Shown here piece by piece: positions 1-64,000 of a stretch of 64,000 bases of DNA. A program made the translations under genes and the position numbers. The DNA is from Pseudoalteromonas sp. MM1. Its GTDB lineage: Bacteria; Pseudomonadota; Gammaproteobacteria; Enterobacterales; Alteromonadaceae. Numbering within the stretch: the first letter of the stretch is position 1; each line of letters starts with the position of its first letter. The notes beneath the pieces were generated by a model. That model was given only the letters and a program-made list of their open reading frames with translations. It was not told the origin of the DNA and did not search any database. The stretch is from positions 248,001-312,000 of the forward strand of contig NZ_AP027922.1 in NCBI RefSeq assembly GCF_030296835.1, given 5' to 3'.

Positions 1-996
1 TGAGCTGCCTGTTTGGTCATACAGGTTTTTAATGCCTTCGTAACCGGATATATCATCTAAGCTACCCGCCACATAAAGCGAAGGGACTTTAATGTTTTGC
101 ATAGCATCGGTTTTAAATAGGTTATGTTGCCCGCCCCACGGTGCAAAGGCCACCATGGCTTTTATGCGTGTATCAACTTTTGGATTTTGATATTGCCCAC
201 CTGCGCAGCTATTGAGTAATTGCTGCACTTGTTTAATTTGTGCAGGGTCTTTTATACCGGTAAACATGGCGGTTGTTTGCTCATTAAAGTCATAACAGCC
301 ACCAATTGTATTTACCGCGCCAAAACCTCCCATTGAGTAGCCAATAATACCTGCACTATTGTTATCGACTTGCTTGCTGGCAAAGTTGTTTTGTTCGTTA
401 AAATAATTAAGTACAAATTGCTGATCGCGTGAGCGGTTAATAAGGGTACTAAAAAAGCCCGAAAACGGGGCGTTTTTAAAATCAACATCGGCATTGGTTG
501 AGTCGGTATGATCAAGTGCAGCAACTATGTATCCGTGCGATGCTAAGTGCTCACCTAGGTAGTACATAATAGTGCGATAGCCGGTATAACCGTGCGAAAG
601 CACAATAACAGGGTAGTGCTCTTTATTATTAATGGCTACATCGCGCATGGCATCGGCTTGTAAGGTAAATGATTTACCTGTGCGTGTTACATCACTGTAG
701 CTAGTGAGTGGTGCCTTTGCCGTGTTTGCTGCGGGATACCACACTTCTACTTTTAAAGGGCGATCTTTTTGAGTTTGTGTTGCAGGGTCAAACTGCGCTG
801 GGTTTACTAAGTCAAGCGTTTGTACGCCAACACTGTAACTACCTTTAGCAGCAAGCTCTGGAAGTACTTCGCTGGTTATTGGCGGGTAGAGTTGCTCAGG
901 TGTTTTTTGAGCTGCAAAAACAGTACTTGCTGTTAAGCAGCCAGTTGCAAGCAGCAAGGCTTTGGAAAGCGCCTTTAAAGTGTGTGTGGTTGTCAT
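1..996 (-). CDS. Secreted alpha/beta hydrolase (dienelactone hydrolase / PAF-acetylhydrolase-like), 3' end outside window
   Basis: The reading frame is open from the ATG at 996 to the window edge (332 codons, no stop seen), so the C-terminus is missing. The first ~28 residues look like a signal peptide ending near VFA-AQ, which places the enzyme in the periplasm or outside. An alpha/beta-hydrolase core follows: an oxyanion-type LSHGYTGYR segment near residue 140 and the nucleophile elbow GYSMGG near residue 220. Substrate cannot be read from the sequence; ester or lipid hydrolysis is the family role. It lies 31 bp after the Gfo/Idh/MocA gene on the same strand, so it may be the last gene of the galactose transcription unit. 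The catalytic His should lie outside the window. Confidence 0.8.
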   Translation of the reverse strand, partial: MTTTHTLKALSKALLLATGCLTASTVFAAQKTPEQLYPPITSEVLPELAAKGSYSVGVQTLDLVNPAQFDPATQTQKDRPLKVEVWYPAANTAKAPLTSYSDVTRTGKSFTLQADAMRDVAINNKEHYPVIVLSHGYTGYRTIMYYLGEHLASHGYIVAALDHTDSTNADVDFKNAPFSGFFSTLINRSRDQQFVLNYFNEQNNFASKQVDNNSAGIIGYSMGGFGAVNTIGGCYDFNEQTTAMFTGIKDPAQIKQVQQLLNSCAGGQYQNPKVDTRIKAMVAFAPWGGQHNLFKTDAMQNIKVPSLYVAGSLDDISGYEGIKNLYDQTGSS

Positions 997-1027
997 TGTG
1001 TATCCTTGTTGTGTGTATTTTTTATTA

Positions 1028-2029
1028 TTAATCTAGCTCATGAGTTTCAACGCTATCACTGTATTTAAGCTGCCACTGGGCCCGAAGCTCATCCATTATA
1101 TTCATAACTCTTAGGCTTGTGCTGAGCGGTAATACAGTACTTTGTGTTTGCTGCTGTAAAATACACTCGCTTACGTGAGCAATTTCGAATTTAAAGTTCT
1201 CATCGTCATTAAAGCTAAAATCAAAGCGCTGCATTTGTTGTGCGTTTAAATGAAGCTCTAGCGACTGAGCACCGACAAATTCATCAATACGAATATATCC
1301 TTGCTCCCCTAAAATACAGGCTTGAGTAGGGCCATTTTGTTGTAAAGCGCTGCTAAGCTGTGCAAATTGGCCTTCGCCGTAATTTATAAGGGTTACACTT
1401 CGCTCATCTACGCCGGTCGTGCTTTTATGTACTAATGATTTAATTTGCTCAGGGGCTTTATTAAATACCACATCGGCAATCGATAGTGGGTAAATACCTA
1501 AATCAAGTAATGCGCCACCCGCTGTTGCAGGGTTCATTAAACGGTGTGAGTCAGCAAAGTTGCCTGCTAGGCTAAAGTTAGCATTAACACTGTGTACTTT
1601 GCCTATTACGCCCTCGCTTAATAGCTGCTGCAGTTTTACTATGGCTGGTAAAAAGCGCATCCATACACCTTCCATTAAAAAGCAGTTTTGTTGCTCTGCT
1701 AACTGACTAAGGGTTGTGAGTTGCTGTGCATTAACCGTAATGGGTTTTTCGCTGAGTACATGTTTATTGTGCATTAAGCATTGCGCAATGGTTTTAAAGT
1801 GTTGCTCGTGGGTATTGGCAATATAAATGGCATCAATGTGTGGGCATTGCATAAGAGCTTGGTAGCTCTCATAGCCTTTAATACAATAGTGTGTGGCAAA
1901 CTCATTTGCGCGTTGCTCGCTGGTCGATGCAGCGCCAATAAGCTGTGCATTGGCGCAATGCGTAATGCTTTTAGCAAAGGTGTGAGCAATATTGCCACAC
2001 CCAATAATACCCCAATTAACCTTTGCCAT
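1028..2029 (-). CDS. Gfo/Idh/MocA family NAD(P)-dependent oxidoreductase
   Basis: 333 residues, the usual length for this family. The N-terminal Rossmann fold carries the dinucleotide motif GIIGCGNIA (residues 7-15) and the family EKP motif at 94-96, whose Lys is normally catalytic. The C-terminal substrate domain holds the GGALLDLGIYPL segment (171-182) typical of trans-1,2-dihydrobenzene-1,2-diol / glucose-fructose oxidoreductase-like members. Known members oxidise or reduce sugars, inositols or cyclic diols; the actual substrate is unknown. It starts 19 bp after the galK stop, so co-transcription with the galactose genes is likely and a sugar or sugar-acid substrate is a reasonable inference. 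Confidence 0.85.
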   Translation of the reverse strand: MAKVNWGIIGCGNIAHTFAKSITHCANAQLIGAASTSEQRANEFATHYCIKGYESYQALMQCPHIDAIYIANTHEQHFKTIAQCLMHNKHVLSEKPITVNAQQLTTLSQLAEQQNCFLMEGVWMRFLPAIVKLQQLLSEGVIGKVHSVNANFSLAGNFADSHRLMNPATAGGALLDLGIYPLSIADVVFNKAPEQIKSLVHKSTTGVDERSVTLINYGEGQFAQLSSALQQNGPTQACILGEQGYIRIDEFVGAQSLELHLNAQQMQRFDFSFNDDENFKFEIAHVSECILQQQTQSTVLPLSTSLRVMNIMDELRAQWQLKYSDSVETHELD

Positions 2030-2048
2030 GCTTATTCCTTAACGATGT

Positions 2049-3197
2049 TTAAAAAGACGTAATTTGTAACCCTGAACCTGCGGAGCATACGTAAATGTCG
2101 GCATTTAAATTAAAGCGTTCAAAGTAGTGTTGCTCTACTGCGGCTTTAATAAGGGGTACTTCTGCATCACGGCATAAACACACAATCGCACCGCCAAAGC
2201 CGCCACCGGTCATACGTACTGCACCACGTTCTCCCATGGCTTCTTTACAAATTTCTACTAGGCCATCGGTCGCGGGTACGGTTACTTCAAAGTAATGCTT
2301 AAGCGACTGGTGCGATGCAGCCATTAGCTCACGTAGCGTATCAATGTCGTTATTTTGCAGCGCTTTAGTTGCTGCAATTACACGCTCGTTTTCGCTAATT
2401 ACGTGGTGTGCACGTTTGTATTCGTTTTCGCTGAGTACGTCTTTTGTTGCTTCAAGCGTAGCCATGGTTGCTTTACGAAGCGTGGCTACGTTCATTTTTG
2501 CAGCTGCTTGCTCACAGTCAACACGACGTTGGTTGTATTCGCTATCTACTAACTTACGTGGGTAGTTAGAGTTAACAATAACAATGTTTAAATCATCCGG
2601 TACTTTTACAGACTCAGTGGCTAGGTTTTCACAGTCAATTAAAAGAGCATGGCCGTTTTCGCCTTTTGCCGAAATAAGCTGATCCATAATGCCCGATTGG
2701 CAATGCATAAAGTCGTTTTCGGCTTCTTGGCCTAGTAATGCAATTTTTTCTTCGCTTAAACCAAGTTGTGCAATATGGTTAAACATACCACCAACAGCAA
2801 CTTCCAGCGCAGCTGATGACGATAAGCCACTGCCTTGCGGTAAGTTACTATCAATCAGTAAATCGGCGCCGCGTAAAGTATGGCCTGCACGCTTTAATAC
2901 AAATGCCACGGCACGAATATAGTTGCCCCATTGCGACTGTCCTTCACTGATGTCTTCATCAACACTAAAGCTGTCTTTTTCGCCTGGGTAATTTAACGAA
3001 TGCACGGTAATGATGTTGTCGTCGCGCTCTTTAAACATAACTTGAGTACGAAACTCTAACGAGCACGGAAATACAAAGCCGTCATTGTAATCGGTAAATT
3101 CGCCAATGAGGTTTACACGCCCAGGTGCTGCAGCAATACCTTGAGCAGGCGCACCGTACAGTGATAAAAATTGTTGTTGAAAATCGTTAAGCGTCAT
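2049..3197 (-). CDS. galK: Galactokinase
   Basis: Phosphorylates galactose with ATP to galactose-1-phosphate, the first step of the Leloir pathway. The protein has 382 residues, the same as E. coli GalK. The GHMP kinase ATP loop PQGSGLSSSAA is at residues 120-130 and the MTGGGFGGA motif lies near the C-terminus. The galactose-binding signature at 26-39 reads PGRVNLIGEFTDYN: Phe34 stands where galactokinases nearly always have His (GEHTDY). The codon is clearly TTT on the coding strand. The gene overlaps galT by 11 bp, indicating translational coupling in galE-galT-galK order. Function is very likely retained given the rest of the protein and the operon, but the substitution is unusual. Confidence 0.96.
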   Translation of the reverse strand: MTLNDFQQQFLSLYGAPAQGIAAAPGRVNLIGEFTDYNDGFVFPCSLEFRTQVMFKERDDNIITVHSLNYPGEKDSFSVDEDISEGQSQWGNYIRAVAFVLKRAGHTLRGADLLIDSNLPQGSGLSSSAALEVAVGGMFNHIAQLGLSEEKIALLGQEAENDFMHCQSGIMDQLISAKGENGHALLIDCENLATESVKVPDDLNIVIVNSNYPRKLVDSEYNQRRVDCEQAAAKMNVATLRKATMATLEATKDVLSENEYKRAHHVISENERVIAATKALQNNDIDTLRELMAASHQSLKHYFEVTVPATDGLVEICKEAMGERGAVRMTGGGFGGAIVCLCRDAEVPLIKAAVEQHYFERFNLNADIYVCSAGSGLQITSF

Positions 3198-4251
3198 CTG
3201 TGTGTCCTGCTGTTTTTTTATAGTGTGTGGTACTGGCTGCTTGTAAAATAGAGGCAGCTGTTTCTGCGCTTAAATCGCGCTGGCTTTCGCCTAGCATTTC
3301 GTAGCCAACCATGTGTTTTTTCACAGTAGCCGAGCGAAGTAGCGGCGGATAAAAATGAGCATGTAAGCGCCAATGTTGCTCATCTGAACCACGATTTGCG
3401 GGTGCATTGTGCCACCCCATAGAATACGGGAAGCTACAATTAAATACGTTGTCGTATTTAGTCGTTAATACTTTTAGTGCTTGTGCTAAAGCGTCTGTTT
3501 GCGCATCGTTTAGCTGGCTAAAATTTTGAATGTTATCTTTAGTTACAAGTAGTGTTTCAAACGGCCATGCTGCCCAAAATGGCACTACAACAAGCCAATG
3601 TTCGTTTTCAAATACGACGCGGGTTTTATCTGCTTGCTCTTTTTGCACGTAATCGGCAAGCATCGCGCTGCCATGCTTTTTAAAATAGGCAAGCTGCTGC
3701 GTATCTTCGGCTTCTATTTCGGTTGATAAGTGCGAGTGAGCCCATACTTGGCCATGTGGATGAGGTTGCGAGCAACCCATGATCTCGCCTTTATTTTCAA
3801 ATACCTGAACACACTCGTAGTGCTGAGCAAGTTCTGTGTAGTTGTCTTTCCAGGTTTTTACTACTTCGTGCAGAGCATCGTGCTCAAGCTCGGGTAATGT
3901 TTTGTTATGCTCTGGCGAAAAACAAATCACACGGCATTCGCCGCTTGCTTCATCAGCAATAAATAAATCGCTGTCTGACTCTAAGCTTTGCGATTGCTCG
4001 CTCTCATTAGGTGTCAGTGCGCCAAAGTCATTTTTAAATACATGGGTATATTTGTAATCTGGATTGCTGTCGCCATTTGCACGGGTGTTACCTGGGCAAA
4101 GTGGGCAGCTTTCATCGTGCTTGGGTAGTACGCTTTCGTTTACTGCTTCTGTTGCGCCTAACCACGGGCGGTTATTACGATGCGGTGATACTAATACCCA
4201 ACGCCCCGTTAGCGGGTTTTTACGTCTGTGAGTACTTTCTAATAAAGCCAT
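3187..4251 (-). CDS. galT: Galactose-1-phosphate uridylyltransferase
   Basis: Exchanges UMP between UDP-glucose and galactose-1-phosphate, giving UDP-galactose and glucose-1-phosphate. The catalytic HPH triad (164-166, within CSQPHPHGQVW) is intact and a CPLC pair (49-52) matches the zinc-binding cysteines of the E. coli enzyme. I start it at the ATG at 4251 (MALLESTH), which lies one base after the galE stop; a start six codons upstream would overlap galE. That gives 354 residues. The end overlaps galK by 11 bp. Cytoplasmic, second gene of the galactose operon. Confidence 0.96.
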   Translation of the reverse strand: MALLESTHRRKNPLTGRWVLVSPHRNNRPWLGATEAVNESVLPKHDESCPLCPGNTRANGDSNPDYKYTHVFKNDFGALTPNESEQSQSLESDSDLFIADEASGECRVICFSPEHNKTLPELEHDALHEVVKTWKDNYTELAQHYECVQVFENKGEIMGCSQPHPHGQVWAHSHLSTEIEAEDTQQLAYFKKHGSAMLADYVQKEQADKTRVVFENEHWLVVVPFWAAWPFETLLVTKDNIQNFSQLNDAQTDALAQALKVLTTKYDNVFNCSFPYSMGWHNAPANRGSDEQHWRLHAHFYPPLLRSATVKKHMVGYEMLGESQRDLSAETAASILQAASTTHYKKTAGHTDDA

Positions 4252-4252
4252 G

Positions 4253-5266
4253 TTAACTCTCCAACCCACTTGGGTAATTAGTTTGCCAGCGCCATGTATC
4301 GTTGGTCATGTCGCTAAGTGTTAGTTCTGCGTGCCAGTTAAGGGTGGTTTGCGCTTTTGTGGCATCGGCATAATTACAGGCAATATCGCCTGCTCGGCGC
4401 GGTGCACTTTTATACGGAATATCTTTATTGGCTGATGCGCTAAATGCGTTGATCATATCAAGCACTGAATAACCTTGGCCTGTGCCTAGGTTATAAGCAT
4501 GAAAGGCGGTATCTGTTTTATGTTGCATAAAGGCCGCTACATGGCCTTTCGCTAAATCTAAAACGTGAATGTAGTCGCGCACGCCTGTGCCATCTTTGGT
4601 GTCGTAGTCATCACCAAAAATATTAACCACTTCGCGTTTACCTACCGCAGTTTGAGCAATAAATGGCATTAAGTTATTTGGGATACCATTTGGGCTTTCG
4701 CCTAATAAGCCGCTTGGGTGAGCACCTACTGGGTTAAAGTAGCGAAGAGCAATGCCCATAAATTGGCTGTTGGCATTACATACGTCTTGCATGGCTTGTT
4801 CAACCATAACTTTGGTCCAACCATAAGGGTTGGTCGCGCGTATAGGGTGTTTTTCATCAATAGGGAGGTAGTCTGGCTCGCCGTAAACGGTTGCCGATGA
4901 GCTAAATATAATATGATTAACGCCTACCTCTTGCATGTTTTGTAGCATGCTTAACGTGCCCGACACATTGTTTTGGTAATAACGCAGTGGTTGCTCGGTT
5001 GATTCACCTACTGCTTTAAGCGCTGCAAAGTGAAATACAGCCTCTGCCTTGCTGTGTTTAAGCGCAAGTTTAAACTGCTGCTCGTCTTGAATATCACCTA
5101 AAATAAACTCAAAACGGGTGCCGGTAATTTTTTCGAGTTGATCAAGCACACGGGGGCTTGCGTTAGATAAGTTGTCGTAAATAACTGGGGTAATGCCTGC
5201 CTCGTGAAGGGCAATACATGTGTGGCTACCAATATAACCCATACCGCCTGTAACTAAAACTTTCAT
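4253..5266 (-). CDS. galE: UDP-glucose 4-epimerase
   Basis: Interconverts UDP-galactose and UDP-glucose with tightly bound NAD, closing the Leloir cycle and supplying UDP-galactose for surface polysaccharides. The protein has 337 residues, close to E. coli GalE (338). The extended-SDR cofactor motif TGGMGYIG is at 6-13, the SSSATVYG segment at 122-129 supplies the catalytic Ser, and the YxxxK pair is Y148/K152. It is the promoter-proximal gene of galE-galT-galK-oxidoreductase-hydrolase on the minus strand. Its stop codon is separated from the galT ATG by a single base. No GalR gene or galactose transporter is present nearby. Confidence 0.97.
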   Translation of the reverse strand: MKVLVTGGMGYIGSHTCIALHEAGITPVIYDNLSNASPRVLDQLEKITGTRFEFILGDIQDEQQFKLALKHSKAEAVFHFAALKAVGESTEQPLRYYQNNVSGTLSMLQNMQEVGVNHIIFSSSATVYGEPDYLPIDEKHPIRATNPYGWTKVMVEQAMQDVCNANSQFMGIALRYFNPVGAHPSGLLGESPNGIPNNLMPFIAQTAVGKREVVNIFGDDYDTKDGTGVRDYIHVLDLAKGHVAAFMQHKTDTAFHAYNLGTGQGYSVLDMINAFSASANKDIPYKSAPRRAGDIACNYADATKAQTTLNWHAELTLSDMTNDTWRWQTNYPSGLES

Positions 5267-5572
5267 GTGTTTTCTCGAAAAGTGTATTTATATGATAAAT
5301 ACTACTATTAAGGTAATTTAAAAACAATAGTTATGATTGCCCGTTATTTCAAATAAAAGCTTAAAATTCACCCAAGCAAAGGTGCATGGCTATATCTACT
5401 TATATAAGGGTGCATAGGTTTATCAATTAATTCTATAAACTGATTCTACTGAGCCACTAATTATTAGTCGCTAAAAGTGGTGGTACTATTAATAAATAGC
5501 AGTGAGCTAATGCGTGTGTAATTTGTCGTTAATGCAGTGGCCAAAGTCTTAATATAAAAAGGAACGTTCAAC
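5267..5572. other. Intergenic region between divergent galE and SDR genes
   Basis: 306 bp without a credible gene. It must contain the promoters of the minus-strand galactose operon and the plus-strand SDR gene. A TATCATATAAAT stretch just upstream of galE (read on the minus strand) is -10-like. I see no clear palindromic operator, so I assign no regulator. Confidence 0.4.
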
Positions 5573-6400
5573 ATGAAAAAAACAATTTTATTAACCGGTG
5601 CCACCGACGGTATTGGCCTAGAGACCGCTAAAATGTTGTTAGCGCAAGGGCATACTGTATTATTACACGGGCGTAATCAAGATAAGCTAAACAATGTGCA
5701 AGGGGCTTTAAACGAGCAATACCCTCAAGCAAATACAGCAACCTATGTAGCCGACTTAAGTGCTATGGCGCAGGTGCAAACATTTGCGCACACAGTATTA
5801 GCTGACTTACAGCAAAGCGGCAAAACATTAGATGTACTTATTAATAACGCCGGTGTTTATAAATTGGCAAATATCACTACTGTCGATGGGCTAGATGCAC
5901 GTTTTGCTGTTAATACGTTAGCGCCTTATTTACTTACTAAAGCGTTATTGCCTGTAATGAACACGCAATCACGTGTGGTTAACGTGTCATCGGCTGCACA
6001 AACCAGCGTTAATTTTGACTCGTTGGTGGGTAAAAAGCCACTATCAGATAGCGCAGCCTACGCGCAAAGCAAATTGGCTATTACTATGTGGTCGCGTCAC
6101 TTAGGTTTAGCACTTAAAGGTAACGGGCCGTTAGTCGTTGCGGTAAACCCTAAGTCGTTACTAGGTAGTAAAATGGTAAAAGATGCCTACGGGCTTGCTG
6201 GTGGCGACTTAAAACTAGGTGCCGATATTTTTTGCCGTGCCGCACTAAGTGACGAATTTAAAGATGCCACTGGCCTTTATTTCGATAACGATGCAGAGCG
6301 CTTTGCCCCGCCACATCCTGATGCGCTCAACCCCGCTAAAAATCAGCAGTTAGTTGATACGTTAGATAGCTTGCTTGCTCAACTAAATGCCGATAGCTAG
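5573..6400 (+). CDS. Short-chain dehydrogenase/reductase family oxidoreductase
   Basis: 275 residues, classical SDR architecture. The cofactor-binding motif GATDGIG is at 9-15, NNAG at 91-94, and the catalytic residues are in VNVSS (138-140), Y163 and K167 (YAQSK). An Asn-Arg pair after beta-2 (GRN, 33-35) is typical of NADP-preferring members. Members of this subgroup are often annotated as retinol dehydrogenase- or protochlorophyllide reductase-like, but the substrate here is unknown. It has an AAGGAACG Shine-Dalgarno-like stretch ~10 bp upstream, stands alone, and is followed by a strong intrinsic terminator at 6502-6534. Confidence 0.88.
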   Translation: MKKTILLTGATDGIGLETAKMLLAQGHTVLLHGRNQDKLNNVQGALNEQYPQANTATYVADLSAMAQVQTFAHTVLADLQQSGKTLDVLINNAGVYKLANITTVDGLDARFAVNTLAPYLLTKALLPVMNTQSRVVNVSSAAQTSVNFDSLVGKKPLSDSAAYAQSKLAITMWSRHLGLALKGNGPLVVAVNPKSLLGSKMVKDAYGLAGGDLKLGADIFCRAALSDEFKDATGLYFDNDAERFAPPHPDALNPAKNQQLVDTLDSLLAQLNADS

Positions 6401-6501
6401 TAGTAAATTAACGCGAAAAGATTTTACTCATGCCTTATAAGGCCTAGTCGTTTTTATAAAGCCGATATGTGCTTTAAATGTTTTACCTTTTGTTGATCGT
6501 C

Positions 6502-6534
6502 AAAGAGTTCACCTAACGGTGAACTCTTTTTTTT
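6502..6534 (+). terminator. Intrinsic terminator after the SDR gene
   Basis: Perfect 12-bp stem (6502-6513 with 6518-6529), TAAC tetraloop, and a run of eight T ending at 6534. It lies between the SDR gene and the convergent DUF465 gene. The matching A-run on the other side gives it limited bidirectional character. Confidence 0.93.
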
Positions 6535-6544
6535 GTGTGCAGCA

Positions 6545-6784
6545 TTACTCTTGTTGTAAACGCTCGTACAACCAATCTTTTAATTCTGAACGCTCATGCT
6601 TTAGTTGATTCATTTGCTCATCGCTAATGGGCGCATCTTTAAGCTCTAAAGTGCGTATTTCTTTATCTAGCTTGTCGTACTTATCTGCCTTTTTGGCAAA
6701 TTCTGTATCGCTTTTATTTAGCTCTGCAATGGTATTTAGGTACTGTGGAAAGTCATTGGTAAGTGAGTGGTCTTCGCCTAACAT
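6545..6784 (-). CDS. DUF465 / YdcH family small protein
   Basis: 79 residues, highly charged, predicted almost entirely helical and probably a coiled coil. The middle KKADKYDKLDKEI and the C-terminal LKHERSELKDWLYERLQQE resemble the E. coli YdcH family (DUF465), whose molecular role is not established. A GGAG-like site (read on the minus strand) lies just before the ATG at 6784. It is transcribed convergently towards the SDR gene and stands alone. Confidence 0.82.
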   Translation of the reverse strand: MLGEDHSLTNDFPQYLNTIAELNKSDTEFAKKADKYDKLDKEIRTLELKDAPISDEQMNQLKHERSELKDWLYERLQQE

Positions 6785-7083
6785 ATTCGCTCCTTAGTAG
6801 GAAAATGAGTTATTTAAGTGAATTACTACCTTTTCATCTATTACTCTGGGGTTTACACAATCATAAATCAACCATAGCTATTTTAAATTGATATAGCGCC
6901 GCGACAGGGTAGGGCTTTGTTTAATGCCTACTTTTAAACAGGGATGGGGAATTTTTAAACTCTATTATAAATATTTTTTTGAAACTGATTGTGTGATTAG
7001 CCTTATTATCATTTTTAAAGGGTGTGTCTACAATGAAGCTTCATTACATAATTACTTATCAACAGATAACAGAGGCAATACCC

Positions 7084-8073
7084 ATGAAAGCAATGACAAT
7101 TAATAATTTTGGTGGCACTGAAGAGTTTGTAGCAGCTGAGGTTGCAAAACCACAAGTAACAGCAGGTAATGTATTAGTTCGTATTGCCGCAACAAGCGTA
7201 AATACAATCGATATGATGATTCGTCAAATGGGTGCAGACTTACCCTTTGCTCCAAAACTACCGGGCATTTTAGGGATGGACTTTGCAGGCACCGTTGAAG
7301 CTGTAGGCGAAGGCGTAACAGATTTTGCAGTAGGTGATGAAGTATATGGTTGTGCTGGTGGCCTAGGCGATTTACCAGGTGCACTTGCTGAGTTTATTCT
7401 TGCTGATAAGCGCTTAATCGCTCACAAACCTAAAAACCTAAGCATGAAAGAAGCAGCTGCTATTCCACTTGTAGGTATTACAGCACTTGAAGGTTTAACA
7501 CGTGCAAGTGTAAGTGCAGGGCAAAAAGTATTAGTGCACGGCGGTGCCGGTGGCGTAGGCCATTTAGCAGTACAACTAGCTAAGCATTTTGGCGCAGATG
7601 TTTACTCAACGGGCGGTAACGCAGAGCAATTAGCCCTAATAGAAAGCTTTGGCGCTACAGGCATAAACTTTAAAGACGAAACCGTAGAGCAATATGTTGA
7701 AAAACACACAAGCAACGTTGGTTTTGACATGGTATTTGACACGGTAGGCGGCGGTAACCTGACTAACTCATTTGCTGCAGCAAAATTAAATGCTCAGGTA
7801 TCTACAACGCTTTCTTTATTAGAAGTAGATTTAAGCCCAGTACACTTTAAAGGGTTATCGTTAAATGTAATCTTTATGCTTATTCCAATGATCCACGACT
7901 TTAACCGTCAAGACCATGGCGACAAACTAGCACAGCTTGCACAAATTGTTGAAGCAGGCGGCATGCGCCCAGTACTTGATGAGCAAAACTTTAGTTTAGA
8001 AGACGCAGCTAAAGCGCATGACCGCTTAGCAAGTGGTCAAGCCATGGGTAAAGTTGTTATTTCTGTACAATAA
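7084..8073 (+). CDS. Medium-chain dehydrogenase/reductase, quinone oxidoreductase-like (zinc-free)
   Basis: 329 residues from the ATG at 7084, which has an AGAGG ribosome-binding site; an in-frame GTG at 7024 is less likely. The GroES-like N-terminal half is followed by a Rossmann domain with the NADPH motif GGAGGVG at 153-159. The Cys/His residues that bind zinc in alcohol dehydrogenases are not seen, pointing to the quinone oxidoreductase (QOR, NADPH-dependent) branch. Such enzymes reduce quinones or reactive enals. The sequence matches the type often annotated as zinc-dependent alcohol dehydrogenase family protein. Stands alone; a 162-bp repeat starts four bases after its stop. Confidence 0.85.
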   Translation: MKAMTINNFGGTEEFVAAEVAKPQVTAGNVLVRIAATSVNTIDMMIRQMGADLPFAPKLPGILGMDFAGTVEAVGEGVTDFAVGDEVYGCAGGLGDLPGALAEFILADKRLIAHKPKNLSMKEAAAIPLVGITALEGLTRASVSAGQKVLVHGGAGGVGHLAVQLAKHFGADVYSTGGNAEQLALIESFGATGINFKDETVEQYVEKHTSNVGFDMVFDTVGGGNLTNSFAAAKLNAQVSTTLSLLEVDLSPVHFKGLSLNVIFMLIPMIHDFNRQDHGDKLAQLAQIVEAGGMRPVLDEQNFSLEDAAKAHDRLASGQAMGKVVISVQ

Positions 8074-8076
8074 ATT

Positions 8077-8238
8077 ATACCAATCCGCATAATTAAGTGA
8101 TCTATTTTGAGGATGGAAAAGCGTGTTGATAGCAAGGCAAGAAATTCGCTATTTAGTTGTTCTAAATGAGAATTTTTTAACGCAGATAGCGACACGTTTA
8201 GCCCCTAAAAATGATTAAGTATTATTGCGGATTGGTAT
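8077..8238 (+). repeat. 162-bp interspersed repeat, copy A
   Basis: Begins ATACCAATCCGCA and ends with the reverse complement TGCGGATTGGTAT, so it has 13-bp perfect inverted termini; the inversion continues imperfectly for ~10 more bases. A near-identical copy of exactly the same length lies in opposite orientation at 51282-51443 (by eye about eight mismatches, ~95% identity), and a 43-bp internally deleted form at 17387-17429. It encodes no protein. The shape suits a MITE-like non-autonomous element or a REP-like structure; no clear target-site duplication is visible. Confidence 0.88.
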
Positions 8239-8402
8239 CATTAAGGCCGGCAGCCTCGCCGGCCCTTTCTTTTTATGCCCGCCTGATTAACGTTTGCACA
8301 CCCTTTTTATAACTAAATATAAACAATGGTACTTTTATTAATCGTATATAATTACGTTTTAAAATGAGTTGTTAATATTTTAGGGTCAGAGTAAGCGTTT
8401 AT

Positions 8403-10676
8403 ATGAAAATATTCACTAATAAATTTGCCAGTAAAGCTAAGCAGTTTTATATAGGTACTGTACTGGTAGGCTGTGTCCTATCTGCGATGGTTTATTATCA
8501 GGCAGAAACCATTAAACGCACCTCATCGACCTTAATGGAACAACAACTTCCGGCGCTGCGCGATATTCGATTAATCGAAACCTATCTAGTAAAACAAGAG
8601 CGCTTATTATATGAGTATTACGCAACTAATAAGCGTGAACTTTATTTAATCGACTTTTTAGAAAACCATGTACATATACTTGCGTTGATAAAAAACCTAG
8701 ATCAAAACCACAGCACATTAGCGCTAGAAAGCAGCTTAAGTGATGAGCTTAAACGTGGTTTAGACTTAGCACTTAAATTACACGAAAACTTATCAAGCTC
8801 CCGTACCAGTTGGGATTTAGCAAGAGAGCAGCTTGAGCAACTCACCGCGTTACAAGCGCAAATGATGGGCCAACTAGGCAATGCTGAAACTGTCATTTCA
8901 AAGGCGGTTGATAGCGGCTACAAAAACACAGAGAGTAATCTGCATAGCACAGTGCAAACGGTATTTCTATTTACCTTTGCCTTAGTGCTGGTAAGTATTT
9001 ATACAGGCCGTTACGCCTCTAAATTTATAAAGCTTAGTGCCCGTAACGAACGTTTGGCGCTATTTCCAACCCGTAACCCTAACCCAATTGTCAGTTTAAG
9101 TGCCAACCTTGATCTTAATTACTGTAACCCTGCAGCCATTACTATGCATAAAGCGTATGTAAGTGATAAAAATACTACGCCTATTGCATTATTAAGCCCC
9201 AATATAAAGCAGCAGCTAATACAAACTAAGCAGTCGGCCAATCACGTTGAGCGTTTTTATACACAACTAGATAACCATTACCTCACTTACCAAGTTCATT
9301 GGCTGCAAGAAATAGATGCCTTTGATATACATATACGCGATGTAACAGAGCAATTTGAGGCAGAGCGCTCATTAGAGTATTTAGCCTTTCATCACCCATA
9401 TTCAAAGTTGCCTAACCAGGCCAATTTAGAAACATACACCAATGAGCTAATTTCACTTGAGCAGCCGTTTAGTTTAATGCTGATTGATGTGAGCCACTTT
9501 AAGCTATTGCTTGAGCAATATGGTTTATCGGGTGCTAATGAGTGTATAAATGCCTTTGCAATGCACTTATCGCGTAGCGCTAATAAGTTTTCGCAGCAGG
9601 TTAAAAGTAAAAACAAACTGACCTTTTATCATATTGCCGATGCTAACTTTGTGGTTATTTATACTGAGCAAGATTGCTCTACAACCCTAGATGATTTGCT
9701 CAAAGGGGTGCAAAGCCGCTTAAGCCAAGCTATTAGCACACCGTACGGTGAAATGCGCATGAGCTTTAATTGCGGTGTCACACGCTACCCAACCAGCAAT
9801 AACTATAAAGCGCTTCTACTGCACGCCAATATTGCTTTAGAAGAAGCGGTAAAACGTAATATTCCCTATGCTCATTTTAATACTGAGAGCGGCGCTAAAC
9901 ATGCACAGCAATTGCATATTGCACGGCGCCTTGATACTGCCATTGAAAAACAACAGTTTGAGCTTTATTTTCAACCTAAAATGCACCTTAAATCGCAAAC
10001 TATAAACAGTTGCGAGTGCTTAATTAGGTGGTTTGATGACGGGAAGTTTGTTTCTCCGGCGCAGTTTATTCCTATTGCCGAGCACAGTGGGTTTATATTG
10101 CCATTAGGCGAATGGATACTCGATAGTGCCTTTGCCCAAGCTAAAAAATGGCATCAACAAAACTTAAACATACGCCTAGCCATTAATATATCGGCTAGGC
10201 AATTTACGCAGCAAAACTTTGTACAAAGTATAAAACAAAGACTCATTCATTTTAACGTGCCCGCGCATTTAATAGAGCTAGAAATTACCGAAACCGCCAT
10301 TATGGACGATGAAGAGTTTGGTATTTCGGTACTGCAAGCGCTCAGCGCACTGGGTATTAGTTTATCAATAGATGATTTTGGTACAGGCTATTCATCACTT
10401 GGCTACTTACAGCGTTTTCCGGTTAATAAATTAAAAATAGATCAGTCGTTTGTGCGCAATATGGCAAACGATAAACGCGACCAAGCTCTTGTGCTGAGTA
10501 TTTGCCAATTAGCTAAAAACTTAGGGCTCGATATTATTGCCGAAGGCGTAGAGGAGCACGCCCAACTTGAAAAGTTAACAGAGTATAACTGCGACCTAAT
10601 TCAAGGGTACTTATTAAGTCGGCCAATACCTGCCGATGAGTTTGAGGCTTTTTTAGCTAAAGGCATTAGCTTTTAA
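8403..10676 (+). CDS. Membrane GGDEF/EAL protein, predicted c-di-GMP phosphodiesterase
   Basis: 757 residues. Two transmembrane helices (about 15-34 and 182-203) bracket a ~145-residue periplasmic sensor region. A PAS-like segment (~225-325) and a GGDEF-fold domain (~330-490) follow; the GGDEF signature is lost (IADANF at its place), so cyclase activity is not expected. The EAL domain (~500-757) looks complete: ECLIRW in place of EALLRW keeps the metal-binding Glu, and the Asn of INIS, Glu of EITE, the Asp pair in DDFGTGYSSL, Lys of LKIDQSF, Glu of AEGVE and Gln of LIQGY are all present. It therefore probably hydrolyses c-di-GMP in response to a periplasmic signal. Confidence 0.92.
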   Translation: MKIFTNKFASKAKQFYIGTVLVGCVLSAMVYYQAETIKRTSSTLMEQQLPALRDIRLIETYLVKQERLLYEYYATNKRELYLIDFLENHVHILALIKNLDQNHSTLALESSLSDELKRGLDLALKLHENLSSSRTSWDLAREQLEQLTALQAQMMGQLGNAETVISKAVDSGYKNTESNLHSTVQTVFLFTFALVLVSIYTGRYASKFIKLSARNERLALFPTRNPNPIVSLSANLDLNYCNPAAITMHKAYVSDKNTTPIALLSPNIKQQLIQTKQSANHVERFYTQLDNHYLTYQVHWLQEIDAFDIHIRDVTEQFEAERSLEYLAFHHPYSKLPNQANLETYTNELISLEQPFSLMLIDVSHFKLLLEQYGLSGANECINAFAMHLSRSANKFSQQVKSKNKLTFYHIADANFVVIYTEQDCSTTLDDLLKGVQSRLSQAISTPYGEMRMSFNCGVTRYPTSNNYKALLLHANIALEEAVKRNIPYAHFNTESGAKHAQQLHIARRLDTAIEKQQFELYFQPKMHLKSQTINSCECLIRWFDDGKFVSPAQFIPIAEHSGFILPLGEWILDSAFAQAKKWHQQNLNIRLAINISARQFTQQNFVQSIKQRLIHFNVPAHLIELEITETAIMDDEEFGISVLQALSALGISLSIDDFGTGYSSLGYLQRFPVNKLKIDQSFVRNMANDKRDQALVLSICQLAKNLGLDIIAEGVEEHAQLEKLTEYNCDLIQGYLLSRPIPADEFEAFLAKGISF

Positions 10677-10804
10677 GGCGTTTTGCTCATGTATGTTGGG
10701 GAATTATTAGTGATAGAATAGGCATTATAAATGCTTCTACTGCTCATTATACAAGCCAAACATGTGAGCAAAGAGCACTCCATTTGAAATAAGGTCGTTG
10801 TGTA

Positions 10805-11386
10805 ATGCTGTTGATGATCGACAACTACGATTCGTTTACTTATAACCTAGTACAATATTTTCAGCGCTTAGACCAAGAAGTTTTGGTAAAGCGTAATGAC
10901 GAAATATCGGTTGCGCAAATTAAGCAACTAAACCCTAAGCATATTGTTATATCGCCAGGCCCTTGTACGCCAAACGAGGCGGGTGTGTCACTCAATGTCG
11001 TTGAGCAGCTAAAAGGTATTTACCCTATTTTGGGTATTTGCTTAGGGCATCAAACTATAGCGCAAGCGCTAGGGGGTAAGGTTATTCGTGCAAAGCAAGT
11101 TATGCATGGTAAAACCTCGCCTATTATTCACAATAATAAAGGGGTGTTTAGCGGTTTAGAAAACCCCCTTACTGTGTGTCGCTATCACTCGCTGGTGGTC
11201 GAAAAGCACAGTTTACCGAGTGAATTAACCATTACCGCGTGGAGTCAAACCGAGCAAGGTGAGTTTGATGAAATTATGGGGCTACTTCACACAGAGCTTG
11301 CACTCGAAGGCGTGCAATTTCATCCCGAGGCTATTTTAACAACTCAAGGGCTCGAATTGCTTGCTAACTTTTTGTCTCGCTTCTAA
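10805..11386 (+). CDS. pabA: Aminodeoxychorismate synthase glutaminase component (anthranilate synthase component II family)
   Basis: 193 residues, class I glutamine amidotransferase. The triad is visible: Cys79 in GICLGHQ and His173/Glu175 in FHPEA; the oxyanion motif SPGPCTP is at 50-56. It supplies ammonia to PabB (4-amino-4-deoxychorismate, folate pathway) or to TrpE. The sequence and the position next to the acetylornithine/succinylornithine aminotransferase gene follow the common pabA-argD/astC arrangement and not a trp operon, so PabA is preferred; dual use with TrpE cannot be excluded. Cytoplasmic; 37 bp before the HDOD gene. Confidence 0.9.
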
Positions 11387-11423
11387 CCTTACAGTAACCA
11401 CCGAATGGTAACACTTATACTGA

Positions 11424-12593
11424 ATGGACTTTATGACTGAACTTGCCTCGCAAAAGCGAATAGCCTCAATGCTTGACCAGCGTGCTCACGACTTGCTGCT
11501 TGGGCATAGTTTTGCACATCAACAAATAGGCTTTATTCATACATTAGACATTGATTATGGTAAACCTATGAAGCAGCGCACTTTATTAGAAGTTGAAGTT
11601 GCCGCACAGCATAAACGCCAACAAAATAGCACCGCGCATCATAAGTACCGAGCACAAGCGAGTAAGCAGCTCCATAAAGTAATAGAAACAGCCATATTTA
11701 AGCAATTAGAAGATATGGACAGTGTTATTCAAAACACCATAGGTATAGAAGATAACGTGGCGACTATGCTAGATATACTAGCGGTAAAGTCGGTATCTGT
11801 TGGGCGTTTAGAGCCATTGGTAAATGACTCAAGTTGGCTTGGCCGTGAATTAGTCTCGTTGGTAAACTTGCCTTATTATCGAAAGCAGCGCAGTAAAAGT
11901 ACCTCGGTTAAAGTAGACAGCCCTGCACTTGCGCTGCGCTACATTGGCCTTGATAACTTGCAGTTGGTTATTCCTACTTTTGCTGTGCGTCATTGGATGC
12001 CACACAGCACAGAGCCATTTCCACTATTAAAGCGCCGCTTACGCGATGCCGCCATGGCCAATGCCATTGCTGCACAAAAAATTGCAGAGCTTAACGATGT
12101 AAACCCTATACATGCCTTTACGCTTGGTATGCTTATAGATGTAGGGCGTATAGCCTTAGTGCGTTTGTACTTAAAAACATTTGAGCAGGTATGGCAACGC
12201 AAAGTGCAAATAGCGCGCGAGGCACAGCAAAAAGATTTACACACAGCCTTGATGGAGTTAAAGCCCGATCCTTTATTTTTAACCACATTGTTGAGTAATA
12301 AGTCGCTTGAGCTTAGTGCTAAAGTCATCCGTAAAATGGCGTTTCAGTACTTACCGTTTAATCACGTTATGGCGCAACTTGTTCATGGTATTGAGCGAAG
12401 TAATGATGTTTTCCCAATGAGTGAAGTCATGCTTAAAGCACGATGCTATTCGCAGTATTTAAACCTAAAACAACATCAACTTATTGAACAAGATGAAGTA
12501 GAGGCGTGGTTTTCGTATCACGGCTTCACTAAAAATGAGCTGAAAACCCTCGAAACAAGTAATTTTACCAACCTCGCTATTCAAATTGACTAA
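11424..12593 (+). CDS. HDOD domain protein
   Basis: 389 residues, soluble. The central part (~100-300), with the features SVSVGRLEPLV, SLVNLPYYR, LALRYIGLDNLQLVI and AFTLGMLIDVGRIAL, is an HDOD domain, a relative of HD hydrolases that lacks the metal-binding His-Asp set and is thought to act in signalling rather than hydrolysis. The flanking regions are not recognised. Its proximity to pabA (37 bp) suggests co-transcription but no functional link is evident. Proteins of this kind are common in Pseudoalteromonas and Vibrio. Confidence 0.8.
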   Translation: MDFMTELASQKRIASMLDQRAHDLLLGHSFAHQQIGFIHTLDIDYGKPMKQRTLLEVEVAAQHKRQQNSTAHHKYRAQASKQLHKVIETAIFKQLEDMDSVIQNTIGIEDNVATMLDILAVKSVSVGRLEPLVNDSSWLGRELVSLVNLPYYRKQRSKSTSVKVDSPALALRYIGLDNLQLVIPTFAVRHWMPHSTEPFPLLKRRLRDAAMANAIAAQKIAELNDVNPIHAFTLGMLIDVGRIALVRLYLKTFEQVWQRKVQIAREAQQKDLHTALMELKPDPLFLTTLLSNKSLELSAKVIRKMAFQYLPFNHVMAQLVHGIERSNDVFPMSEVMLKARCYSQYLNLKQHQLIEQDEVEAWFSYHGFTKNELKTLETSNFTNLAIQID

Positions 12594-14243
<1,650 letters not shown>

Positions 14244-14327
14244 GCGCGTTAAACCACCTTATTAAGGGCAAGCCTGCTTGCCCTGCATATTCTATTTACC
14301 GTTATTGATAAGGGAGCAAGCGGACTC

Positions 14328-15344
14328 ATGATGATCCTTCGCCCAATCCAGCAAAATGATTACGCAGCGTTATTAAAAATTGCCCACGAATCGGGCCATG
14401 GTTTTACATCTTTGCCGTTAAACGAAGAGTTACTGCAAAAGAAAATTGACCATTCTGTAAGCTCATTTGCTAAACAAACGTCACAACCTGGTGACGAAGG
14501 CTACCTGTTTGTTCTTGAAGATACCGAAACCGGTGAAGTAGTCGGTACTTCAGCTATTGAGGCTGCTGTAGGGCTTGATGATGCATTTTATCATTACCAC
14601 TTAAGCAAAGTGATTCATTCATCACGTACACTAGATGTATACAAAGCGGTTGATATTTTAACTCTATGTAATGACTACACCGGTGCAACAGAACTATGTA
14701 CCTTATTTTTGAAAGATGGCTATCGTAAAAACTGTAACGGTAAACTGCTTTCAAAAGCGCGCTTTATGTTTATAAAACAACATGAGCAGCGTTTTGCACA
14801 AACAGTAATAGCAGAAATGCGCGGCGTGTCTGACAAAAACGGCAGCAGCCCGTTTTGGCAGTGGCTAGAAGAGCACTTTTTCTCAATGGACTTTCCTACC
14901 GCTGATTACCTAACAGGTATAGGCCAAAAAGTGTTTATTGCTGAGCTAATGCCAAAATACCCAATTTACGTAAACTTGCTAAGCAAAGATGCGCAAGCGG
15001 TGATTGGTAAAGTACACGACAACACGCGCCCAGCGATTGAGCTATTAAAAAATGAAGGATTTACCTTCAATGGCTACGTCGATATTTTTGATGCGGGCCC
15101 AACAGTAGAAGCAAAAGTAGATAACATCGCCACTATTCGTAATGCGAAAGACTTTACCGTAGAAATAGGCGAAGTATCGGGCGATACCATGGTACTGCTT
15201 GCTAACGGCAAGTTAGAAGATTATCGTGCAACCGTTGCAGCGCTTAGCTTTGATGAGCGTGCAAACTCTCTTGTTTTATCGCAACAAATAGCCGATGCCC
15301 TACAGCTTCAATCGGGCGATACCGTAAGCGCAACCCCAGTTTAA
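14328..15344 (+). CDS. astA: Arginine N-succinyltransferase
   Basis: 338 residues, close to E. coli AstA (344). Transfers succinate from succinyl-CoA to the alpha-amino group of arginine, committing it to the AST pathway. Family landmarks: VFVLEDTETGEVVGTSAIEAAVGL (start of the GNAT-type core, ~60-85), ELCTLFL (~123-129), LLSKARFMF and SPFWQWLEEHFFSMDF (~174-189). Starts MM, as in E. coli. It follows astC by 84 bp and precedes astD by 16 bp, forming an apparent astC-astA-astD operon; astB and astE are not in the window. Confidence 0.95.
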   Translation: MMILRPIQQNDYAALLKIAHESGHGFTSLPLNEELLQKKIDHSVSSFAKQTSQPGDEGYLFVLEDTETGEVVGTSAIEAAVGLDDAFYHYHLSKVIHSSRTLDVYKAVDILTLCNDYTGATELCTLFLKDGYRKNCNGKLLSKARFMFIKQHEQRFAQTVIAEMRGVSDKNGSSPFWQWLEEHFFSMDFPTADYLTGIGQKVFIAELMPKYPIYVNLLSKDAQAVIGKVHDNTRPAIELLKNEGFTFNGYVDIFDAGPTVEAKVDNIATIRNAKDFTVEIGEVSGDTMVLLANGKLEDYRATVAALSFDERANSLVLSQQIADALQLQSGDTVSATPV

Positions 15345-15348
15345 TTAA

Positions 15349-16830
<1,482 letters not shown>

Positions 16831-16863
16831 TTACTATTCTATTTATAGTTATAAAGAATGAGA

Positions 16864-16887
16864 AAAGCAGCTTAGGCTGCTTTTTTT
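16864..16887 (+). terminator. Intrinsic terminator of the ast operon
   Basis: Stem AAAGCAGC (16864-16871) with GCTGCTTT (16876-16883), TTAG loop, seven T in the 3' run. Located 34 bp after the astD stop. Confidence 0.92.
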
Positions 16888-16970
16888 GTATTGGTATCGC
16901 GCAAAGCTAGTAATTAGCAGCACTTTCTGCTTAAATCTATGCAATTAGTTATTCAAAGGTGAAAATCACA

Positions 16971-17318
16971 ATGGTTTTAGACAGGCAAGGGTACGATGAC
17001 CTGATCATGTATCTAACTCAAAATTTAGCGTTATTTGAGAAGCCAGGTGAAATCAAACCCGGTGCGCCAACCGTTATGGAACTCATAGAAGACGTAATAG
17101 CGCAAAATGTGATGTTAATTTGTGAGCAGCATACCAACCTTAATACCGAACAACGTAGCCAAATAGTGCGCGAGGTAGACGGTATTGTTTACGACTTACA
17201 AGAAGTACTAAGCAGCATTACCTCACAACCCGTTACGGTTGAACAACACGCATTTATAGATGAGTTTGCTGGGCTTATTAAAAACCTATTTGATAATGCG
17301 GTAACACAAACCTCTTAA
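16971..17318 (+). CDS. Small conserved protein, probably DUF3802 family
   Basis: 115 residues from the ATG at 16971 (AAAGGTG 10 bases upstream; a GTG at 16959 is an alternative). Acidic, predicted all-helical, without signal peptide or membrane helix. The pattern VMELIEDVIAQNVM, REVDGIVYDLQEVLS and the C-terminal EFAGLIKNLFDNAV resembles, from memory, the DUF3802 proteins of Vibrio and Shewanella. Function unknown. It lies after the astD terminator and so is probably expressed separately. Confidence 0.7.
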   Translation: MVLDRQGYDDLIMYLTQNLALFEKPGEIKPGAPTVMELIEDVIAQNVMLICEQHTNLNTEQRSQIVREVDGIVYDLQEVLSSITSQPVTVEQHAFIDEFAGLIKNLFDNAVTQTS

Positions 17319-17386
17319 CGTTACCCGTTAGCACAGCGCAGTATGACCTAATGACTGCGCTCCTATGACTTCTCGCCTTATTAATA

Positions 17387-17429
17387 ATATCAATCCGCAA
17401 AATGATTAAGTATTATTGCGAATGGGTAT
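17387..17429 (+). repeat. 43-bp internally deleted derivative of the 162-bp repeat
   Basis: The left end (ATATCAATCCGCA) is joined directly to the last ~30 bp of the element (AAATGATTAAGTATTATTGCG then AATGGGTAT), matching copy A at 8077-8238 with a few mismatches at the ends. The central ~120 bp is missing. It lies between the DUF3802 gene and the osmC gene. Confidence 0.8.
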
Positions 17430-17511
17430 AACACCACTAAATTTAATCTCAGCGCTCACGTATCGTTGCAGATTGTTATACAATCAACAAAAATTTTTTA
17501 GAGATAAACAC

Positions 17512-17925
17512 ATGCAAGCAAATGTAAAATGGGTTGAAGGCGACACCTTTATTGGTCGTTCTAATTCTAATCACAATGTCGTTTTTGATGCCGGCAGCGA
17601 CAGCGCTGCACCAAGTCCAATGGAAATGGTACTTATGTCGGTTGGGTGTTGTTCGTCGGTTGACGTGGTAAGTATTTTAAAAAAAGCCAAACAAGATTTT
17701 TCTGATGTGCAAGTGCAGTTAAGCTCAGAGCGCGCCGAAACAGCGCCGCGTGTATTTACTAAAATTAATTTACACTTTGTTGTTACAGGTAATAATGTCT
17801 CGGAAAAACACCTTGCGCGTGCGGTTTCGCTTTCTGCTGAAAAGTATTGTTCTGTTGCTTTAATGCTTGATAAAACAGTAGAAATTACCCATAGCCACGA
17901 AGTTGTGCAAGAACAGGTAAAATAA
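17512..17925 (+). CDS. yhfA: OsmC family protein, YhfA type
   Basis: 137 residues from the ATG at 17512 (AGAGATAAACAC upstream). Strongly resembles E. coli YhfA: it opens MQANVKWVEGDTF, has PSPMEMVLMSVGCCSSVDVVSIL (35-57) and ends EKYCSVALMLDKTVEITHS. The OsmC fold uses two cysteines as a thiol peroxidase site; here Cys46 or Cys47 and Cys113 are in the right places, so peroxide or organic hydroperoxide reduction is plausible. The physiological substrate of the YhfA branch is not established. Cytoplasmic, single gene. Confidence 0.9.
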   Translation: MQANVKWVEGDTFIGRSNSNHNVVFDAGSDSAAPSPMEMVLMSVGCCSSVDVVSILKKAKQDFSDVQVQLSSERAETAPRVFTKINLHFVVTGNNVSEKHLARAVSLSAEKYCSVALMLDKTVEITHSHEVVQEQVK

Positions 17926-18013
17926 CGCTTTTTCCGTGAGGAAAATTCGTATAAAATCCGCGAACTTTTCATTCTGCAGGTGCAGATTTCACTAATTTAT
18001 AGGTTGGTTTATC

Positions 18014-18826
18014 ATGAACAAACCCTTCGATAAACTTAAACTTCATGGCTTTAATAATTTAACCAAAAGTTTAAGCTTTAGTATTTACGACATTTGCTAC
18101 GCAAAGACCGAGCAACAACGTAAAGAATATATTGAATATATCGACGAGCAGTACAGTGCAGATAGACTAACCGACATACTAGGTGATGTTGTTGATATTA
18201 TTGGTGCTAACATTTTAAATGTGGCGCGCCAAGATTATGAACCACAAGGCGCAAGTGTAACTATTTTGGTTTCGGAAGAGCCGGTAGAAGAGCAGCAAAA
18301 TTACGATGCTGACGAAGCGCCAGGCCCATTACCCGACTCTGTTGTTGCGCACCTAGATAAAAGCCACATTTGTGTACATACCTACCCAGAAGCACACCCT
18401 GATGATGGTATTTGTACATTCCGTGCTGATATTGAAGTATCTACCTGTGGCATTATTTCGCCACTTAAAGCGTTAAACTTCTTAATTCATAGCCTAGAGT
18501 CAGACGTGGTAACGATTGACTACCGTGTACGTGGCTTTACTCGCGACGTAAACGGGGTTAAACACTACATTGACCACGCTATTAACTCGATTCAAAACTT
18601 CATGACAGAAGATACCAAAGAAGCGTACCAAATGATGGACGTGAACGTGTATCAAGAAAACCTGTTCCACACTAAAATGATGTTAAAAGAAACCGACTTA
18701 AATACCTATTTATTCGGCCTTTCTACTGATGAGTTATCGGATGAAGAAGAGGAAGAAATTCGCTCTAAACTAACCCGTGAAATGCAGGAAATATTCTACG
18801 GTCGTAACCTACCAGACGCAGAATAA
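18014..18826 (+). CDS. speD: S-adenosylmethionine decarboxylase proenzyme (class 1B, E. coli type)
   Basis: 270 residues (E. coli SpeD has 264). Decarboxylates SAM to supply aminopropyl groups for spermidine. The proenzyme self-cleaves in [13 protein letters not shown]; the Ser at residue 117 becomes the pyruvoyl cofactor of the alpha chain. The downstream [16 protein letters not shown] segment (about 147-162) is also conserved. No speE is adjacent, unlike several other gammaproteobacteria. A small palindrome TCTGCA-GG-TGCAGA (17973-17986) sits 27 bp before the start. Confidence 0.96.
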
Positions 18827-18852
18827 ACAGTTTAAAATAATTTGATTTTATT

Positions 18853-18882
18853 AAAAATGGCGCTCAGTGAGCGCCATTTTTT
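18853..18882 (+). terminator. Bidirectional terminator between speD and sdaC
   Basis: 13-bp stem AAAAATGGCGCTC (18853-18865) with GAGCGCCATTTTT (18869-18881), 3-base loop, A-run on one side and T-run on the other, so it serves both convergent genes. Confidence 0.93.
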
Positions 18883-18902
18883 ATGGGGTAATATTATTGC
18901 TA

Positions 18903-20186
18903 TTAATTAAGCATGCTGTAAATAAGTGCACATACGGCCAGTGAGCCCACAGCAAGTACAAACAAGGTACTTAAACGGTTGCGGTATTTACTCAGCGCAG
19001 GCACTTTGTACACGGCAATCATAGGCATAATAAATAAAATCATCGCGATGATAGGGCCAGATAGCTGATCCATCATGTCTAAAATGCTTGGATTTTTAAC
19101 CGCGCAAAACCAAATAGCAAAAAACATAATGAGTACGCCAATTTTGTCGGCTACTTTTGCGCTTAAGCTCGTTTGCTTAGTCACCAAACCGGTAAAGCTT
19201 TCGCGTGCTCCTAAAAAGTGCCCTAAAAACGATGAGGTAATAGCAATAAAGGCAACCAGCGGTCCAAGGGTCGCGATATACGAATTACTGGTGATGTTAG
19301 CAAGGTAAGATAAAATCGATACGTTCGCCGCTTTAGCAGCAGCCATTTGCTCGCTAGTAAGCGAAAGCACGCACGAAAACACAAACAGCAGTACAAATAC
19401 AATAAGCAGTAAGCTAGTGCGCTTTAAAATAGCCTCAGCCTTATTGGTGGCCTGATTGCCATAATGACCACGCTGTACGTTCACAAAGCTTGAAATAGCC
19501 GCCGCATGGCTAAACGAAAACACAATAATAGGAATAGATAACCACAGTGTTTTAGTAAAGCTGCCCGCCTCAGGAAAGCTCATATCTGGCATTTGCCAGC
19601 TCGGAATTAAATATATCGATAAGCAAAATAAAATACCTACCAATGGGTAAACCAAAATAGCAAAGGCACGCAGCATTAAACGCTCGCCGCCCATCATTAG
19701 GCTTATCATACCTGCAACTAATACACCCGAAAGTAACACGCGAGAAGGTGATTCCACTCCCATTTGGTTCACCATAAAGCTATCAACTGTATTTGTTAAA
19801 CCAACGCCGTAAATAAGCAAAATGGGGAATATAGATAAAAAGTATAATAAAGAGATTAACCTACCTGCTGTTACACCAAAGTGCTCCTCAACAACATCGG
19901 TAAAATCTGAATCTTTATTTTTAGACGACAACACAAAGCGGGCTAAACCACGGTGCGCTAAAAAGGTCATTGGAAAGGCTAAACACGCCATAATAATCAG
20001 TGGCCAAAAACCACCTATACCAATGTTAATAGGTAAAAATAAAATGCCCGCGCCAACGGCGGTACCAAAAAGGCTTAACGTCCACTGCGTATCGTGCAGA
20101 TTCCATTTAGAAGTAGGTGTGTGTTCACCTGTTGTTGATGCATTTGAAAGCGTTGCATCTTGTGATGGTGTCATGTGTGTGCTCAT
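18903..20186 (-). CDS. sdaC: Serine transporter of the HAAAP/STP family (SdaC-like)
   Basis: 427 residues (E. coli SdaC 429), about eleven hydrophobic helices, inner membrane. Helix 1 contains LFGTAVGAGILFLPINIG, the family signature, and the NVQRGHYG loop and the FLGHFLGARESFTGL segment match amino acid/proton symporters of this group. Serine uptake with protons is the expected role; threonine or aromatic amino acid transport is the main alternative because the paralogues are close. The first ~30 residues are hydrophilic and less certain, with a second ATG four codons in. Convergent with speD; no deaminase gene adjacent. Confidence 0.82.
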   Translation of the reverse strand: MSTHMTPSQDATLSNASTTGEHTPTSKWNLHDTQWTLSLFGTAVGAGILFLPINIGIGGFWPLIIMACLAFPMTFLAHRGLARFVLSSKNKDSDFTDVVEEHFGVTAGRLISLLYFLSIFPILLIYGVGLTNTVDSFMVNQMGVESPSRVLLSGVLVAGMISLMMGGERLMLRAFAILVYPLVGILFCLSIYLIPSWQMPDMSFPEAGSFTKTLWLSIPIIVFSFSHAAAISSFVNVQRGHYGNQATNKAEAILKRTSLLLIVFVLLFVFSCVLSLTSEQMAAAKAANVSILSYLANITSNSYIATLGPLVAFIAITSSFLGHFLGARESFTGLVTKQTSLSAKVADKIGVLIMFFAIWFCAVKNPSILDMMDQLSGPIIAMILFIMPMIAVYKVPALSKYRNRLSTLFVLAVGSLAVCALIYSMLN

Positions 20187-20601
20187 CCATTATTTAAATA
20201 ATAATCGCGCGCAAGAATATAGTTTTTAGCTAAAACTTTCATGTTTTGAGGCGTTTTGTAGACTAATTAATTAGACGCCGTTGCAGCAAAAGTGTCATGA
20301 ATACGAAACAGCGCTGTAAAATTAAACAAATACCTCAACCAGCACAGTTGTAGGTTGGGTAGAGCGAAGCGAAACCCAACACGCCCATAGTGTTTTTCAA
20401 GCACTAAAGCAAAGATAGGCGGTTGTAATAACGTAAAAATAGGGGAGCCATTTTTATTGCTTCCAACTAATATCAAAGCTTGCTTACAAAACCTGTTAAG
20501 TAGCCGCCATTGCTTAGAACTTCATAAGAGATTTATTCTAAACTCCGTTATACTTCCTGCTATTAAATATGCCAAACAAAGTAAACAGGCTGCTAACTGC
20601 A
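20187..20601. other. Intergenic region with an interspersed hairpin repeat
   Basis: About 415 bp between sdaC (minus) and the alpha/beta hydrolase (plus). It contains the hairpin repeat at 20350-20382 described separately. Short frames here are not credible genes: the minus-strand one at 20267-20476 is generated largely by the repeat. I see no operator. Confidence 0.5.
20350..20382. repeat. GTTGGGT...ACCCAAC hairpin repeat
   Basis: Seven-base arms GTTGGGT (20354-20360) and ACCCAAC (20374-20380) enclose the loop AGAGCGAAGCGAA. From memory, sequences of this form (GGTTGGGTT-AGCGAAGCGA-AACCCAAC) recur many times in intergenic regions of marine gammaproteobacteria; only one copy is present in this window. 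Confidence 0.65.
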
Positions 20602-21399
20602 ATGAGCAAAGATATTCTTTTTCATACTACTTTTGCACACGAAACCAGTAAAATATGGGTTGTATTTGTTCATGGCGCAGGGGGGAGTTCGGCAATTTGG
20701 TTTCGCCAACTTAAAGCCTATAAAAAAGAATATAATGTATTGCTGCTCGATCTTCGTGGTCACGGTAAATCAAATAACTTAGTGCAAAACTTTGTAGATA
20801 ATAATTACTCGTTTAATAAGGTCTCTAAAGACATTATCGATGTGCTAGATCATAACAACATCCCTAACGCACACTTTGTTGGTATTTCACTGGGCACGAT
20901 TCTTATTCGAAATATTGCTGAAATTGCGCCGCAATATGTTTCTAGCATGGTGCTAGGTGGAGCGGTTACTCGTTTTAATACTCGCAGTAATACCTTGGTT
21001 TATTTAGGGAATACGTTTAAACACTTATTGCCTTATATGTGGCTGTATCGCTTATTTGCTTTTATTATGATGCCGAAAAAGCGCCATAAAGAATCTCGAC
21101 TTTTGTTTGTTCGTGAAGCAAAACGCTTGTGCCAAAAAGAGTTTATAAAGTGGTTTAAATTAGCCATGGACGTAAACCCCTTAATGCAGTATTTCAAAGA
21201 AAAAGACATTGATATACCCATTCTTTACATTATGGGTAAAGAAGATCACATGTTCCTTGGCCCTGTTAAAGAAATGGTAAAGCGCCATAAAAATAGCGTA
21301 CTGCAAACTATTCACCATTGCGGCCATGTTTGTAACGTAGAGCGCCCTGACTTATTCAACCAGCACTCGCTTGCTTTTATCGCCCAGCAAAACCGTTAA
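20602..21399 (+). CDS. Alpha/beta hydrolase
   Basis: 265 residues from the ATG at 20602; an in-frame ATG at 20569 would add 11 residues and cannot be excluded. Classical fold: oxyanion loop FVHGAGGSS (22-30), DLRGHGKS (50-57), nucleophile Ser96 in GISLG, an acid in GKEDHMF near residue 215 and the His in HHCGHVCN near 240. Shape and size fit carboxylesterase, lipase or BioH/MhpC-like C-C hydrolases; the substrate is unknown. The arrangement HGAGG rather than HGxPG is unusual for epoxide hydrolases, arguing against that group. No signal peptide. Single gene. Confidence 0.83.
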   Translation: MSKDILFHTTFAHETSKIWVVFVHGAGGSSAIWFRQLKAYKKEYNVLLLDLRGHGKSNNLVQNFVDNNYSFNKVSKDIIDVLDHNNIPNAHFVGISLGTILIRNIAEIAPQYVSSMVLGGAVTRFNTRSNTLVYLGNTFKHLLPYMWLYRLFAFIMMPKKRHKESRLLFVREAKRLCQKEFIKWFKLAMDVNPLMQYFKEKDIDIPILYIMGKEDHMFLGPVKEMVKRHKNSVLQTIHHCGHVCNVERPDLFNQHSLAFIAQQNR

Positions 21400-21774
21400 G
21401 GGTTACCGCTTTTAAAAAGCGTTCAATTAATGGCAAGTATCTAGTAATAAAACTAAAACAGCCACCCTTAGCAAATTGGAATGGGTCATTCTTTTTTTGT
21501 TTTCGTACTAAACTAAAAACAAGGCTTGCCGCTTAAGTAATAAACCCAAAATGTCATATCGTCATCCAAGTCTTAAAGTCAAGGTAGGCTGTTTTCATAG
21601 CGAACAGCGTATCCGATATAATATTTATAATTGGTAATAACCTACACGCTTTGATATTAATAGAAGCTCGAAAAGTGAGAATATCCCACGTAATGATTGA
21701 AAAAAGCCTCTCAAAACTTGGAGGTATTACTTTTCACAAGAAGCTATTAGTGCCACTAATTAGGAGTGACTTAC
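21400..21774. other. AT-rich intergenic region with nested inverted repeats
   Basis: 375 bp without a credible gene. The second half holds a nested inverted structure: GAAAA (21670-21674) with TTTTC (21731-21735), GTAAT (21690-21694) with ATTAC (21726-21730), and CCTC (21707-21710) with GAGG (21721-21724). It ends about 40 bp before the next start codon, so it would lie in the 5' untranslated region of the orphan gene at 21775. Confidence 0.45.
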
Positions 21775-22215
21775 ATGAGTGGGGATATGTTTGGGATAAA
21801 CCTGAATGATTGGCTTGAAGGAACAATTGCAAAGGTTAAAAATAATGAACCTTGGAATAAAGCGTGGATAAATACCTATAAGGATTTAGGTGGCCAAAGT
21901 TTAGAAAGTGGAAAGAAATCTTGCCCAAAGAACGCCGCGAGAGTGTTATATCAAAACGGGAGAATAGCAGGATATGATGAAAATTATAAAACAGTCTCAT
22001 TTCAGGAGGTTATAGAGAATGATTCTGTAAATGGGGTTTATGCTCTTATGGCTATTGATGAACTAAAACAAAATAATAGTATTGAACTTAGTTCGCTTGT
22101 AAAAGCTGTTCATTGCAAATTCGAGAAGCAGTTTGGTTCAGCTCCTAACTCAGATCAAGGTGCTATAAAATTAACATTCAAACTATGGCATTTGAATAAA
22201 ATTGTTCAACAATAA
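21775..22215 (+). CDS. Hypothetical protein with KSCPKNAA motif (possibly DUF6979)
   Basis: 146 residues from the ATG at 21775, which has an AGGAG site eight bases upstream; a GTG at 21766 would overlap that site. Soluble, no signal peptide. The core CPKNAARVLYQNGRIAGY (about residues 51-68) followed by a helical C-terminal half recalls, from memory, an uncharacterised small family (DUF6979); no function is known to me. Both Arg codons are AGA and five of nine Ile codons are ATA, unlike the CGN-rich neighbouring genes, which suggests acquisition by transfer. It is flanked by an inverted structure upstream and a perfect-armed hairpin downstream (22221-22253). Confidence 0.7.
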   Translation: MSGDMFGINLNDWLEGTIAKVKNNEPWNKAWINTYKDLGGQSLESGKKSCPKNAARVLYQNGRIAGYDENYKTVSFQEVIENDSVNGVYALMAIDELKQNNSIELSSLVKAVHCKFEKQFGSAPNSDQGAIKLTFKLWHLNKIVQQ

Positions 22216-22220
22216 GCTAA

Positions 22221-22253
22221 AGCTATCACTTGTCTTGCTGACAACTGATAGCT
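22221..22253. terminator. Hairpin between convergent orphan gene and cysQ
   Basis: AGCTATCA (22221-22228) pairs with TGATAGCT (22246-22253); after one C-C mismatch TTGTC (22230-22234) pairs with GACAA (22240-22244), loop of five. No strong T-run on either strand, so termination is inferred from position only. Confidence 0.55.
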
Positions 22254-22271
22254 AACCACTCAAAACTGCTT

Positions 22272-23042
22272 TTATCCCTCTAAAGCCGAAACAATAAAAT
22301 ACGGATTCAAATATTCATCTTTGGTGTTATACAAAAGCGGGCTGCCATCAAGTTTGGTTACTTTAGCGCCGGCTATTTCGGCGATTGCATGGCCGGCACC
22401 CGTATCCCACTCACAGGTTGGGCCTAAGCGTGGGTAAATATCAGCGCTGCCTTCGGCAACTAAACATAATTTTAGTGAGCTGCCTTTTGAGACCATTTCA
22501 ACGTCGTCAAAGCGTTTTACAAACTCGGCTAAATCAGGTGACGGGTGCGAGCGGCTGCCTACAACACGTATTAACCCTTTGTTAGGCTTAGTGGTAACTT
22601 TAAGCTCTATTCGTTCATCGCCTTTGTCTTTAAACGCGCCAATGTCGTTACTGGCTAAGTACGATACGCCAAGCGCGGGTGCATCAACTACAGCAAGTAC
22701 GGGTTTACCGTTTTCGATTAGGGCTATGTTTACGGTAAATTCGCCGTTCTTTTTTATAAACTCTTTTGTGCCGTCGATGGGGTCTACTAACCAGTAGCTT
22801 TTCCAGGTTTGGCGAATATCCCAGCTTATATCAGCGCTTTCTTCGCTGAGTATAGGTGTGTCGGGAGTGAGCTGTTTAAGCCCTGCCGCAATCACTTTAT
22901 GAGCTGCTAAATCGGCGTCGGTTACTGGGCTTTCATCGGCTTTGTATTCAACGTTAAAGTCCTTTTCGTAAATCCCCATTATGGCTTGGCCTGCTTTGCG
23001 GGCAAGTATGAGGGTTTCTTCTAGTAGCTCGGTTTGGTTCAT
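22272..23042 (-). CDS. cysQ: 3'(2'),5'-bisphosphate nucleotidase
   Basis: 256 residues, inositol monophosphatase superfamily. Removes the 3' phosphate of adenosine 3',5'-bisphosphate (PAP), the by-product of PAPS reduction, which otherwise inhibits sulfur assimilation. The metal-binding motifs SEES (66-69), DPIDGTKEF (87-95) and the C-terminal WDTGAGHAIAE are all present. It is the last gene of the cys operon, five bases after cysC, so it is placed to remove PAP made from the kinase's product. Confidence 0.95.
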   Translation of the reverse strand: MNQTELLEETLILARKAGQAIMGIYEKDFNVEYKADESPVTDADLAAHKVIAAGLKQLTPDTPILSEESADISWDIRQTWKSYWLVDPIDGTKEFIKKNGEFTVNIALIENGKPVLAVVDAPALGVSYLASNDIGAFKDKGDERIELKVTTKPNKGLIRVVGSRSHPSPDLAEFVKRFDDVEMVSKGSSLKLCLVAEGSADIYPRLGPTCEWDTGAGHAIAEIAGAKVTKLDGSPLLYNTKDEYLNPYFIVSALEG

Positions 23043-23047
23043 TGGGG

Positions 23048-23644
23048 TTAACCTATAATATGCTTTTGTTTTAGATACGTTATCAGTTGAGTAACCGATT
23101 GGTCTAGGGTGTTTTTACTGGTATCTAAAATTATTTCTGGGTTGTTGGGTATTTCGTAGCTTGAGTCGATGCCAGTAAAGTGTTTTATCTCTCCTGCGCG
23201 GGCTTTTTTGTATAAGCCTTTAGGGTCGCGGCTTTCACATACATCAAGCGGGGTATCTATAAATACTTCAATAAACTCGCCGTCGTCTACTAAATTGCGC
23301 ACCATGTCGCGCTCTGCTCTAAATGGCGAGATAAACGCAGTAAGCACTAATAAGCCTGCATCGGTCATGAGCTTAGCGGTTTCGCCAACGCGGCGTATGT
23401 TTTCAATGCGATCTTCGTCGCTAAAGCCTAGGTCTTTACATAAGCCGTGGCGTACGTTGTCGCCATCAAGTAGGTAGGTGTGCGCGCCTTGCTGGTTAAG
23501 CGCCGCTTCTAGTGCATTAGCTACGGTGCTTTTGCCAGAGCCTGAAAAACCGGTAAACCATAAAATGGCCGGTTTATGCTTTTTTTGCTCACTACGCTGT
23601 GCTTTTGTGGTTGCGTAGTTATGCCAAACAATATTTTCATCCAT
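23048..23644 (-). CDS. cysC: Adenylylsulfate (APS) kinase
   Basis: 198 residues (E. coli 201). Phosphorylates APS at the 3' hydroxyl to give PAPS. P-loop GFSGSGKST at 32-40, followed by [16 protein letters not shown] (60-75), a conserved APS-binding segment, and [11 protein letters not shown] in the lid. Cytoplasmic. It lies 33 bp after the SLC13 permease gene and just before cysQ. Confidence 0.96.
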
Positions 23645-23677
23645 AGTGGTGAGTCTCTTGTACTTTAAGCGCCAGTA

Positions 23678-25402
23678 TTAAAACGGAAATACCAGCGGGA
23701 TCAAGGTTAATACCGTGATTGAATAAATAATGGAAAGGGGCAAGCCCATTGTTATGTAATCTTTTAAGCGGTAGTTACCCGCACTATAAACCATAAGGTT
23801 AGTTTGATACCCAAACGGCGATATAAAACTGGCCGATGCACCAAACGCTACCGCCATAATAAAGGGGAGTGGGTCTACATTAAAACCCACTGCTAGCGAG
23901 TAAGCCACAGGGAATGAAAGTGCTGCTGCGGCATTATTAGTAATAAGCTCGGTGAATAACACGGTCATTAAAAATATGGCGATAAACGCGCCATAAGGGC
24001 CAAAATCACCTAGAACCATAAATAGGGCGCTTGATATTTGCCCGGCAAGCCCGGTTTCTATCATTAATTTAGCAAGCCCTATGGCACTGCCTACGACTGC
24101 GAGTAGCTCAATTGGAAAGCGACGTTTTACTTCACTCAGTTTAACTGTACCGCTAAGCAGTAAGCCAATTAATAATACCAGTAAGCCTTTAACAAGCGGC
24201 ACTATACCTACAATACTTAGCCCTAATACAGCAGCAAAGCCTGCTAATACAATATTAGATTGCTTAGGTTTTAAGTGGGTTTGTAAGTCAAACCCCGATA
24301 TATACACAAATTCGCGGTTTAAATTAGGCAAAGAATAAAAGCTTTTACCTGGGGCGAGTATTAAGGAATCGCCGGCTTGCAATTGCACTTGCCCAAGGCC
24401 GCCTTGTAAGCGGTCGTGCCCGCGGCGAATGGCAATAACCGCGGCATGAAACTGCTCTCTAAAGCGCCCTTCTTTTACGGTTTTACCTATAAACTTAGAG
24501 GATTGGCTTACCACTACTTCTACTAAGTGTTCTATGTCTTTTTCGTGGTTGTCGTGCACTACTTTTAGGCCATCAAAACGCTGAAGTAGCGGCACCGACT
24601 TTATATCGCCTACAAACAGCAGTACGTCGTTTTGCCTAATAATTTGCTGAGGTGTTACTGCGTATATACGCTCATCGCCGCGAATAATTTCGGCGAGGAA
24701 TAAATCTTTTAAATCGCGTAGACCGTTTTCTTCTACGGTGCGGCCAATAAGCTTAGAGCCTGCCTGCACTTTTCCCTCTAAATAAAAGGGAATAACTTCT
24801 TGCGCGTTTTTGCCGTTGTCGGGTAGGTATTTGAGCATTACTAAAATAGTAATGAGGCCCACACTTAATGCGCCAATGCCTACAAGTGTAAAATCAAAAA
24901 AGCCCAGTGGCGCCATGCCTGCATCTACCGCAAAGCCATTTACAATTAAGTTGGTTGATGTACCAATAAGTGTGATGGTGCCGCCTAATATAGCCGTGTA
25001 CGACAGCGGTAACAGTAGCTTTGAGGGGGAATGATTTGGGTTGTCTTTTATGGCGGTAATAAGCGATGCAACCACCGCGGTGTTATTAGTAAACGATGAC
25101 AAAAAGGCGGTAGATAAGCCAAGTTTGGTAACCGATTTTACTAAGCTTCCTTTAGATAGTGATTGCGATAGTTTTTGAATTAAAGTGGTTTTTTCAATCG
25201 CAATTGAAACAAGTACCAATAACACTAAGGTAATAAGTGACGGGTTAGCGTAGTTTACTAACATGCTTTCAAGGTCAATCAGGCCTGTTAAATAACCTGT
25301 ACCAATAGCACTTACAAATAACCATGCAGGATTAATGCGGGTGCCAAAAAGGCACCCAACTAAGGTAAGCATAATGCCTGTTAAAACCAGCTGCTCTACC
25401 AT
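23678..25402 (-). CDS. SLC13/DASS family permease with two TrkA_C domains, probable sulfate transporter
   Basis: 574 residues. Hydrophobic halves (about 1-195 and 385-574) flank a cytoplasmic insert with two TrkA_C (RCK_C) domains (~205-290 and ~295-375), the architecture of bacterial SLC13-type sulfate or sodium/anion symporters. The SNTNTAVV-type loop (TNNTAVVASLI, ~105-115) and GTSTNLIVNG (~147-156) match the substrate/sodium-binding motifs of the family. It sits between cysN and cysC, as in several Vibrio and Pseudoalteromonas genomes, so sulfate uptake is a strong contextual inference; no cysTWA genes are seen here. Inner membrane. Confidence 0.85.
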   Translation of the reverse strand: MVEQLVLTGIMLTLVGCLFGTRINPAWLFVSAIGTGYLTGLIDLESMLVNYANPSLITLVLLVLVSIAIEKTTLIQKLSQSLSKGSLVKSVTKLGLSTAFLSSFTNNTAVVASLITAIKDNPNHSPSKLLLPLSYTAILGGTITLIGTSTNLIVNGFAVDAGMAPLGFFDFTLVGIGALSVGLITILVMLKYLPDNGKNAQEVIPFYLEGKVQAGSKLIGRTVEENGLRDLKDLFLAEIIRGDERIYAVTPQQIIRQNDVLLFVGDIKSVPLLQRFDGLKVVHDNHEKDIEHLVEVVVSQSSKFIGKTVKEGRFREQFHAAVIAIRRGHDRLQGGLGQVQLQAGDSLILAPGKSFYSLPNLNREFVYISGFDLQTHLKPKQSNIVLAGFAAVLGLSIVGIVPLVKGLLVLLIGLLLSGTVKLSEVKRRFPIELLAVVGSAIGLAKLMIETGLAGQISSALFMVLGDFGPYGAFIAIFLMTVLFTELITNNAAAALSFPVAYSLAVGFNVDPLPFIMAVAFGASASFISPFGYQTNLMVYSAGNYRLKDYITMGLPLSIIYSITVLTLIPLVFPF

Positions 25403-25434
25403 GCTTTTATATTCCTAACAGACATTTTTTATAC

Positions 25435-26859
25435 TTACAGTTTTGAGATATCAAGCGCTTGCCAATGTGGGAAGTGCTTGCGTACTAAACTATTAAACTC
25501 AATTTCAAAGTCGCTGAAATCGCTTTGTTGTTTTTCGCTTTTTAGTACTTGCTCAATCATACCTGCTGCAACCGTTAAGTTAGATAAGCGGTCGATAAGG
25601 ATAAATGAGCCAGTTTCGTGGTTGTTGTGATACTCGTCAGCTAATATTGTTTCGCTTAGTTCAAGCGTGACAATGGCAATTTCGTTTAGCTGCAGTGAAT
25701 CGGCTGTGCCGTGCTCTAGGGTATTTACATCAATAGTGTGGTCAATCTTTTTAACCACGACAGATGTATTTTTGCTACCTAGTTTTATGTTGTAACTTTT
25801 ACCTAGTACCAGCGGCGCTTCGTGCATCCACACAAGTTTTGCTTGTATAAGGTTAGTTACTGTAGCCGTTGAGCTTGCCGGTACTATTACGTCACCGCGG
25901 CTAATATCTATTTCGCTATTAAGGGTAACGGTAATTGCTTGGCCAGCTTCTGCATGATCTAGGTTGCCATTAAAGGTTACTATTTCTTTAATGTTTGACG
26001 TTTTACCCGACGGTAATACTTTTACTGCATCGCCAACGTGTAACTTGCCTGATGCCAACGTGCCCTGAAAACCACGGAAGTTTAAGTTAGGGCGTACCAC
26101 GTACTGCACAGGTAAGCGTGCTTCAAAACCGGTATCGGTTTCTGCCGCTGGTGAGTCTTCTAAAAGCTCAAGCAATGGCTTGTCGGTGTAATAAGGCGTA
26201 TGCGCAGAGCGTGTTACTACGTTATCGCCTTTAAGCGCCGACATAGGCACAAACTTAATATTTGTTACGTTAAGTTGCTCAGCAAATTTAAGGTAATCGG
26301 CTTTGATTTTTTCATAAACGGTTTCGTCAAAATCAACGATATCCATTTTATTAATCGCTACCACAAACTGTTTAATACCGAGCGAGTCACAAATAAAGCT
26401 ATGGCGCTTAGTTTGTACTTGCACACCGTAGCGAGCATCAACCAAAATAATGGCTACATCGCTTGTTGATGCGCCCGTTACCATGTTGCGTGTGTATTGC
26501 TCGTGCCCTGGGGTGTCGGCAATAATAAATTTACGCTTAGCGGTTGAAAAATAACGGTACGCTACGTCAATAGTAATGCCTTGCTCGCGCTCAGCTTGCA
26601 GGCCATCTACGAGTAGCGCTAAGTCGAGTTCTTCGCCTGCGTTACCTACTTTTTCGTTATCTTTATGAAGCGCTGCTAGCTGATCTTCATAAATTTGGTG
26701 GCTGTCGTGCAAAAGGCGGCCAATCAGTGTTGATTTGCCGTCGTCTACGCTGCCACAGGTAAGCATTCGTAATAAGCTTTTGTCTTGTTGGCGTGCTAGG
26801 TAGGCGTCTATGCCAATTTCTTTTACTTCGTTAATGGTGTCGTTAGTATTGGTAGACAT
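25435..26859 (-). CDS. cysN: Sulfate adenylyltransferase subunit 1 (GTPase)
   Basis: 474 residues. The GTPase subunit couples GTP hydrolysis to APS formation by CysD. G-motifs: GSVDDGKS (36-43), DTPGHEQ (115-121) and NKMD (~170), followed by EF-Tu-like beta-barrel domains. Its start codon overlaps the cysD stop by one base (TAATG), so translation is coupled and the CysDN complex stoichiometry is likely maintained this way. No C-terminal CysC fusion: the kinase is a separate gene downstream. Confidence 0.97.
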   Translation of the reverse strand: MSTNTNDTINEVKEIGIDAYLARQQDKSLLRMLTCGSVDDGKSTLIGRLLHDSHQIYEDQLAALHKDNEKVGNAGEELDLALLVDGLQAEREQGITIDVAYRYFSTAKRKFIIADTPGHEQYTRNMVTGASTSDVAIILVDARYGVQVQTKRHSFICDSLGIKQFVVAINKMDIVDFDETVYEKIKADYLKFAEQLNVTNIKFVPMSALKGDNVVTRSAHTPYYTDKPLLELLEDSPAAETDTGFEARLPVQYVVRPNLNFRGFQGTLASGKLHVGDAVKVLPSGKTSNIKEIVTFNGNLDHAEAGQAITVTLNSEIDISRGDVIVPASSTATVTNLIQAKLVWMHEAPLVLGKSYNIKLGSKNTSVVVKKIDHTIDVNTLEHGTADSLQLNEIAIVTLELSETILADEYHNNHETGSFILIDRLSNLTVAAGMIEQVLKSEKQQSDFSDFEIEFNSLVRKHFPHWQALDISKL

Positions 26860-27758
26860 TAGAAATACCCCTCACGTTTTTTCTTCTCCATTGAGCCTGC
26901 TGAGTCGTGATCGATTACACGGCCTTCACGTTCAGATGACGTAGATAACAGCATTTCTTCAATAATTTCTGTTAGGTTGCTAGCGGTTGATTCAACTGCA
27001 CCGGTAAGCGGGTAACAGCCTAAAGTACGAAAACGTACCGACTTCATTTGTGGTACTTCACCCTCAGCAAGTGGCATGCGCTCATCGTCAACCATTATTA
27101 GGGTGCCATCGCGCTCTACTACTGGGCGCTCTTTCGCTAAATAAAGCGGAACCATTTCGATGTTTTCTTGGTAAATGTATTGCCAAATATCAAGCTCAGT
27201 CCAGTTAGATAGTGGGAATACACGAATGCTCTCACCTGGGTTAACTTGGCTATTATAGGTATTCCAAAGCTCTGGGCGTTGGTTTTTAGGGTCCCAACGG
27301 TGGTGTTTATCGCGGAACGAGTAAACACGCTCTTTAGCACGAGACTTTTCTTCATCGCGGCGTGCGCCACCAAATGCAGCATCAAAGCCGTATTTATCTA
27401 GCGCTTGCTTTAAGCCTTGAGTTTTCATTATGTCGGTATGCTTACCTGAGCCATGTGTAAACGGGCTGATGTTCATTTCTAGCCCTTCAGGATTTTTATG
27501 AACAATTAGGTCAAAGCCGTATTCTTTTGCAATGCGGTCGCGAAACTCAATCATTTCACGAAACTTCCAGTTGGTGTCTACGTGTAATAACGGAAACGGA
27601 ATTTTTGCAGGGTAAAATGCTTTACGCGCTAAGTGCAAAAGTACCGACGAATCTTTACCAATTGAGTAAAGCATTACTGGGTTCTCAAACTCAGCGGCGA
27701 CTTCGCGCATGATTTTGATACTTTCAGCTTCAAGTTGCTGAAGGTGAGTTAAAGCCAT
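26859..27758 (-). CDS. cysD: Sulfate adenylyltransferase subunit 2
   Basis: 299 residues (E. coli CysD 302). Forms APS from ATP and sulfate; ATP pyrophosphatase fold with the PP-loop SIGKDSS at 32-38. [12 protein letters not shown] (~155-166) is a conserved segment of the family. Second gene of the minus-strand cys operon, 48 bp after cysG. Confidence 0.97.
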
Positions 27759-27806
27759 TGTTAGTCGTCCTACTAAAATGATTAAAAGTGATTAAGTAAA
27801 ATATAA

Positions 27807-29234
27807 TTATGTATTTGCTACGCCGGTTAGCGGCTGTGCAAAGCTACTGGTTTGCTCGTTTTGGCCAAACCATGCAAGCTGCGAGTGCAGGGCGGCTACT
27901 TCGCCAATAATAAGTAATGCTGGCGATACAACACGGTTGCGCTCTATTAAATCTGCAAGTTCACCTAATTGCCCCGTAACAACACGCTGGTTTTTACGGG
28001 TGCCGTTTTCGATTATGGCAACTGGCGTATTAGCGCTGCGGCCATGTTTTAAAAGCTGAGCCTGTATATGTGGCGATTTAATAACACCCATATAAATAGC
28101 TAAAGTTTGATGCGCTTTAGCAAGCGATTGCCAATCGAGTTCTTGGCCATCTTTTTTACAATGCCCTGTTACAAACTGGATGGCTTGTGCGTGGTCGCGG
28201 TGAGTAAGCGGAATACCCGCATACGCGCTACAGCCAGCGGCGGCAGTTATACCTGGCACTATTTGATAATTAACGTTATTGGCAGCCAGTACTTGTACTT
28301 CTTCACCACCACGGCCGTAAATAAAGGGGTCGCCACCTTTAATGCGGCATACCTTTTTACCTTGCTTGGCAAAATCAACCAGCATTTGGTTGGTATCTTC
28401 TTGCGCTACACTGTGATCGCCCATACGCTTGCCTACGCAGACTAAATCGGCATCACGGCGTACTAATTCCATAATTTCATCAGACACTAAATAGTCGTAT
28501 ACAACAACATCGGCTTGCTGCATTAGTTGCAGTGCTTTAAGTGTTAAAAGCTCAGGGTCGCCAGGGCCTGCACCTACTATGTATACTTCACCTTCTGGCT
28601 CAGCTTTGGCATCAAGCATTTGCTCTAGCTGCGCTTGTGCTGCATCGGTATTACCGGTTTGCACTTTGCTTACGACTGATGAATCAAACACGCCTTCCCA
28701 AAATTGGCGGCGATCAGCAAAGTGCTTAAAGCGCTGTTTTACTTTGTCTCTAAAGCTGCCAACTAAAGTAGCCAGTGGGCCAATGTGTTGTGGAATTAAC
28801 GTTTCGAGCTTTTCACGTAAACGCCGTGCAAGTACTGGCGCAGTGCCTGCACTTGATATAGCAATGGTTATTGGGTCGCGATCTACAATTGATGGGAATA
28901 TAAACGTACATTTTGGTTGGTCATCAACCACATTCACAAATACATTACGTGCGTTTGCCAGCTCAAATACAGTGTTGTTTACTTCGTCTAAGTCTGTGGC
29001 TGCTATAACTAGCATTTTGCCATCAAGGTGTGACTCATCAAAATAGGCATCAATAAGCGTTACTTCATTGTTGTGTGCATGCTCTTTTAGTTCATCACAA
29101 AACCAAGGTGCCACTAAGGTTACATTTGCGCGGGCTTTTAAAAACGCGCGACATTTGCGTAATGCGACCTCTCCACCGCCAACAACCAGCACAGGTTTGT
29201 TGTCGAGTTTGGTAAAGATAGGTAAATACTGCAC
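27807..29234 (-). CDS. cysG: Siroheme synthase, trifunctional
   Basis: 475 residues. The N-terminal precorrin-2 dehydrogenase/sirohydrochlorin ferrochelatase module begins with the NAD motif VVGGGEVALRK (~17-27) and includes SSAGTAPVLARRLREK (~125-140). The C-terminal uroporphyrinogen-III methyltransferase (~215-460) has VYIVGAGPGDPELLTLKAL and GGDPFIYGRGGEE. Together they make siroheme, the cofactor of sulfite and nitrite reductases. As first gene of cysG-cysD-cysN-SLC13-cysC-cysQ it links cofactor supply with sulfate activation. cysJIH are not in the window. Confidence 0.96.
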   Translation of the reverse strand: MQYLPIFTKLDNKPVLVVGGGEVALRKCRAFLKARANVTLVAPWFCDELKEHAHNNEVTLIDAYFDESHLDGKMLVIAATDLDEVNNTVFELANARNVFVNVVDDQPKCTFIFPSIVDRDPITIAISSAGTAPVLARRLREKLETLIPQHIGPLATLVGSFRDKVKQRFKHFADRRQFWEGVFDSSVVSKVQTGNTDAAQAQLEQMLDAKAEPEGEVYIVGAGPGDPELLTLKALQLMQQADVVVYDYLVSDEIMELVRRDADLVCVGKRMGDHSVAQEDTNQMLVDFAKQGKKVCRIKGGDPFIYGRGGEEVQVLAANNVNYQIVPGITAAAGCSAYAGIPLTHRDHAQAIQFVTGHCKKDGQELDWQSLAKAHQTLAIYMGVIKSPHIQAQLLKHGRSANTPVAIIENGTRKNQRVVTGQLGELADLIERNRVVSPALLIIGEVAALHSQLAWFGQNEQTSSFAQPLTGVANT

Positions 29235-29335
29235 GTGGTTAACACCTCTAAGTAAAATCTAAAATAAAACGCTATTGAGCAGTTGGCAGAATATAGCGCG
29301 TACTGGTAAGTAAAAAATAATTAAAACCAAGTTTA

Positions 29336-29352
29336 TATAACCAAAAGTTATA
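29336..29352. promoter_or_regulatory. Candidate LysR-type (CysB) operator upstream of the cys operon
   Basis: Perfect inverted repeat TATAAC-CAAAA-GTTATA with the T-N11-A spacing favoured by LysR-family activators, about 100 bp upstream of the cysG start. CysB is the expected activator of cys operons; CysB sites are degenerate, so this is inference from position and symmetry. Confidence 0.4.
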
Positions 29353-29515
29353 ATGGGTGGTCGTTTTAGGTTTAAGGCTTAATTTATCTGGGATTAAGAC
29401 GAGTTACACGCAAAATAATGTGCTTATAGTGTTTGGTTATGAGCTATAGCGAGATTACGTTAATTTGTTACTATGATGCTAAACCTAATTTATCGCCTAC
29501 TTAAAGGGATTACGT

Positions 29516-30259
29516 ATGACTGTACAACACAACGATGCACACTTAGCGGTTTCGTTAATGGACCTAACCAGCCTAAATACAGCTGATACTTCAAACGATA
29601 TTCAGCAGCTTGTAAATAGTATTAACCCACAATTGGGCACGCCTGCTGCAGTATGCGTTTACAGTAATTTTGTAGATGATGCAAAAATAGCATTGGCTGC
29701 GCGTGAGCTTAACCATGTAAAAGTAGCAACGGTTACAAATTTTCCAAGTGGTGATGCGCCACTGAGCGATGTGATAAACGAAACGCTAATAGCTATTGAG
29801 CGCGGCGCGGATGAAATAGATTTAGTTATACCCTATAAAGCACTTATTGCCGGTGAGGACTCTAAAGTGCTCGAGTATGTAACTCAAAGTAAAAAAGCTT
29901 GTGGTACAAAAGCGCAATTAAAAGTAATTATAGAAAGTGGCGAGCTTAAAACTGCAGAGTTAATCACTAAAGCAACAAACTTAGCGATTCAAGGCGGAGC
30001 TGATTTTGTAAAAACCAGCACAGGTAAAGTGGCAATAAATGCAACGCTCGACGCAACAAACATGATGCTCAATGCTATTAAGCAATCGGGCAAGGTTGTT
30101 GGTTTTAAAGCCGCCGGCGGTGTTAAAACAGTCGCCGATGCAAAGGAGTATTTAGCATTAACACGTTCAATAATGGGCGATGACTACTTGCAAGCCGCTA
30201 CATTTAGGTTTGGCGCATCAAGCTTACTTAGTGATGTGTATAAAGTATTAGAAAAATAA
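29516..30259 (+). CDS. deoC: Deoxyribose-phosphate aldolase
   Basis: 247 residues, TIM barrel. Cleaves 2-deoxyribose-5-phosphate to glyceraldehyde-3-phosphate and acetaldehyde in deoxynucleoside catabolism. The Schiff-base Lys166 is in GADFVKTSTGKV and the second catalytic Lys198 in GFKAAGG; Asp102 is in EIDLVIPY. Good start with AAAGGGATT upstream. Here deoC stands alone; deoA, deoB and deoD are not adjacent as they are in E. coli. Confidence 0.95.
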   Translation: MTVQHNDAHLAVSLMDLTSLNTADTSNDIQQLVNSINPQLGTPAAVCVYSNFVDDAKIALAARELNHVKVATVTNFPSGDAPLSDVINETLIAIERGADEIDLVIPYKALIAGEDSKVLEYVTQSKKACGTKAQLKVIIESGELKTAELITKATNLAIQGGADFVKTSTGKVAINATLDATNMMLNAIKQSGKVVGFKAAGGVKTVADAKEYLALTRSIMGDDYLQAATFRFGASSLLSDVYKVLEK

Positions 30260-30365
30260 CCATTAAATTAAGCACTATGCCCTTATACAAGAGAGTAAAT
30301 GATTGGCATACGAAATAATAATGGAATTAATTAATTAGATTTTCATATGTGGGTATCTTTTAGGC

Positions 30366-30393
30366 TTGTGTTAATGATTTGCGTAAGTATAAT
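30366..30393 (+). promoter_or_regulatory. Promoter of the tRNA-Trp (secE-nusG) unit
   Basis: TTGTGT (30366-30371), 16-bp spacer, TATAAT (30388-30393), placing the start near 30400, just before the tRNA. The -35 is imperfect. Confidence 0.55.
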
Positions 30394-30408
30394 AGGCATC
30401 CACTTTGC

Positions 30409-30485
30409 AGGGGCGTAGTTCCAATTGGTAGAACAGCGGTCTCCAAAACCGACGGTTGGGAGTTCGAATCTCTCCGCCCCTGCCA
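30409..30485 (+). tRNA. trpT: tRNA-Trp (CCA anticodon)
   Basis: 77 nt including an encoded CCA end. The acceptor stem AGGGGCG pairs with CGCCCCT, the anticodon loop is CTCCAAA, and the T arm is GGGAG-TTCGAAT-CTCTC. It differs from E. coli tRNA-Trp mainly by one extra D-loop base and the G-A closing of the anticodon stem. It lies 132 bp upstream of secE and may be co-transcribed with secE-nusG. Confidence 0.96.
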
Positions 30486-30617
30486 TTTTTACTCATAAAT
30501 TGAGTAAGTCTGGGGTTAAAAATCGGTTTAAATAAGTCTGTTTTTAAGTTTAGATTTTAATGGATTAACCCTGCCGTTGTGTAGGGTTGTTGTGTCTGTA
30601 GTTAAGGTAATAATATT

Positions 30618-30995
30618 ATGAGCACGAATGTAGAAACACCATCAAGTGCGATGGAGTCGGTAAAGTGGTTAGTAGCAATCGCGCTACTTGCAGGCGCAGT
30701 TGTTGGTAATCACATGTTTGCAGATCAGTCTGTATTACTACGTGCAATTGGCGTTGTGGTTGCTATAGCAGCAGGTTTAGGTATTGCCTCGCAAACCGCT
30801 AAAGGCCGTGACTTTTTAGCATTTGCTAAAGAAGCACGCATCGAAGTACGTAAAGTTGTTTGGCCAACGCGTCAAGAAACTACCCACACGACATTAATCG
30901 TAATGGTTGCAACAGTGATTATGGCGCTTATCCTTTGGGGATTAGATGGCATTTTATTCCGCGCTGTAGGCTTTTTAACTGGATTGGAGATCTGA
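30618..30995 (+). CDS. secE: Preprotein translocase subunit SecE
   Basis: 125 residues, inner membrane, essential part of the SecYEG channel. Three transmembrane helices as in E. coli (127 residues): two near the N-terminus (~15-32, ~38-56) and the conserved third (~93-113). The hallmark amphipathic segment [17 protein letters not shown] (~76-92) precedes the third helix. Four bases separate it from nusG, the near-universal partner. Confidence 0.96.
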
Positions 30996-30999
30996 TCCC

Positions 31000-31557
31000 A
31001 TGTCGGATGAGAACAAAGAAATTAAATTACGCTGGTACGTTGTACAAGCATTCTCTGGTTACGAAAAGCGTGTAGCGCAAACGTTATCAGAGCACATTAA
31101 AATTGAAGGTCTTGAAGAGAGCTTTGGTGAAATATTAGTACCAACAGAAGAAGTGGTTGAGATGCGCGCAGGTCAAAAGCGTAAATCTGAGCGTAAATTC
31201 TTCCCAGGTTACGTACTAGTACAAATGGACATGAACGATGCAAGCTGGCACTTAGTGAACAGCACTGAACGTGTAATGGGCTTTATTGGCGGTACTTCTG
31301 ACCGTCCAGCGCCTATTAGTTCTAAAGAAGCAGAACGCATTCTTAACCGCTTACAAGAGAACGCTGAAGCACCTAAACCAGCTACATTATTTGAGCCAGG
31401 TGAGGTTGTTCGTGTTACTGATGGTCCATTTGCTGACTTTAGCGGTGTTGTTGAAGAAGTTGACTACGAAAAGAGCCGCGTAAAAGTGTCGGTGCTTATT
31501 TTCGGTCGTTCTACACCGGTTGAACTTGAATTTGGTCAAGTTGAACAAGATAAGTAA
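31000..31557 (+). CDS. nusG: Transcription termination/antitermination protein NusG
   Basis: 185 residues (E. coli 181). The NGN domain ([17 protein letters not shown] at ~9-25, [11 protein letters not shown] at ~66-76) contacts RNA polymerase; the C-terminal KOW domain (~130-185, [24 protein letters not shown]) contacts Rho or ribosomal S10. Couples elongation with translation. Ends before a two-hairpin terminator region. Confidence 0.97.
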
Positions 31558-31567
31558 TTGATTAAAA

Positions 31568-31647
31568 AAGCTTCGCCATTATTTACTTAAATTTTGGCAC
31601 GAAGCTTGAAAAAGGCCGCTGATTAACTTATAATCAGCGGCCTTTTT
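31568..31647 (+). terminator. nusG terminator, two hairpins
   Basis: Hairpin 1: AAGCTTCGCCA (31568-31578) with TGGC-A-CGAAGCTT (31596-31607), loop ~17. Hairpin 2, the real terminator: 12-bp stem GGCCGCTGATTA (31614-31625) with TAATCAGCGGCC (31631-31642), loop of five, then TTTTT. It separates secE-nusG from rplKA. Confidence 0.92.
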
Positions 31648-31770
31648 GTATTAAGGCAAAAATTTATTTTTGCTAGCAAAAAGTACGAAACCAATTTTTA
31701 AACTGGGAAGCCGTTAGAGTACGCGTCCTCGCGCGCACAAGGCTAAGACCCACCAAATGAGGTATTTATA

Positions 31771-32199
31771 ATGGCTAAAAAAGTTGAAGCTTTAATCAAG
31801 CTACAAGTTGCCGCTGGTATGGCTAATCCTAGTCCTCCAGTAGGTCCTGCACTAGGTCAACACGGTGTAAACATCATGGAATTCTGTAAAGCGTTTAACG
31901 CGCGTACAGAGTCTATCGAAAAAGGCGCTCCAGTTCCTGTAGTGATCTCTGTTTACGGTGACCGTTCATTTACGTTCGATATGAAAACGCCACCTGCTGC
32001 TTACTTACTTAAGAAAGCTGCTGGTATCAAATCAGGCTCAGGCCGTCCTAACACTGAAAAAGTAGGCACAGTAACTCGTGCTCAACTTGAAGAGATCGTT
32101 GAGACAAAACGAGCTGACCTTACAGCGGCTGATATGGACGCTGCGGTTCGCACTATCGCAGGTTCTGCGCGTGCGATGGGCTTGAACGTAGAGGACTAA
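31771..32199 (+). CDS. rplK: 50S ribosomal protein L11
   Basis: 142 residues, same length as E. coli L11. Binds 23S rRNA at the GTPase-associated centre and is needed for RelA activation. [21 protein letters not shown] (~21-41) is the N-terminal family signature; the RNA-binding C-terminal domain ends [15 protein letters not shown] palindrome GCAAAAAT-TT-ATTTTTGC at 31656-31673 lies in the upstream leader. Confidence 0.98.
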
Positions 32200-32202
32200 G
32201 AA

Positions 32203-32907
32203 ATGGCTAAATTAACTAAACGTATGCGTACTATCCGCGAAAAAGTGGAAGTAACTAAAGATTACGAAATCAATGAAGCAGTTGCTCTTTTAAAAGAGTT
32301 AGCGACAGCTAAATTCGTAGAAAGTGTTGACGTTGCTGTTAACCTTGGTATTGACGCTCGTAAATCTGACCAGAACGTTCGTGGTGCAACTGTACTACCT
32401 AACGGTACTGGCCGTGATGTTCGTGTTGCTGTATTCACTCAAGGCGCTAATGCAGAAGCTGCAAAAGAAGCCGGTGCTGAATTAGTAGGCATGGAAGATC
32501 TTGCTGAACTAGTTAAGAAAGGCGAGATGGATTTTGACGTTGTTGTTGCATCACCAGACGCTATGCGTGTTGTTGGTCAACTAGGTCAAATCTTAGGTCC
32601 ACGTGGTCTTATGCCTAACCCTAAAACTGGTACTGTAACACCTAACGTTGCAGAAGCAGTTAAAAATGCGAAAGCAGGTCAAGTACGTTACCGTAATGAC
32701 AAAAATGGTATCATCCATACTACTATCGGTAAGGTTGATTTCACTGCTGAGCAACTTCAACAAAACCTTGAAGCTCTAATTGTTGCGCTTAAGAAGGCTA
32801 AACCTTCTCAAGCTAAAGGTGTTTACGTTAAGAAAGTAACCATCTCTACAACAATGGGCGCAGGTGTTGCTGTTGACCAAAACACATTAAGCACAACTGT
32901 AGCTTAA
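32203..32907 (+). CDS. rplA: 50S ribosomal protein L1
   Basis: 234 residues, as in E. coli. Binds 23S rRNA at the L1 stalk and, in E. coli, represses translation of rplKA mRNA. Signature region [22 protein letters not shown] (~122-145). Three bases separate it from rplK, so the two genes are co-translated. Confidence 0.98.
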
Positions 32908-32913
32908 TAAGTG

Positions 32914-32942
32914 TTTACATGGCGTGAAATTTGTACTATAAT
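32914..32942 (+). promoter_or_regulatory. Promoter of rplJL(-rpoBC)
   Basis: TTTACA (32914-32919), exactly 17 bp, TATAAT (32937-32942), starting six bases after the rplA stop. Corresponds to the E. coli PL10 position. Confidence 0.82.
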
Positions 32943-33229
32943 TTTGCGCCATTTTGTTGAATAATTTATTGTTTAACAAGTAAAGAATTCGGGTTGAAGT
33001 CCATAATTTCGCTAAGCTCTTGAGTGATGCGATAAATTGGGCTTCCGTCCAAGACCGTAGGCGGCTTCGGCCTTAATATTACCTACGTAGACGGTGTGAA
33101 TCCCCAGATAGATTTTTCCTAATCTCTTCTGGCTCTCGCCGTAAAAAGCATCTCTATCAGTTTGTTGATAGGGAAGAGTAAAACAGGGAAGCCGAGTGTC
33201 GGTGACCCATTAAACCAGGAGTAACACCC
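32943..33229 (+). promoter_or_regulatory. rplJ leader (L10 leader RNA region)
   Basis: About 280 nt of untranslated leader between the promoter and rplJ, with several stem-forming segments (for example GACCGTAGGCGGCTTCGGCC at ~33052-33071 and a TATCAG-TTTG-TTGATA hairpin at ~33156-33171) and the downstream GGAAGCCGAGTGTCGGTGACCC stretch. In gammaproteobacteria this leader binds the L10-L7/L12 complex for autogenous translational control. The class is assigned from position, length and structure potential. Confidence 0.75.
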
Positions 33230-33724
33230 ATGGCTTTAAATCTTCAAGGCAAAAAAGCAATTGTTGCTGAAGTCAACGAAGCAGCCAATGGTGCTCTTTC
33301 TGCAGTTGTTGCAGATTCTCGTGGTGTAGCAGTAGGCGCAATTACAGCCCTTCGTAAAGAAGCTCGTGAAGCTGGTGTATGGATGAAAGTTGTTCGTAAC
33401 ACTTTAGCAAAACGTGCTGTTGAAGGTACTGAATTTGAATGCCTATCTGATTCGTTAGTTGGTCCAAGCTTAATCGCTTTCTCATCAGAGCACCCAGGTG
33501 CTGCTGCGCGTATCTTCTCAGATTTCGCGAAAAAGAACGAGAAATTCGAAGTTAAAACGGCCGCTTTTGAAGGAAATGTTGTAGATGCAGCAATGCTTGC
33601 TACATTACCTACATACGATGAAGCTGTTGCACGCTTAATGAGCGCTATGAAAGAAGCGTCTGCTGGCAAATTGTGTAAAACAATTGAAGCAGTACGTGTA
33701 CAGAAAGAAGAGCAAGCTGCTTAA
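33230..33724 (+). CDS. rplJ: 50S ribosomal protein L10
   Basis: 164 residues (E. coli 165). Base of the ribosomal stalk; binds 23S rRNA with its N-terminal domain ([39 protein letters not shown], shortened here to its key ends at ~24 and ~62) and L7/L12 dimers through its C-terminal helix. Strong Shine-Dalgarno CCAGGAGTAAC. First gene of the rplJL-rpoBC group. Confidence 0.97.
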
Positions 33725-33800
33725 TTTTAAGCTGTTCAACCTCCCTTTCGGTGTAAAATTTATTTGGACCTAGAGTCCGTTAATTATTAGGAAATTTGTA

Positions 33801-34163
33801 ATGTCTGTAACTAAAGACCAAATCCTTGACGCAATTGCTGAAATGTCAGTAATGGACGTTGTTGCTCTTGTTGAAGCAATGGAAGAAAAATTCGGCGTAA
33901 CTGCTGCAGCTGCTATGGTAGCAGGTCCTGCTGCTGAAGCTGCTGAAGAGAAAACTGAATTTGACGTAATCCTTACTGGCGCTGGCGCTAACAAGGTTGC
34001 GGCAATCAAAGCTGTACGTAGCGCAACTGGCCTAGGCCTTAAAGAAGCGAAAGCGCTTGTTGAAGCTGCTCCTGCACCTATCAAAGAAGGTGTATCTAAA
34101 GAAGAAGCTGAAGCACTTCAAAAAGACCTTACTGAAGCTGGTGCTGAAGTTGAGGTTAAGTAA
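33801..34163 (+). CDS. rplL: 50S ribosomal protein L7/L12
   Basis: 120 residues, as usual. The N-terminal dimerisation domain (~1-35) and the Ala/Glu-rich hinge (~36-52) are followed by the factor-binding C-terminal domain with [20 protein letters not shown] (~65-84). Recruits EF-Tu and EF-G. Followed by the attenuator-like terminator at 34205-34235. Confidence 0.98.
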
Positions 34164-34204
34164 TCTAGCTCACGCTAGGTTCGCTGCCTGAGTAATCAGG
34201 CAAG

Positions 34205-34235
34205 GGCTGGTGATTATTTAATCACCGGCCTTTTT
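34205..34235 (+). terminator. rplL-rpoB attenuator
   Basis: Stem GGCTGGTGATTA (34205-34216) with TAATCACCGGCC (34219-34230), one T-G wobble, then TTTTT. As in E. coli, partial termination here would lower rpoBC relative to rplJL expression; 200 bp of further leader precedes rpoB. Confidence 0.88.
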
Positions 34236-34435
34236 GCGCTATAGAGTTATGTATTCCTGTAGCTCAAATAAAATCTAATTTTCTCTTTACTTTCAACGCT
34301 TTATAGTTTGCTAGTGTTGTTAAGGCGGAGTTGATTAGAACAACAATTAAATGTTGTAAATCTTGGCATAGATGCCAGTTAAGTCTGTTCTTACAAGAAC
34401 AGGTCGGGTCAAAGATCAGCAAGCTGAGGAACCCC

Positions 34436-37400
34436 ATGGCTTACTCTTATTCTGAAAAGAAACGTATCCGTAAGGATTTTGGTAAACGTCCACAAGTTTT
34501 GGATATACCTTTCTTACTGTCAACACAGTTAGAATCGTTTAAAAAATTCTTAGTCCCAGACGCTGATGGCGATCATGGTTTGGAAGCAGCCTTCCGTTCT
34601 GTGTTCCCTATTAAAAGCTACTCGGGAAATTCTGAGCTTCAATACGTAAGTTATCGTATTGGTGAGCCAGTATTCGATGTAAAAGAATGTCAAATTCGCG
34701 GTGTGACTTATTCTGCTCCACTTCGCGTGAAACTGCGTCTTGTAGTTATGGACAAAGAAGCTCCAGGCACAGTTAAAGACATTAAAGAGCAAGAAGTTTA
34801 CATGGGCGAAATTCCGCTCATGACTGATACCGGTACTTTTGTAATCAATGGTACAGAGCGTGTTATCGTTTCTCAGCTACACCGTAGCCCTGGTGTATTC
34901 TTTGATAACGACCGCGGTAAAACCCATTCATCGGGTAAAGTATTATATAACGCACGCGTTATTCCTTACCGTGGTTCATGGTTAGACTTCGAATTTGATG
35001 CAAAAGATAACTTATATGTACGTATAGACCGTCGTCGTAAATTACCGGCGTCTATTATCTTACGTGCACTTGAGTACTCTAGCGAAGAAATCTTAGATAT
35101 GTTCTTCGACACCACTGCGTTTGAAGTAACTGACGGTAAAGTTCTTATGGAGCTTGTGCCTTCACGTTTACGTGGTGAAACTGCCGCTTTTGATATCAAA
35201 GGCGAAGACGGTGAAGTACTTGTTGAAAGCGGTCGTCGTATTACGGCACGCCACATCAAGAGCATCGAGAAAAAAGGCATTAATCAATTAGAAGTACCAC
35301 ATGAGTACATCATTGGCCGTATTGTAGCTAAAAACTATGTTGATGAATCAACAGGTGAAGTTATTGCAAACGCTAATGACGAGCTATCACTAGAGTTGAT
35401 GGCTGAATTGGTTAAAGCAGGTCACACTAAAATTGATACGTTATACATCAATGAAGTGGACAGCGGCGCTTACATGTCAAATACATTGAATATTGACTCG
35501 TCAAGCAACCGTTTAGAAGCATTAGTAGAAATTTATCGCATGATGCGCCCAGGCGAGCCACCGACGAAAGACGCGGCTGAAGCCTTATTTGAGAACTTAT
35601 TCTTCTCAGAAGAACGTTATGACTTATCTACTGTAGGTCGTATGAAGTTCAATAGCCGTGTTGGTTATGATACTGACACAGGCCCAGGCACATTAAGCAA
35701 AGAAGACATCGTAGCTGTTATGAAAGTATTAATTGCTATTCGTAACGGTCAAGGCGATGTTGATGATATTGACCACTTAGGCAACCGTCGTATCCGTAGT
35801 GTTGGCGAAATGGCTGAGAACCAATTCCGTGTTGGTCTAGTACGTGTAGAACGTGCTGTACGTGAGCGTTTAAGCTTAGGTGACCTTGACGCGATCATGC
35901 CACAAGACCTTATTAACGCTAAGCCTATTTCGGCAGCAGTTAAAGAGTTCTTCGGCTCGTCTCAGTTATCACAGTTTATGGACCAAAATAACCCGCTATC
36001 AGAAGTAACGCACAAACGTCGTATTTCTGCATTAGGCCCGGGTGGTCTTACGCGTGAGCGCGCTGGCTTTGAAGTACGTGACGTTCACGTAACTCACTAT
36101 GGTCGCGTATGTCCAATCGAGACGCCTGAGGGTCCAAACATCGGTCTAATTAACTCGTTATCTACGTACGCACGTACAAATGATTACGGTTTCTTAGAAA
36201 CACCTTACCGTAAAGTGGTAGACGGTGTTGTAACTGATGAAGTTGATTATTTATCAGCCATTGAAGAAGGTCAGTTTGTTATCGCACAGGCGAACTCAAA
36301 CTTAACTGAAACCAATGAATTTGTTGATGAACTTATTCCGTGTCGTCACAAAGGTGAATCAACCTTTATGGGTCGCATGGATCAGCAATATATGGATGTA
36401 TCACCACAACAGGTGATCTCTGTAGCGGCAGCACTTATCCCGTTCTTAGAACACGATGATGCTAACCGTGCATTGATGGGTTCAAACATGCAACGTCAAG
36501 CAGTACCAACATTGAAAGCGGATAAGCCGTTAGTAGGTACAGGTATTGAGTTAACACTAGCGAAAGACTCTGGTGTAACTATTGTTGCTAAACGTGGTGG
36601 TGAAGTAATGTACGCCGATGCAAGTCGCATCGTTGTAAACGTACATGACGATGAGCGTATTCCTGGTGAAGCGGGCATCGACATTTACAACCTTACTAAA
36701 TACACACGTTCTAACCAAAATACATGTATTAACCAAAAACCAACGTGCATGGTTGGTGAACCGGTTACTCGTGGCGACGTGTTAGCAGATGGTCCTTCGA
36801 CTGACTTAGGTGACTTAGCCCTTGGTCAAAACCTTCGCGTGGCATTCATGCCATGGAACGGTTATAACTTCGAGGATTCAATCTTACTATCAGAGCGCGT
36901 AGTTGAAGAAGATCGTCTAACGACTATCCACATTCAAGAACTACAGTGTGTTGCCCGTGATACTAAATTAGGTCCTGAAGAGATCACTGCAGATATCCCG
37001 AATGTGGGTGAGTCTGCGCTAGGCAAGCTTGATGAATCAGGCGTTGTTTATATCGGTGCTGAAGTTAAAGGCGGCGATATCCTAGTAGGTAAAGTGACTC
37101 CGAAAGGCGAGACGCAATTAACACCTGAAGAGAAGCTACTGCGTGCTATCTTCGGTGAAAAAGCGTCTGACGTTAAAGACAGCTCTTTACGTGTACCAAA
37201 CTCTGTAACTGGTACTGTAATTGACGTACAAGTTTTCACCCGTGATGGTGTTGAAAAAGATAAGCGTGCGTTAGAAGTTGAAGATATGCAGCTTCGCGAA
37301 GCGAAGAAAGACTTCAACGAAGAGTTCCGTATTCTAGAAGCTGGTGTACTAGACCGTGCTCGCAAGTTACTTGCAGCAGCAGGCTTCGACGAAAACAACT

Positions 37401-38461
37401 TAGCGTCACTAAATGCTGAAAAGCTACTTACTCAAAGCCTTGCAGAAGAAGACAAGCAAGCTGAACTTGAGCAACTAGCTGCACAGTACGATGAGCTTAA
37501 AGCTGAATACGATAAGAAGTTTGAAAACAAACGTCGTAAAATTACTCAAGGTGATGACTTAGCACCAGGCGTACTTAAGATTGTTAAAGTATACCTAGCT
37601 GTTAAACGTCGTATCCAACCGGGTGATAAAATGGCGGGTCGTCACGGTAACAAAGGTGTTATCTCGACTATCGTACCAGTAGAAGATATGCCATACGATG
37701 ATAAAGGTCGTACGGTAGATATCGTACTAAACCCACTAGGTGTACCATCACGTATGAACATCGGTCAGATCCTTGAAACACATATGGGTCTAGCTGCACG
37801 TGGTATTGGTGAGCGCTTAGAGGAAATGATGAAGGAACAACGTGAGCTGCATGAGCTACGTGAATTCATCAAGCAAGCTTACGAAATCGGTGAATCTCGT
37901 CAAGAAGTAGATATTGCTAGCTTCTCTGATGATGAAATTCGTCGTCTGGCTGAAAACTTAAAAGGTGGTTTACCAATCGCAACTCCGGCATTTGATGGCG
38001 CGAAAGAAGACGAAATCAAAGACATGCTAGAGCTTGGTGGCTACCCAAGAAGTGGTCAGGTTACACTCTATGATGGCCGTACTGGCGATCAGTTTGAACG
38101 TCAAGTAACTGTTGGTTACATGTACATGCTTAAACTTAACCACTTGGTTGACGATAAGATGCACGCGCGTTCAACTGGTTCTTACAGCCTTGTTACTCAG
38201 CAGCCGCTGGGTGGTAAAGCACAGTTCGGTGGCCAGCGTTTTGGTGAGATGGAAGTATGGGCACTTGAAGCTTACGGTGCTGCTTACACGCTACAAGAAA
38301 TGCTAACAGTGAAATCGGATGACGTGAACGGTCGTACTAAGATGTATAAAAACATCGTTGATGGTAACCATAAGATGGAACCAGGTATGCCAGAATCGTT
38401 CAACGTATTGTTGAAAGAAATCCGCTCATTGGGTATCAACATCGAGTTGGAAGAAAATTAA
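34436..38461 (+). CDS. rpoB: DNA-directed RNA polymerase subunit beta
   Basis: 1341 residues (E. coli 1342), from the ATG at 34436 preceded by GCTGAGGA; the frame is open upstream to 34331 but that part is leader. The rifampicin region reads [28 protein letters not shown]: the residues equivalent to E. coli Asp516, His526 and Ser531 are unchanged, so no classical resistance change. The C-terminal half carries [12 protein letters not shown] and the ENLKGG region of the catalytic core. Forms the core enzyme with beta', alpha and omega. Co-transcribed with rpoC, 104 bp downstream. Confidence 0.98.
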
Positions 38462-38565
38462 GCCAATTAGATGCTGCAGTTAATCCTGCAGCATCTGTTA
38501 CGGCTGAATAGAATGTAGGGGCGAGGTTATCCGCCCTCAAGATTAACTCCGACAGGAGAGCTAAG

Positions 38566-41500
38566 GTGAAAGACTTACTTAAGTTTCTGAAGCAACAAAA
38601 TAAGACCGAAGAATTCGATGCAATTCGCATTGGTCTTGCTTCACCAGACATGGTTCGTTCATGGTCATACGGTGAAGTAAAGAAACCTGAGACTATTAAC
38701 TACCGTACTTTCAAGCCTGAGCGCGATGGCTTATTCTGTGCCCGTATTTTCGGCCCAGTGAAAGATTATGAGTGTTTATGTGGTAAATATAAACGCCTTA
38801 AACACCGTGGTGTGATCTGTGAGAAGTGTGGCGTTGAAGTTACACTTACAAAAGTGCGTCGTGATCGTATGGGTCATATCGACCTTGCGAGCCCAGTAGC
38901 ACATATATGGTTTTTAAAATCATTACCGTCTCGTATTGGCTTAATGCTTGATATGACACTTCGTGATATTGAACGTGTTCTTTACTTCGAGTCATTCGTA
39001 GTAACTGAGCCTGGTATGACAACGCTTGAGCGTGGTCAATTATTAGGTGAAGAAGAATACCTAGATGCACTTGAAGAGCACGGTGATGAGTTTGAAGCGA
39101 AGATGGGTGCAGAAGCAGTATTAGACTTGCTTCGTGAACTTGATCTTGGCCAACTAATTGCAGAAATGCGTGAAGAGTTACCAACAATTAACTCTGAAAC
39201 TAAGCGTAAGAAGATCACTAAGCGTCTTAAGTTAATGGAATCGTTCCACCAATCAGGTAATAACCCTGAGTGGATGATCATGACAGTACTTCCAGTATTG
39301 CCACCTGATCTACGTCCATTAGTACCACTAGACGGTGGTCGTTTTGCGACATCTGATCTAAATGACCTTTACCGTCGTGTTATTAACCGTAATAACCGTC
39401 TTAAACGTCTATTAGATTTAGCTGCACCAGATATTATCGTACGCAACGAAAAACGTATGTTACAAGAAGCGGTAGATGCGCTACTTGATAACGGTCGTCG
39501 TGGTCGTGCAATTACAGGTTCTAACAAGCGTCCGCTTAAATCTCTTGCTGATATGATCAAGGGTAAGCAAGGTCGTTTCCGTCAGAACTTACTTGGTAAG
39601 CGTGTAGATTACTCTGGCCGTTCTGTAATCACGGTTGGTCCTACACTTAAGCTTCACCAATGTGGTCTTCCTAAGAAGATGGCACTTGAGCTATTCAAAC
39701 CATTTATTTATGGCAAATTAGAACGTCGCGGCATGGCTACGACAATCAAAGCTGCTAAGAAAATGGTAGAGCGCGAAGTAGCGGAAGTATGGGATGTACT
39801 AGACGAAGTAATTCGTGAACACCCAGTATTACTTAACCGTGCACCTACACTTCACCGTTTAGGTATCCAAGCGTTCGAACCTGTACTAATTGAAGGTAAA
39901 GCAATCCATTTACACCCATTAGTATGTGCGGCTTACAACGCCGACTTCGATGGTGACCAAATGGCGGTACACGTACCGTTAACGCTTGAAGCTCAGTTAG
40001 AAGCTCGTGCACTAATGATGTCTACTAACAACATTCTATCTCCAGCGAATGGTGAGCCAATCATCGTTCCTTCACAGGATGTTGTATTAGGTCTTTACTA
40101 CATGACGCGCGATCGCATTAATGCGAAAGGCGAAGGCATTGTATTTAAAGATCCTAAAGAAGCAGAAAAAGCATACCGTAGTGGTAACGCAGAACTTCAC
40201 GCGCGCGTTAAAGTGCGTATTAGTCAGTCAATCACTAACGAAGCAGGTGTTGTTGAAGACACTGTAACGCTTATCGACACAACTGTTGGTCGTGCAATTC
40301 TGTCTTTAATTTTACCTAAAGGCATGCCGTTTGAGTCAATCAACCAAGCATTAGGTAAAAAGCAGATTTCTGGCTTATTAAACGAGTGTTACCGTCGTCT
40401 AGGTCTTAAAGACACAGTTGTGTTTGCTGACCAAGTTATGTACACCGGTTTCCACTACGCAATGAAGTCAGGTGTTTCAATTGGTATCGATGACTTAGTT
40501 ATCCCACCAGTTAAAGCATCAATCATTGAATCAGCGGAAGCTGAAGTAACTGAAATCAACCAACAATTCCAATCAGGTCTTGTAACGGCTGGTGAAAAGT
40601 ACAATAAAGTTATCGATATCTGGTCACGTGTAAATGAAAACTTATCACGTGAAATGATGGCCAACTTGTCAAAAGACACGGTTATCAATGCTAAAGGTGA
40701 AGAAGAAGAGCAACCGTCATTTAACTCAGTGTTTATGATGGCCGACTCAGGTGCTCGTGGTAGTGCCGCTCAGATCCGTCAGCTAGCAGGTATGCGTGGT
40801 CTAATGGCACGTCCAGATGGTTCAATCATCGAGACGCCAATCACGGCTAACTTCCGTGAAGGTCTAAACGTACTACAGTACTTCATCTCAACGCACGGTG
40901 CGCGTAAAGGTCTTGCCGATACAGCACTTAAAACAGCTAACTCAGGTTACCTAACGCGTCGTCTAGTAGACGTTGCACAAGATTTGGTAATCAACGAAGA
41001 CGACTGTGGCACAGAAGATGGCTTAACAATGAAACCGCTTATTGAAGGTGGTGACGTTGTAGAAGCGCTTCGTGAACGTGTACTAGGTCGTGTTGTCGCT
41101 GAGCCTGTGCTTATTCCTAATACAGACACTGTATTAGTAGAGCGTAACGTTATGCTTGATGAAAAACTGTGTGACCTTTTAGAAGAGCACTCAGTAGATG
41201 AAGTTCGCGTACGTTCTGTTATCACCTGTGATAACGACTTTGGTGTATGTGCTAAGTGTTATGGTCGTGACCTTGCACGTGGTCATATCATCAACGCAGG
41301 TGAATCAGTAGGTGTTATCGCGGCACAATCAATCGGTGAGCCGGGTACACAGCTTACGATGCGTACATTCCACATCGGTGGTGCGGCATCAAGAGCATCA
41401 GCTGAAAACAATGTACAAGTTAAAACTGACGGTACGTTAAAACTACATAACGCTAAGTATGTACTTAATACCGACGGTAAGATTGTAATTACTTCACGTT

Positions 41501-42738
41501 CAACTGAAATCACTATCATTGATAGCTTCGGTCGTGAAAAAGAGCGTTATAAAGTACCTTACGGTGCGGTACTAACAGTACAAGACAATGCAGAAGTTCA
41601 AGGTAACGACATCGTTGCTACTTGGGACCCGCATAGTCACCCAATCGTTCTTGAGCATAAGTCAAAAATCTCGTTCAGCGATGTTGATGACTCAAATACT
41701 GAAGCACAAACTGATGAACTAACCGGCTTAACCCGTGTAGTTGTTAAAGACCTTGCTAAAGTAAATGCGAAAGAGCCTAAGCTTATCATCGAAAGTGAAG
41801 AGCGCGGCTTGCAAGAAACACGTCTACCTTCATTCACTACGATTGAAGTGACAGATGGCGTTACAGCAAACCCAGGTGACGTACTTGCACGTATTCCGCA
41901 AGAAGGTTCGAAAACTCGTGATATCACGGGTGGTCTACCACGCGTAGCCGACTTATTTGAAGCACGTAAGCCAAAAGATCCAGCTATCTTAGCTGAAATC
42001 ACAGGTACTATTAGTTTCGGTAAGGAAACTAAAGGTAAGAAACGTTTAGTTATTACACCTGCTGAAGGCGATCATTACGAAGAAATGATTCCTAAGTGGC
42101 GTCAACTTAACGTGTTTGAAGGTGAGCAAGTGTCTAAAGGTGAAGTTATCGCCGATGGTCCTGAATCACCACATGACATCTTACGCCTACGTGGTGTGAC
42201 TCATGTTGCTAACTACATTGTTAACGAAGTGCAAGAGGTTTACCGTTTGCAGGGCGTTAAGATCAATGATAAGCACATTGAAACAATTATCCGTCAAATG
42301 CTACGTAAATGTACCATCCTTGACGGCGGTGATACTGAGTTCTTAGCGGGTGAGCAAATTGAAGTAGCTCGCGTTAATATCGCTAATCGTGACCTTGAAA
42401 AACAAGGTAAGATCCCAGCGAAGTTTGAAATACAACTTATGGGTATCACGAAAGCATCACTTGCAACAGAATCTTTCATCTCAGCAGCGTCTTTCCAAGA
42501 AACAACACGTGTTCTTACAGATGCCGCAGTGAATGGTAAGAGCGATGAGCTTCGTGGTCTGAAAGAAAACGTAATTGTGGGTCGTCTGATCCCAGCCGGT
42601 ACTGGCTTTGCGTATCACCAAGACCGTATGGCTCGCCGCAAGCAGAGTGAAGTTGTTGAAGAGCAAACAGTAAGTGCGGAAGAGGCAACTCAAGCACTAA
42701 CTGATGCCCTAAACGCAGATTTATCTGGAAATCAATAA
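38566..42738 (+). CDS. rpoC: DNA-directed RNA polymerase subunit beta'
   Basis: 1390 residues (E. coli 1407). Starts with GTG (GTGAAAGACTTA), as in E. coli, with CAGGAGAGCTAAG upstream. N-terminal zinc ribbon with [13 protein letters not shown] and CEKCG (~70-88), the catalytic magnesium motif [12 protein letters not shown] near residue 460, the bridge-helix/trigger-loop region and the second zinc site ([19 protein letters not shown]). The beta'-insert region near 1100-1300 is present as in other gammaproteobacteria. Followed by two hairpins and the rpsL promoter. Confidence 0.98.
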
Positions 42739-42767
42739 ACTCTTATTAATCAATAGATTAATTAATC

Positions 42768-42794
42768 GTAAGACAGTTATCTACTGTCTTACGA
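42768..42794 (+). terminator. Hairpin immediately after rpoC
   Basis: 11-bp stem TCGTAAGACAG with CTGTCTTACGA, five-base loop, about 30 bp after the rpoC stop. It is not followed by a T-run, so it may act as a 3'-end processing or stability hairpin rather than a terminator. Confidence 0.6.
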
Positions 42795-42804
42795 TGAGTT
42801 TAGG

Positions 42805-42833
42805 TTGACAGGTTAAACTTTGCTCATTAAAAT
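42805..42833 (+). promoter_or_regulatory. Promoter of the str operon (rpsL-rpsG-fusA-tuf)
   Basis: Consensus TTGACA (42805-42810), 17-bp spacer, TAAAAT (42828-42833). Predicted start near 42840, inside the rpoC terminator structure described at 42834-42897. Confidence 0.82.
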
Positions 42834-42897
42834 TCCGCCACCCATTTACTTGCATGTATGTTACAAGCTTGTAAAAAGGGCGGATTTTTTTATTTTT
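42834..42897 (+). terminator. rpoC terminator overlapping the rpsL transcription start
   Basis: TCCGCC (42834-42839) pairs with GGCGGA (42879-42884), with an inner CTTG/CAAG stem, followed by a long T-rich run (42885-42898). The 5' arm lies between the rpsL -10 box and the predicted start. Confidence 0.7.
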
Positions 42898-42931
42898 TTC
42901 AGTAGTAATTTTAATTTCAGGAGCTATTTAA

Positions 42932-43306
42932 ATGGCAACTATTAACCAGCTAGTGCGTAAGCCACGTCGTAGCAAGGTTACTAAAAGTAACTCAGCTGCG
43001 CTTAAAGCGTGTCCGCAAAAGCGTGGTGTATGTACTCGCGTATATACAACTACACCTAAGAAACCAAACTCAGCGTTACGTAAAGTAGCTCGTGTACGTT
43101 TAACTAACGGTTTCGAAGTAACATCATACATCGGTGGTGAAGGTCATAACCTTCAAGAGCACAGTGTAATCCTAATCCGTGGTGGTCGTGTTAAAGATTT
43201 ACCAGGTGTGCGTTTTCACACTGTACGTGGTGCACTTGACTGTGCAGGCGTTAGCGACCGTCGTCAAGCTCGTTCTAAATACGGTGCAAAACGCCCTAAA
43301 GGCTAA
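42932..43306 (+). CDS. rpsL: 30S ribosomal protein S12
   Basis: 124 residues, as in E. coli. Part of the decoding site. [18 protein letters not shown] (~38-55) and [12 protein letters not shown] (~84-95) carry the lysines (43 and 88 in E. coli numbering) changed in streptomycin-resistant mutants; both are wild type here. Preceded by CAGGAGCTATTTAA. First gene of the str operon. Confidence 0.98.
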
Positions 43307-43403
43307 TTGTTTTCCGTTAGTAAGGCCAAGCACTAAATATTATTAATTATTGTTTTGGGTGATTGTTCCAAAAGGACAAACCTGAATAAACCGGAGATAC
43401 AAA

Positions 43404-43874
43404 ATGCCTAGAAGACGCGTAATAGGTCAACGTAAAATTCTTCCAGATCCTAAGTTCGGATCGGAACTTCTTGCTAAATTCGTTAACATCGTAATGTTAG
43501 ACGGCAAGAAATCTACTGCTGAAAAAATTGTTTATGGTGCGCTAGACGTGGCTGCTGAGAAATCAGGCAAGTCGCACCTAGAAATCTTTGAATCTGCACT
43601 TGATAACATCCGTCCACAGGTAGAGGTTAAATCTCGCCGTGTTGGTGGTTCAACTTATCAAGTTCCAGTTGAAGTACGTCCAGTACGTCGCAACGCATTA
43701 GGTATGCGTTGGTTAGTAGACGCTGCACGTAAGCGTGGCGAAAAATCTATGGGCTTACGTTTAGCTCAAGAAATCGTTGACGCTGCTGATAATAAAGGCA
43801 CTGCGGTTAAGAAACGTGAAGACGTTCACCGTATGGCTGAAGCGAATAAAGCATTCGCACATTACCGTTGGTAA
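43404..43874 (+). CDS. rpsG: 30S ribosomal protein S7
   Basis: 156 residues, standard length for the short form. Nucleates assembly of the 30S head by binding 16S rRNA and, in E. coli, represses the str operon mRNA. Landmarks: [23 protein letters not shown] at the start and [28 protein letters not shown] (~92-120). 97 bp after rpsL and 27 bp before fusA. Confidence 0.98.
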
Positions 43875-43901
43875 TCTGTCCTTAACCTTTAAGAGGATCA
43901 T

Positions 43902-46016
43902 ATGGCACGTACAACTCCACTTGAGCGCTACCGTAATATCGGCATAGTAGCTCACGTAGATGCAGGCAAAACCACCACAACAGAACGTGTTCTGTTCTAC
44001 ACGGGTCTTTCTCATAAGATCGGTGAAGTACATGATGGCGCCGCAACTATGGATTGGATGGAGCAGGAACAAGAGCGTGGTATCACAATCACTTCTGCTG
44101 CAACAACGTGTTTCTGGAAAGGTATGGACGCGCAATTTGACGACCATCGTATCAATATTATTGATACGCCAGGACACGTAGATTTCACTATCGAAGTAGA
44201 GCGTTCTTTACGTGTACTTGATGGTGCGGTAGTTGTTCTTTGTGCTTCATCAGGTGTACAGCCGCAAACTGAGACAGTTTGGCGCCAAGCGAACAAATAC
44301 GAAGTTCCGAGAATGATCTTCGTAAATAAAATGGATCGCACGGGCGCTGACTTTTTAACGGTTGTAGGCCAGGTGAAATCTCGTCTTGGAGCAACGCCTG
44401 TTCCAATCCAGTTGCCAATTGGCGCTGAAGACGACTTTAAAGGTGTTATTGACCTTATAAAAATGAAAGCCATTAACTGGAACGAAGCGGACCAGGGTAT
44501 GACTTTCTCTTATGAGGCAATACCGGCAGAGCTTCAAGAGCTTGCTGAAGAGTGGCACTCTCATTTAGTTGAAAGTGCAGCTGAAGCCTCTGAAGAACTA
44601 ATGGATAAGTACTTAGAAGGTGAAGAGTTAAGTGAAGCAGAAATTAAATCTGCCTTACGTCAACGTACATTAGCGAACGAAATTGTTCCCATTACGTGTG
44701 GTAGTGCATTTAAAAACAAAGGCGTTCAAGCTGTGCTTGACGGTGTTGTTGAATACATGCCTGCACCAACACAAGTGAAACAAATCCAAGGTATCCTAGA
44801 AAATGGAACTGAGGAAGAACGTCCAGCTGATGATAAAGCGCCGTTTGCTGCACTTGCATTTAAAATTGCAACAGACCCGTTTGTTGGCACTTTAACCTTT
44901 TTCCGTGTTTACTCTGGTACTGTTAAACAGGGTGACGCGGTTTATAACCCAGTTAAAAGTAAGCGTGAGCGATTTGGTCGTATCGTACAGATGCATTCAA
45001 ACTCACGTGAAGAGATCAAAGAAGTTTACGCAGGCGATATTGCGGCAGCTATTGGTCTTAAAGACGTAACAACAGGTGAGACACTGTGTGATCCGAACTC
45101 TATCATTACGCTTGAGCGTATGGAGTTCCCAGAGCCAGTTATCTCTGTTGCGGTTGAGCCTCGCACAATCGCTGACCAAGACAAGATGGGTATTGCACTA
45201 GGTAAACTAGCCGCAGAAGATCCATCTTTTCGTGTACAAACTGACGAAGAATCAGGCCAGACTATAATCTCTGGTATGGGTGAACTTCACCTAGATATCA
45301 TTGTCGACCGTATGAAACGTGAATTCAGTGTTGAATGTAACGTTGGTAAGCCGCAGGTTGCATATCGAGAAGCTATTCGTTCAACTGTTGAAGTTGAAGG
45401 GAAGTTTGTACGTCAATCAGGTGGTCGTGGTCAATATGGTCACGTCTGGGTTAAACTTGAACCGATGGATATTTCGGATGATGAAGCACCAACTTATGAG
45501 TTCGTTAACGAAACAGTAGGTGGTTCGGTTCCTAAAGAATTTATCCCTGCGGTAGACAAAGGTATCCAAGAGCAAATGTCTCAAGGTGTACTGGCAGGCT
45601 ACCCATTACTTGGCGTTAAAGCGACTTTATATGATGGTTCATTCCATGATGTAGACTCGAATGAAATGGCATTTAAAATTGCAGGTTCAATGGCAATGAA
45701 AGCTGGGGCGCTTAAAGCAGATCCAGTTCTTTTAGAGCCAATGATGAAGGTTGAAGTAATCACTCCTGACTCAAACATGGGTGATGTAGTTGGCGACCTT
45801 AACCGTCGTCGCGGCATAATCGAAGGCATGGAAGATGCAATAGGTGGACTTAAGCAAGTTAATGCTCAGGTTCCTCTTTCTGAAATGTTTGGTTATGCAA
45901 CTGCTTTACGATCTGCAACACAGGGTCGTGCTTCTTACTCAATGGAGTTTTTGAAGTACGCTGAAGCCTCTAAGCAGGTTGCAGATACAATAATTTCAGC
46001 TCGCGCTGTTATATGA
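43902..46016 (+). CDS. fusA: Elongation factor G
   Basis: 704 residues (E. coli 704). GTPase that drives ribosomal translocation and, with RRF, recycling. G-motifs AHVDAGKTT (~17-25), DTPGHVDF (~89-96) and [10 protein letters not shown] (~143-152), followed by domains II-V. Shine-Dalgarno AAGAGG. Third gene of the str operon, 62 bp before tuf. Confidence 0.98.
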
Positions 46017-46078
46017 TTTTAGCTTGTCTGGCTCAATAGTGAGTCAGGCTTTAATTTCTTAATTAGGAATTTTTTAAG

Positions 46079-47263
46079 ATGGCAAAAGAAAAGTTTGAAC
46101 GCGTAAAACCGCACGTAAACGTTGGTACAATCGGCCACGTTGACCACGGTAAAACTACACTAACTGCAGCAATCACTAACGTACTTGCAAAAGTATACGG
46201 CGGTGTTGCTAAAGATTTCGCATCAATCGATAACGCTCCAGAAGAGCGCGAGCGTGGTATCACAATCTCAACTTCTCACGTTGAGTACGATACACCAACT
46301 CGTCACTACGCACACGTAGATTGTCCTGGACACGCCGATTATGTTAAAAACATGATCACTGGTGCTGCTCAAATGGACGGCGCTATCTTAGTAGTAGCTG
46401 CGACTGACGGCCCTATGCCACAAACACGTGAGCACATCCTACTTTCTCGTCAGGTTGGCGTACCTTACATCGTTGTATTCATGAACAAATGTGACATGGT
46501 TGACGACGAAGAGCTACTTGAGCTAGTAGAAATGGAAGTTCGTGAACTTCTTTCTGAGTACGACTTCCCAGGTGATGACTTACCACTAATTCAAGGTTCT
46601 GCTCTTAAAGCACTTGAAGGCGAAAAGCAGTGGGAAGACAAGATCGTTGAGCTTGCAGAAGCACTAGATTCTTACATTCCAGAGCCAGAGCGTGACATCG
46701 ATAAGCCATTCATCATGCCTATCGAAGACGTTTTCTCAATCCAAGGTCGTGGTACTGTTGTAACTGGCCGTGTTGAAGCTGGTATCATCAACGTGAACGA
46801 CGAAGTTGAAATCGTTGGTATCAAAGAGACTACTAAGTCTACTTGTACTGGTGTTGAAATGTTCCGTAAGCTTCTTGACGAAGGTCGTGCTGGTGAGAAC
46901 ATTGGTGCACTATTACGTGGTACTAAGCGTGAAGACGTTGAACGTGGTCAAGTACTAGCTAAGCCTGGTTCAATCAAGCCACACACTACATTCACTTCAG
47001 AAGTATACGTACTTTCTAAAGATGAAGGTGGTCGTCATACTCCATTCTTCAAAGGTTACCGTCCACAGTTCTACTTCCGTACAACTGACGTAACAGGTGA
47101 CGTACAGTTACCAGAAGGCGTAGAAATGGTAATGCCTGGTGATAACGTTAAGATGACAGTAACTCTAATCGCGCCAATCGCGATGGATGAAGGTCTTCGT
47201 TTCGCTATCCGTGAAGGTGGCCGTACTGTAGGTGCTGGTGTTGTAGCAACTATCGTAGAGTAA
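46079..47263 (+). CDS. tuf: Elongation factor Tu
   Basis: 394 residues. Delivers aminoacyl-tRNA to the ribosome. [10 protein letters not shown] (~19-28), [26 protein letters not shown] (~81-106) and NKCDMV (~136-141) mark the GTPase domain; domains II and III follow. Codon use is strongly biased, as expected for a very highly expressed gene. It is the only tuf in the window: the position before tRNA-Trp-secE, where many gammaproteobacteria have a second tuf, is occupied by deoC. Confidence 0.98.
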
Positions 47264-47291
47264 TAGTTAACTTTTAAGTTAATTAATACTA

Positions 47292-47323
47292 AAAAAAACC
47301 CGAGCTTAGTCTCGGGTTTTTTT
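47292..47323 (+). terminator. Terminator of the str operon
   Basis: CCCGAG (47299-47304) with CTCGGG (47311-47316), six-base loop, flanked by eight A and seven T. Confidence 0.94.
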
Positions 47324-47530
47324 ATACCTGAAGAAAAGTGTCTAGTTTTCAGCTATCAGCTTTTAGCTGCTTGGGGCTAATGTAAATAATGTTGTTTGGG
47401 TTGGCTTTACAAATCCCAAGCTGAAGTGGTCACTGGAGTGTAAAGGGGCTTATTCAGTGAATAACTATCGACACATAGTGGGTATTAGCCTAAGCTAAAA
47501 ATGGCTTAAATTTACAACAGGAAATGGGTG

Positions 47531-48334
47531 ATGAATAATAAAAATAACTATCCGCAAGGCGTTTTTTGCTGGGCTGAACTGTGTACTCATAATTGGCTAG
47601 AAGGGAAAGCTTTTTATACCTCGTTGTTTGAATGGGGAAATGACGATCAGCCCATTGGCGATGATGAGTATTATACTATGTTACAAAAGCAAGGTGACGA
47701 TATTGCCGCCATGTACCAAATGCCTAAAGAGCAAGTGGCGGACTCCTTACCTAGTTACTGGTTGACCTATATTGCAGTAGATGATGTTGATGCATGTGCA
47801 ATTAAGGCGCAAGAGCTCGGCGCGCAAATTATAGCGGGCCCGCACAATGTGATGGATGCGGGGCGTATGTTAATGCTTAGAGATCCTGCGGGTGCCACGG
47901 TGGCGCTATGGCAGGGTAAAGAACATATAGGATGCAAACGCCCTTGTGAGCTCAACACACCTTATTGGCATGAAATGGCAACGCGTGATAGTGAAACGAG
48001 TCGTCATTTTTACTGTGAACTACTGGGGTGGAAAAGTGAAACAAAGCCTATGGAAGGTATGGATTACACCTTATTTTTAGTTGCTGGCAAGCCGGTAGCT
48101 GGCATGCTACAAATGACCGATGAATGGCCACAAGATGTGCCTCCTCACTGGATGATTTATTTTGCAGTGGATAACTGCGACAGCTATGTTAAAGAAGCGG
48201 CGAGCCTTGGAGGGCAAGTGTGTGTACCCGCCACAGATATCCCTGATGTAGGGCGATTTAGTGTTATTTGCGATCCTCAAGGGGCTGTTTTTTCTATCAT
48301 TGAATCAGCAATGGATGATATTAAAGCTCAGTAA
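47531..48334 (+). CDS. VOC family protein, two glyoxalase-like domains
   Basis: 267 residues from the ATG at 47531 (AGGAAA upstream). Two tandem VOC half-units (~5-125 and ~135-262), each opening with FCWAEL/YWHEMATRD-type strands and containing LLGW or FEWG and PAG- or PQGA-type turns. Such tandem VOC proteins are related to glyoxalase I, bleomycin-resistance proteins and a Streptomyces hydroxylase; the substrate is unknown. Metal ligands cannot be assigned with confidence. Single gene after the str terminator. Confidence 0.85.
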   Translation: MNNKNNYPQGVFCWAELCTHNWLEGKAFYTSLFEWGNDDQPIGDDEYYTMLQKQGDDIAAMYQMPKEQVADSLPSYWLTYIAVDDVDACAIKAQELGAQIIAGPHNVMDAGRMLMLRDPAGATVALWQGKEHIGCKRPCELNTPYWHEMATRDSETSRHFYCELLGWKSETKPMEGMDYTLFLVAGKPVAGMLQMTDEWPQDVPPHWMIYFAVDNCDSYVKEAASLGGQVCVPATDIPDVGRFSVICDPQGAVFSIIESAMDDIKAQ

Positions 48335-48449
48335 TTACCAACGCTCAAGTTTAAATTTTAGACTTTAGTGTGGTTATTTAGGCGCAGTAATTGTGTGCTT
48401 TTTTGCTATAATGGCAGGTAATTACACCGTCAGCCAGCAAGAGAGCACA

Positions 48450-48815
48450 ATGGAATTTGAACAAGATAGTAAATTAACCTTACCGTTATTTATTTTAAAT
48501 GAGTCGCTTAGTGAGCGAGATGTAGAAAAGCCTGACTTAGACATTTCCTTTGCTCTTACTGATGATCTACTGACGCAGATATGCCAAAACCCAGCGCTCG
48601 ATAGCAGTATTGCTATTAGTTTAAAAGAGTATGTACTTGAGCTATACAGCAGTGAATTTAATGACGTATTGAATCACGAGCACGATGCACAAATAACGCT
48701 AACCCACGGCCCACTGCTAAGTGTGGTGTTAAATATGCACGACAGCCAGACTTTTGTCTCTCCGCAAATGGATATGATGCCGACCTTCGACCTAGGTGAT
48801 GAGGACGAAGAATGA
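48450..48815 (+). CDS. Small acidic protein of unknown function coupled to cti
   Basis: 121 residues from the ATG at 48450, the start best placed behind AAGAGAG. Very acidic, ending DLGDEDEE; no signal peptide, membrane helix or recognised domain. Segments such as LPLFILNESLSERDVEKPDLDI and SLKEYVLELYSSEF suggest a mixed alpha/beta fold. Its TGA overlaps the ATG of cti (ATGA at 48812-48815), so translation of the two is likely coupled. I do not recognise the family. A role connected with Cti expression or membrane adaptation is speculation from the overlap. Confidence 0.75.
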   Translation: MEFEQDSKLTLPLFILNESLSERDVEKPDLDISFALTDDLLTQICQNPALDSSIAISLKEYVLELYSSEFNDVLNHEHDAQITLTHGPLLSVVLNMHDSQTFVSPQMDMMPTFDLGDEDEE

Positions 48816-51145
48816 AAAAAATTCTGATCAGTACATTAGTCCTTATTATCCTCAGTGGGTGTGCTTATTTAGGTAATGCTCATTACAACGACTTATTTGG
48901 TGATGAACAAACACAGCAGCGAATTGTGCCGCACGATACCGGCGCTGGTGCCGAGTTTTTGCAAAGTGTTAAGCCTGTGCTAGATACACGTTGTGTGGTA
49001 TGCCATGGTTGTTATGATGCGCCTTGTCAGCTAAAGCTTTCTTCGCCTGAAGGGATAGATAGAGGGCTAAGTAAAGAGCTTGTTTATGACGGAACACGGC
49101 TATTAGCAAGCACGCCTAGTCGATTATTATTTGATGCAACCAGTACTGAGCAATGGCGCAAGAAAGGCTTTACCCCAGTGCTTAATGAACGTAACCAAAG
49201 CTCGGAAGCAAACCTTGCCGGTGGGGTGTTATTTAATTCACTCGTACTTAAGCAAAGTGCACCGTTGCCAGAGAATGAAATTCTTGATGATGAATTTGAT
49301 TTTTCACTTAGCCGCTCACAAACCTGCGCAACTATGGGTGAGTTTGACCGATTAGCAGCAGAACAACCCCACGGCGGTATGCCTTACGGTTTACCTGGAG
49401 TATCTAGCCAAGAGTTTTACCATTTACAAAAATGGCTTAAAGACGGTGGAAAGATGGCACACATTAAACCGCCTACCAAAGCCGAGCTAACAAACGTTAA
49501 AAATTGGGAAGCGTTTTTAAATCAAGACAGCTTAAAATACCAGCTAGCCGCGCGTTATATTTATGAACATTGGTTTTTAGCCCATATTTACTTTGATTCT
49601 GATAACCCGCAAAGCTTTTTTAAATTAGTACGCTCAAGTACGCCCCCAGGCGAAGAAATTAAGTTAATTAATACGCGCCGACCTTATGATGATCCAAAAG
49701 TGAGTCGAGTTTACTATCGCTTATTACAAGAACGATCAACCGTTTTGTCAAAAACACATCTACCGCTAAGGCTTGATGACGCTAAGCTTACACGTATTTA
49801 TGAGCAATTTATTGCCCCTGATTATACCGTCACTAAAATGCCTAGTTATGAGCCTAAATCAGCGTCTAACCCTTTTAAAACGTTTGAAGTGCTCCCTATT
49901 AATGCTAAGTATCAGTTTATGCTTGATGAAGCAGAGCTAATTATAATGGGCTTTATTAAGGGCCCCGTATGTCGAGGCCAAATTGCGCTTAATGTAATTA
50001 ACGATCACTTTTGGGTGGCCTTTGCTGACCCTGAAAAAGTCGCGACACCAGCCGTAGAGGATATGTTACTGCAACACGAAGAAGCGCTCGAGTTACCAGC
50101 AGCAGAAGAGAGCAACGCATTGCCTATTTCTAACTGGGTTAAATATTCAGTACGTGAGAAAAAATACTTACAGGCTAAAGTTGAACTGGCTAACGAGATG
50201 TTTAAAAATGGAGAGCATTTAACCACCGACTTATTGTGGAAAGGTGAAGGCCATAACAAAAATGCTGCGCTTACTATATTTCGTCATTTTGATAGTGCCA
50301 CGGTAGTGAAAGGGTTTATTGGTCAAGAGCCTAAAACTATGTGGGTTTTAGATTATGCGCTATTTGAGCGAATTCATTACTTACTTGTTGCAGGCTTTGA
50401 TGTATATGGAAATATCGGCCATCAATTAGTGACCCGCCTTTATATGGACTTTTTACGTTTGGAGGGAGAGCAAAACTTTTTGGCCTTATTACCTGAAGCG
50501 AAGCGCCATCAAATTAAAAAAAGCTGGTACAGAAAGTCTCCGCCGAGTTTGTCTAAGTTTTTTAAAAATAACCGAGAGTTTAGCCAACCTAGCGGTATTG
50601 AATATAAAACTGATGACCCACAACACGAGTTGTATGGGTTAGTTAAGCAAACTTTAGCGCCAATACTGAGTGAGCACTACGACTATAAAAAAGTCCCTGC
50701 GCCATTAAATACACTTAACGATATGCCAGCGAAGGCGATAAATTTACTACCGCAGTTGTCGTATATTTTGGTTAAGCAAGATGATGAATCACATAAAGCT
50801 TATACGCTTATTCACCACAACGCGCATTACAATATTTCCAGCTTATTAAATGAAGATGGTCAGCGCGCATATGATGAGGATACTGCTACCCTAGTGCCTG
50901 GTTTTATTGGCGATTATCCAGCGGCTATTTGGTATTTAAATGATCAAAATGAAGTGGGTGAATTTGCACAGCTATTACCTCTTATGCAAATTGAAGCAGA
51001 TTACGCAGCTTTAAAAGTAAAATTTGGTATTCGTCGCTCACACCCTGATTTTTGGAAGTATAGCGACATAATGCATCAAGTAGCAAAAGAATATCGCGGT
51101 GTAGAGTTTGGTATGTTTGACTACAACCGATTAGAAAACCGCTAG
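48812..51145 (+). CDS. cti: Fatty acid cis/trans isomerase
   Basis: 777 residues (Pseudomonas Cti is about 766). Converts cis-unsaturated acyl chains of membrane phospholipids to trans without a double-bond shift, rigidifying the membrane under solvent or heat stress. The cytochrome-c-type haem motif CVVCH is at 61-65, with further cysteines in GCYDAPC just after it. Known Cti enzymes are periplasmic; here the N-terminus ends in a lipobox (LILSGC, Cys17), so a membrane-anchored lipoprotein is predicted. No other cytochrome genes are near. Followed by a terminator at 51204-51229. Confidence 0.94.
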   Translation: MKKILISTLVLIILSGCAYLGNAHYNDLFGDEQTQQRIVPHDTGAGAEFLQSVKPVLDTRCVVCHGCYDAPCQLKLSSPEGIDRGLSKELVYDGTRLLASTPSRLLFDATSTEQWRKKGFTPVLNERNQSSEANLAGGVLFNSLVLKQSAPLPENEILDDEFDFSLSRSQTCATMGEFDRLAAEQPHGGMPYGLPGVSSQEFYHLQKWLKDGGKMAHIKPPTKAELTNVKNWEAFLNQDSLKYQLAARYIYEHWFLAHIYFDSDNPQSFFKLVRSSTPPGEEIKLINTRRPYDDPKVSRVYYRLLQERSTVLSKTHLPLRLDDAKLTRIYEQFIAPDYTVTKMPSYEPKSASNPFKTFEVLPINAKYQFMLDEAELIIMGFIKGPVCRGQIALNVINDHFWVAFADPEKVATPAVEDMLLQHEEALELPAAEESNALPISNWVKYSVREKKYLQAKVELANEMFKNGEHLTTDLLWKGEGHNKNAALTIFRHFDSATVVKGFIGQEPKTMWVLDYALFERIHYLLVAGFDVYGNIGHQLVTRLYMDFLRLEGEQNFLALLPEAKRHQIKKSWYRKSPPSLSKFFKNNREFSQPSGIEYKTDDPQHELYGLVKQTLAPILSEHYDYKKVPAPLNTLNDMPAKAINLLPQLSYILVKQDDESHKAYTLIHHNAHYNISSLLNEDGQRAYDEDTATLVPGFIGDYPAAIWYLNDQNEVGEFAQLLPLMQIEADYAALKVKFGIRRSHPDFWKYSDIMHQVAKEYRGVEFGMFDYNRLENR

Positions 51146-51203
51146 TTGGTAATTGCAAAAGTGTCGTAATTACTCCATTTTTTACTATATATTTAATACA
51201 TTT

Positions 51204-51229
51204 AGCCCAGTCACGTTACTGGGCTTTTA
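51204..51229 (+). terminator. Terminator after cti
   Basis: AGCCCAGT (51204-51211) with ACTGGGCT (51218-51225), six-base loop, short T-run. Confidence 0.85.
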
Positions 51230-51281
51230 TTTATATAATTACTAAAGCTGATGTTGAGTTTTCTATATATAGGCTACACTT

Positions 51282-51443
51282 ATACCAATCTGCAATAATA
51301 TTTAATCATTTTCAGGGGCTAAACGTGTCGCTATCTGCGTTAAAAAACTCTCATTTAGAATAACTAAATAGCGAATTTTTTGCCTTGCTATCAACACGTT
51401 TATCCATCCTCAAAATAGATCACTTAATTATGCGGATTGGTAT
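51282..51443 (-). repeat. 162-bp interspersed repeat, copy B (inverted relative to copy A)
   Basis: Reverse complement of the element at 8077-8238 with the same length and about eight mismatches by eye. Its right end lies only 24 bp before the start codon of the hybrid kinase at 51468, so the kinase's leader and perhaps its promoter are within or next to the repeat. Confidence 0.88.
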
Positions 51444-51467
51444 TAAAATAAAAAAAGCGGCCTTACT

Positions 51468-53192
51468 ATGTTTAAAATTATTGCCAATGTAAGACAGCGC
51501 TACCGATGGGCGCTGATTGCTATTGCTCTGTTAATAAGTGGCTCAGCAGTATTGTTGCAGTATGGTTTTTCTGTGCAAAAGTACGATGCCAAAATTATTA
51601 ATATGGCGGGTAAGCAACGCATGCTTTCGCAAAAAATTGCCTGGCATAGTAATGCACTTCTTTCATCACGAATCGATGTTGCAACTCACACTCAATCACT
51701 AGAACACTCTCTCTCGCAATTTAAAAGCGCCCACCAAATGCTGCTTACAAAGCAAGGCAAGAGCTATCGTTATTTAACAAAAGAGTTAGAGGCCTTATAT
51801 TTTTCAGCACCCGCCAATTTAGACCAAGAAGTGAATGAGTTTATTAAGCAGGCTAGCTGGCTGCTGTATCAAAAAGGCGAAGTAGATACGCAAGTGCTTG
51901 GTGTAACGCATGTAGAAAACCTACTAGCTAAGCTTGACCGCGCTGTTACTTTATTTGAGCAGCAGGCTGTAAAAAAAGTTAACCGCGTGTCTAATTTAGA
52001 ATTGCTATGTTGGCTAATGGCCATGGTATTATTGCTTGTTGAACTAAGATTTGTGTTTATGCCGATGGAAAAAGAGGTGGAGCGCACGTTAGCGGCACTT
52101 CAAAAGCAAAAAGACTTTGTAGCGCAAATGAGCCAAAACAAAGAGCATTTTATTGCCAGAGCGAGTCACGAATTTAGAACGCCATTGCAGGGTTTGATTA
52201 CATCGATTGATGAGCTCACCATCAATGCTGAGCAGCAGAATATTAAAACGCAAGCAAGCTATTGCGCGCTCAGACTTTTATCTATGCTTGATGAGCTACA
52301 AGATTTACAAGCACTCAGCACGGGTAAGTGGGCGCCAATTCTTAAAAACGAAAACCTTTTAGAATCCATAAACAAAGTGGTGTTAGCATATGAGTATGCA
52401 GCGCAGCAAAAAGGGCTAAAATTAATCACTCATTTTAATGACTCCCTAAATTGTTTTTGTAAGTTAGATCATCAGCGCTTACAACATGTCCTAACCGAGC
52501 TAATTAGTAATGCAATAAAATTTACCGATAAGGGCGAAGTTGAAGTTACTGCAAACATGGAAAACTCACAGTTACAGATAACTGTTAACGATAGTGGCTG
52601 TGGCTTCTTTAGTGAAATAACAGAACTGGAGCTTGACTCATTTAAACAAACTAACCACTTTCAAGGCTTAAGAACGGGATTAACACGGGCACAGTATGTT
52701 GTTAAAGCGCTACACGGTACGCTTTCGTTTAAAAACAATGCAGCGAGTGGCGCTCATGTTACGCTCAATTTACCGATTGAAATTACCAATAAGCAAACAG
52801 AGAGAGAAATCGAAAAAAAACTTTTTTGTCTTGTGGTTGAAGACAACGAATTAAACACCTTGTTACTCACACGTATTTTAAAAACGTTAGGTGTGGATTA
52901 TGAATGCGTTGCAAATGGGCTAGAAGCCTCTGAAAAGGTATGTAAGACGGACTATGATGTGGTGTTTATGGATTTAAATATGCCGGTGATGGATGGGTTT
53001 GAAGCAACTAAAAAAATACGCAAAGAGCTAAATAAAACCATGCCTATAATCGTTGTTACAGCAAATACCTCAGCTGAAGATATGAATTTAATTTATGAAT
53101 ATGGCGCAAGTGAGCATATTCATAAACCCATAAGTAAGCAGGCCGTGGCTGATGCATTGGTAAATGTATGCATAGCTAATGAAATAAACTAA
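51468..53192 (+). CDS. Hybrid sensor histidine kinase with PilJ-type sensor and receiver domain
   Basis: 574 residues, inner membrane. TM helices ~12-31 and ~177-197 enclose a periplasmic domain that opens with NMAGKQRMLSQKI (45-57), the conserved motif of NarX/PilJ-type sensors. HisKA with His234 (HEFRTPLQG), a HATPase domain (N-box LISNAIKF at 345-352, G-box NDSGCGF at 374-380) and a C-terminal receiver (~453-570) with phospho-acceptor Asp502 (MDLNMPVMDGF). No DNA-binding or other output domain and no adjacent response regulator, so a phosphotransfer partner or diguanylate enzyme elsewhere is expected. Ligand unknown; nitrate is only one possibility for the PilJ class. Confidence 0.92.
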   Translation: MFKIIANVRQRYRWALIAIALLISGSAVLLQYGFSVQKYDAKIINMAGKQRMLSQKIAWHSNALLSSRIDVATHTQSLEHSLSQFKSAHQMLLTKQGKSYRYLTKELEALYFSAPANLDQEVNEFIKQASWLLYQKGEVDTQVLGVTHVENLLAKLDRAVTLFEQQAVKKVNRVSNLELLCWLMAMVLLLVELRFVFMPMEKEVERTLAALQKQKDFVAQMSQNKEHFIARASHEFRTPLQGLITSIDELTINAEQQNIKTQASYCALRLLSMLDELQDLQALSTGKWAPILKNENLLESINKVVLAYEYAAQQKGLKLITHFNDSLNCFCKLDHQRLQHVLTELISNAIKFTDKGEVEVTANMENSQLQITVNDSGCGFFSEITELELDSFKQTNHFQGLRTGLTRAQYVVKALHGTLSFKNNAASGAHVTLNLPIEITNKQTEREIEKKLFCLVVEDNELNTLLLTRILKTLGVDYECVANGLEASEKVCKTDYDVVFMDLNMPVMDGFEATKKIRKELNKTMPIIVVTANTSAEDMNLIYEYGASEHIHKPISKQAVADALVNVCIANEIN

Positions 53193-53269
53193 TACGCTAT
53201 TAAATACGCTTGCTAAAGCAATTTGCTATACGTTAAGTTATTTATTTAGCTTATGGTGAAGGTAGCATT

Positions 53270-54682
53270 GTGCAGCGTATTGTATTTGAACAATTTAGTG
53301 GTTATTTACAAGGGCAAGGTAAAAGCCGTTACACAATTAATAACTTAAGCTGGCAGGTAAATGCTGGCGAGCATTGGCTATTATTAGGTGCTAATGGCGC
53401 AGGTAAATCGGCATTGAGCGCCGCATTAACGGGTGAGGCTAAACAGCAAAGTGGTATTTTTAAAAGTACCTTCAATAACACGCAGCTTGTGTCATCTGAT
53501 GTACAAAAGCAGTTAATAAAAAACGAAATAGAGCATGAACATCACTGCTCAGTAAAGGATTTTATTTTTCCCCAAAATGCTAGCTACAACCGTGAGCTAC
53601 GTATAAAACTAATAGATGCCTTTAATTACAGCGCCCTTTTAGACAGGCATTTTAGAGATCTTTCTACTGGCGAAACTCGCAAACTCCTTCTCATAAATGC
53701 GTTGAGTAGTGGTGCTGATTTAGTGGTGCTAGATGAGCCATATGACGGCTTAGATAAACACTCGTGTGAGGTGCTAAACACTTTATTAGAAGCACTTAGC
53801 TCAACAATCAATTTTGTGTTTGTGCTAAATAGGCTTGATGAAATCCCTGCGTTTATTACTCATTACGCTTATGTAAATCAGGGACAGTTGCAGCATGTAC
53901 TTAATAAGCCAACCGCAGAGCAGCGCGCTGATTTGATAAAGCTACTGCATATAACCCATACAGCTTTAGAAATACCTCAAGCAGATGTCTCCCAAGCTCG
54001 AGCAGAGTATACCGCCGATACATTGGTTAAACTTAGTAATGCCAAGGTTAGCTACGCAGGGGTTGATATATTTAAGAACCTCACTTGGCAAATTAATAAA
54101 CACCAGCACTGGCAATTGAGTGGTAAAAATGGCTCAGGTAAAACCTGTTTATTAAATTTAATAACTGGCGATAACCCTCAATGCTATAGCAATGATATTC
54201 AAGTATTTGGTTTTAAACGCGGAAGTGGTGAAAGTATTTGGGATATAAAACAGCATATTGGATTTATATCAAATGCGCTGCATATGGATTATCGAGTAAG
54301 TATATCGGCATTGAATACGGTTATTTCTGGATTTTACGACAGCATTGGCTTATATCAAAAACCAAATGATTCACAAGTAAATATCGCCAAGCAGTGGCTT
54401 TCGTTAATAGGCTTAAGTGATAAGCAAAACACCTCATTTACCCAGCTTTCGTATGGCGATCAGCGTATGTTATTAATTGTACGCGCAATAGTAAAACATC
54501 CCACGTTACTTATTTTAGATGAGCCTTGTTTGGGGCTTGATGAAGCAAATAGGCAGCGGGTGTTAGTATTAATCGAGAAAGTATGTGCCGCAAATACCAG
54601 CACTGTAATTTATGTAAATCACCATGCGGCAGACAAAATTAAAGGGATTGAGCATTACTTAAAAATGGAAGATTTTAATTAA
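53270..54682 (+). CDS. modF: ModF-like double ABC ATPase
   Basis: 470 residues starting with GTG (GTGCAGCGT). Two ABC ATPase domains in one chain: Walker A GANGAGKS (40-47) and GKNGSGKT near 284; signatures STGETRKLL and SYGDQRMLL; Walker B VVLDEPYDGLD and LILDEPCLGLD. No transmembrane part. This is the arrangement of E. coli ModF (490 residues, linked to molybdate metabolism, once called PhrA); no modABC genes are near, so the role is taken from the family and is not well defined even there. Convergent with the TraB/GumN gene. Confidence 0.82.
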   Translation: MQRIVFEQFSGYLQGQGKSRYTINNLSWQVNAGEHWLLLGANGAGKSALSAALTGEAKQQSGIFKSTFNNTQLVSSDVQKQLIKNEIEHEHHCSVKDFIFPQNASYNRELRIKLIDAFNYSALLDRHFRDLSTGETRKLLLINALSSGADLVVLDEPYDGLDKHSCEVLNTLLEALSSTINFVFVLNRLDEIPAFITHYAYVNQGQLQHVLNKPTAEQRADLIKLLHITHTALEIPQADVSQARAEYTADTLVKLSNAKVSYAGVDIFKNLTWQINKHQHWQLSGKNGSGKTCLLNLITGDNPQCYSNDIQVFGFKRGSGESIWDIKQHIGFISNALHMDYRVSISALNTVISGFYDSIGLYQKPNDSQVNIAKQWLSLIGLSDKQNTSFTQLSYGDQRMLLIVRAIVKHPTLLILDEPCLGLDEANRQRVLVLIEKVCAANTSTVIYVNHHAADKIKGIEHYLKMEDFN

Positions 54683-54709
54683 AGGCTGGGCTTATTATGC
54701 CCAACCTTT
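54681..54709. terminator. Bidirectional hairpin between modF and the TraB/GumN gene
   Basis: AAAGG-C-TGGGC with GCCCA-A-CCTTT, one mismatch, seven-base loop, overlapping the modF stop codon. Short T-run only. Confidence 0.65.
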
Positions 54710-54718
54710 AGCGCCACT

Positions 54719-55597
54719 TTAAAGGCGAGTAACACTAAAACCTTTATCTTTTAACTGCTTTATTAAACCATGCTGCTCTGGCAAGTGTAGTGCACCTACA
54801 GCAATAAAGAGTTTTTCGTTAATCAGGCGCGGCACTAACTGCTCCACCCACTTATTATTACGATTAACTAGCATAACTTGCTCGCTTATTTCACCGTAGT
54901 TACTATCGTCAAAACTCATGTTGTAGTACGCGGTAAGCGTATCCATATCGCCATTTTTCCAAGCGTTTACGAGTTTGATAAAGTAGGTATTAATATCGGC
55001 AAGCTGCTCAAACGTTTCTTCAATCATTTCGTTACTTAATAGCGCCATACCATCAAACATTTGCAACTGCTGCTCTAGGGTTTCTAGCTCGCCTATTTTA
55101 ATATTACGTTCTTTAGCATAAGCAAGTACTTGCTTATCTATGCCTGTTTGATCAGAGAAACCTGCATTTTGAAACTCAATCTGCATCATGGTGACCATTA
55201 CAGCCCAAGGTTTAAGGCCATTAAACATAGCTATATCAATCGATTTTTTAGCAAAGTAATCTTTAAGCTTATTGTAGTTTTGTTTTGATAGTTCTGTTTG
55301 TAAGGTTTTGCCCTCTTTAAGCATCATAAAGGGCATTGAGCGCTGCTGCATTTGCAGTGGTGTGAGTTTACTAATATCTACTTCAACAATAACTTGATCG
55401 CTTTGATCTATAGCCTTAGTTATTTTTTCTGGTAAGCCTTTCATGCTGGCATCGCCCACATGAACTGTTCCAAACAAATACGAGCTAGTGCCGTTTTTTT
55501 CTACTTTAAACAATGCTGGCGCTGCGACACTATTAAAACTAGTTGTAATAAAAAGTGTCAGTATAAAAAACTGAGTAATTCGAGTGAGGGCTTGCAT
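54719..55597 (-). CDS. TraB/GumN family protein, exported
   Basis: 292 residues. A signal peptide (~1-25, ending SVAAP) leads into the family's opening FGTVHVGDA (~43-51), where the GxxH pair is conserved; a later IAVGALHLPEQHGL (~265-278) repeats the His-containing motif near the C-terminus. The fold is related to metal-dependent proteases (TIKI/GumN/EreA group); substrates in bacteria are unknown. It starts 45 bp after the sensor kinase stop on the same strand and could be the last gene of the eptA operon. Confidence 0.86.
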   Translation of the reverse strand: MQALTRITQFFILTLFITTSFNSVAAPALFKVEKNGTSSYLFGTVHVGDASMKGLPEKITKAIDQSDQVIVEVDISKLTPLQMQQRSMPFMMLKEGKTLQTELSKQNYNKLKDYFAKKSIDIAMFNGLKPWAVMVTMMQIEFQNAGFSDQTGIDKQVLAYAKERNIKIGELETLEQQLQMFDGMALLSNEMIEETFEQLADINTYFIKLVNAWKNGDMDTLTAYYNMSFDDSNYGEISEQVMLVNRNNKWVEQLVPRLINEKLFIAVGALHLPEQHGLIKQLKDKGFSVTRL

Positions 55598-55642
55598 GGT
55601 TTGTCCTTAATCTAATTGAGTTGCCTAAATACTAACCTAAAT

Positions 55643-57079
55643 TTACTTTATGGGTAGTGTTAAATTAAATGTAAGGGTATTACTTTTGTTATTTTGAGCA
55701 TTAACTTTAAAGCCATTTAAATTGCATAAGCTTAGCACTATAGAAAGCCCTAAACCGTGCCGCTGATTATTAGTTCGTGAAGAATCGAGTTGATACAGTG
55801 GATCGAAAATAGCACTTAGCTCTTCATCGCTAAGTGGCCTGTCTATTTTATTACTTATTGAAATTGTTACACTATGCTCACTTTCGGTGGCATCTATAGT
55901 AATAGCTTGATCAGTTATACCGTAAAATAATGCATTGTCTATAAGGTTACATAAAATAGTATTTAAGCTAAATTCATCTGCAAAAATAGTTAGTTTATCA
56001 TTGAGCATATTAGTAATACGCTCAGAAATATTTAGATGCTTAAAAGCGAGTTCTTCGATAACTTGCTTAGTTAAGTGCTTTAAAATGATGTTTTGTTTAT
56101 TAAGCTCAATAGCGCTGCTGCTAGAGCGCTGTAATAACAGTAAATTATTTACAATAATCTTCATTCGCTGAGATATATTAAGTACGTCGCTGGTATATGT
56201 ATCGCTAATGCGTTTATCGTTAGGATAGCGAAGCGCTACTTCAGAGAGACTAATGAGCTCGGCAATAGGGGTTTTTAGTTCGTGTGCGATATCGTTAGTT
56301 AGGCGCTTTTCACTGCTATAGAGCTTTTGATTTACAGTTATAAACTTATTGAGTTCGTTACGTATAGGCTCTAACTCTTCTACCTTTATGTCGCTTTCTA
56401 TTGTTTGTGCAACGCCTGTAATATCAAGTATTTTTATTTGTTCATTTAAATTATTAAGCGGGAATAGACCTTTATTTACAATGCGAGTAACCAAGTAGCG
56501 CACGCCAAATACACCAAATATACACGTTAAAATAAATACAACATCTATAATTATGAGCACTTTATTTAGTTCATCAGTAGGGGCTGCTATTGCAAGTGTC
56601 ATGCGGTTGAATACGTCTAAGCCTGTAGTGCTTTTATCACCTTTTTGTGCAATAAAATGACTTATAAGTGCACGGCCATCATGTCCGTTAGGAAGCTCAA
56701 TATCGATTATTTTGGATTCATTTATTGGCATGTCTAAAAAAGGTAAGTTTGCGCCTGGAAATAAGTCGAGTGAATCAGAACGTTCAAATATCGCTTCTCC
56801 ATGCCAAAGCTGATAAAACTCACTGGCTTGTGTATGTTCATATTCAGACATGAACTCGCCAGCAAAATCAAACTCTACATTGCCATTATCATCTTCTACC
56901 AATGTTTTTAAGTAATTTGCCTTATTTGTGAGCGACTGATTAAACTGATCTTCCACCCAAGTATCCACACTTATATCAACGGTTAAAAATATTGTGAATA
57001 AAATAACCGAGATCACGGCGCTAATATTATTAACGAGTTTACGTTTTATTGAGTGACTTTTATTTTGTTGTTGCGACAT
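55643..57079 (-). CDS. Sensor histidine kinase of the PmrB/QseC/CarS type
   Basis: 478 residues from the ATG at 57079, which has GTGGATTT upstream; a start four codons earlier is possible. TM helices ~14-36 and ~174-196 bracket a periplasmic sensor of ~135 residues that is acidic (EDDNGNVEFDFAGEF, SDSLDLFPG), compatible with cation or peptide sensing. His266 is in NDIAHELKTPIAEL, followed by a HATPase domain (NLIDNALFYG, RHGLGLSIV). It overlaps the response regulator gene by 20 bp, so the two form one module; with eptA in the operon a PmrB/CarS-like role in polymyxin or peptide response is inferred. Confidence 0.9.
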   Translation of the reverse strand: MSQQQNKSHSIKRKLVNNISAVISVILFTIFLTVDISVDTWVEDQFNQSLTNKANYLKTLVEDDNGNVEFDFAGEFMSEYEHTQASEFYQLWHGEAIFERSDSLDLFPGANLPFLDMPINESKIIDIELPNGHDGRALISHFIAQKGDKSTTGLDVFNRMTLAIAAPTDELNKVLIIIDVVFILTCIFGVFGVRYLVTRIVNKGLFPLNNLNEQIKILDITGVAQTIESDIKVEELEPIRNELNKFITVNQKLYSSEKRLTNDIAHELKTPIAELISLSEVALRYPNDKRISDTYTSDVLNISQRMKIIVNNLLLLQRSSSSAIELNKQNIILKHLTKQVIEELAFKHLNISERITNMLNDKLTIFADEFSLNTILCNLIDNALFYGITDQAITIDATESEHSVTISISNKIDRPLSDEELSAIFDPLYQLDSSRTNNQRHGLGLSIVLSLCNLNGFKVNAQNNKSNTLTFNLTLPIK

Positions 57080-57734
57080 AGCCAAATCCACGTTTATTTT
57101 TTATTGGAAGCTCGCCATCAAACTGCCTTACTTTTTTACGTATGGTTGATATGTGTGCTTCAAGCGCATTTTTTGAAAGCATATCGAATTGCCCCACAAC
57201 AGCTTCGCTTATAAGCTCTAAGCCTAAAACTCGTTCAGGTGAATTAAACAAGCATTCGATTATTTTGTACTCATTGCGGGTAAGCTCAATAGGGTGGTGC
57301 TTATACATGAGAGTTTTTAACGATAGATCTAAAATACAATCGCCAACAGTGAGCATGTTTTGTTGATTTTGTAGAGCACCTCTACGAAGTAGAGCCAAAA
57401 CCCGTGCATGAAGCTCTTCAAACGAAAACGGCTTTGTAAGGTAATCGTCCGCACCTTTCATAAGGCCGTTTATGCGATCTTGTGCTTCGCTTTTAGCAGA
57501 TAAAATAAGCACGCGGCTTTGGCTATTACTGCTGCGTAGTGCTTGTAAAATACTCATGCCATCAACACTCGGTAGCATTAAATCAAGCACGAGGAGGTCG
57601 TAATTTCCACTCAGTGCCATACTCAAGCCTTCTGAGCCATCACCGGTTTCATCTACGGTAAAACCTAGGTTACTAAGGCCTACTTGCAAACTGCGCCTTA
57701 GTGCTTCGGAGTCTTCAATTATGAGGATTTTCAT
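57060..57734 (-). CDS. OmpR/PmrA-type response regulator
   Basis: 224 residues. Receiver with acidic pocket IEDSE (6-10), phospho-acceptor Asp51 (LLVLDLMLPSVDG) and Lys near 101 (LTKPFSFEEL). The C-terminal winged helix (~125-222) ends KIKNKRGFGYVA-type, as in PmrA/QseB. Such regulators bind direct repeats like the CTTAAG-N5-CTTAAG found upstream of eptA at 61818-61834, which points to autoregulation of this operon. Overlaps the kinase gene and follows the LTA synthase-like gene by 63 bp. Confidence 0.93.
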   Translation of the reverse strand: MKILIIEDSEALRRSLQVGLSNLGFTVDETGDGSEGLSMALSGNYDLLVLDLMLPSVDGMSILQALRSSNSQSRVLILSAKSEAQDRINGLMKGADDYLTKPFSFEELHARVLALLRRGALQNQQNMLTVGDCILDLSLKTLMYKHHPIELTRNEYKIIECLFNSPERVLGLELISEAVVGQFDMLSKNALEAHISTIRKKVRQFDGELPIKNKRGFGYVATTK

Positions 57735-57797
57735 GTTTGCTCGGTTTATAAAAATAGCCTTGTTACTTTAACAAGGCTTTATAATCAAGTCACTTTG

Positions 57798-59747
57798 TTA
57801 ATGATACCAGCCGTTTGTATAAGCTAGGTTGCCTAAGTTGGCATGGGCGAGGGCTTTTTTAATCAGTTGCTCATCGTTTTCACATGGCACAAGCTTGTTA
57901 TTACTGTATGTATAGGTGGTTGCTGGTTTTTGTGGTTGTAACACCACCACTTTATTACCGTGCATATAAGCAAAGTTTTTGTCGTATTGCATCATAGCAC
58001 GTTGTTTGTTATCGCTAATTGGCTTTGATAAATCATGCCCTATCATTGGGTGTTCGCCACTTGCACCAATTAAAGAGAGTAAAGTTACGGGAATATCGAG
58101 TTGGCTGGCTAGTTGGTCATCGCGTTTGTGAGCTATACCTTTGCCAAAAATAACAGCTGGAATTCTAAAGTGATCAACCGGGACCAAATTAGAGCCCGAT
58201 ACTCGCGAGTCGTGATCGGCAATAACAATAAATACGGTGTTGTCCCAGTAGCTTGATTTTTTAGCTTTTTCGATAAATGTACCTAGTGCATAATCGGCAT
58301 ATTTTGCAGCATTATTTCGGGTTTGCTTTTGTTTGTCGTACAGCGTTATTTTGTTATCTGGAAAATCATAGGGACTGTGATTAGAGCTTGAAAATATAAG
58401 GCTAAAAAAGGGTTTATTCTGTTTTTCAAGTTTAGTGAGCTCGAGATCGGCTTGATCATATAAGTCTTCGTCTGATGCGCCCCATGAACCATTAAAGTCT
58501 ATTTTATTAAAGTTATTCGTATCTACAATATCTTTAAAACCATTACCTAAAAAGAAGCTTCGCATGTTATCAAAATGGCTTTCGCCACCATAAATAAACT
58601 GGGTGTTGTAATTTTTCTTAGCTAAAAAATCAGCAATGGTAAAAAAATTATGTTGTGATTTATCAAGCTTAACGACCGCACGCGAAGGTGTGGGTGTAAA
58701 TCCTGTAATTACCGCCTCAATTCCTCGCACCGAGCGCGTACCTGTGGCGTATAAATTGTCAAACCCCCAGCCTTGTTTATAAAGGGCATCAATATTAGGT
58801 GTAAGCGGTAAACCGCCAAGTGTACCTACGTAACGGGCACCTAAACTTTCTTGTAAAATAATGACTAGATTTTTTGGTTTGCCTGTATTGCTTGCTGCAT
58901 GAAATGTTTTTGTTGGTGCGGTTAAGTCACTAAATGCGGCTTGTGTATTTTGCATATTATTACGCACAATACTAAGTAGCTCATTTGTAGGCATTTTCCC
59001 GAAATAGTCTTGGCTTGATTGCTCGTTAGAGAGTTGTTTGAGCGCAAATACGACGCTATAAAGTGAGTTCAGAGTTAAATCGTTAAGTAAGTGATCGGTA
59101 GAAAACGAGACCATAGCTGGGTTTAGCGGCCTATGCCCTAATGAATTACGCGCGCCTAAAATAGTCAAACATACTAAAACTAATGCTAAAACTGATTGAT
59201 TTAGCCTCGTTAGTGATGACTTACTTTGCCATTGATGACTAAATACTTTACTTGCAAACTTACAGCTTAAAACAAGTGTTATAACAACAATCACTACGTC
59301 TAGCTTATAGCCTGAAAAAATCATTTTTGAGATTTCTTTAGGGTAAATTAAATACTCTATAAATAAGCGGTTTGGGCGCAAATCGTATTCGTTTATAAAC
59401 GTAGGAGTAATCACTTCAAAAAAAACGAGTAAAGCAGACATCGCTACTAAGTAAATTTTAATGAGGCCGCATACTTTGTTTTGCCAATTTATGCTTTGCA
59501 TAACTAAAGTCAGTAGTAATGCAGGCATAATAATGTAGCTTAAAGTCGCTATATCTACTCTTAGGCCACCTATAAATATAGAAAGCCATGCATGCGATCC
59601 AAATACACGCTCACCTTGCCATACGCTCAACCCAAAACGGGCAAGAGTTAAAAAACTCAGAGCTAAAATAGTAAATACAACAAGAATCCACACAGGGCCA
59701 AATACTTGCTTGACTTTAGAATTATTACTTTTAAGCGTTAAGCCCAT
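57798..59747 (-). CDS. LTA synthase / OpgB-like sulfatase-fold transferase
   Basis: 649 residues from the ATG at 59747, the only ATG near the start; it overlaps the dgkA stop by 10 bp. About five N-terminal membrane helices (to ~residue 205) precede a periplasmic sulfatase/alkaline phosphatase-fold domain (~290-645) with the metal-ligand Glu300 (ILQESLG), the nucleophile Thr337 (YATGTRSVRG) and VIADHDSR near 470. LTA synthase, OpgB/MdoB and related enzymes transfer phosphoglycerol from phosphatidylglycerol and leave diacylglycerol. The acceptor here (periplasmic glucan, LPS or other) is unknown. Confidence 0.88.
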   Translation of the reverse strand: MGLTLKSNNSKVKQVFGPVWILVVFTILALSFLTLARFGLSVWQGERVFGSHAWLSIFIGGLRVDIATLSYIIMPALLLTLVMQSINWQNKVCGLIKIYLVAMSALLVFFEVITPTFINEYDLRPNRLFIEYLIYPKEISKMIFSGYKLDVVIVVITLVLSCKFASKVFSHQWQSKSSLTRLNQSVLALVLVCLTILGARNSLGHRPLNPAMVSFSTDHLLNDLTLNSLYSVVFALKQLSNEQSSQDYFGKMPTNELLSIVRNNMQNTQAAFSDLTAPTKTFHAASNTGKPKNLVIILQESLGARYVGTLGGLPLTPNIDALYKQGWGFDNLYATGTRSVRGIEAVITGFTPTPSRAVVKLDKSQHNFFTIADFLAKKNYNTQFIYGGESHFDNMRSFFLGNGFKDIVDTNNFNKIDFNGSWGASDEDLYDQADLELTKLEKQNKPFFSLIFSSSNHSPYDFPDNKITLYDKQKQTRNNAAKYADYALGTFIEKAKKSSYWDNTVFIVIADHDSRVSGSNLVPVDHFRIPAVIFGKGIAHKRDDQLASQLDIPVTLLSLIGASGEHPMIGHDLSKPISDNKQRAMMQYDKNFAYMHGNKVVVLQPQKPATTYTYSNNKLVPCENDEQLIKKALAHANLGNLAYTNGWYH

Positions 59748-60109
59748 AATACAGCCCACCAAATAAGAGCTGTAATTAGCATGGCTATAAACACACTGGC
59801 TGAGGCAATATCTTTAGCGAGCCCCGAAAGCTCATTATATTCGCTGCCAATTCTATCAACCACAACCTCAACGGCTGTATTTACCAGCTCAGCAAACAAT
59901 ACAAAAAGCAGGCTGGCTATCAGTAATAACTTGTCGCTTAATGCAATGTCTTGTAACCACACAAACACTCCAAGTAACGAAAACAGTGCTAGCTCTTGTT
60001 GAAACGCCGCTTCAAATCGACTCATCCATTTTAAGCCGTTAAAAGAATGGTTTAAGGTAAAAATAAGGCGCATTAAGCCTTGGCGTTTTATAACGGTTTT
60101 ATTGCTCAT
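59738..60109 (-). CDS. dgkA: Diacylglycerol kinase
   Basis: 123 residues (E. coli 122), small inner-membrane enzyme with three helices. Phosphorylates diacylglycerol to phosphatidic acid for reuse in phospholipid synthesis. The conserved FVLFAELVNTAVEVVVDRIG (~69-88) and ELSGLAKDIASASVF (~93-107) hold the active-site Glu and Asn residues. Overlaps eptA by 4 bp (ATGA) and the LTAS-like gene by 10 bp, so all three are co-translated. It would recycle the diacylglycerol released by both neighbours. Confidence 0.96.
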   Translation of the reverse strand: MSNKTVIKRQGLMRLIFTLNHSFNGLKWMSRFEAAFQQELALFSLLGVFVWLQDIALSDKLLLIASLLFVLFAELVNTAVEVVVDRIGSEYNELSGLAKDIASASVFIAMLITALIWWAVLWA

Positions 60110-61773
60110 AGTTTTATTTCGCTTGTTGTTTGGCAGTGAGCAAGTAAATCAAGGGATGCCTGATATGTTTTGCTTTTAATGCCAATTAAATTTAAAAGGG
60201 TGTGGAAAATATTGTTGTGTGAGCGTGCAGCTCGGGTGTCTAAATTAGCTAAACAGGCATTCGTAATGCGCTGATTATGCTCATCAGCCCACATATAAAG
60301 AGGAACGTGCGTTTGTGTGCTAGGTGCAAAGCTATACGGAAAACCATGTAAATAAGCCCCAGCTTCGCCAAGTGATTCACCATGATCAGAGACATATAAA
60401 AACTGCTTATCTATGTTTTTTGGCAGCGCTTTTAACTGCTCAATTACCTGGGCGTTAACATAGTCGCTGTACGCAATTGTGTTGTCGTAGGTATTAACTA
60501 ATTCATCGAGTGAGCAGTTTTGAATGTCGCTTCTGTCGCACGTGGGCTTAAATTGCTTAAATTTATCTGGGTAGCGCTTAAAGTAGGTGGGTCCGTGTGA
60601 GCCCATCATATGCAGGACGATCACGGTGTTAGCTTGGCTTAAATTAGCGAGTTTACGTTTAAGTGGAGCAATAAGTGCTGCATCAAAACAATATTTCCCA
60701 TCGCAAAGCGCTGATGCAGTGGTTGAGATATCAATGTTAACAACACGGGTGCATACGTTTTTACAGCCGCTGTTGTTATCAACCCACAGCACATCGCTGC
60801 CAGCTTGTTGTGCAAGGTCAATCAGGTTTTGTTGGTTATCGGCCGTTAATCGATCGAAGTTATCATGTGTTTGCAGCGAAAACATACACGGCACAGACAC
60901 CGCTGTTGCCGTACCGCATGATGCGACATTATTAAAATACGTTACATTATGCTTTTGTGTATAGGGATTGGTGTTGCGTTTATATCCCTGGTAAGCAAAG
61001 TTGTCTGCTCGTGCGGTTTCGCCAACAACTATAACTGTTACGCTGGGAATCGTCGGCTCAATTAGGGTAGGTGCTGCATCTATACTTTTAAATTTTATAT
61101 TGGAGTACAACAGTTGATCGCGCATATATTTATAACCGCTAGAGAGGTACTGAAATGGAATGATTTCTTTTTTCAAAATGCGATTATTACGGCCAGTGGC
61201 TGCGTAGTCGGCGTAAAAGTTCACAACAACTAAAGTAATTAATAAGCAGCACGCTAGAATAAGCTTTATACGGCTAATCGCTTCTTGGTGGGGGCGAGTG
61301 AAATGTATTTTCACTTTGCTTAATATAAAAACAGGTAACGCACAAAATAGCAGTAAAAAGCCTATGAGCTGCGGGTTTAAATAGCTCAACGCTTCGCTTG
61401 AATCTGTTTCGAACGTGTTTTGAATCATTGAATAGTCAAACACGACGCCGTAATTTAATGAGCCATAAAGTACAGCGCTTGAAATTATCAGTAATAGGTA
61501 ATTTATGGGTTTTAGTAACCACCTAACCGATACAATCGAAAAGAAAATAATTAAAAGACATAACAATAGCAGCGGGACTGAAAATAAAAACAGCCATGAA
61601 AAAGACGCAAGTGAGGTAATGGCGCTAAACGAACCTTGAATAAAAGGAATGTTTATAACTAAACAGTAATAACAAGCAATCATTACTACAAAGGTGTTTG
61701 CACTACAGTGAATATAAAACCGTTTACTACGATTTGGCTTTTTTTGTACGGGTGTATGGTTAAGTGCGTTCAT
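60106..61773 (-). CDS. eptA: Phosphoethanolamine-lipid A transferase (EptA/MCR family)
   Basis: 555 residues. Five N-terminal membrane helices (~26-185), then a periplasmic catalytic domain. All residues known from MCR-1 and Neisseria EptA are present: metal ligands Glu252 (VGETARADNF), Asp463 and His464 (SDHGES), nucleophile Thr290 (SCGTATAVSVPCMF), plus His393 (GSHGPTYF) and His476 (YLHGFP). Cysteines in the soluble domain (286, 296, 337, 341, 357, 362, 412, 420) fit the disulfides of this family. It adds phosphoethanolamine from phosphatidylethanolamine to lipid A, lowering charge and giving polymyxin resistance. The chromosomal operon context argues for intrinsic, not mobile, mcr-like function. 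Confidence 0.95.
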   Translation of the reverse strand: MNALNHTPVQKKPNRSKRFYIHCSANTFVVMIACYYCLVINIPFIQGSFSAITSLASFSWLFLFSVPLLLLCLLIIFFSIVSVRWLLKPINYLLLIISSAVLYGSLNYGVVFDYSMIQNTFETDSSEALSYLNPQLIGFLLLFCALPVFILSKVKIHFTRPHQEAISRIKLILACCLLITLVVVNFYADYAATGRNNRILKKEIIPFQYLSSGYKYMRDQLLYSNIKFKSIDAAPTLIEPTIPSVTVIVVGETARADNFAYQGYKRNTNPYTQKHNVTYFNNVASCGTATAVSVPCMFSLQTHDNFDRLTADNQQNLIDLAQQAGSDVLWVDNNSGCKNVCTRVVNIDISTTASALCDGKYCFDAALIAPLKRKLANLSQANTVIVLHMMGSHGPTYFKRYPDKFKQFKPTCDRSDIQNCSLDELVNTYDNTIAYSDYVNAQVIEQLKALPKNIDKQFLYVSDHGESLGEAGAYLHGFPYSFAPSTQTHVPLYMWADEHNQRITNACLANLDTRAARSHNNIFHTLLNLIGIKSKTYQASLDLLAHCQTTSEIKL

Positions 61774-61817
61774 ATTTAGGCTCGTTTAAAATAACAACGC
61801 CATGCTATGCAACAACA

Positions 61818-61834
61818 CTTAAGAATTGCTTAAG
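61818..61834 (-). promoter_or_regulatory. PmrA/QseB-type box upstream of eptA
   Basis: Perfect direct repeat CTTAAG-AATTG-CTTAAG on the plus strand (each half is self-complementary, so it reads the same on the minus strand), ending 45 bp before the eptA start. Matches the PmrA consensus YTTAAK-N5-YTTAAK. The operon's own OmpR-family regulator is the obvious candidate to bind it. Confidence 0.75.
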
Positions 61835-62038
61835 AGAACCTACGCATTCCCTGAAGAGAATAAATAAATTTTATTTGTAAAAAAACCTCAAAAATTAATC
61901 AAACCATAAATGAGAGATTTAAGAATAGTGAATTTCTAAGCTTGAAATTTAAGCATAAAAAATTCTTTAAATAGATTTGTGATGAATTTAAAAACCACTT
62001 AATTTGAATTTTAGCGTTTTTTTTGAATTGAGTTGGTG

Positions 62039-62067
62039 TTGACTTAAGCGGCTCAGCGCGGTACTAA
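62039..62067 (+). promoter_or_regulatory. Promoter of the ilv operon
   Basis: TTGACT (62039-62044), 17-bp spacer, TACTAA (62062-62067), start expected near 62075, about 50 nt before the leader peptide. Confidence 0.72.
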
Positions 62068-62127
62068 TACATAACAGAGCGAAAGATTACCTTTCGTAAC
62101 AAATGATTTAAATTTGGTATTAATTAC

Positions 62128-62196
62128 ATGCTTACAAATGCACTTAACCTAGTCCTGATTATTATCGTGGTGATTATTCCCGCGAGGGCTTCGTAG
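62128..62196 (+). CDS. ilvL: ilv operon leader peptide
   Basis: 22-residue peptide MLTNALNLVLIIIVVIIPAR then AS, stop TAG. Twelve of the 22 codons are Leu (4), Val (3) or Ile (5), with an uninterrupted LVLIIIVVII block. This is the hallmark of an attenuation leader for branched-chain amino acid synthesis, comparable with E. coli IlvL. It is followed by a terminator and an alternative pairing (see attenuator). The ribosome-binding site is weak, as is common for such leaders. Confidence 0.9.
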   Translation: MLTNALNLVLIIIVVIIPARAS

Positions 62197-62253
62197 TGCT
62201 ATAAACTTAAGCATTAAAAAGCCCTCCGCACCTAACCGTTCGGAGGGCTTTTT
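62151..62253 (+). promoter_or_regulatory. ilv attenuator with antiterminator and terminator
   Basis: Terminator: AAAAAGCCCTCCG (62216-62228) with CGGAGGGCTTTTT (62241-62253), 12-base loop. Antiterminator: GAGGGCTT (62184-62191, the end of the leader peptide gene) is complementary to AAGCCCTC (62219-62226) in the terminator's 5' arm. Protector: AGTCCT (62151-62156, within the Leu/Val codons) can pair with AGGGCT (62185-62190). Ribosome stalling at Leu/Val/Ile codons would mask the protector and let the antiterminator form. Confidence 0.88.
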
Positions 62254-62341
62254 AGTTTTAAGCACAAAGTTTTAAAGATTTTAGCTATAAGTTTTAAGTA
62301 AGTATGTAATTGGGTTGTCACTGAGGAATGAGGATTTATTA

Positions 62342-63991
62342 ATGACAGGCGCAGAACTAACAATCGATTTATTAGCCAAGCACGGCGTAAATGAAGTATT
62401 TGGCTACCCTGGCGGAGCTATTATGCCCATTTACGATGCGCTGTATGGCGCGCCTGTAAAGCATTACCTTACTCGCCACGAGCAAGGCGCTGGCTTTGCC
62501 GCTGTAGGTTATGCTCGCAGCACAGGAAAATTAGGTGTGTGTTTTGCTACCTCAGGGCCAGGCGCTACTAACTTAATAACAGCACTTGCCGATGCGATGA
62601 TGGATTCAGTGCCATTGTTAGCAATTACTGGCCAAGTACCTACTGCCGCTATTGGCTCAGATGCATTTCAAGAAGTAGATGTATTAGGTATGTCGCTTTC
62701 GTGTACAAAACACAGTTACATGGTAGAGCGAGCAGAAGATTTAGCCGAAATATTACAAGAAGCTATGCACTTAGCTCAAAGTGGTCGCCCAGGCCCAGTG
62801 CTTGTAGATATTCCAAAAGATATTCAAATGGCGCAAGTGCCTTTTAAACCTTGGTTAGCCGCTGATGAATATTTACCGCAGCTTGATCTAAAGCAAGTGG
62901 CCATTGCAAATCAGTTATTAAGTGAGGCAAAGCAGCCTGTTGCGTATGTTGGTGGCGGTGTACAAGCCGCTGATGCACAAAATGAGTTAATGCAGTTTTT
63001 AAACAAAACACAAATGCCAGCGGTATCAACATTAAAAGCGTTAGGCAGTGTATTACCTGATTACGAGCACTACTTAGGAATGCTAGGCATGCATGGTACA
63101 CAAGCCGCTAATATTGCAGTCCAAGAGTGTGATGTATTAGTGTGTATAGGCGCTCGCTTTGATGACCGCGTTACCGGCAACTTAGCCAAATTTGCAGCCA
63201 AAGCAAAAGTAATTCATTTAGATATTGATGCGGCTGAGGTTGGTAAACGTAAACCTGCTAAAGCGTCATTAATTGCTGATTTAAAAACATCATTACCGGC
63301 TCTTGAGTGCTTTGCGACACCTAAAGCTTGGTGTGATAAAAATAAAGAAATGAATAGTAAGCATGCTTGGCGTTACGATTACCCAGGCGAAAAAGTATTT
63401 GCCCCGTATTTATTGAACCAATTAAGCCAGCGTATGCCAAAAACAGGCGTAGTTTGCTGCGATGTGGGTCAGCACCAAATGTGGGTAGCGCAACACATGA
63501 AATTTAGCCATCCGAGCAACCATTTAAGTAGTGGTGGCGCAGGCACTATGGGCTTTGGTTTACCAGCGGCTATTGGCGCACAAGTGGCGCGCCCAGACGA
63601 TTTTGTAATAACTGTGTCGGGTGATGGCTCAATCATGATGAACATCCAAGAGCTTGCCACTATTCGCCGTAATAATTTACCAGTAAAAATACTAATATTA
63701 GATAACCAGCGCTTAGGTATGGTTCGTCAATGGCAGGAGCTGTTTTTTGAAGGTCGTTACTCTGAAACTAACTTGTCAGATAACCCTGACTTTGTTCAAT
63801 TAGCCGCAGTATTTGGTATTCCTGGGCAAACGATCACCAAAGCCAACGAAGTTGACGATGCAATAACAGCATTAGTTAATAGCAAAGGCCCGTATATTTT
63901 ACATGCCTGTATAGATGATAAAGAAAATGTATGGCCGCTTGTACCACCTGGGGCTGCAAATGACGAAATGATTACGGAGAAAGCACAATGA
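62342..63991 (+). CDS. ilvG: Acetolactate synthase II large subunit
   Basis: 549 residues (E. coli IlvG 548) from the ATG at 62342 with GAGGATT upstream. Condenses pyruvate with pyruvate or 2-oxobutyrate in valine, leucine and isoleucine synthesis. TPP enzyme: activating Glu47 (TRHEQGAGF), FAD/central domain, and the TPP/Mg motif [10 protein letters not shown] (~422-431) with the following [12 protein letters not shown]. The reading frame is intact, unlike the frameshifted ilvG of E. coli K-12. Its TGA overlaps the next ATG (ilvM) by four bases. Confidence 0.96.
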
Positions 63992-64000
63992 AACACAGCT
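63988..64000 (+). CDS. ilvM: Start of acetolactate synthase II small subunit, cut by the window edge
   Basis: Only MKHS is visible. Called ilvM from the ATGA overlap with ilvG and the standard ilvL-ilvG-ilvM order; the sequence itself is too short to confirm. Confidence 0.6.

Follow-up and report, generated by a model that had tools for sequence, protein, structure and literature searches.

An LTAS/MdoB-like transferase as a candidate second headgroup transferase in a polymyxin-type eptA-dgkA operon of Pseudoalteromonas

Why would an operon for the modification of lipid A with phosphoethanolamine carry a second transferase of the LTAS/MdoB type, and on what would this enzyme act? The question arises from a stretch of 64,000 nucleotides (the window) of a marine bacterium with a Pseudoalteromonas-type genome. 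In this work we examined its positions 54719-61773, where all six open reading frames claimed in a preliminary description are present, on the minus strand and at the coordinates given there. The direct-repeat box and the hairpin listed below were absent from that description.

61818..61834, minus strand: putative PmrA/BasR-type box, CTTAAG-CAATT-CTTAAG, 44 bp upstream of the eptA start
60106..61773, minus strand: eptA, phosphoethanolamine-lipid A transferase, 555 aa (NCBIfam NF028537)
59738..60109, minus strand: dgkA, diacylglycerol kinase, 123 aa (PF01219)
57798..59747, minus strand: LTAS/MdoB-like transferase of the AlkP superfamily, 649 aa from the ATG (PF00884, relative of 3lxq)
57756..57778, minus strand: terminator- or attenuator-like hairpin between the LTAS-like gene and the regulator gene
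57060..57734, minus strand: OmpR/PmrA-class response regulator, 224 aa (PF00072 and PF00486)
55643..57079, minus strand: sensor histidine kinase, 478 aa from the ATG (PF00512 and PF02518)
54719..55597, minus strand: TraB/PrgY/GumN family protein, 292 aa, co-located (PF01963)

The junctions described earlier also stand on the sequence. The overlap of eptA and dgkA is 4 bp and that of dgkA and the LTAS-like gene 10 bp, provided that the latter starts at ATG 59747; its mechanical reading frame opens upstream, at TTG 59762. A gap of 63 bp leads to the regulator gene, which overlaps the kinase gene (start at ATG 57079 or GTG 57091), and the TraB gene starts 45 bp past the kinase end. It is well known that EptA transfers phosphoethanolamine from phosphatidylethanolamine to lipid A, leaving diacylglycerol and shielding the outer membrane from polymyxin-type antibiotics, and that DgkA converts diacylglycerol to phosphatidic acid. 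The assignment of these two genes was borne out by the domain models. EptA, with EptA_B_N and Sulfatase domains, scored 570.5 bits as a lipid A phosphoethanolamine transferase (P_eth_NH2_trans, NF028537, cut-off 500) and stayed below the narrower EptA equivalog NF008619 (527.9 vs 660); it matched N. meningitidis EptA (5fgn) at 346 bits and is 38% identical to E. coli EptA. DgkA scored 92.7 bits against DAGK_prokar (PF01219, cut-off 22.3) and was matched by the solved E. coli DgkA entries at 4e-23. The host genome contains two dgkA matches, the operon copy among them.

What kind of enzyme is the third gene product? Sulfatase (PF00884) was the only domain matched, at 165.7 bits, and the protein combines N-terminal hydrophobic helices with a periplasm-type catalytic domain. 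It matched 3lxq (VP1736 of V. parahaemolyticus) at 582 bits; that entry gives no function, and the name VP1736 occurs in no paper of the open-access literature searched. It failed the cut-off of the LtaS model, and the YejM model gave 26.7 bits with a cut-off of 825. In an alignment with 15 relatives, residues E300, T337, H457, D511 and H512 were invariant in all 15, and they appear to be the metal-ligand and nucleophile positions. If the protein were mainly regulatory, like YejM/PbgA/LapC, it would sense the state of lipid or LPS and transfer no headgroup; we consider this very unlikely, since these putative catalytic positions are invariant and the repeated pairing of LTAS with dgkA alone, described below, points to the release of diacylglycerol. 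In the predicted structure the nearest neighbours after 3lxq were LtaP, LtaS and GacH, all phosphoglycerol transferases, although these ranks are only supportive because the model, built from 15 sequences, has a mean pLDDT of 63. That there was no EptA or MCR entry among the 50 structural matches listed carries no weight. Judged solely by family and fold, the group moved is most likely phosphoglycerol. The LtaS residues which we take to contact glycerol-phosphate are not kept in the LTAS-like protein, a point against this choice of headgroup; as the aligned OpgB stretch is likewise without them, the comparison is indecisive.

How might the operon be controlled? The regulator consists of Response_reg and Trans_reg_C domains and scored 167 bits against the PmrA equivalog NF007928, under its cut-off of 330, which speaks against a PmrA-type switch. 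Its relatives at 58-69% identity occur in Vibrio, Photobacterium, Shewanella and others; among the nearest relatives listed, the regulators of these three genera do not bear the name CarR. The kinase, with HisKA and HATPase domains, shares 26% identity with E. coli BasS along 248 aa. The preliminary description drew a parallel to CarRS/VprAB of Vibrio. No copy of the V. vulnificus CarR site, GACAN6TACA, lies in the operon; its single match in the 64-kb window, at 34678-34691, is at chance level and stands elsewhere. The element present is of the PmrA/BasR type. The putative box before eptA is the only exact CTTAAG-N5-CTTAAG site in the 4.49-Mb genome, in which control sites numbered 0, and relatives have it at the same position with different spacer letters. 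E. coli K-12 has one-mismatch boxes 46 and 44 bp upstream of the starts of eptA and pmrR. In its eptA-basR-basS (PmrAB) stretch, eptA likewise adjoins regulator and kinase behind a box of the same shape, but there is no dgkA or LTAS gene, and BasR is 36% identical to the regulator described here.

The box is not peculiar to this genome. Across 108 genomes of the genus we counted 91 exact boxes against 13 control sites. Placement covered 76 of the 91, with the window's own site added, and 44 of these 76 lay at most 400 bp upstream of an LTAS gene (30) or of eptA (14), where 0.007 would be expected. The other 32 lay elsewhere, which counts against a dedicated switch, and 14 sites were in genomes with neither eptA nor LTAS. 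Where the genome held no close eptA (no match to the host EptA at E 1e-100, a limit that a divergent EptA of 35-36% identity slipped past in one case), an exact box stood upstream of LTAS in 4/8 cases and a one-mismatch box in 2/8. With at most one mismatch allowed, 13/79 named LTAS windows had a box, compared with 5/543 control windows. The count is 12/79 without the doubtful box of locus L128, which is separated from LTAS by 6.6 kb with several genes in a row and whose twin in L106 was counted among the controls.

Does the whole locus form one transcript? This is not certain, because a hairpin separates the three enzyme genes from the regulator, kinase and TraB genes. It reads AGCCTTGTTA-AAG-TAACAAGGCT at 57778-57756, with a stem of 10 bp followed by ATTTTT, the longest stem among the 12 terminator-like sites of the 64-kb stretch (6.8 in shuffles). 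It is kept in 16 of the 17 genomes that have the LTAS-regulator junction. In four genomes, representing three distinct sequences, a T-A pair has become C-G by compensatory change, and the T tract is lost there.

We lean, by a narrow balance of probability, towards a dedicated polymyxin-type operon in which a single switch governs two headgroup transferases and a single kinase recycles the lipid left by both, with an LPS-type acceptor for the LTAS-like enzyme. The regulator would act on the single PmrA-type box and drive eptA-dgkA-LTAS, and perhaps only part of the transcripts would run past the hairpin into the regulator, kinase and TraB genes. EptA would place phosphoethanolamine from phosphatidylethanolamine on lipid A, while the LTAS-like enzyme would transfer another headgroup, of which phosphoglycerol taken from phosphatidylglycerol is the likeliest, to the periplasm-facing envelope, where LPS (lipid A or core) is a more likely acceptor than periplasmic glucan. 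The diacylglycerol left by both would be returned to phosphatidic acid by this second DgkA copy, which probably serves both transferases. One difficulty with this reading is that phosphoglycerol is anionic, and it is not obvious how its addition would make the cell more resistant to polymyxin.

Is the association of these genes more than an accident of this genome? In the genus, 21 genomes have an EptA with 69% identity or more; LTAS follows eptA-dgkA in 19 of them (18 intact, 1 broken), so the order is not due to chance. The preliminary description had named absence of LTAS from this site in relatives as evidence against its proposal; such absence occurs in two of the 21, which keep eptA-dgkA, and the broken copy adds a third case, but the other 18 do not share it. 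Of 580 LTAS loci, the best 80, those with names, were linked to eptA in 19/71 and to dgkA in 31/73 scorable cases, in several gene orders. A larger set, also with several orders, gave 30/90 and 45/93 scorable cases; it includes 19 hand-picked loci, some chosen for boxes or for missing eptA, so that the named-only counts give the fairer picture. A dgkA gene adjoins LTAS without a found eptA in 17 of 100 loci, 14 of them scorable for eptA, as would be expected if LTAS itself releases diacylglycerol; the earlier suggestion that DgkA also serves this enzyme is thus plausible. In 46 of the 100 loci neither eptA nor dgkA is nearby. These loci, together with the two close relatives without LTAS, count against the dedicated operon and would fit an LTAS gene that is a mere passenger, its neighbourhood kept through common descent with no shared function. 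We regard that as highly improbable, given the several gene orders, at least 9 (eptA) and at least 16 (dgkA) changes of linkage to LTAS on a quick tree that carries a long-branch warning, and the boxes directly upstream of solitary LTAS genes. The preliminary view that a polymyxin-type unit, equipped with a two-component system, includes an LTAS/MdoB-like transferase is supported, and this second transferase looks like a regular part of the polymyxin-type response.

More questions are raised by the acceptor. Could the LTAS-like enzyme be the host's OpgB, adding phosphoglycerol to osmoregulated periplasmic glucans, so that its position in the operon would couple the charge of the glucans to envelope stress? 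E. coli OpgB/MdoB (phosphoglycerol transferase I) belongs to the same superfamily and uses the type of donor proposed here, and it does match the LTAS-like protein, albeit weakly (24% over 241 aa). The host genome has two opgG-family genes and three Sulfatase-family matches only, which leaves no other obvious OpgB candidate. Within the genus, opgG was found in 35/59 LTAS genomes and in 7/49 others (odds ratio 8.75, kinship ignored; three of an initial 62 LTAS genomes had remote matches only and were dropped), and 17 of 19 loci of the close clade A are in opgG genomes. This company of opgG fits a glucan acceptor and, like the mean pLDDT of the model, weakens the LPS reading; the glucan may thus be the acceptor in the host genome. 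On the other hand, the protein falls far below the OpgB models (NF009027, 68.3 vs 572; NF003000, 45.1 vs 574), and 24 of the 59 genus LTAS genomes have no opgG, among them G151, whose LTAS is 77% identical and lies in the same operon. In the order, where the subfamily occurs in 102 of the 295 genomes sampled, opgG is missing from 91 of the 102, a setting unlike that of OpgB/MdoB, and is commoner where LTAS is absent (54/193; odds ratio 0.31, kinship ignored). On these 91 genomes we rejected periplasmic glucan as a general acceptor. That the enzyme serves as OpgB in this host is possible but rather unlikely.

The combination of eptA, dgkA and an mdoB-type gene is already published from V. vulnificus, and the arrangement itself is not new. 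This publication, of which the preliminary description was unaware, gives its proposal independent support by experiment. According to the portion of that report available to us, CarR activates a dgkA-eptA-mdoB operon there, and removal of dgkA and mdoB besides eptA lowers the polymyxin B MIC further (PMC10433830); in the open-access literature it is the only functional result found on this gene set. As here, three enzyme types form one unit under an OmpR-class two-component system; the likeness of mdoB to LTAS is one of enzyme type, taken from the description. However, the gene order differs, CarRS has its own operon, the CarR site GACAN6TACA stands in place of the PmrA-type box, and the same portion of the report mentions neither a TraB gene nor a hairpin between LTAS and regulator (PMC10433830). 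In the V. harveyi group, the accessible text describes rstAB-(glycine zipper)-dgkA-eptA, a dgkA-eptA pair likewise next to a two-component system, in which dgkA is required for the resistance conferred in E. coli; it names no LTAS-type gene (PMC12064563).

The additive loss in V. vulnificus, as far as it is described in the text available (PMC10433830), would be explained more simply by a zwitterionic group. The LTAS-like enzyme may, like EptA, transfer phosphoethanolamine, taking phosphatidylethanolamine as donor, modifying another site of LPS and raising resistance by the same charge effect. Its linkage to eptA and dgkA behind the same type of box would suit this, as would the loss of the glycerol-phosphate contacts of LtaS; we judge a second phosphoethanolamine transferase unlikely. 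In a stricter form, our preferred reading has the LTAS-like enzyme induced by stress through a PmrA-type box and transferring phosphoglycerol to lipid A or core, with LPS edited by both phosphoethanolamine and phosphoglycerol and DgkA shared; this we put forward tentatively, as a possibility with a modest chance of being right. If true, it would account for the phosphoglycerol on lipid A and core of Colwellia, for which the part of the report at hand names no enzyme (PMC8914368). In a search with a Colwellia profile, a subfamily member of C. psychrerythraea 34H was not named among the 120 matches listed, many of them nameless. A paper on the LOS of S. vesiculosa gives phosphoethanolamine on lipid A, and the word phosphoglycerol is absent from its text.

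The target of the second transferase in a polymyxin-type response is now testable. If the dedicated operon is real, EptA-based resistance operons would carry a second headgroup transferase, fed by phosphatidylglycerol and served by a common recycling kinase, and a widespread subfamily with a solved structure, 3lxq, would gain a function. This would argue against annotating it by default as a periplasmic-glucan enzyme, and the role of the MdoB-like protein in a polymyxin operon would become a single question for mass spectrometry.

Lastly, two genes at the margins of these operons deserve mention. A 548-aa gene adjoining the clade B operons matched no Pfam family. The TraB protein matched TraB_PrgY_gumN (PF01963) at 232.3 bits (cut-off 26.8), and in two genomes its gene still stands behind the box although everything from eptA to the kinase is missing.

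Six genes, all on the minus strand, span 54719-61773 of the window:

60106-61773, minus: eptA (NCBIfam EptA, 570.5 bits; cut-off 500)
59738-60109, minus: dgkA (Pfam DgkA, 92.7 bits; cut-off 22.3)
57798-59747 counted from the ATG, minus: LTAS/MdoB-like transferase gene, here LTAS (bare Sulfatase domain in Pfam/NCBIfam)
57060-57734, minus: OmpR/PmrA-class response regulator
55643-57079, minus: sensor kinase
54719-55597, minus: TraB/GumN gene (TraB_PrgY_gumN match)

The preliminary description was borne out in its gene set and overlaps, whereas its interpretation is supported in part only. On the sequence eptA overlaps dgkA by 4 bp and dgkA overlaps LTAS by 10 bp, as described, and the EptA, DgkA and TraB/GumN assignments hold on the matches listed. 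The genome (4.49 Mb, two contigs) contains two dgkA matches, so the one found here may serve this operon alone. The nearest named loci are those of Pseudoalteromonas, with LTAS 94% identical. The direct repeat CTTAAG-N5-CTTAAG, which we take to have the shape of the PmrA/BasR box, sits 44 bp upstream of the eptA start. No second exact copy occurs anywhere in the genome, the reversed control pattern has 0 sites, and with one mismatch the counts are 13 against 2 for the control. E. coli K-12 has one-mismatch boxes 46 bp before eptA and 44 bp before pmrR.

Could LTAS also be a target of this response? In the named loci, 13 of 79 windows upstream of the LTAS operon contain an exact or one-mismatch box (12 without the doubtful box of locus L128). 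Among 543 control windows the count is 5, and two of these five are the same divergent stretches (L100, L105). Across the genus, 66 genomes together contain 91 exact boxes, compared with 13 control sites. Of the 76 boxes that could be placed, 44 (from 36 genomes) stand at most 400 bp upstream of LTAS (30) or eptA (14), where chance would give 0.007. The remaining 32 include one before a divergent eptA (genome G064), two upstream of TraB (G205, G206), five before a T_hemolysin-type gene (one by Pfam, the rest by eye) and five about 4 kb away within the same cluster, preceding a gene without assigned function (seen directly in G160 and G134, inferred from similar spacing in three others); the others are elsewhere or intragenic. 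Eight genomes have LTAS without a close EptA (a match to the window protein at E 1e-100). An exact box precedes LTAS in four of them (G178, G204, G211, G213), G162 and G170 have a box with one mismatch there, and no box was found before LTAS in G130 or in G177, which is a fragment; in G204 and G170 LTAS is paired with dgkA. These boxes before eptA-less LTAS are the strongest argument that the response would act on LTAS independently of eptA.

Several boxes were seen in other settings. In five Pseudoalteromonas genomes an exact box precedes the T_hemolysin-type gene by about 50 bp (L221, the only one scanned, with PF12261, L222, L224 and, by eye, L215 and L218). A gene of about 548 aa adjoins the clade B operons (L181:8429-10075, L230:6876-8514) and is itself preceded by an exact box in G134 and G160; its product looks like an outer-membrane barrel by eye, and a Pfam scan found no family. 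The divergent promoter between regulator and dgkA in Pseudocolwellia and Psychrosphaera (L074, L075) carries several overlapping boxes with an 11-bp period, CTTCAG alternating with CTTAAG, as if regulator dimers were aligned.

Beyond the genus, linkage was scored in the best 80 of 580 named loci, genes counting as linked when they lie on one strand no more than 4 kb apart. By this measure eptA accompanies LTAS in 19 of 71 scorable loci and dgkA does so in 31 of 73, and 14 loci have dgkA with no eptA found. Adding 19 hand-picked loci and the window (n=100) gives eptA linkage in 30 of 90 scorable and dgkA linkage in 45 of 93: both in 28, eptA only in 2, dgkA with no eptA found in 17 (14 scorable for eptA), neither in 46, and 7 unscorable.

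Gene orders around LTAS (RR, response regulator; HK, sensor histidine kinase)
eptA-dgkA-LTAS-RR-HK: 5 loci and the window
eptA-dgkA-LTAS: 10 loci
HK-RR divergent from LTAS-eptA-dgkA: 5 loci
HK-RR divergent from dgkA-LTAS-eptA: 2 loci
eptA-dgkA-RR-HK-LTAS: 4 loci (Shewanella)
dgkA-eptA-LTAS: 1 locus
dgkA-LTAS: 12 loci
LTAS-dgkA: 5 loci
other orders: three, one locus each
LTAS alone or unscorable: 52 loci

A quick LTAS tree requires at least 9 changes of eptA linkage and at least 16 of dgkA linkage, gains not being separated from losses. In Shewanella LTAS occupies a constant position, with clusters 4, 5 and 6 downstream of it in 14 loci, and the eptA-dgkA-regulator-kinase set adjoins it in some species only (compare L098, L099, L104, L108 and L126 with L093, L101, L117, L132 and L133). 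A functional link should lead to such repeated re-association in new gene orders, and the dgkA-LTAS pairs without eptA fit an LTAS which itself releases diacylglycerol. LTAS relatives less than 60% identical also occur in ten plasmid-labelled records (H1-H10), some chromosome-sized and three from Pasteurella multocida.

According to published reports, dgkA-eptA-mdoB of V. vulnificus is a CarR-activated operon, in which an eptA mutation lowers the polymyxin B MIC 2-fold and additional removal of dgkA and mdoB lowers it to the carR mutant level (PMC10433830); RstAB controls dgkA-eptA in the V. harveyi group, and the resistance conferred in E. coli requires dgkA (PMC12064563); and a review places PmrAB-like systems beside eptA and dgkA beside mcr genes (PMC10285318). 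Neither this type of operon nor the partnership of DgkA with EptA is therefore new. In the open-access literature we found no report of a PmrA-type box before eptA-less LTAS-type genes, of dgkA-LTAS pairs without eptA, or of a test of a glucan acceptor for this subfamily. A candidate subfamily member, the LTA synthase family gene HI_1246, is reported to be raised in mRNA and protein in a Vibrio alginolyticus gcvB mutant (PMC9409037).

We somewhat favour a reading in which two headgroup transferases, EptA and LTAS, share one DgkA and one switch, with an LPS-type acceptor for LTAS. That LTAS is specifically a stress-induced LPS phosphoglycerol transferase, adding a second headgroup beside phosphoethanolamine, is a tentative proposal to which we give a low probability. 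Alternatively, the enzyme could be of OpgB type and modify periplasmic glucan. Inside the genus opgG, the glucan backbone gene, is associated with LTAS, which raised the weight of this alternative and lowered that of both LPS readings; even so, we regard a glucan acceptor as unlikely. The individual parts are unsurprising, and the role of a widespread transferase without assigned function becomes directly testable.

LTAS protein matches occur in 62 of 108 genus genomes (59 after removal of three remote-only matches), a close EptA in 54 and both in 51. Is LTAS missing from its slot in relatives? Among the 21 genomes with EptA at least 69% identical, 18 have an intact LTAS after eptA-dgkA, G183 has a broken copy, and G210 and G219 have none; the two-component system is absent in four (these three and G214). 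Outside those 21, G205 and G206 (loci L227 and L229) retain the box and TraB and have lost eptA through kinase; by eye, the eptA leader of G205 runs directly into the kinase 3' end, with breakpoints near the eptA start and kinase end. Given these losses, parts of the operon are dispensable, LTAS included. The G183 gene (L177) is in two pieces with one in-frame stop within the match, and this genome also lacks opgG.

The LTAS-regulator gap contains a hairpin of 10 bp with a T tract, which, like the box before eptA, the preliminary description does not mention. It is kept in 16 of the 17 genomes sharing this junction, the exception being L045 (P. neustonica type). In L046-L049 (four genomes, three distinct sequences) a T-A pair of the hairpin is changed to C-G and the T tract is lost. 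We take the hairpin to be a putative attenuator or processing site, which would hold regulator output below enzyme output. Elsewhere in the window, a strong G+C-rich hairpin with a T run (62220-62265), by eye as in an ilv attenuator, lies about 60 bp upstream of the divergent acetolactate synthase gene (62315-63991, plus strand).
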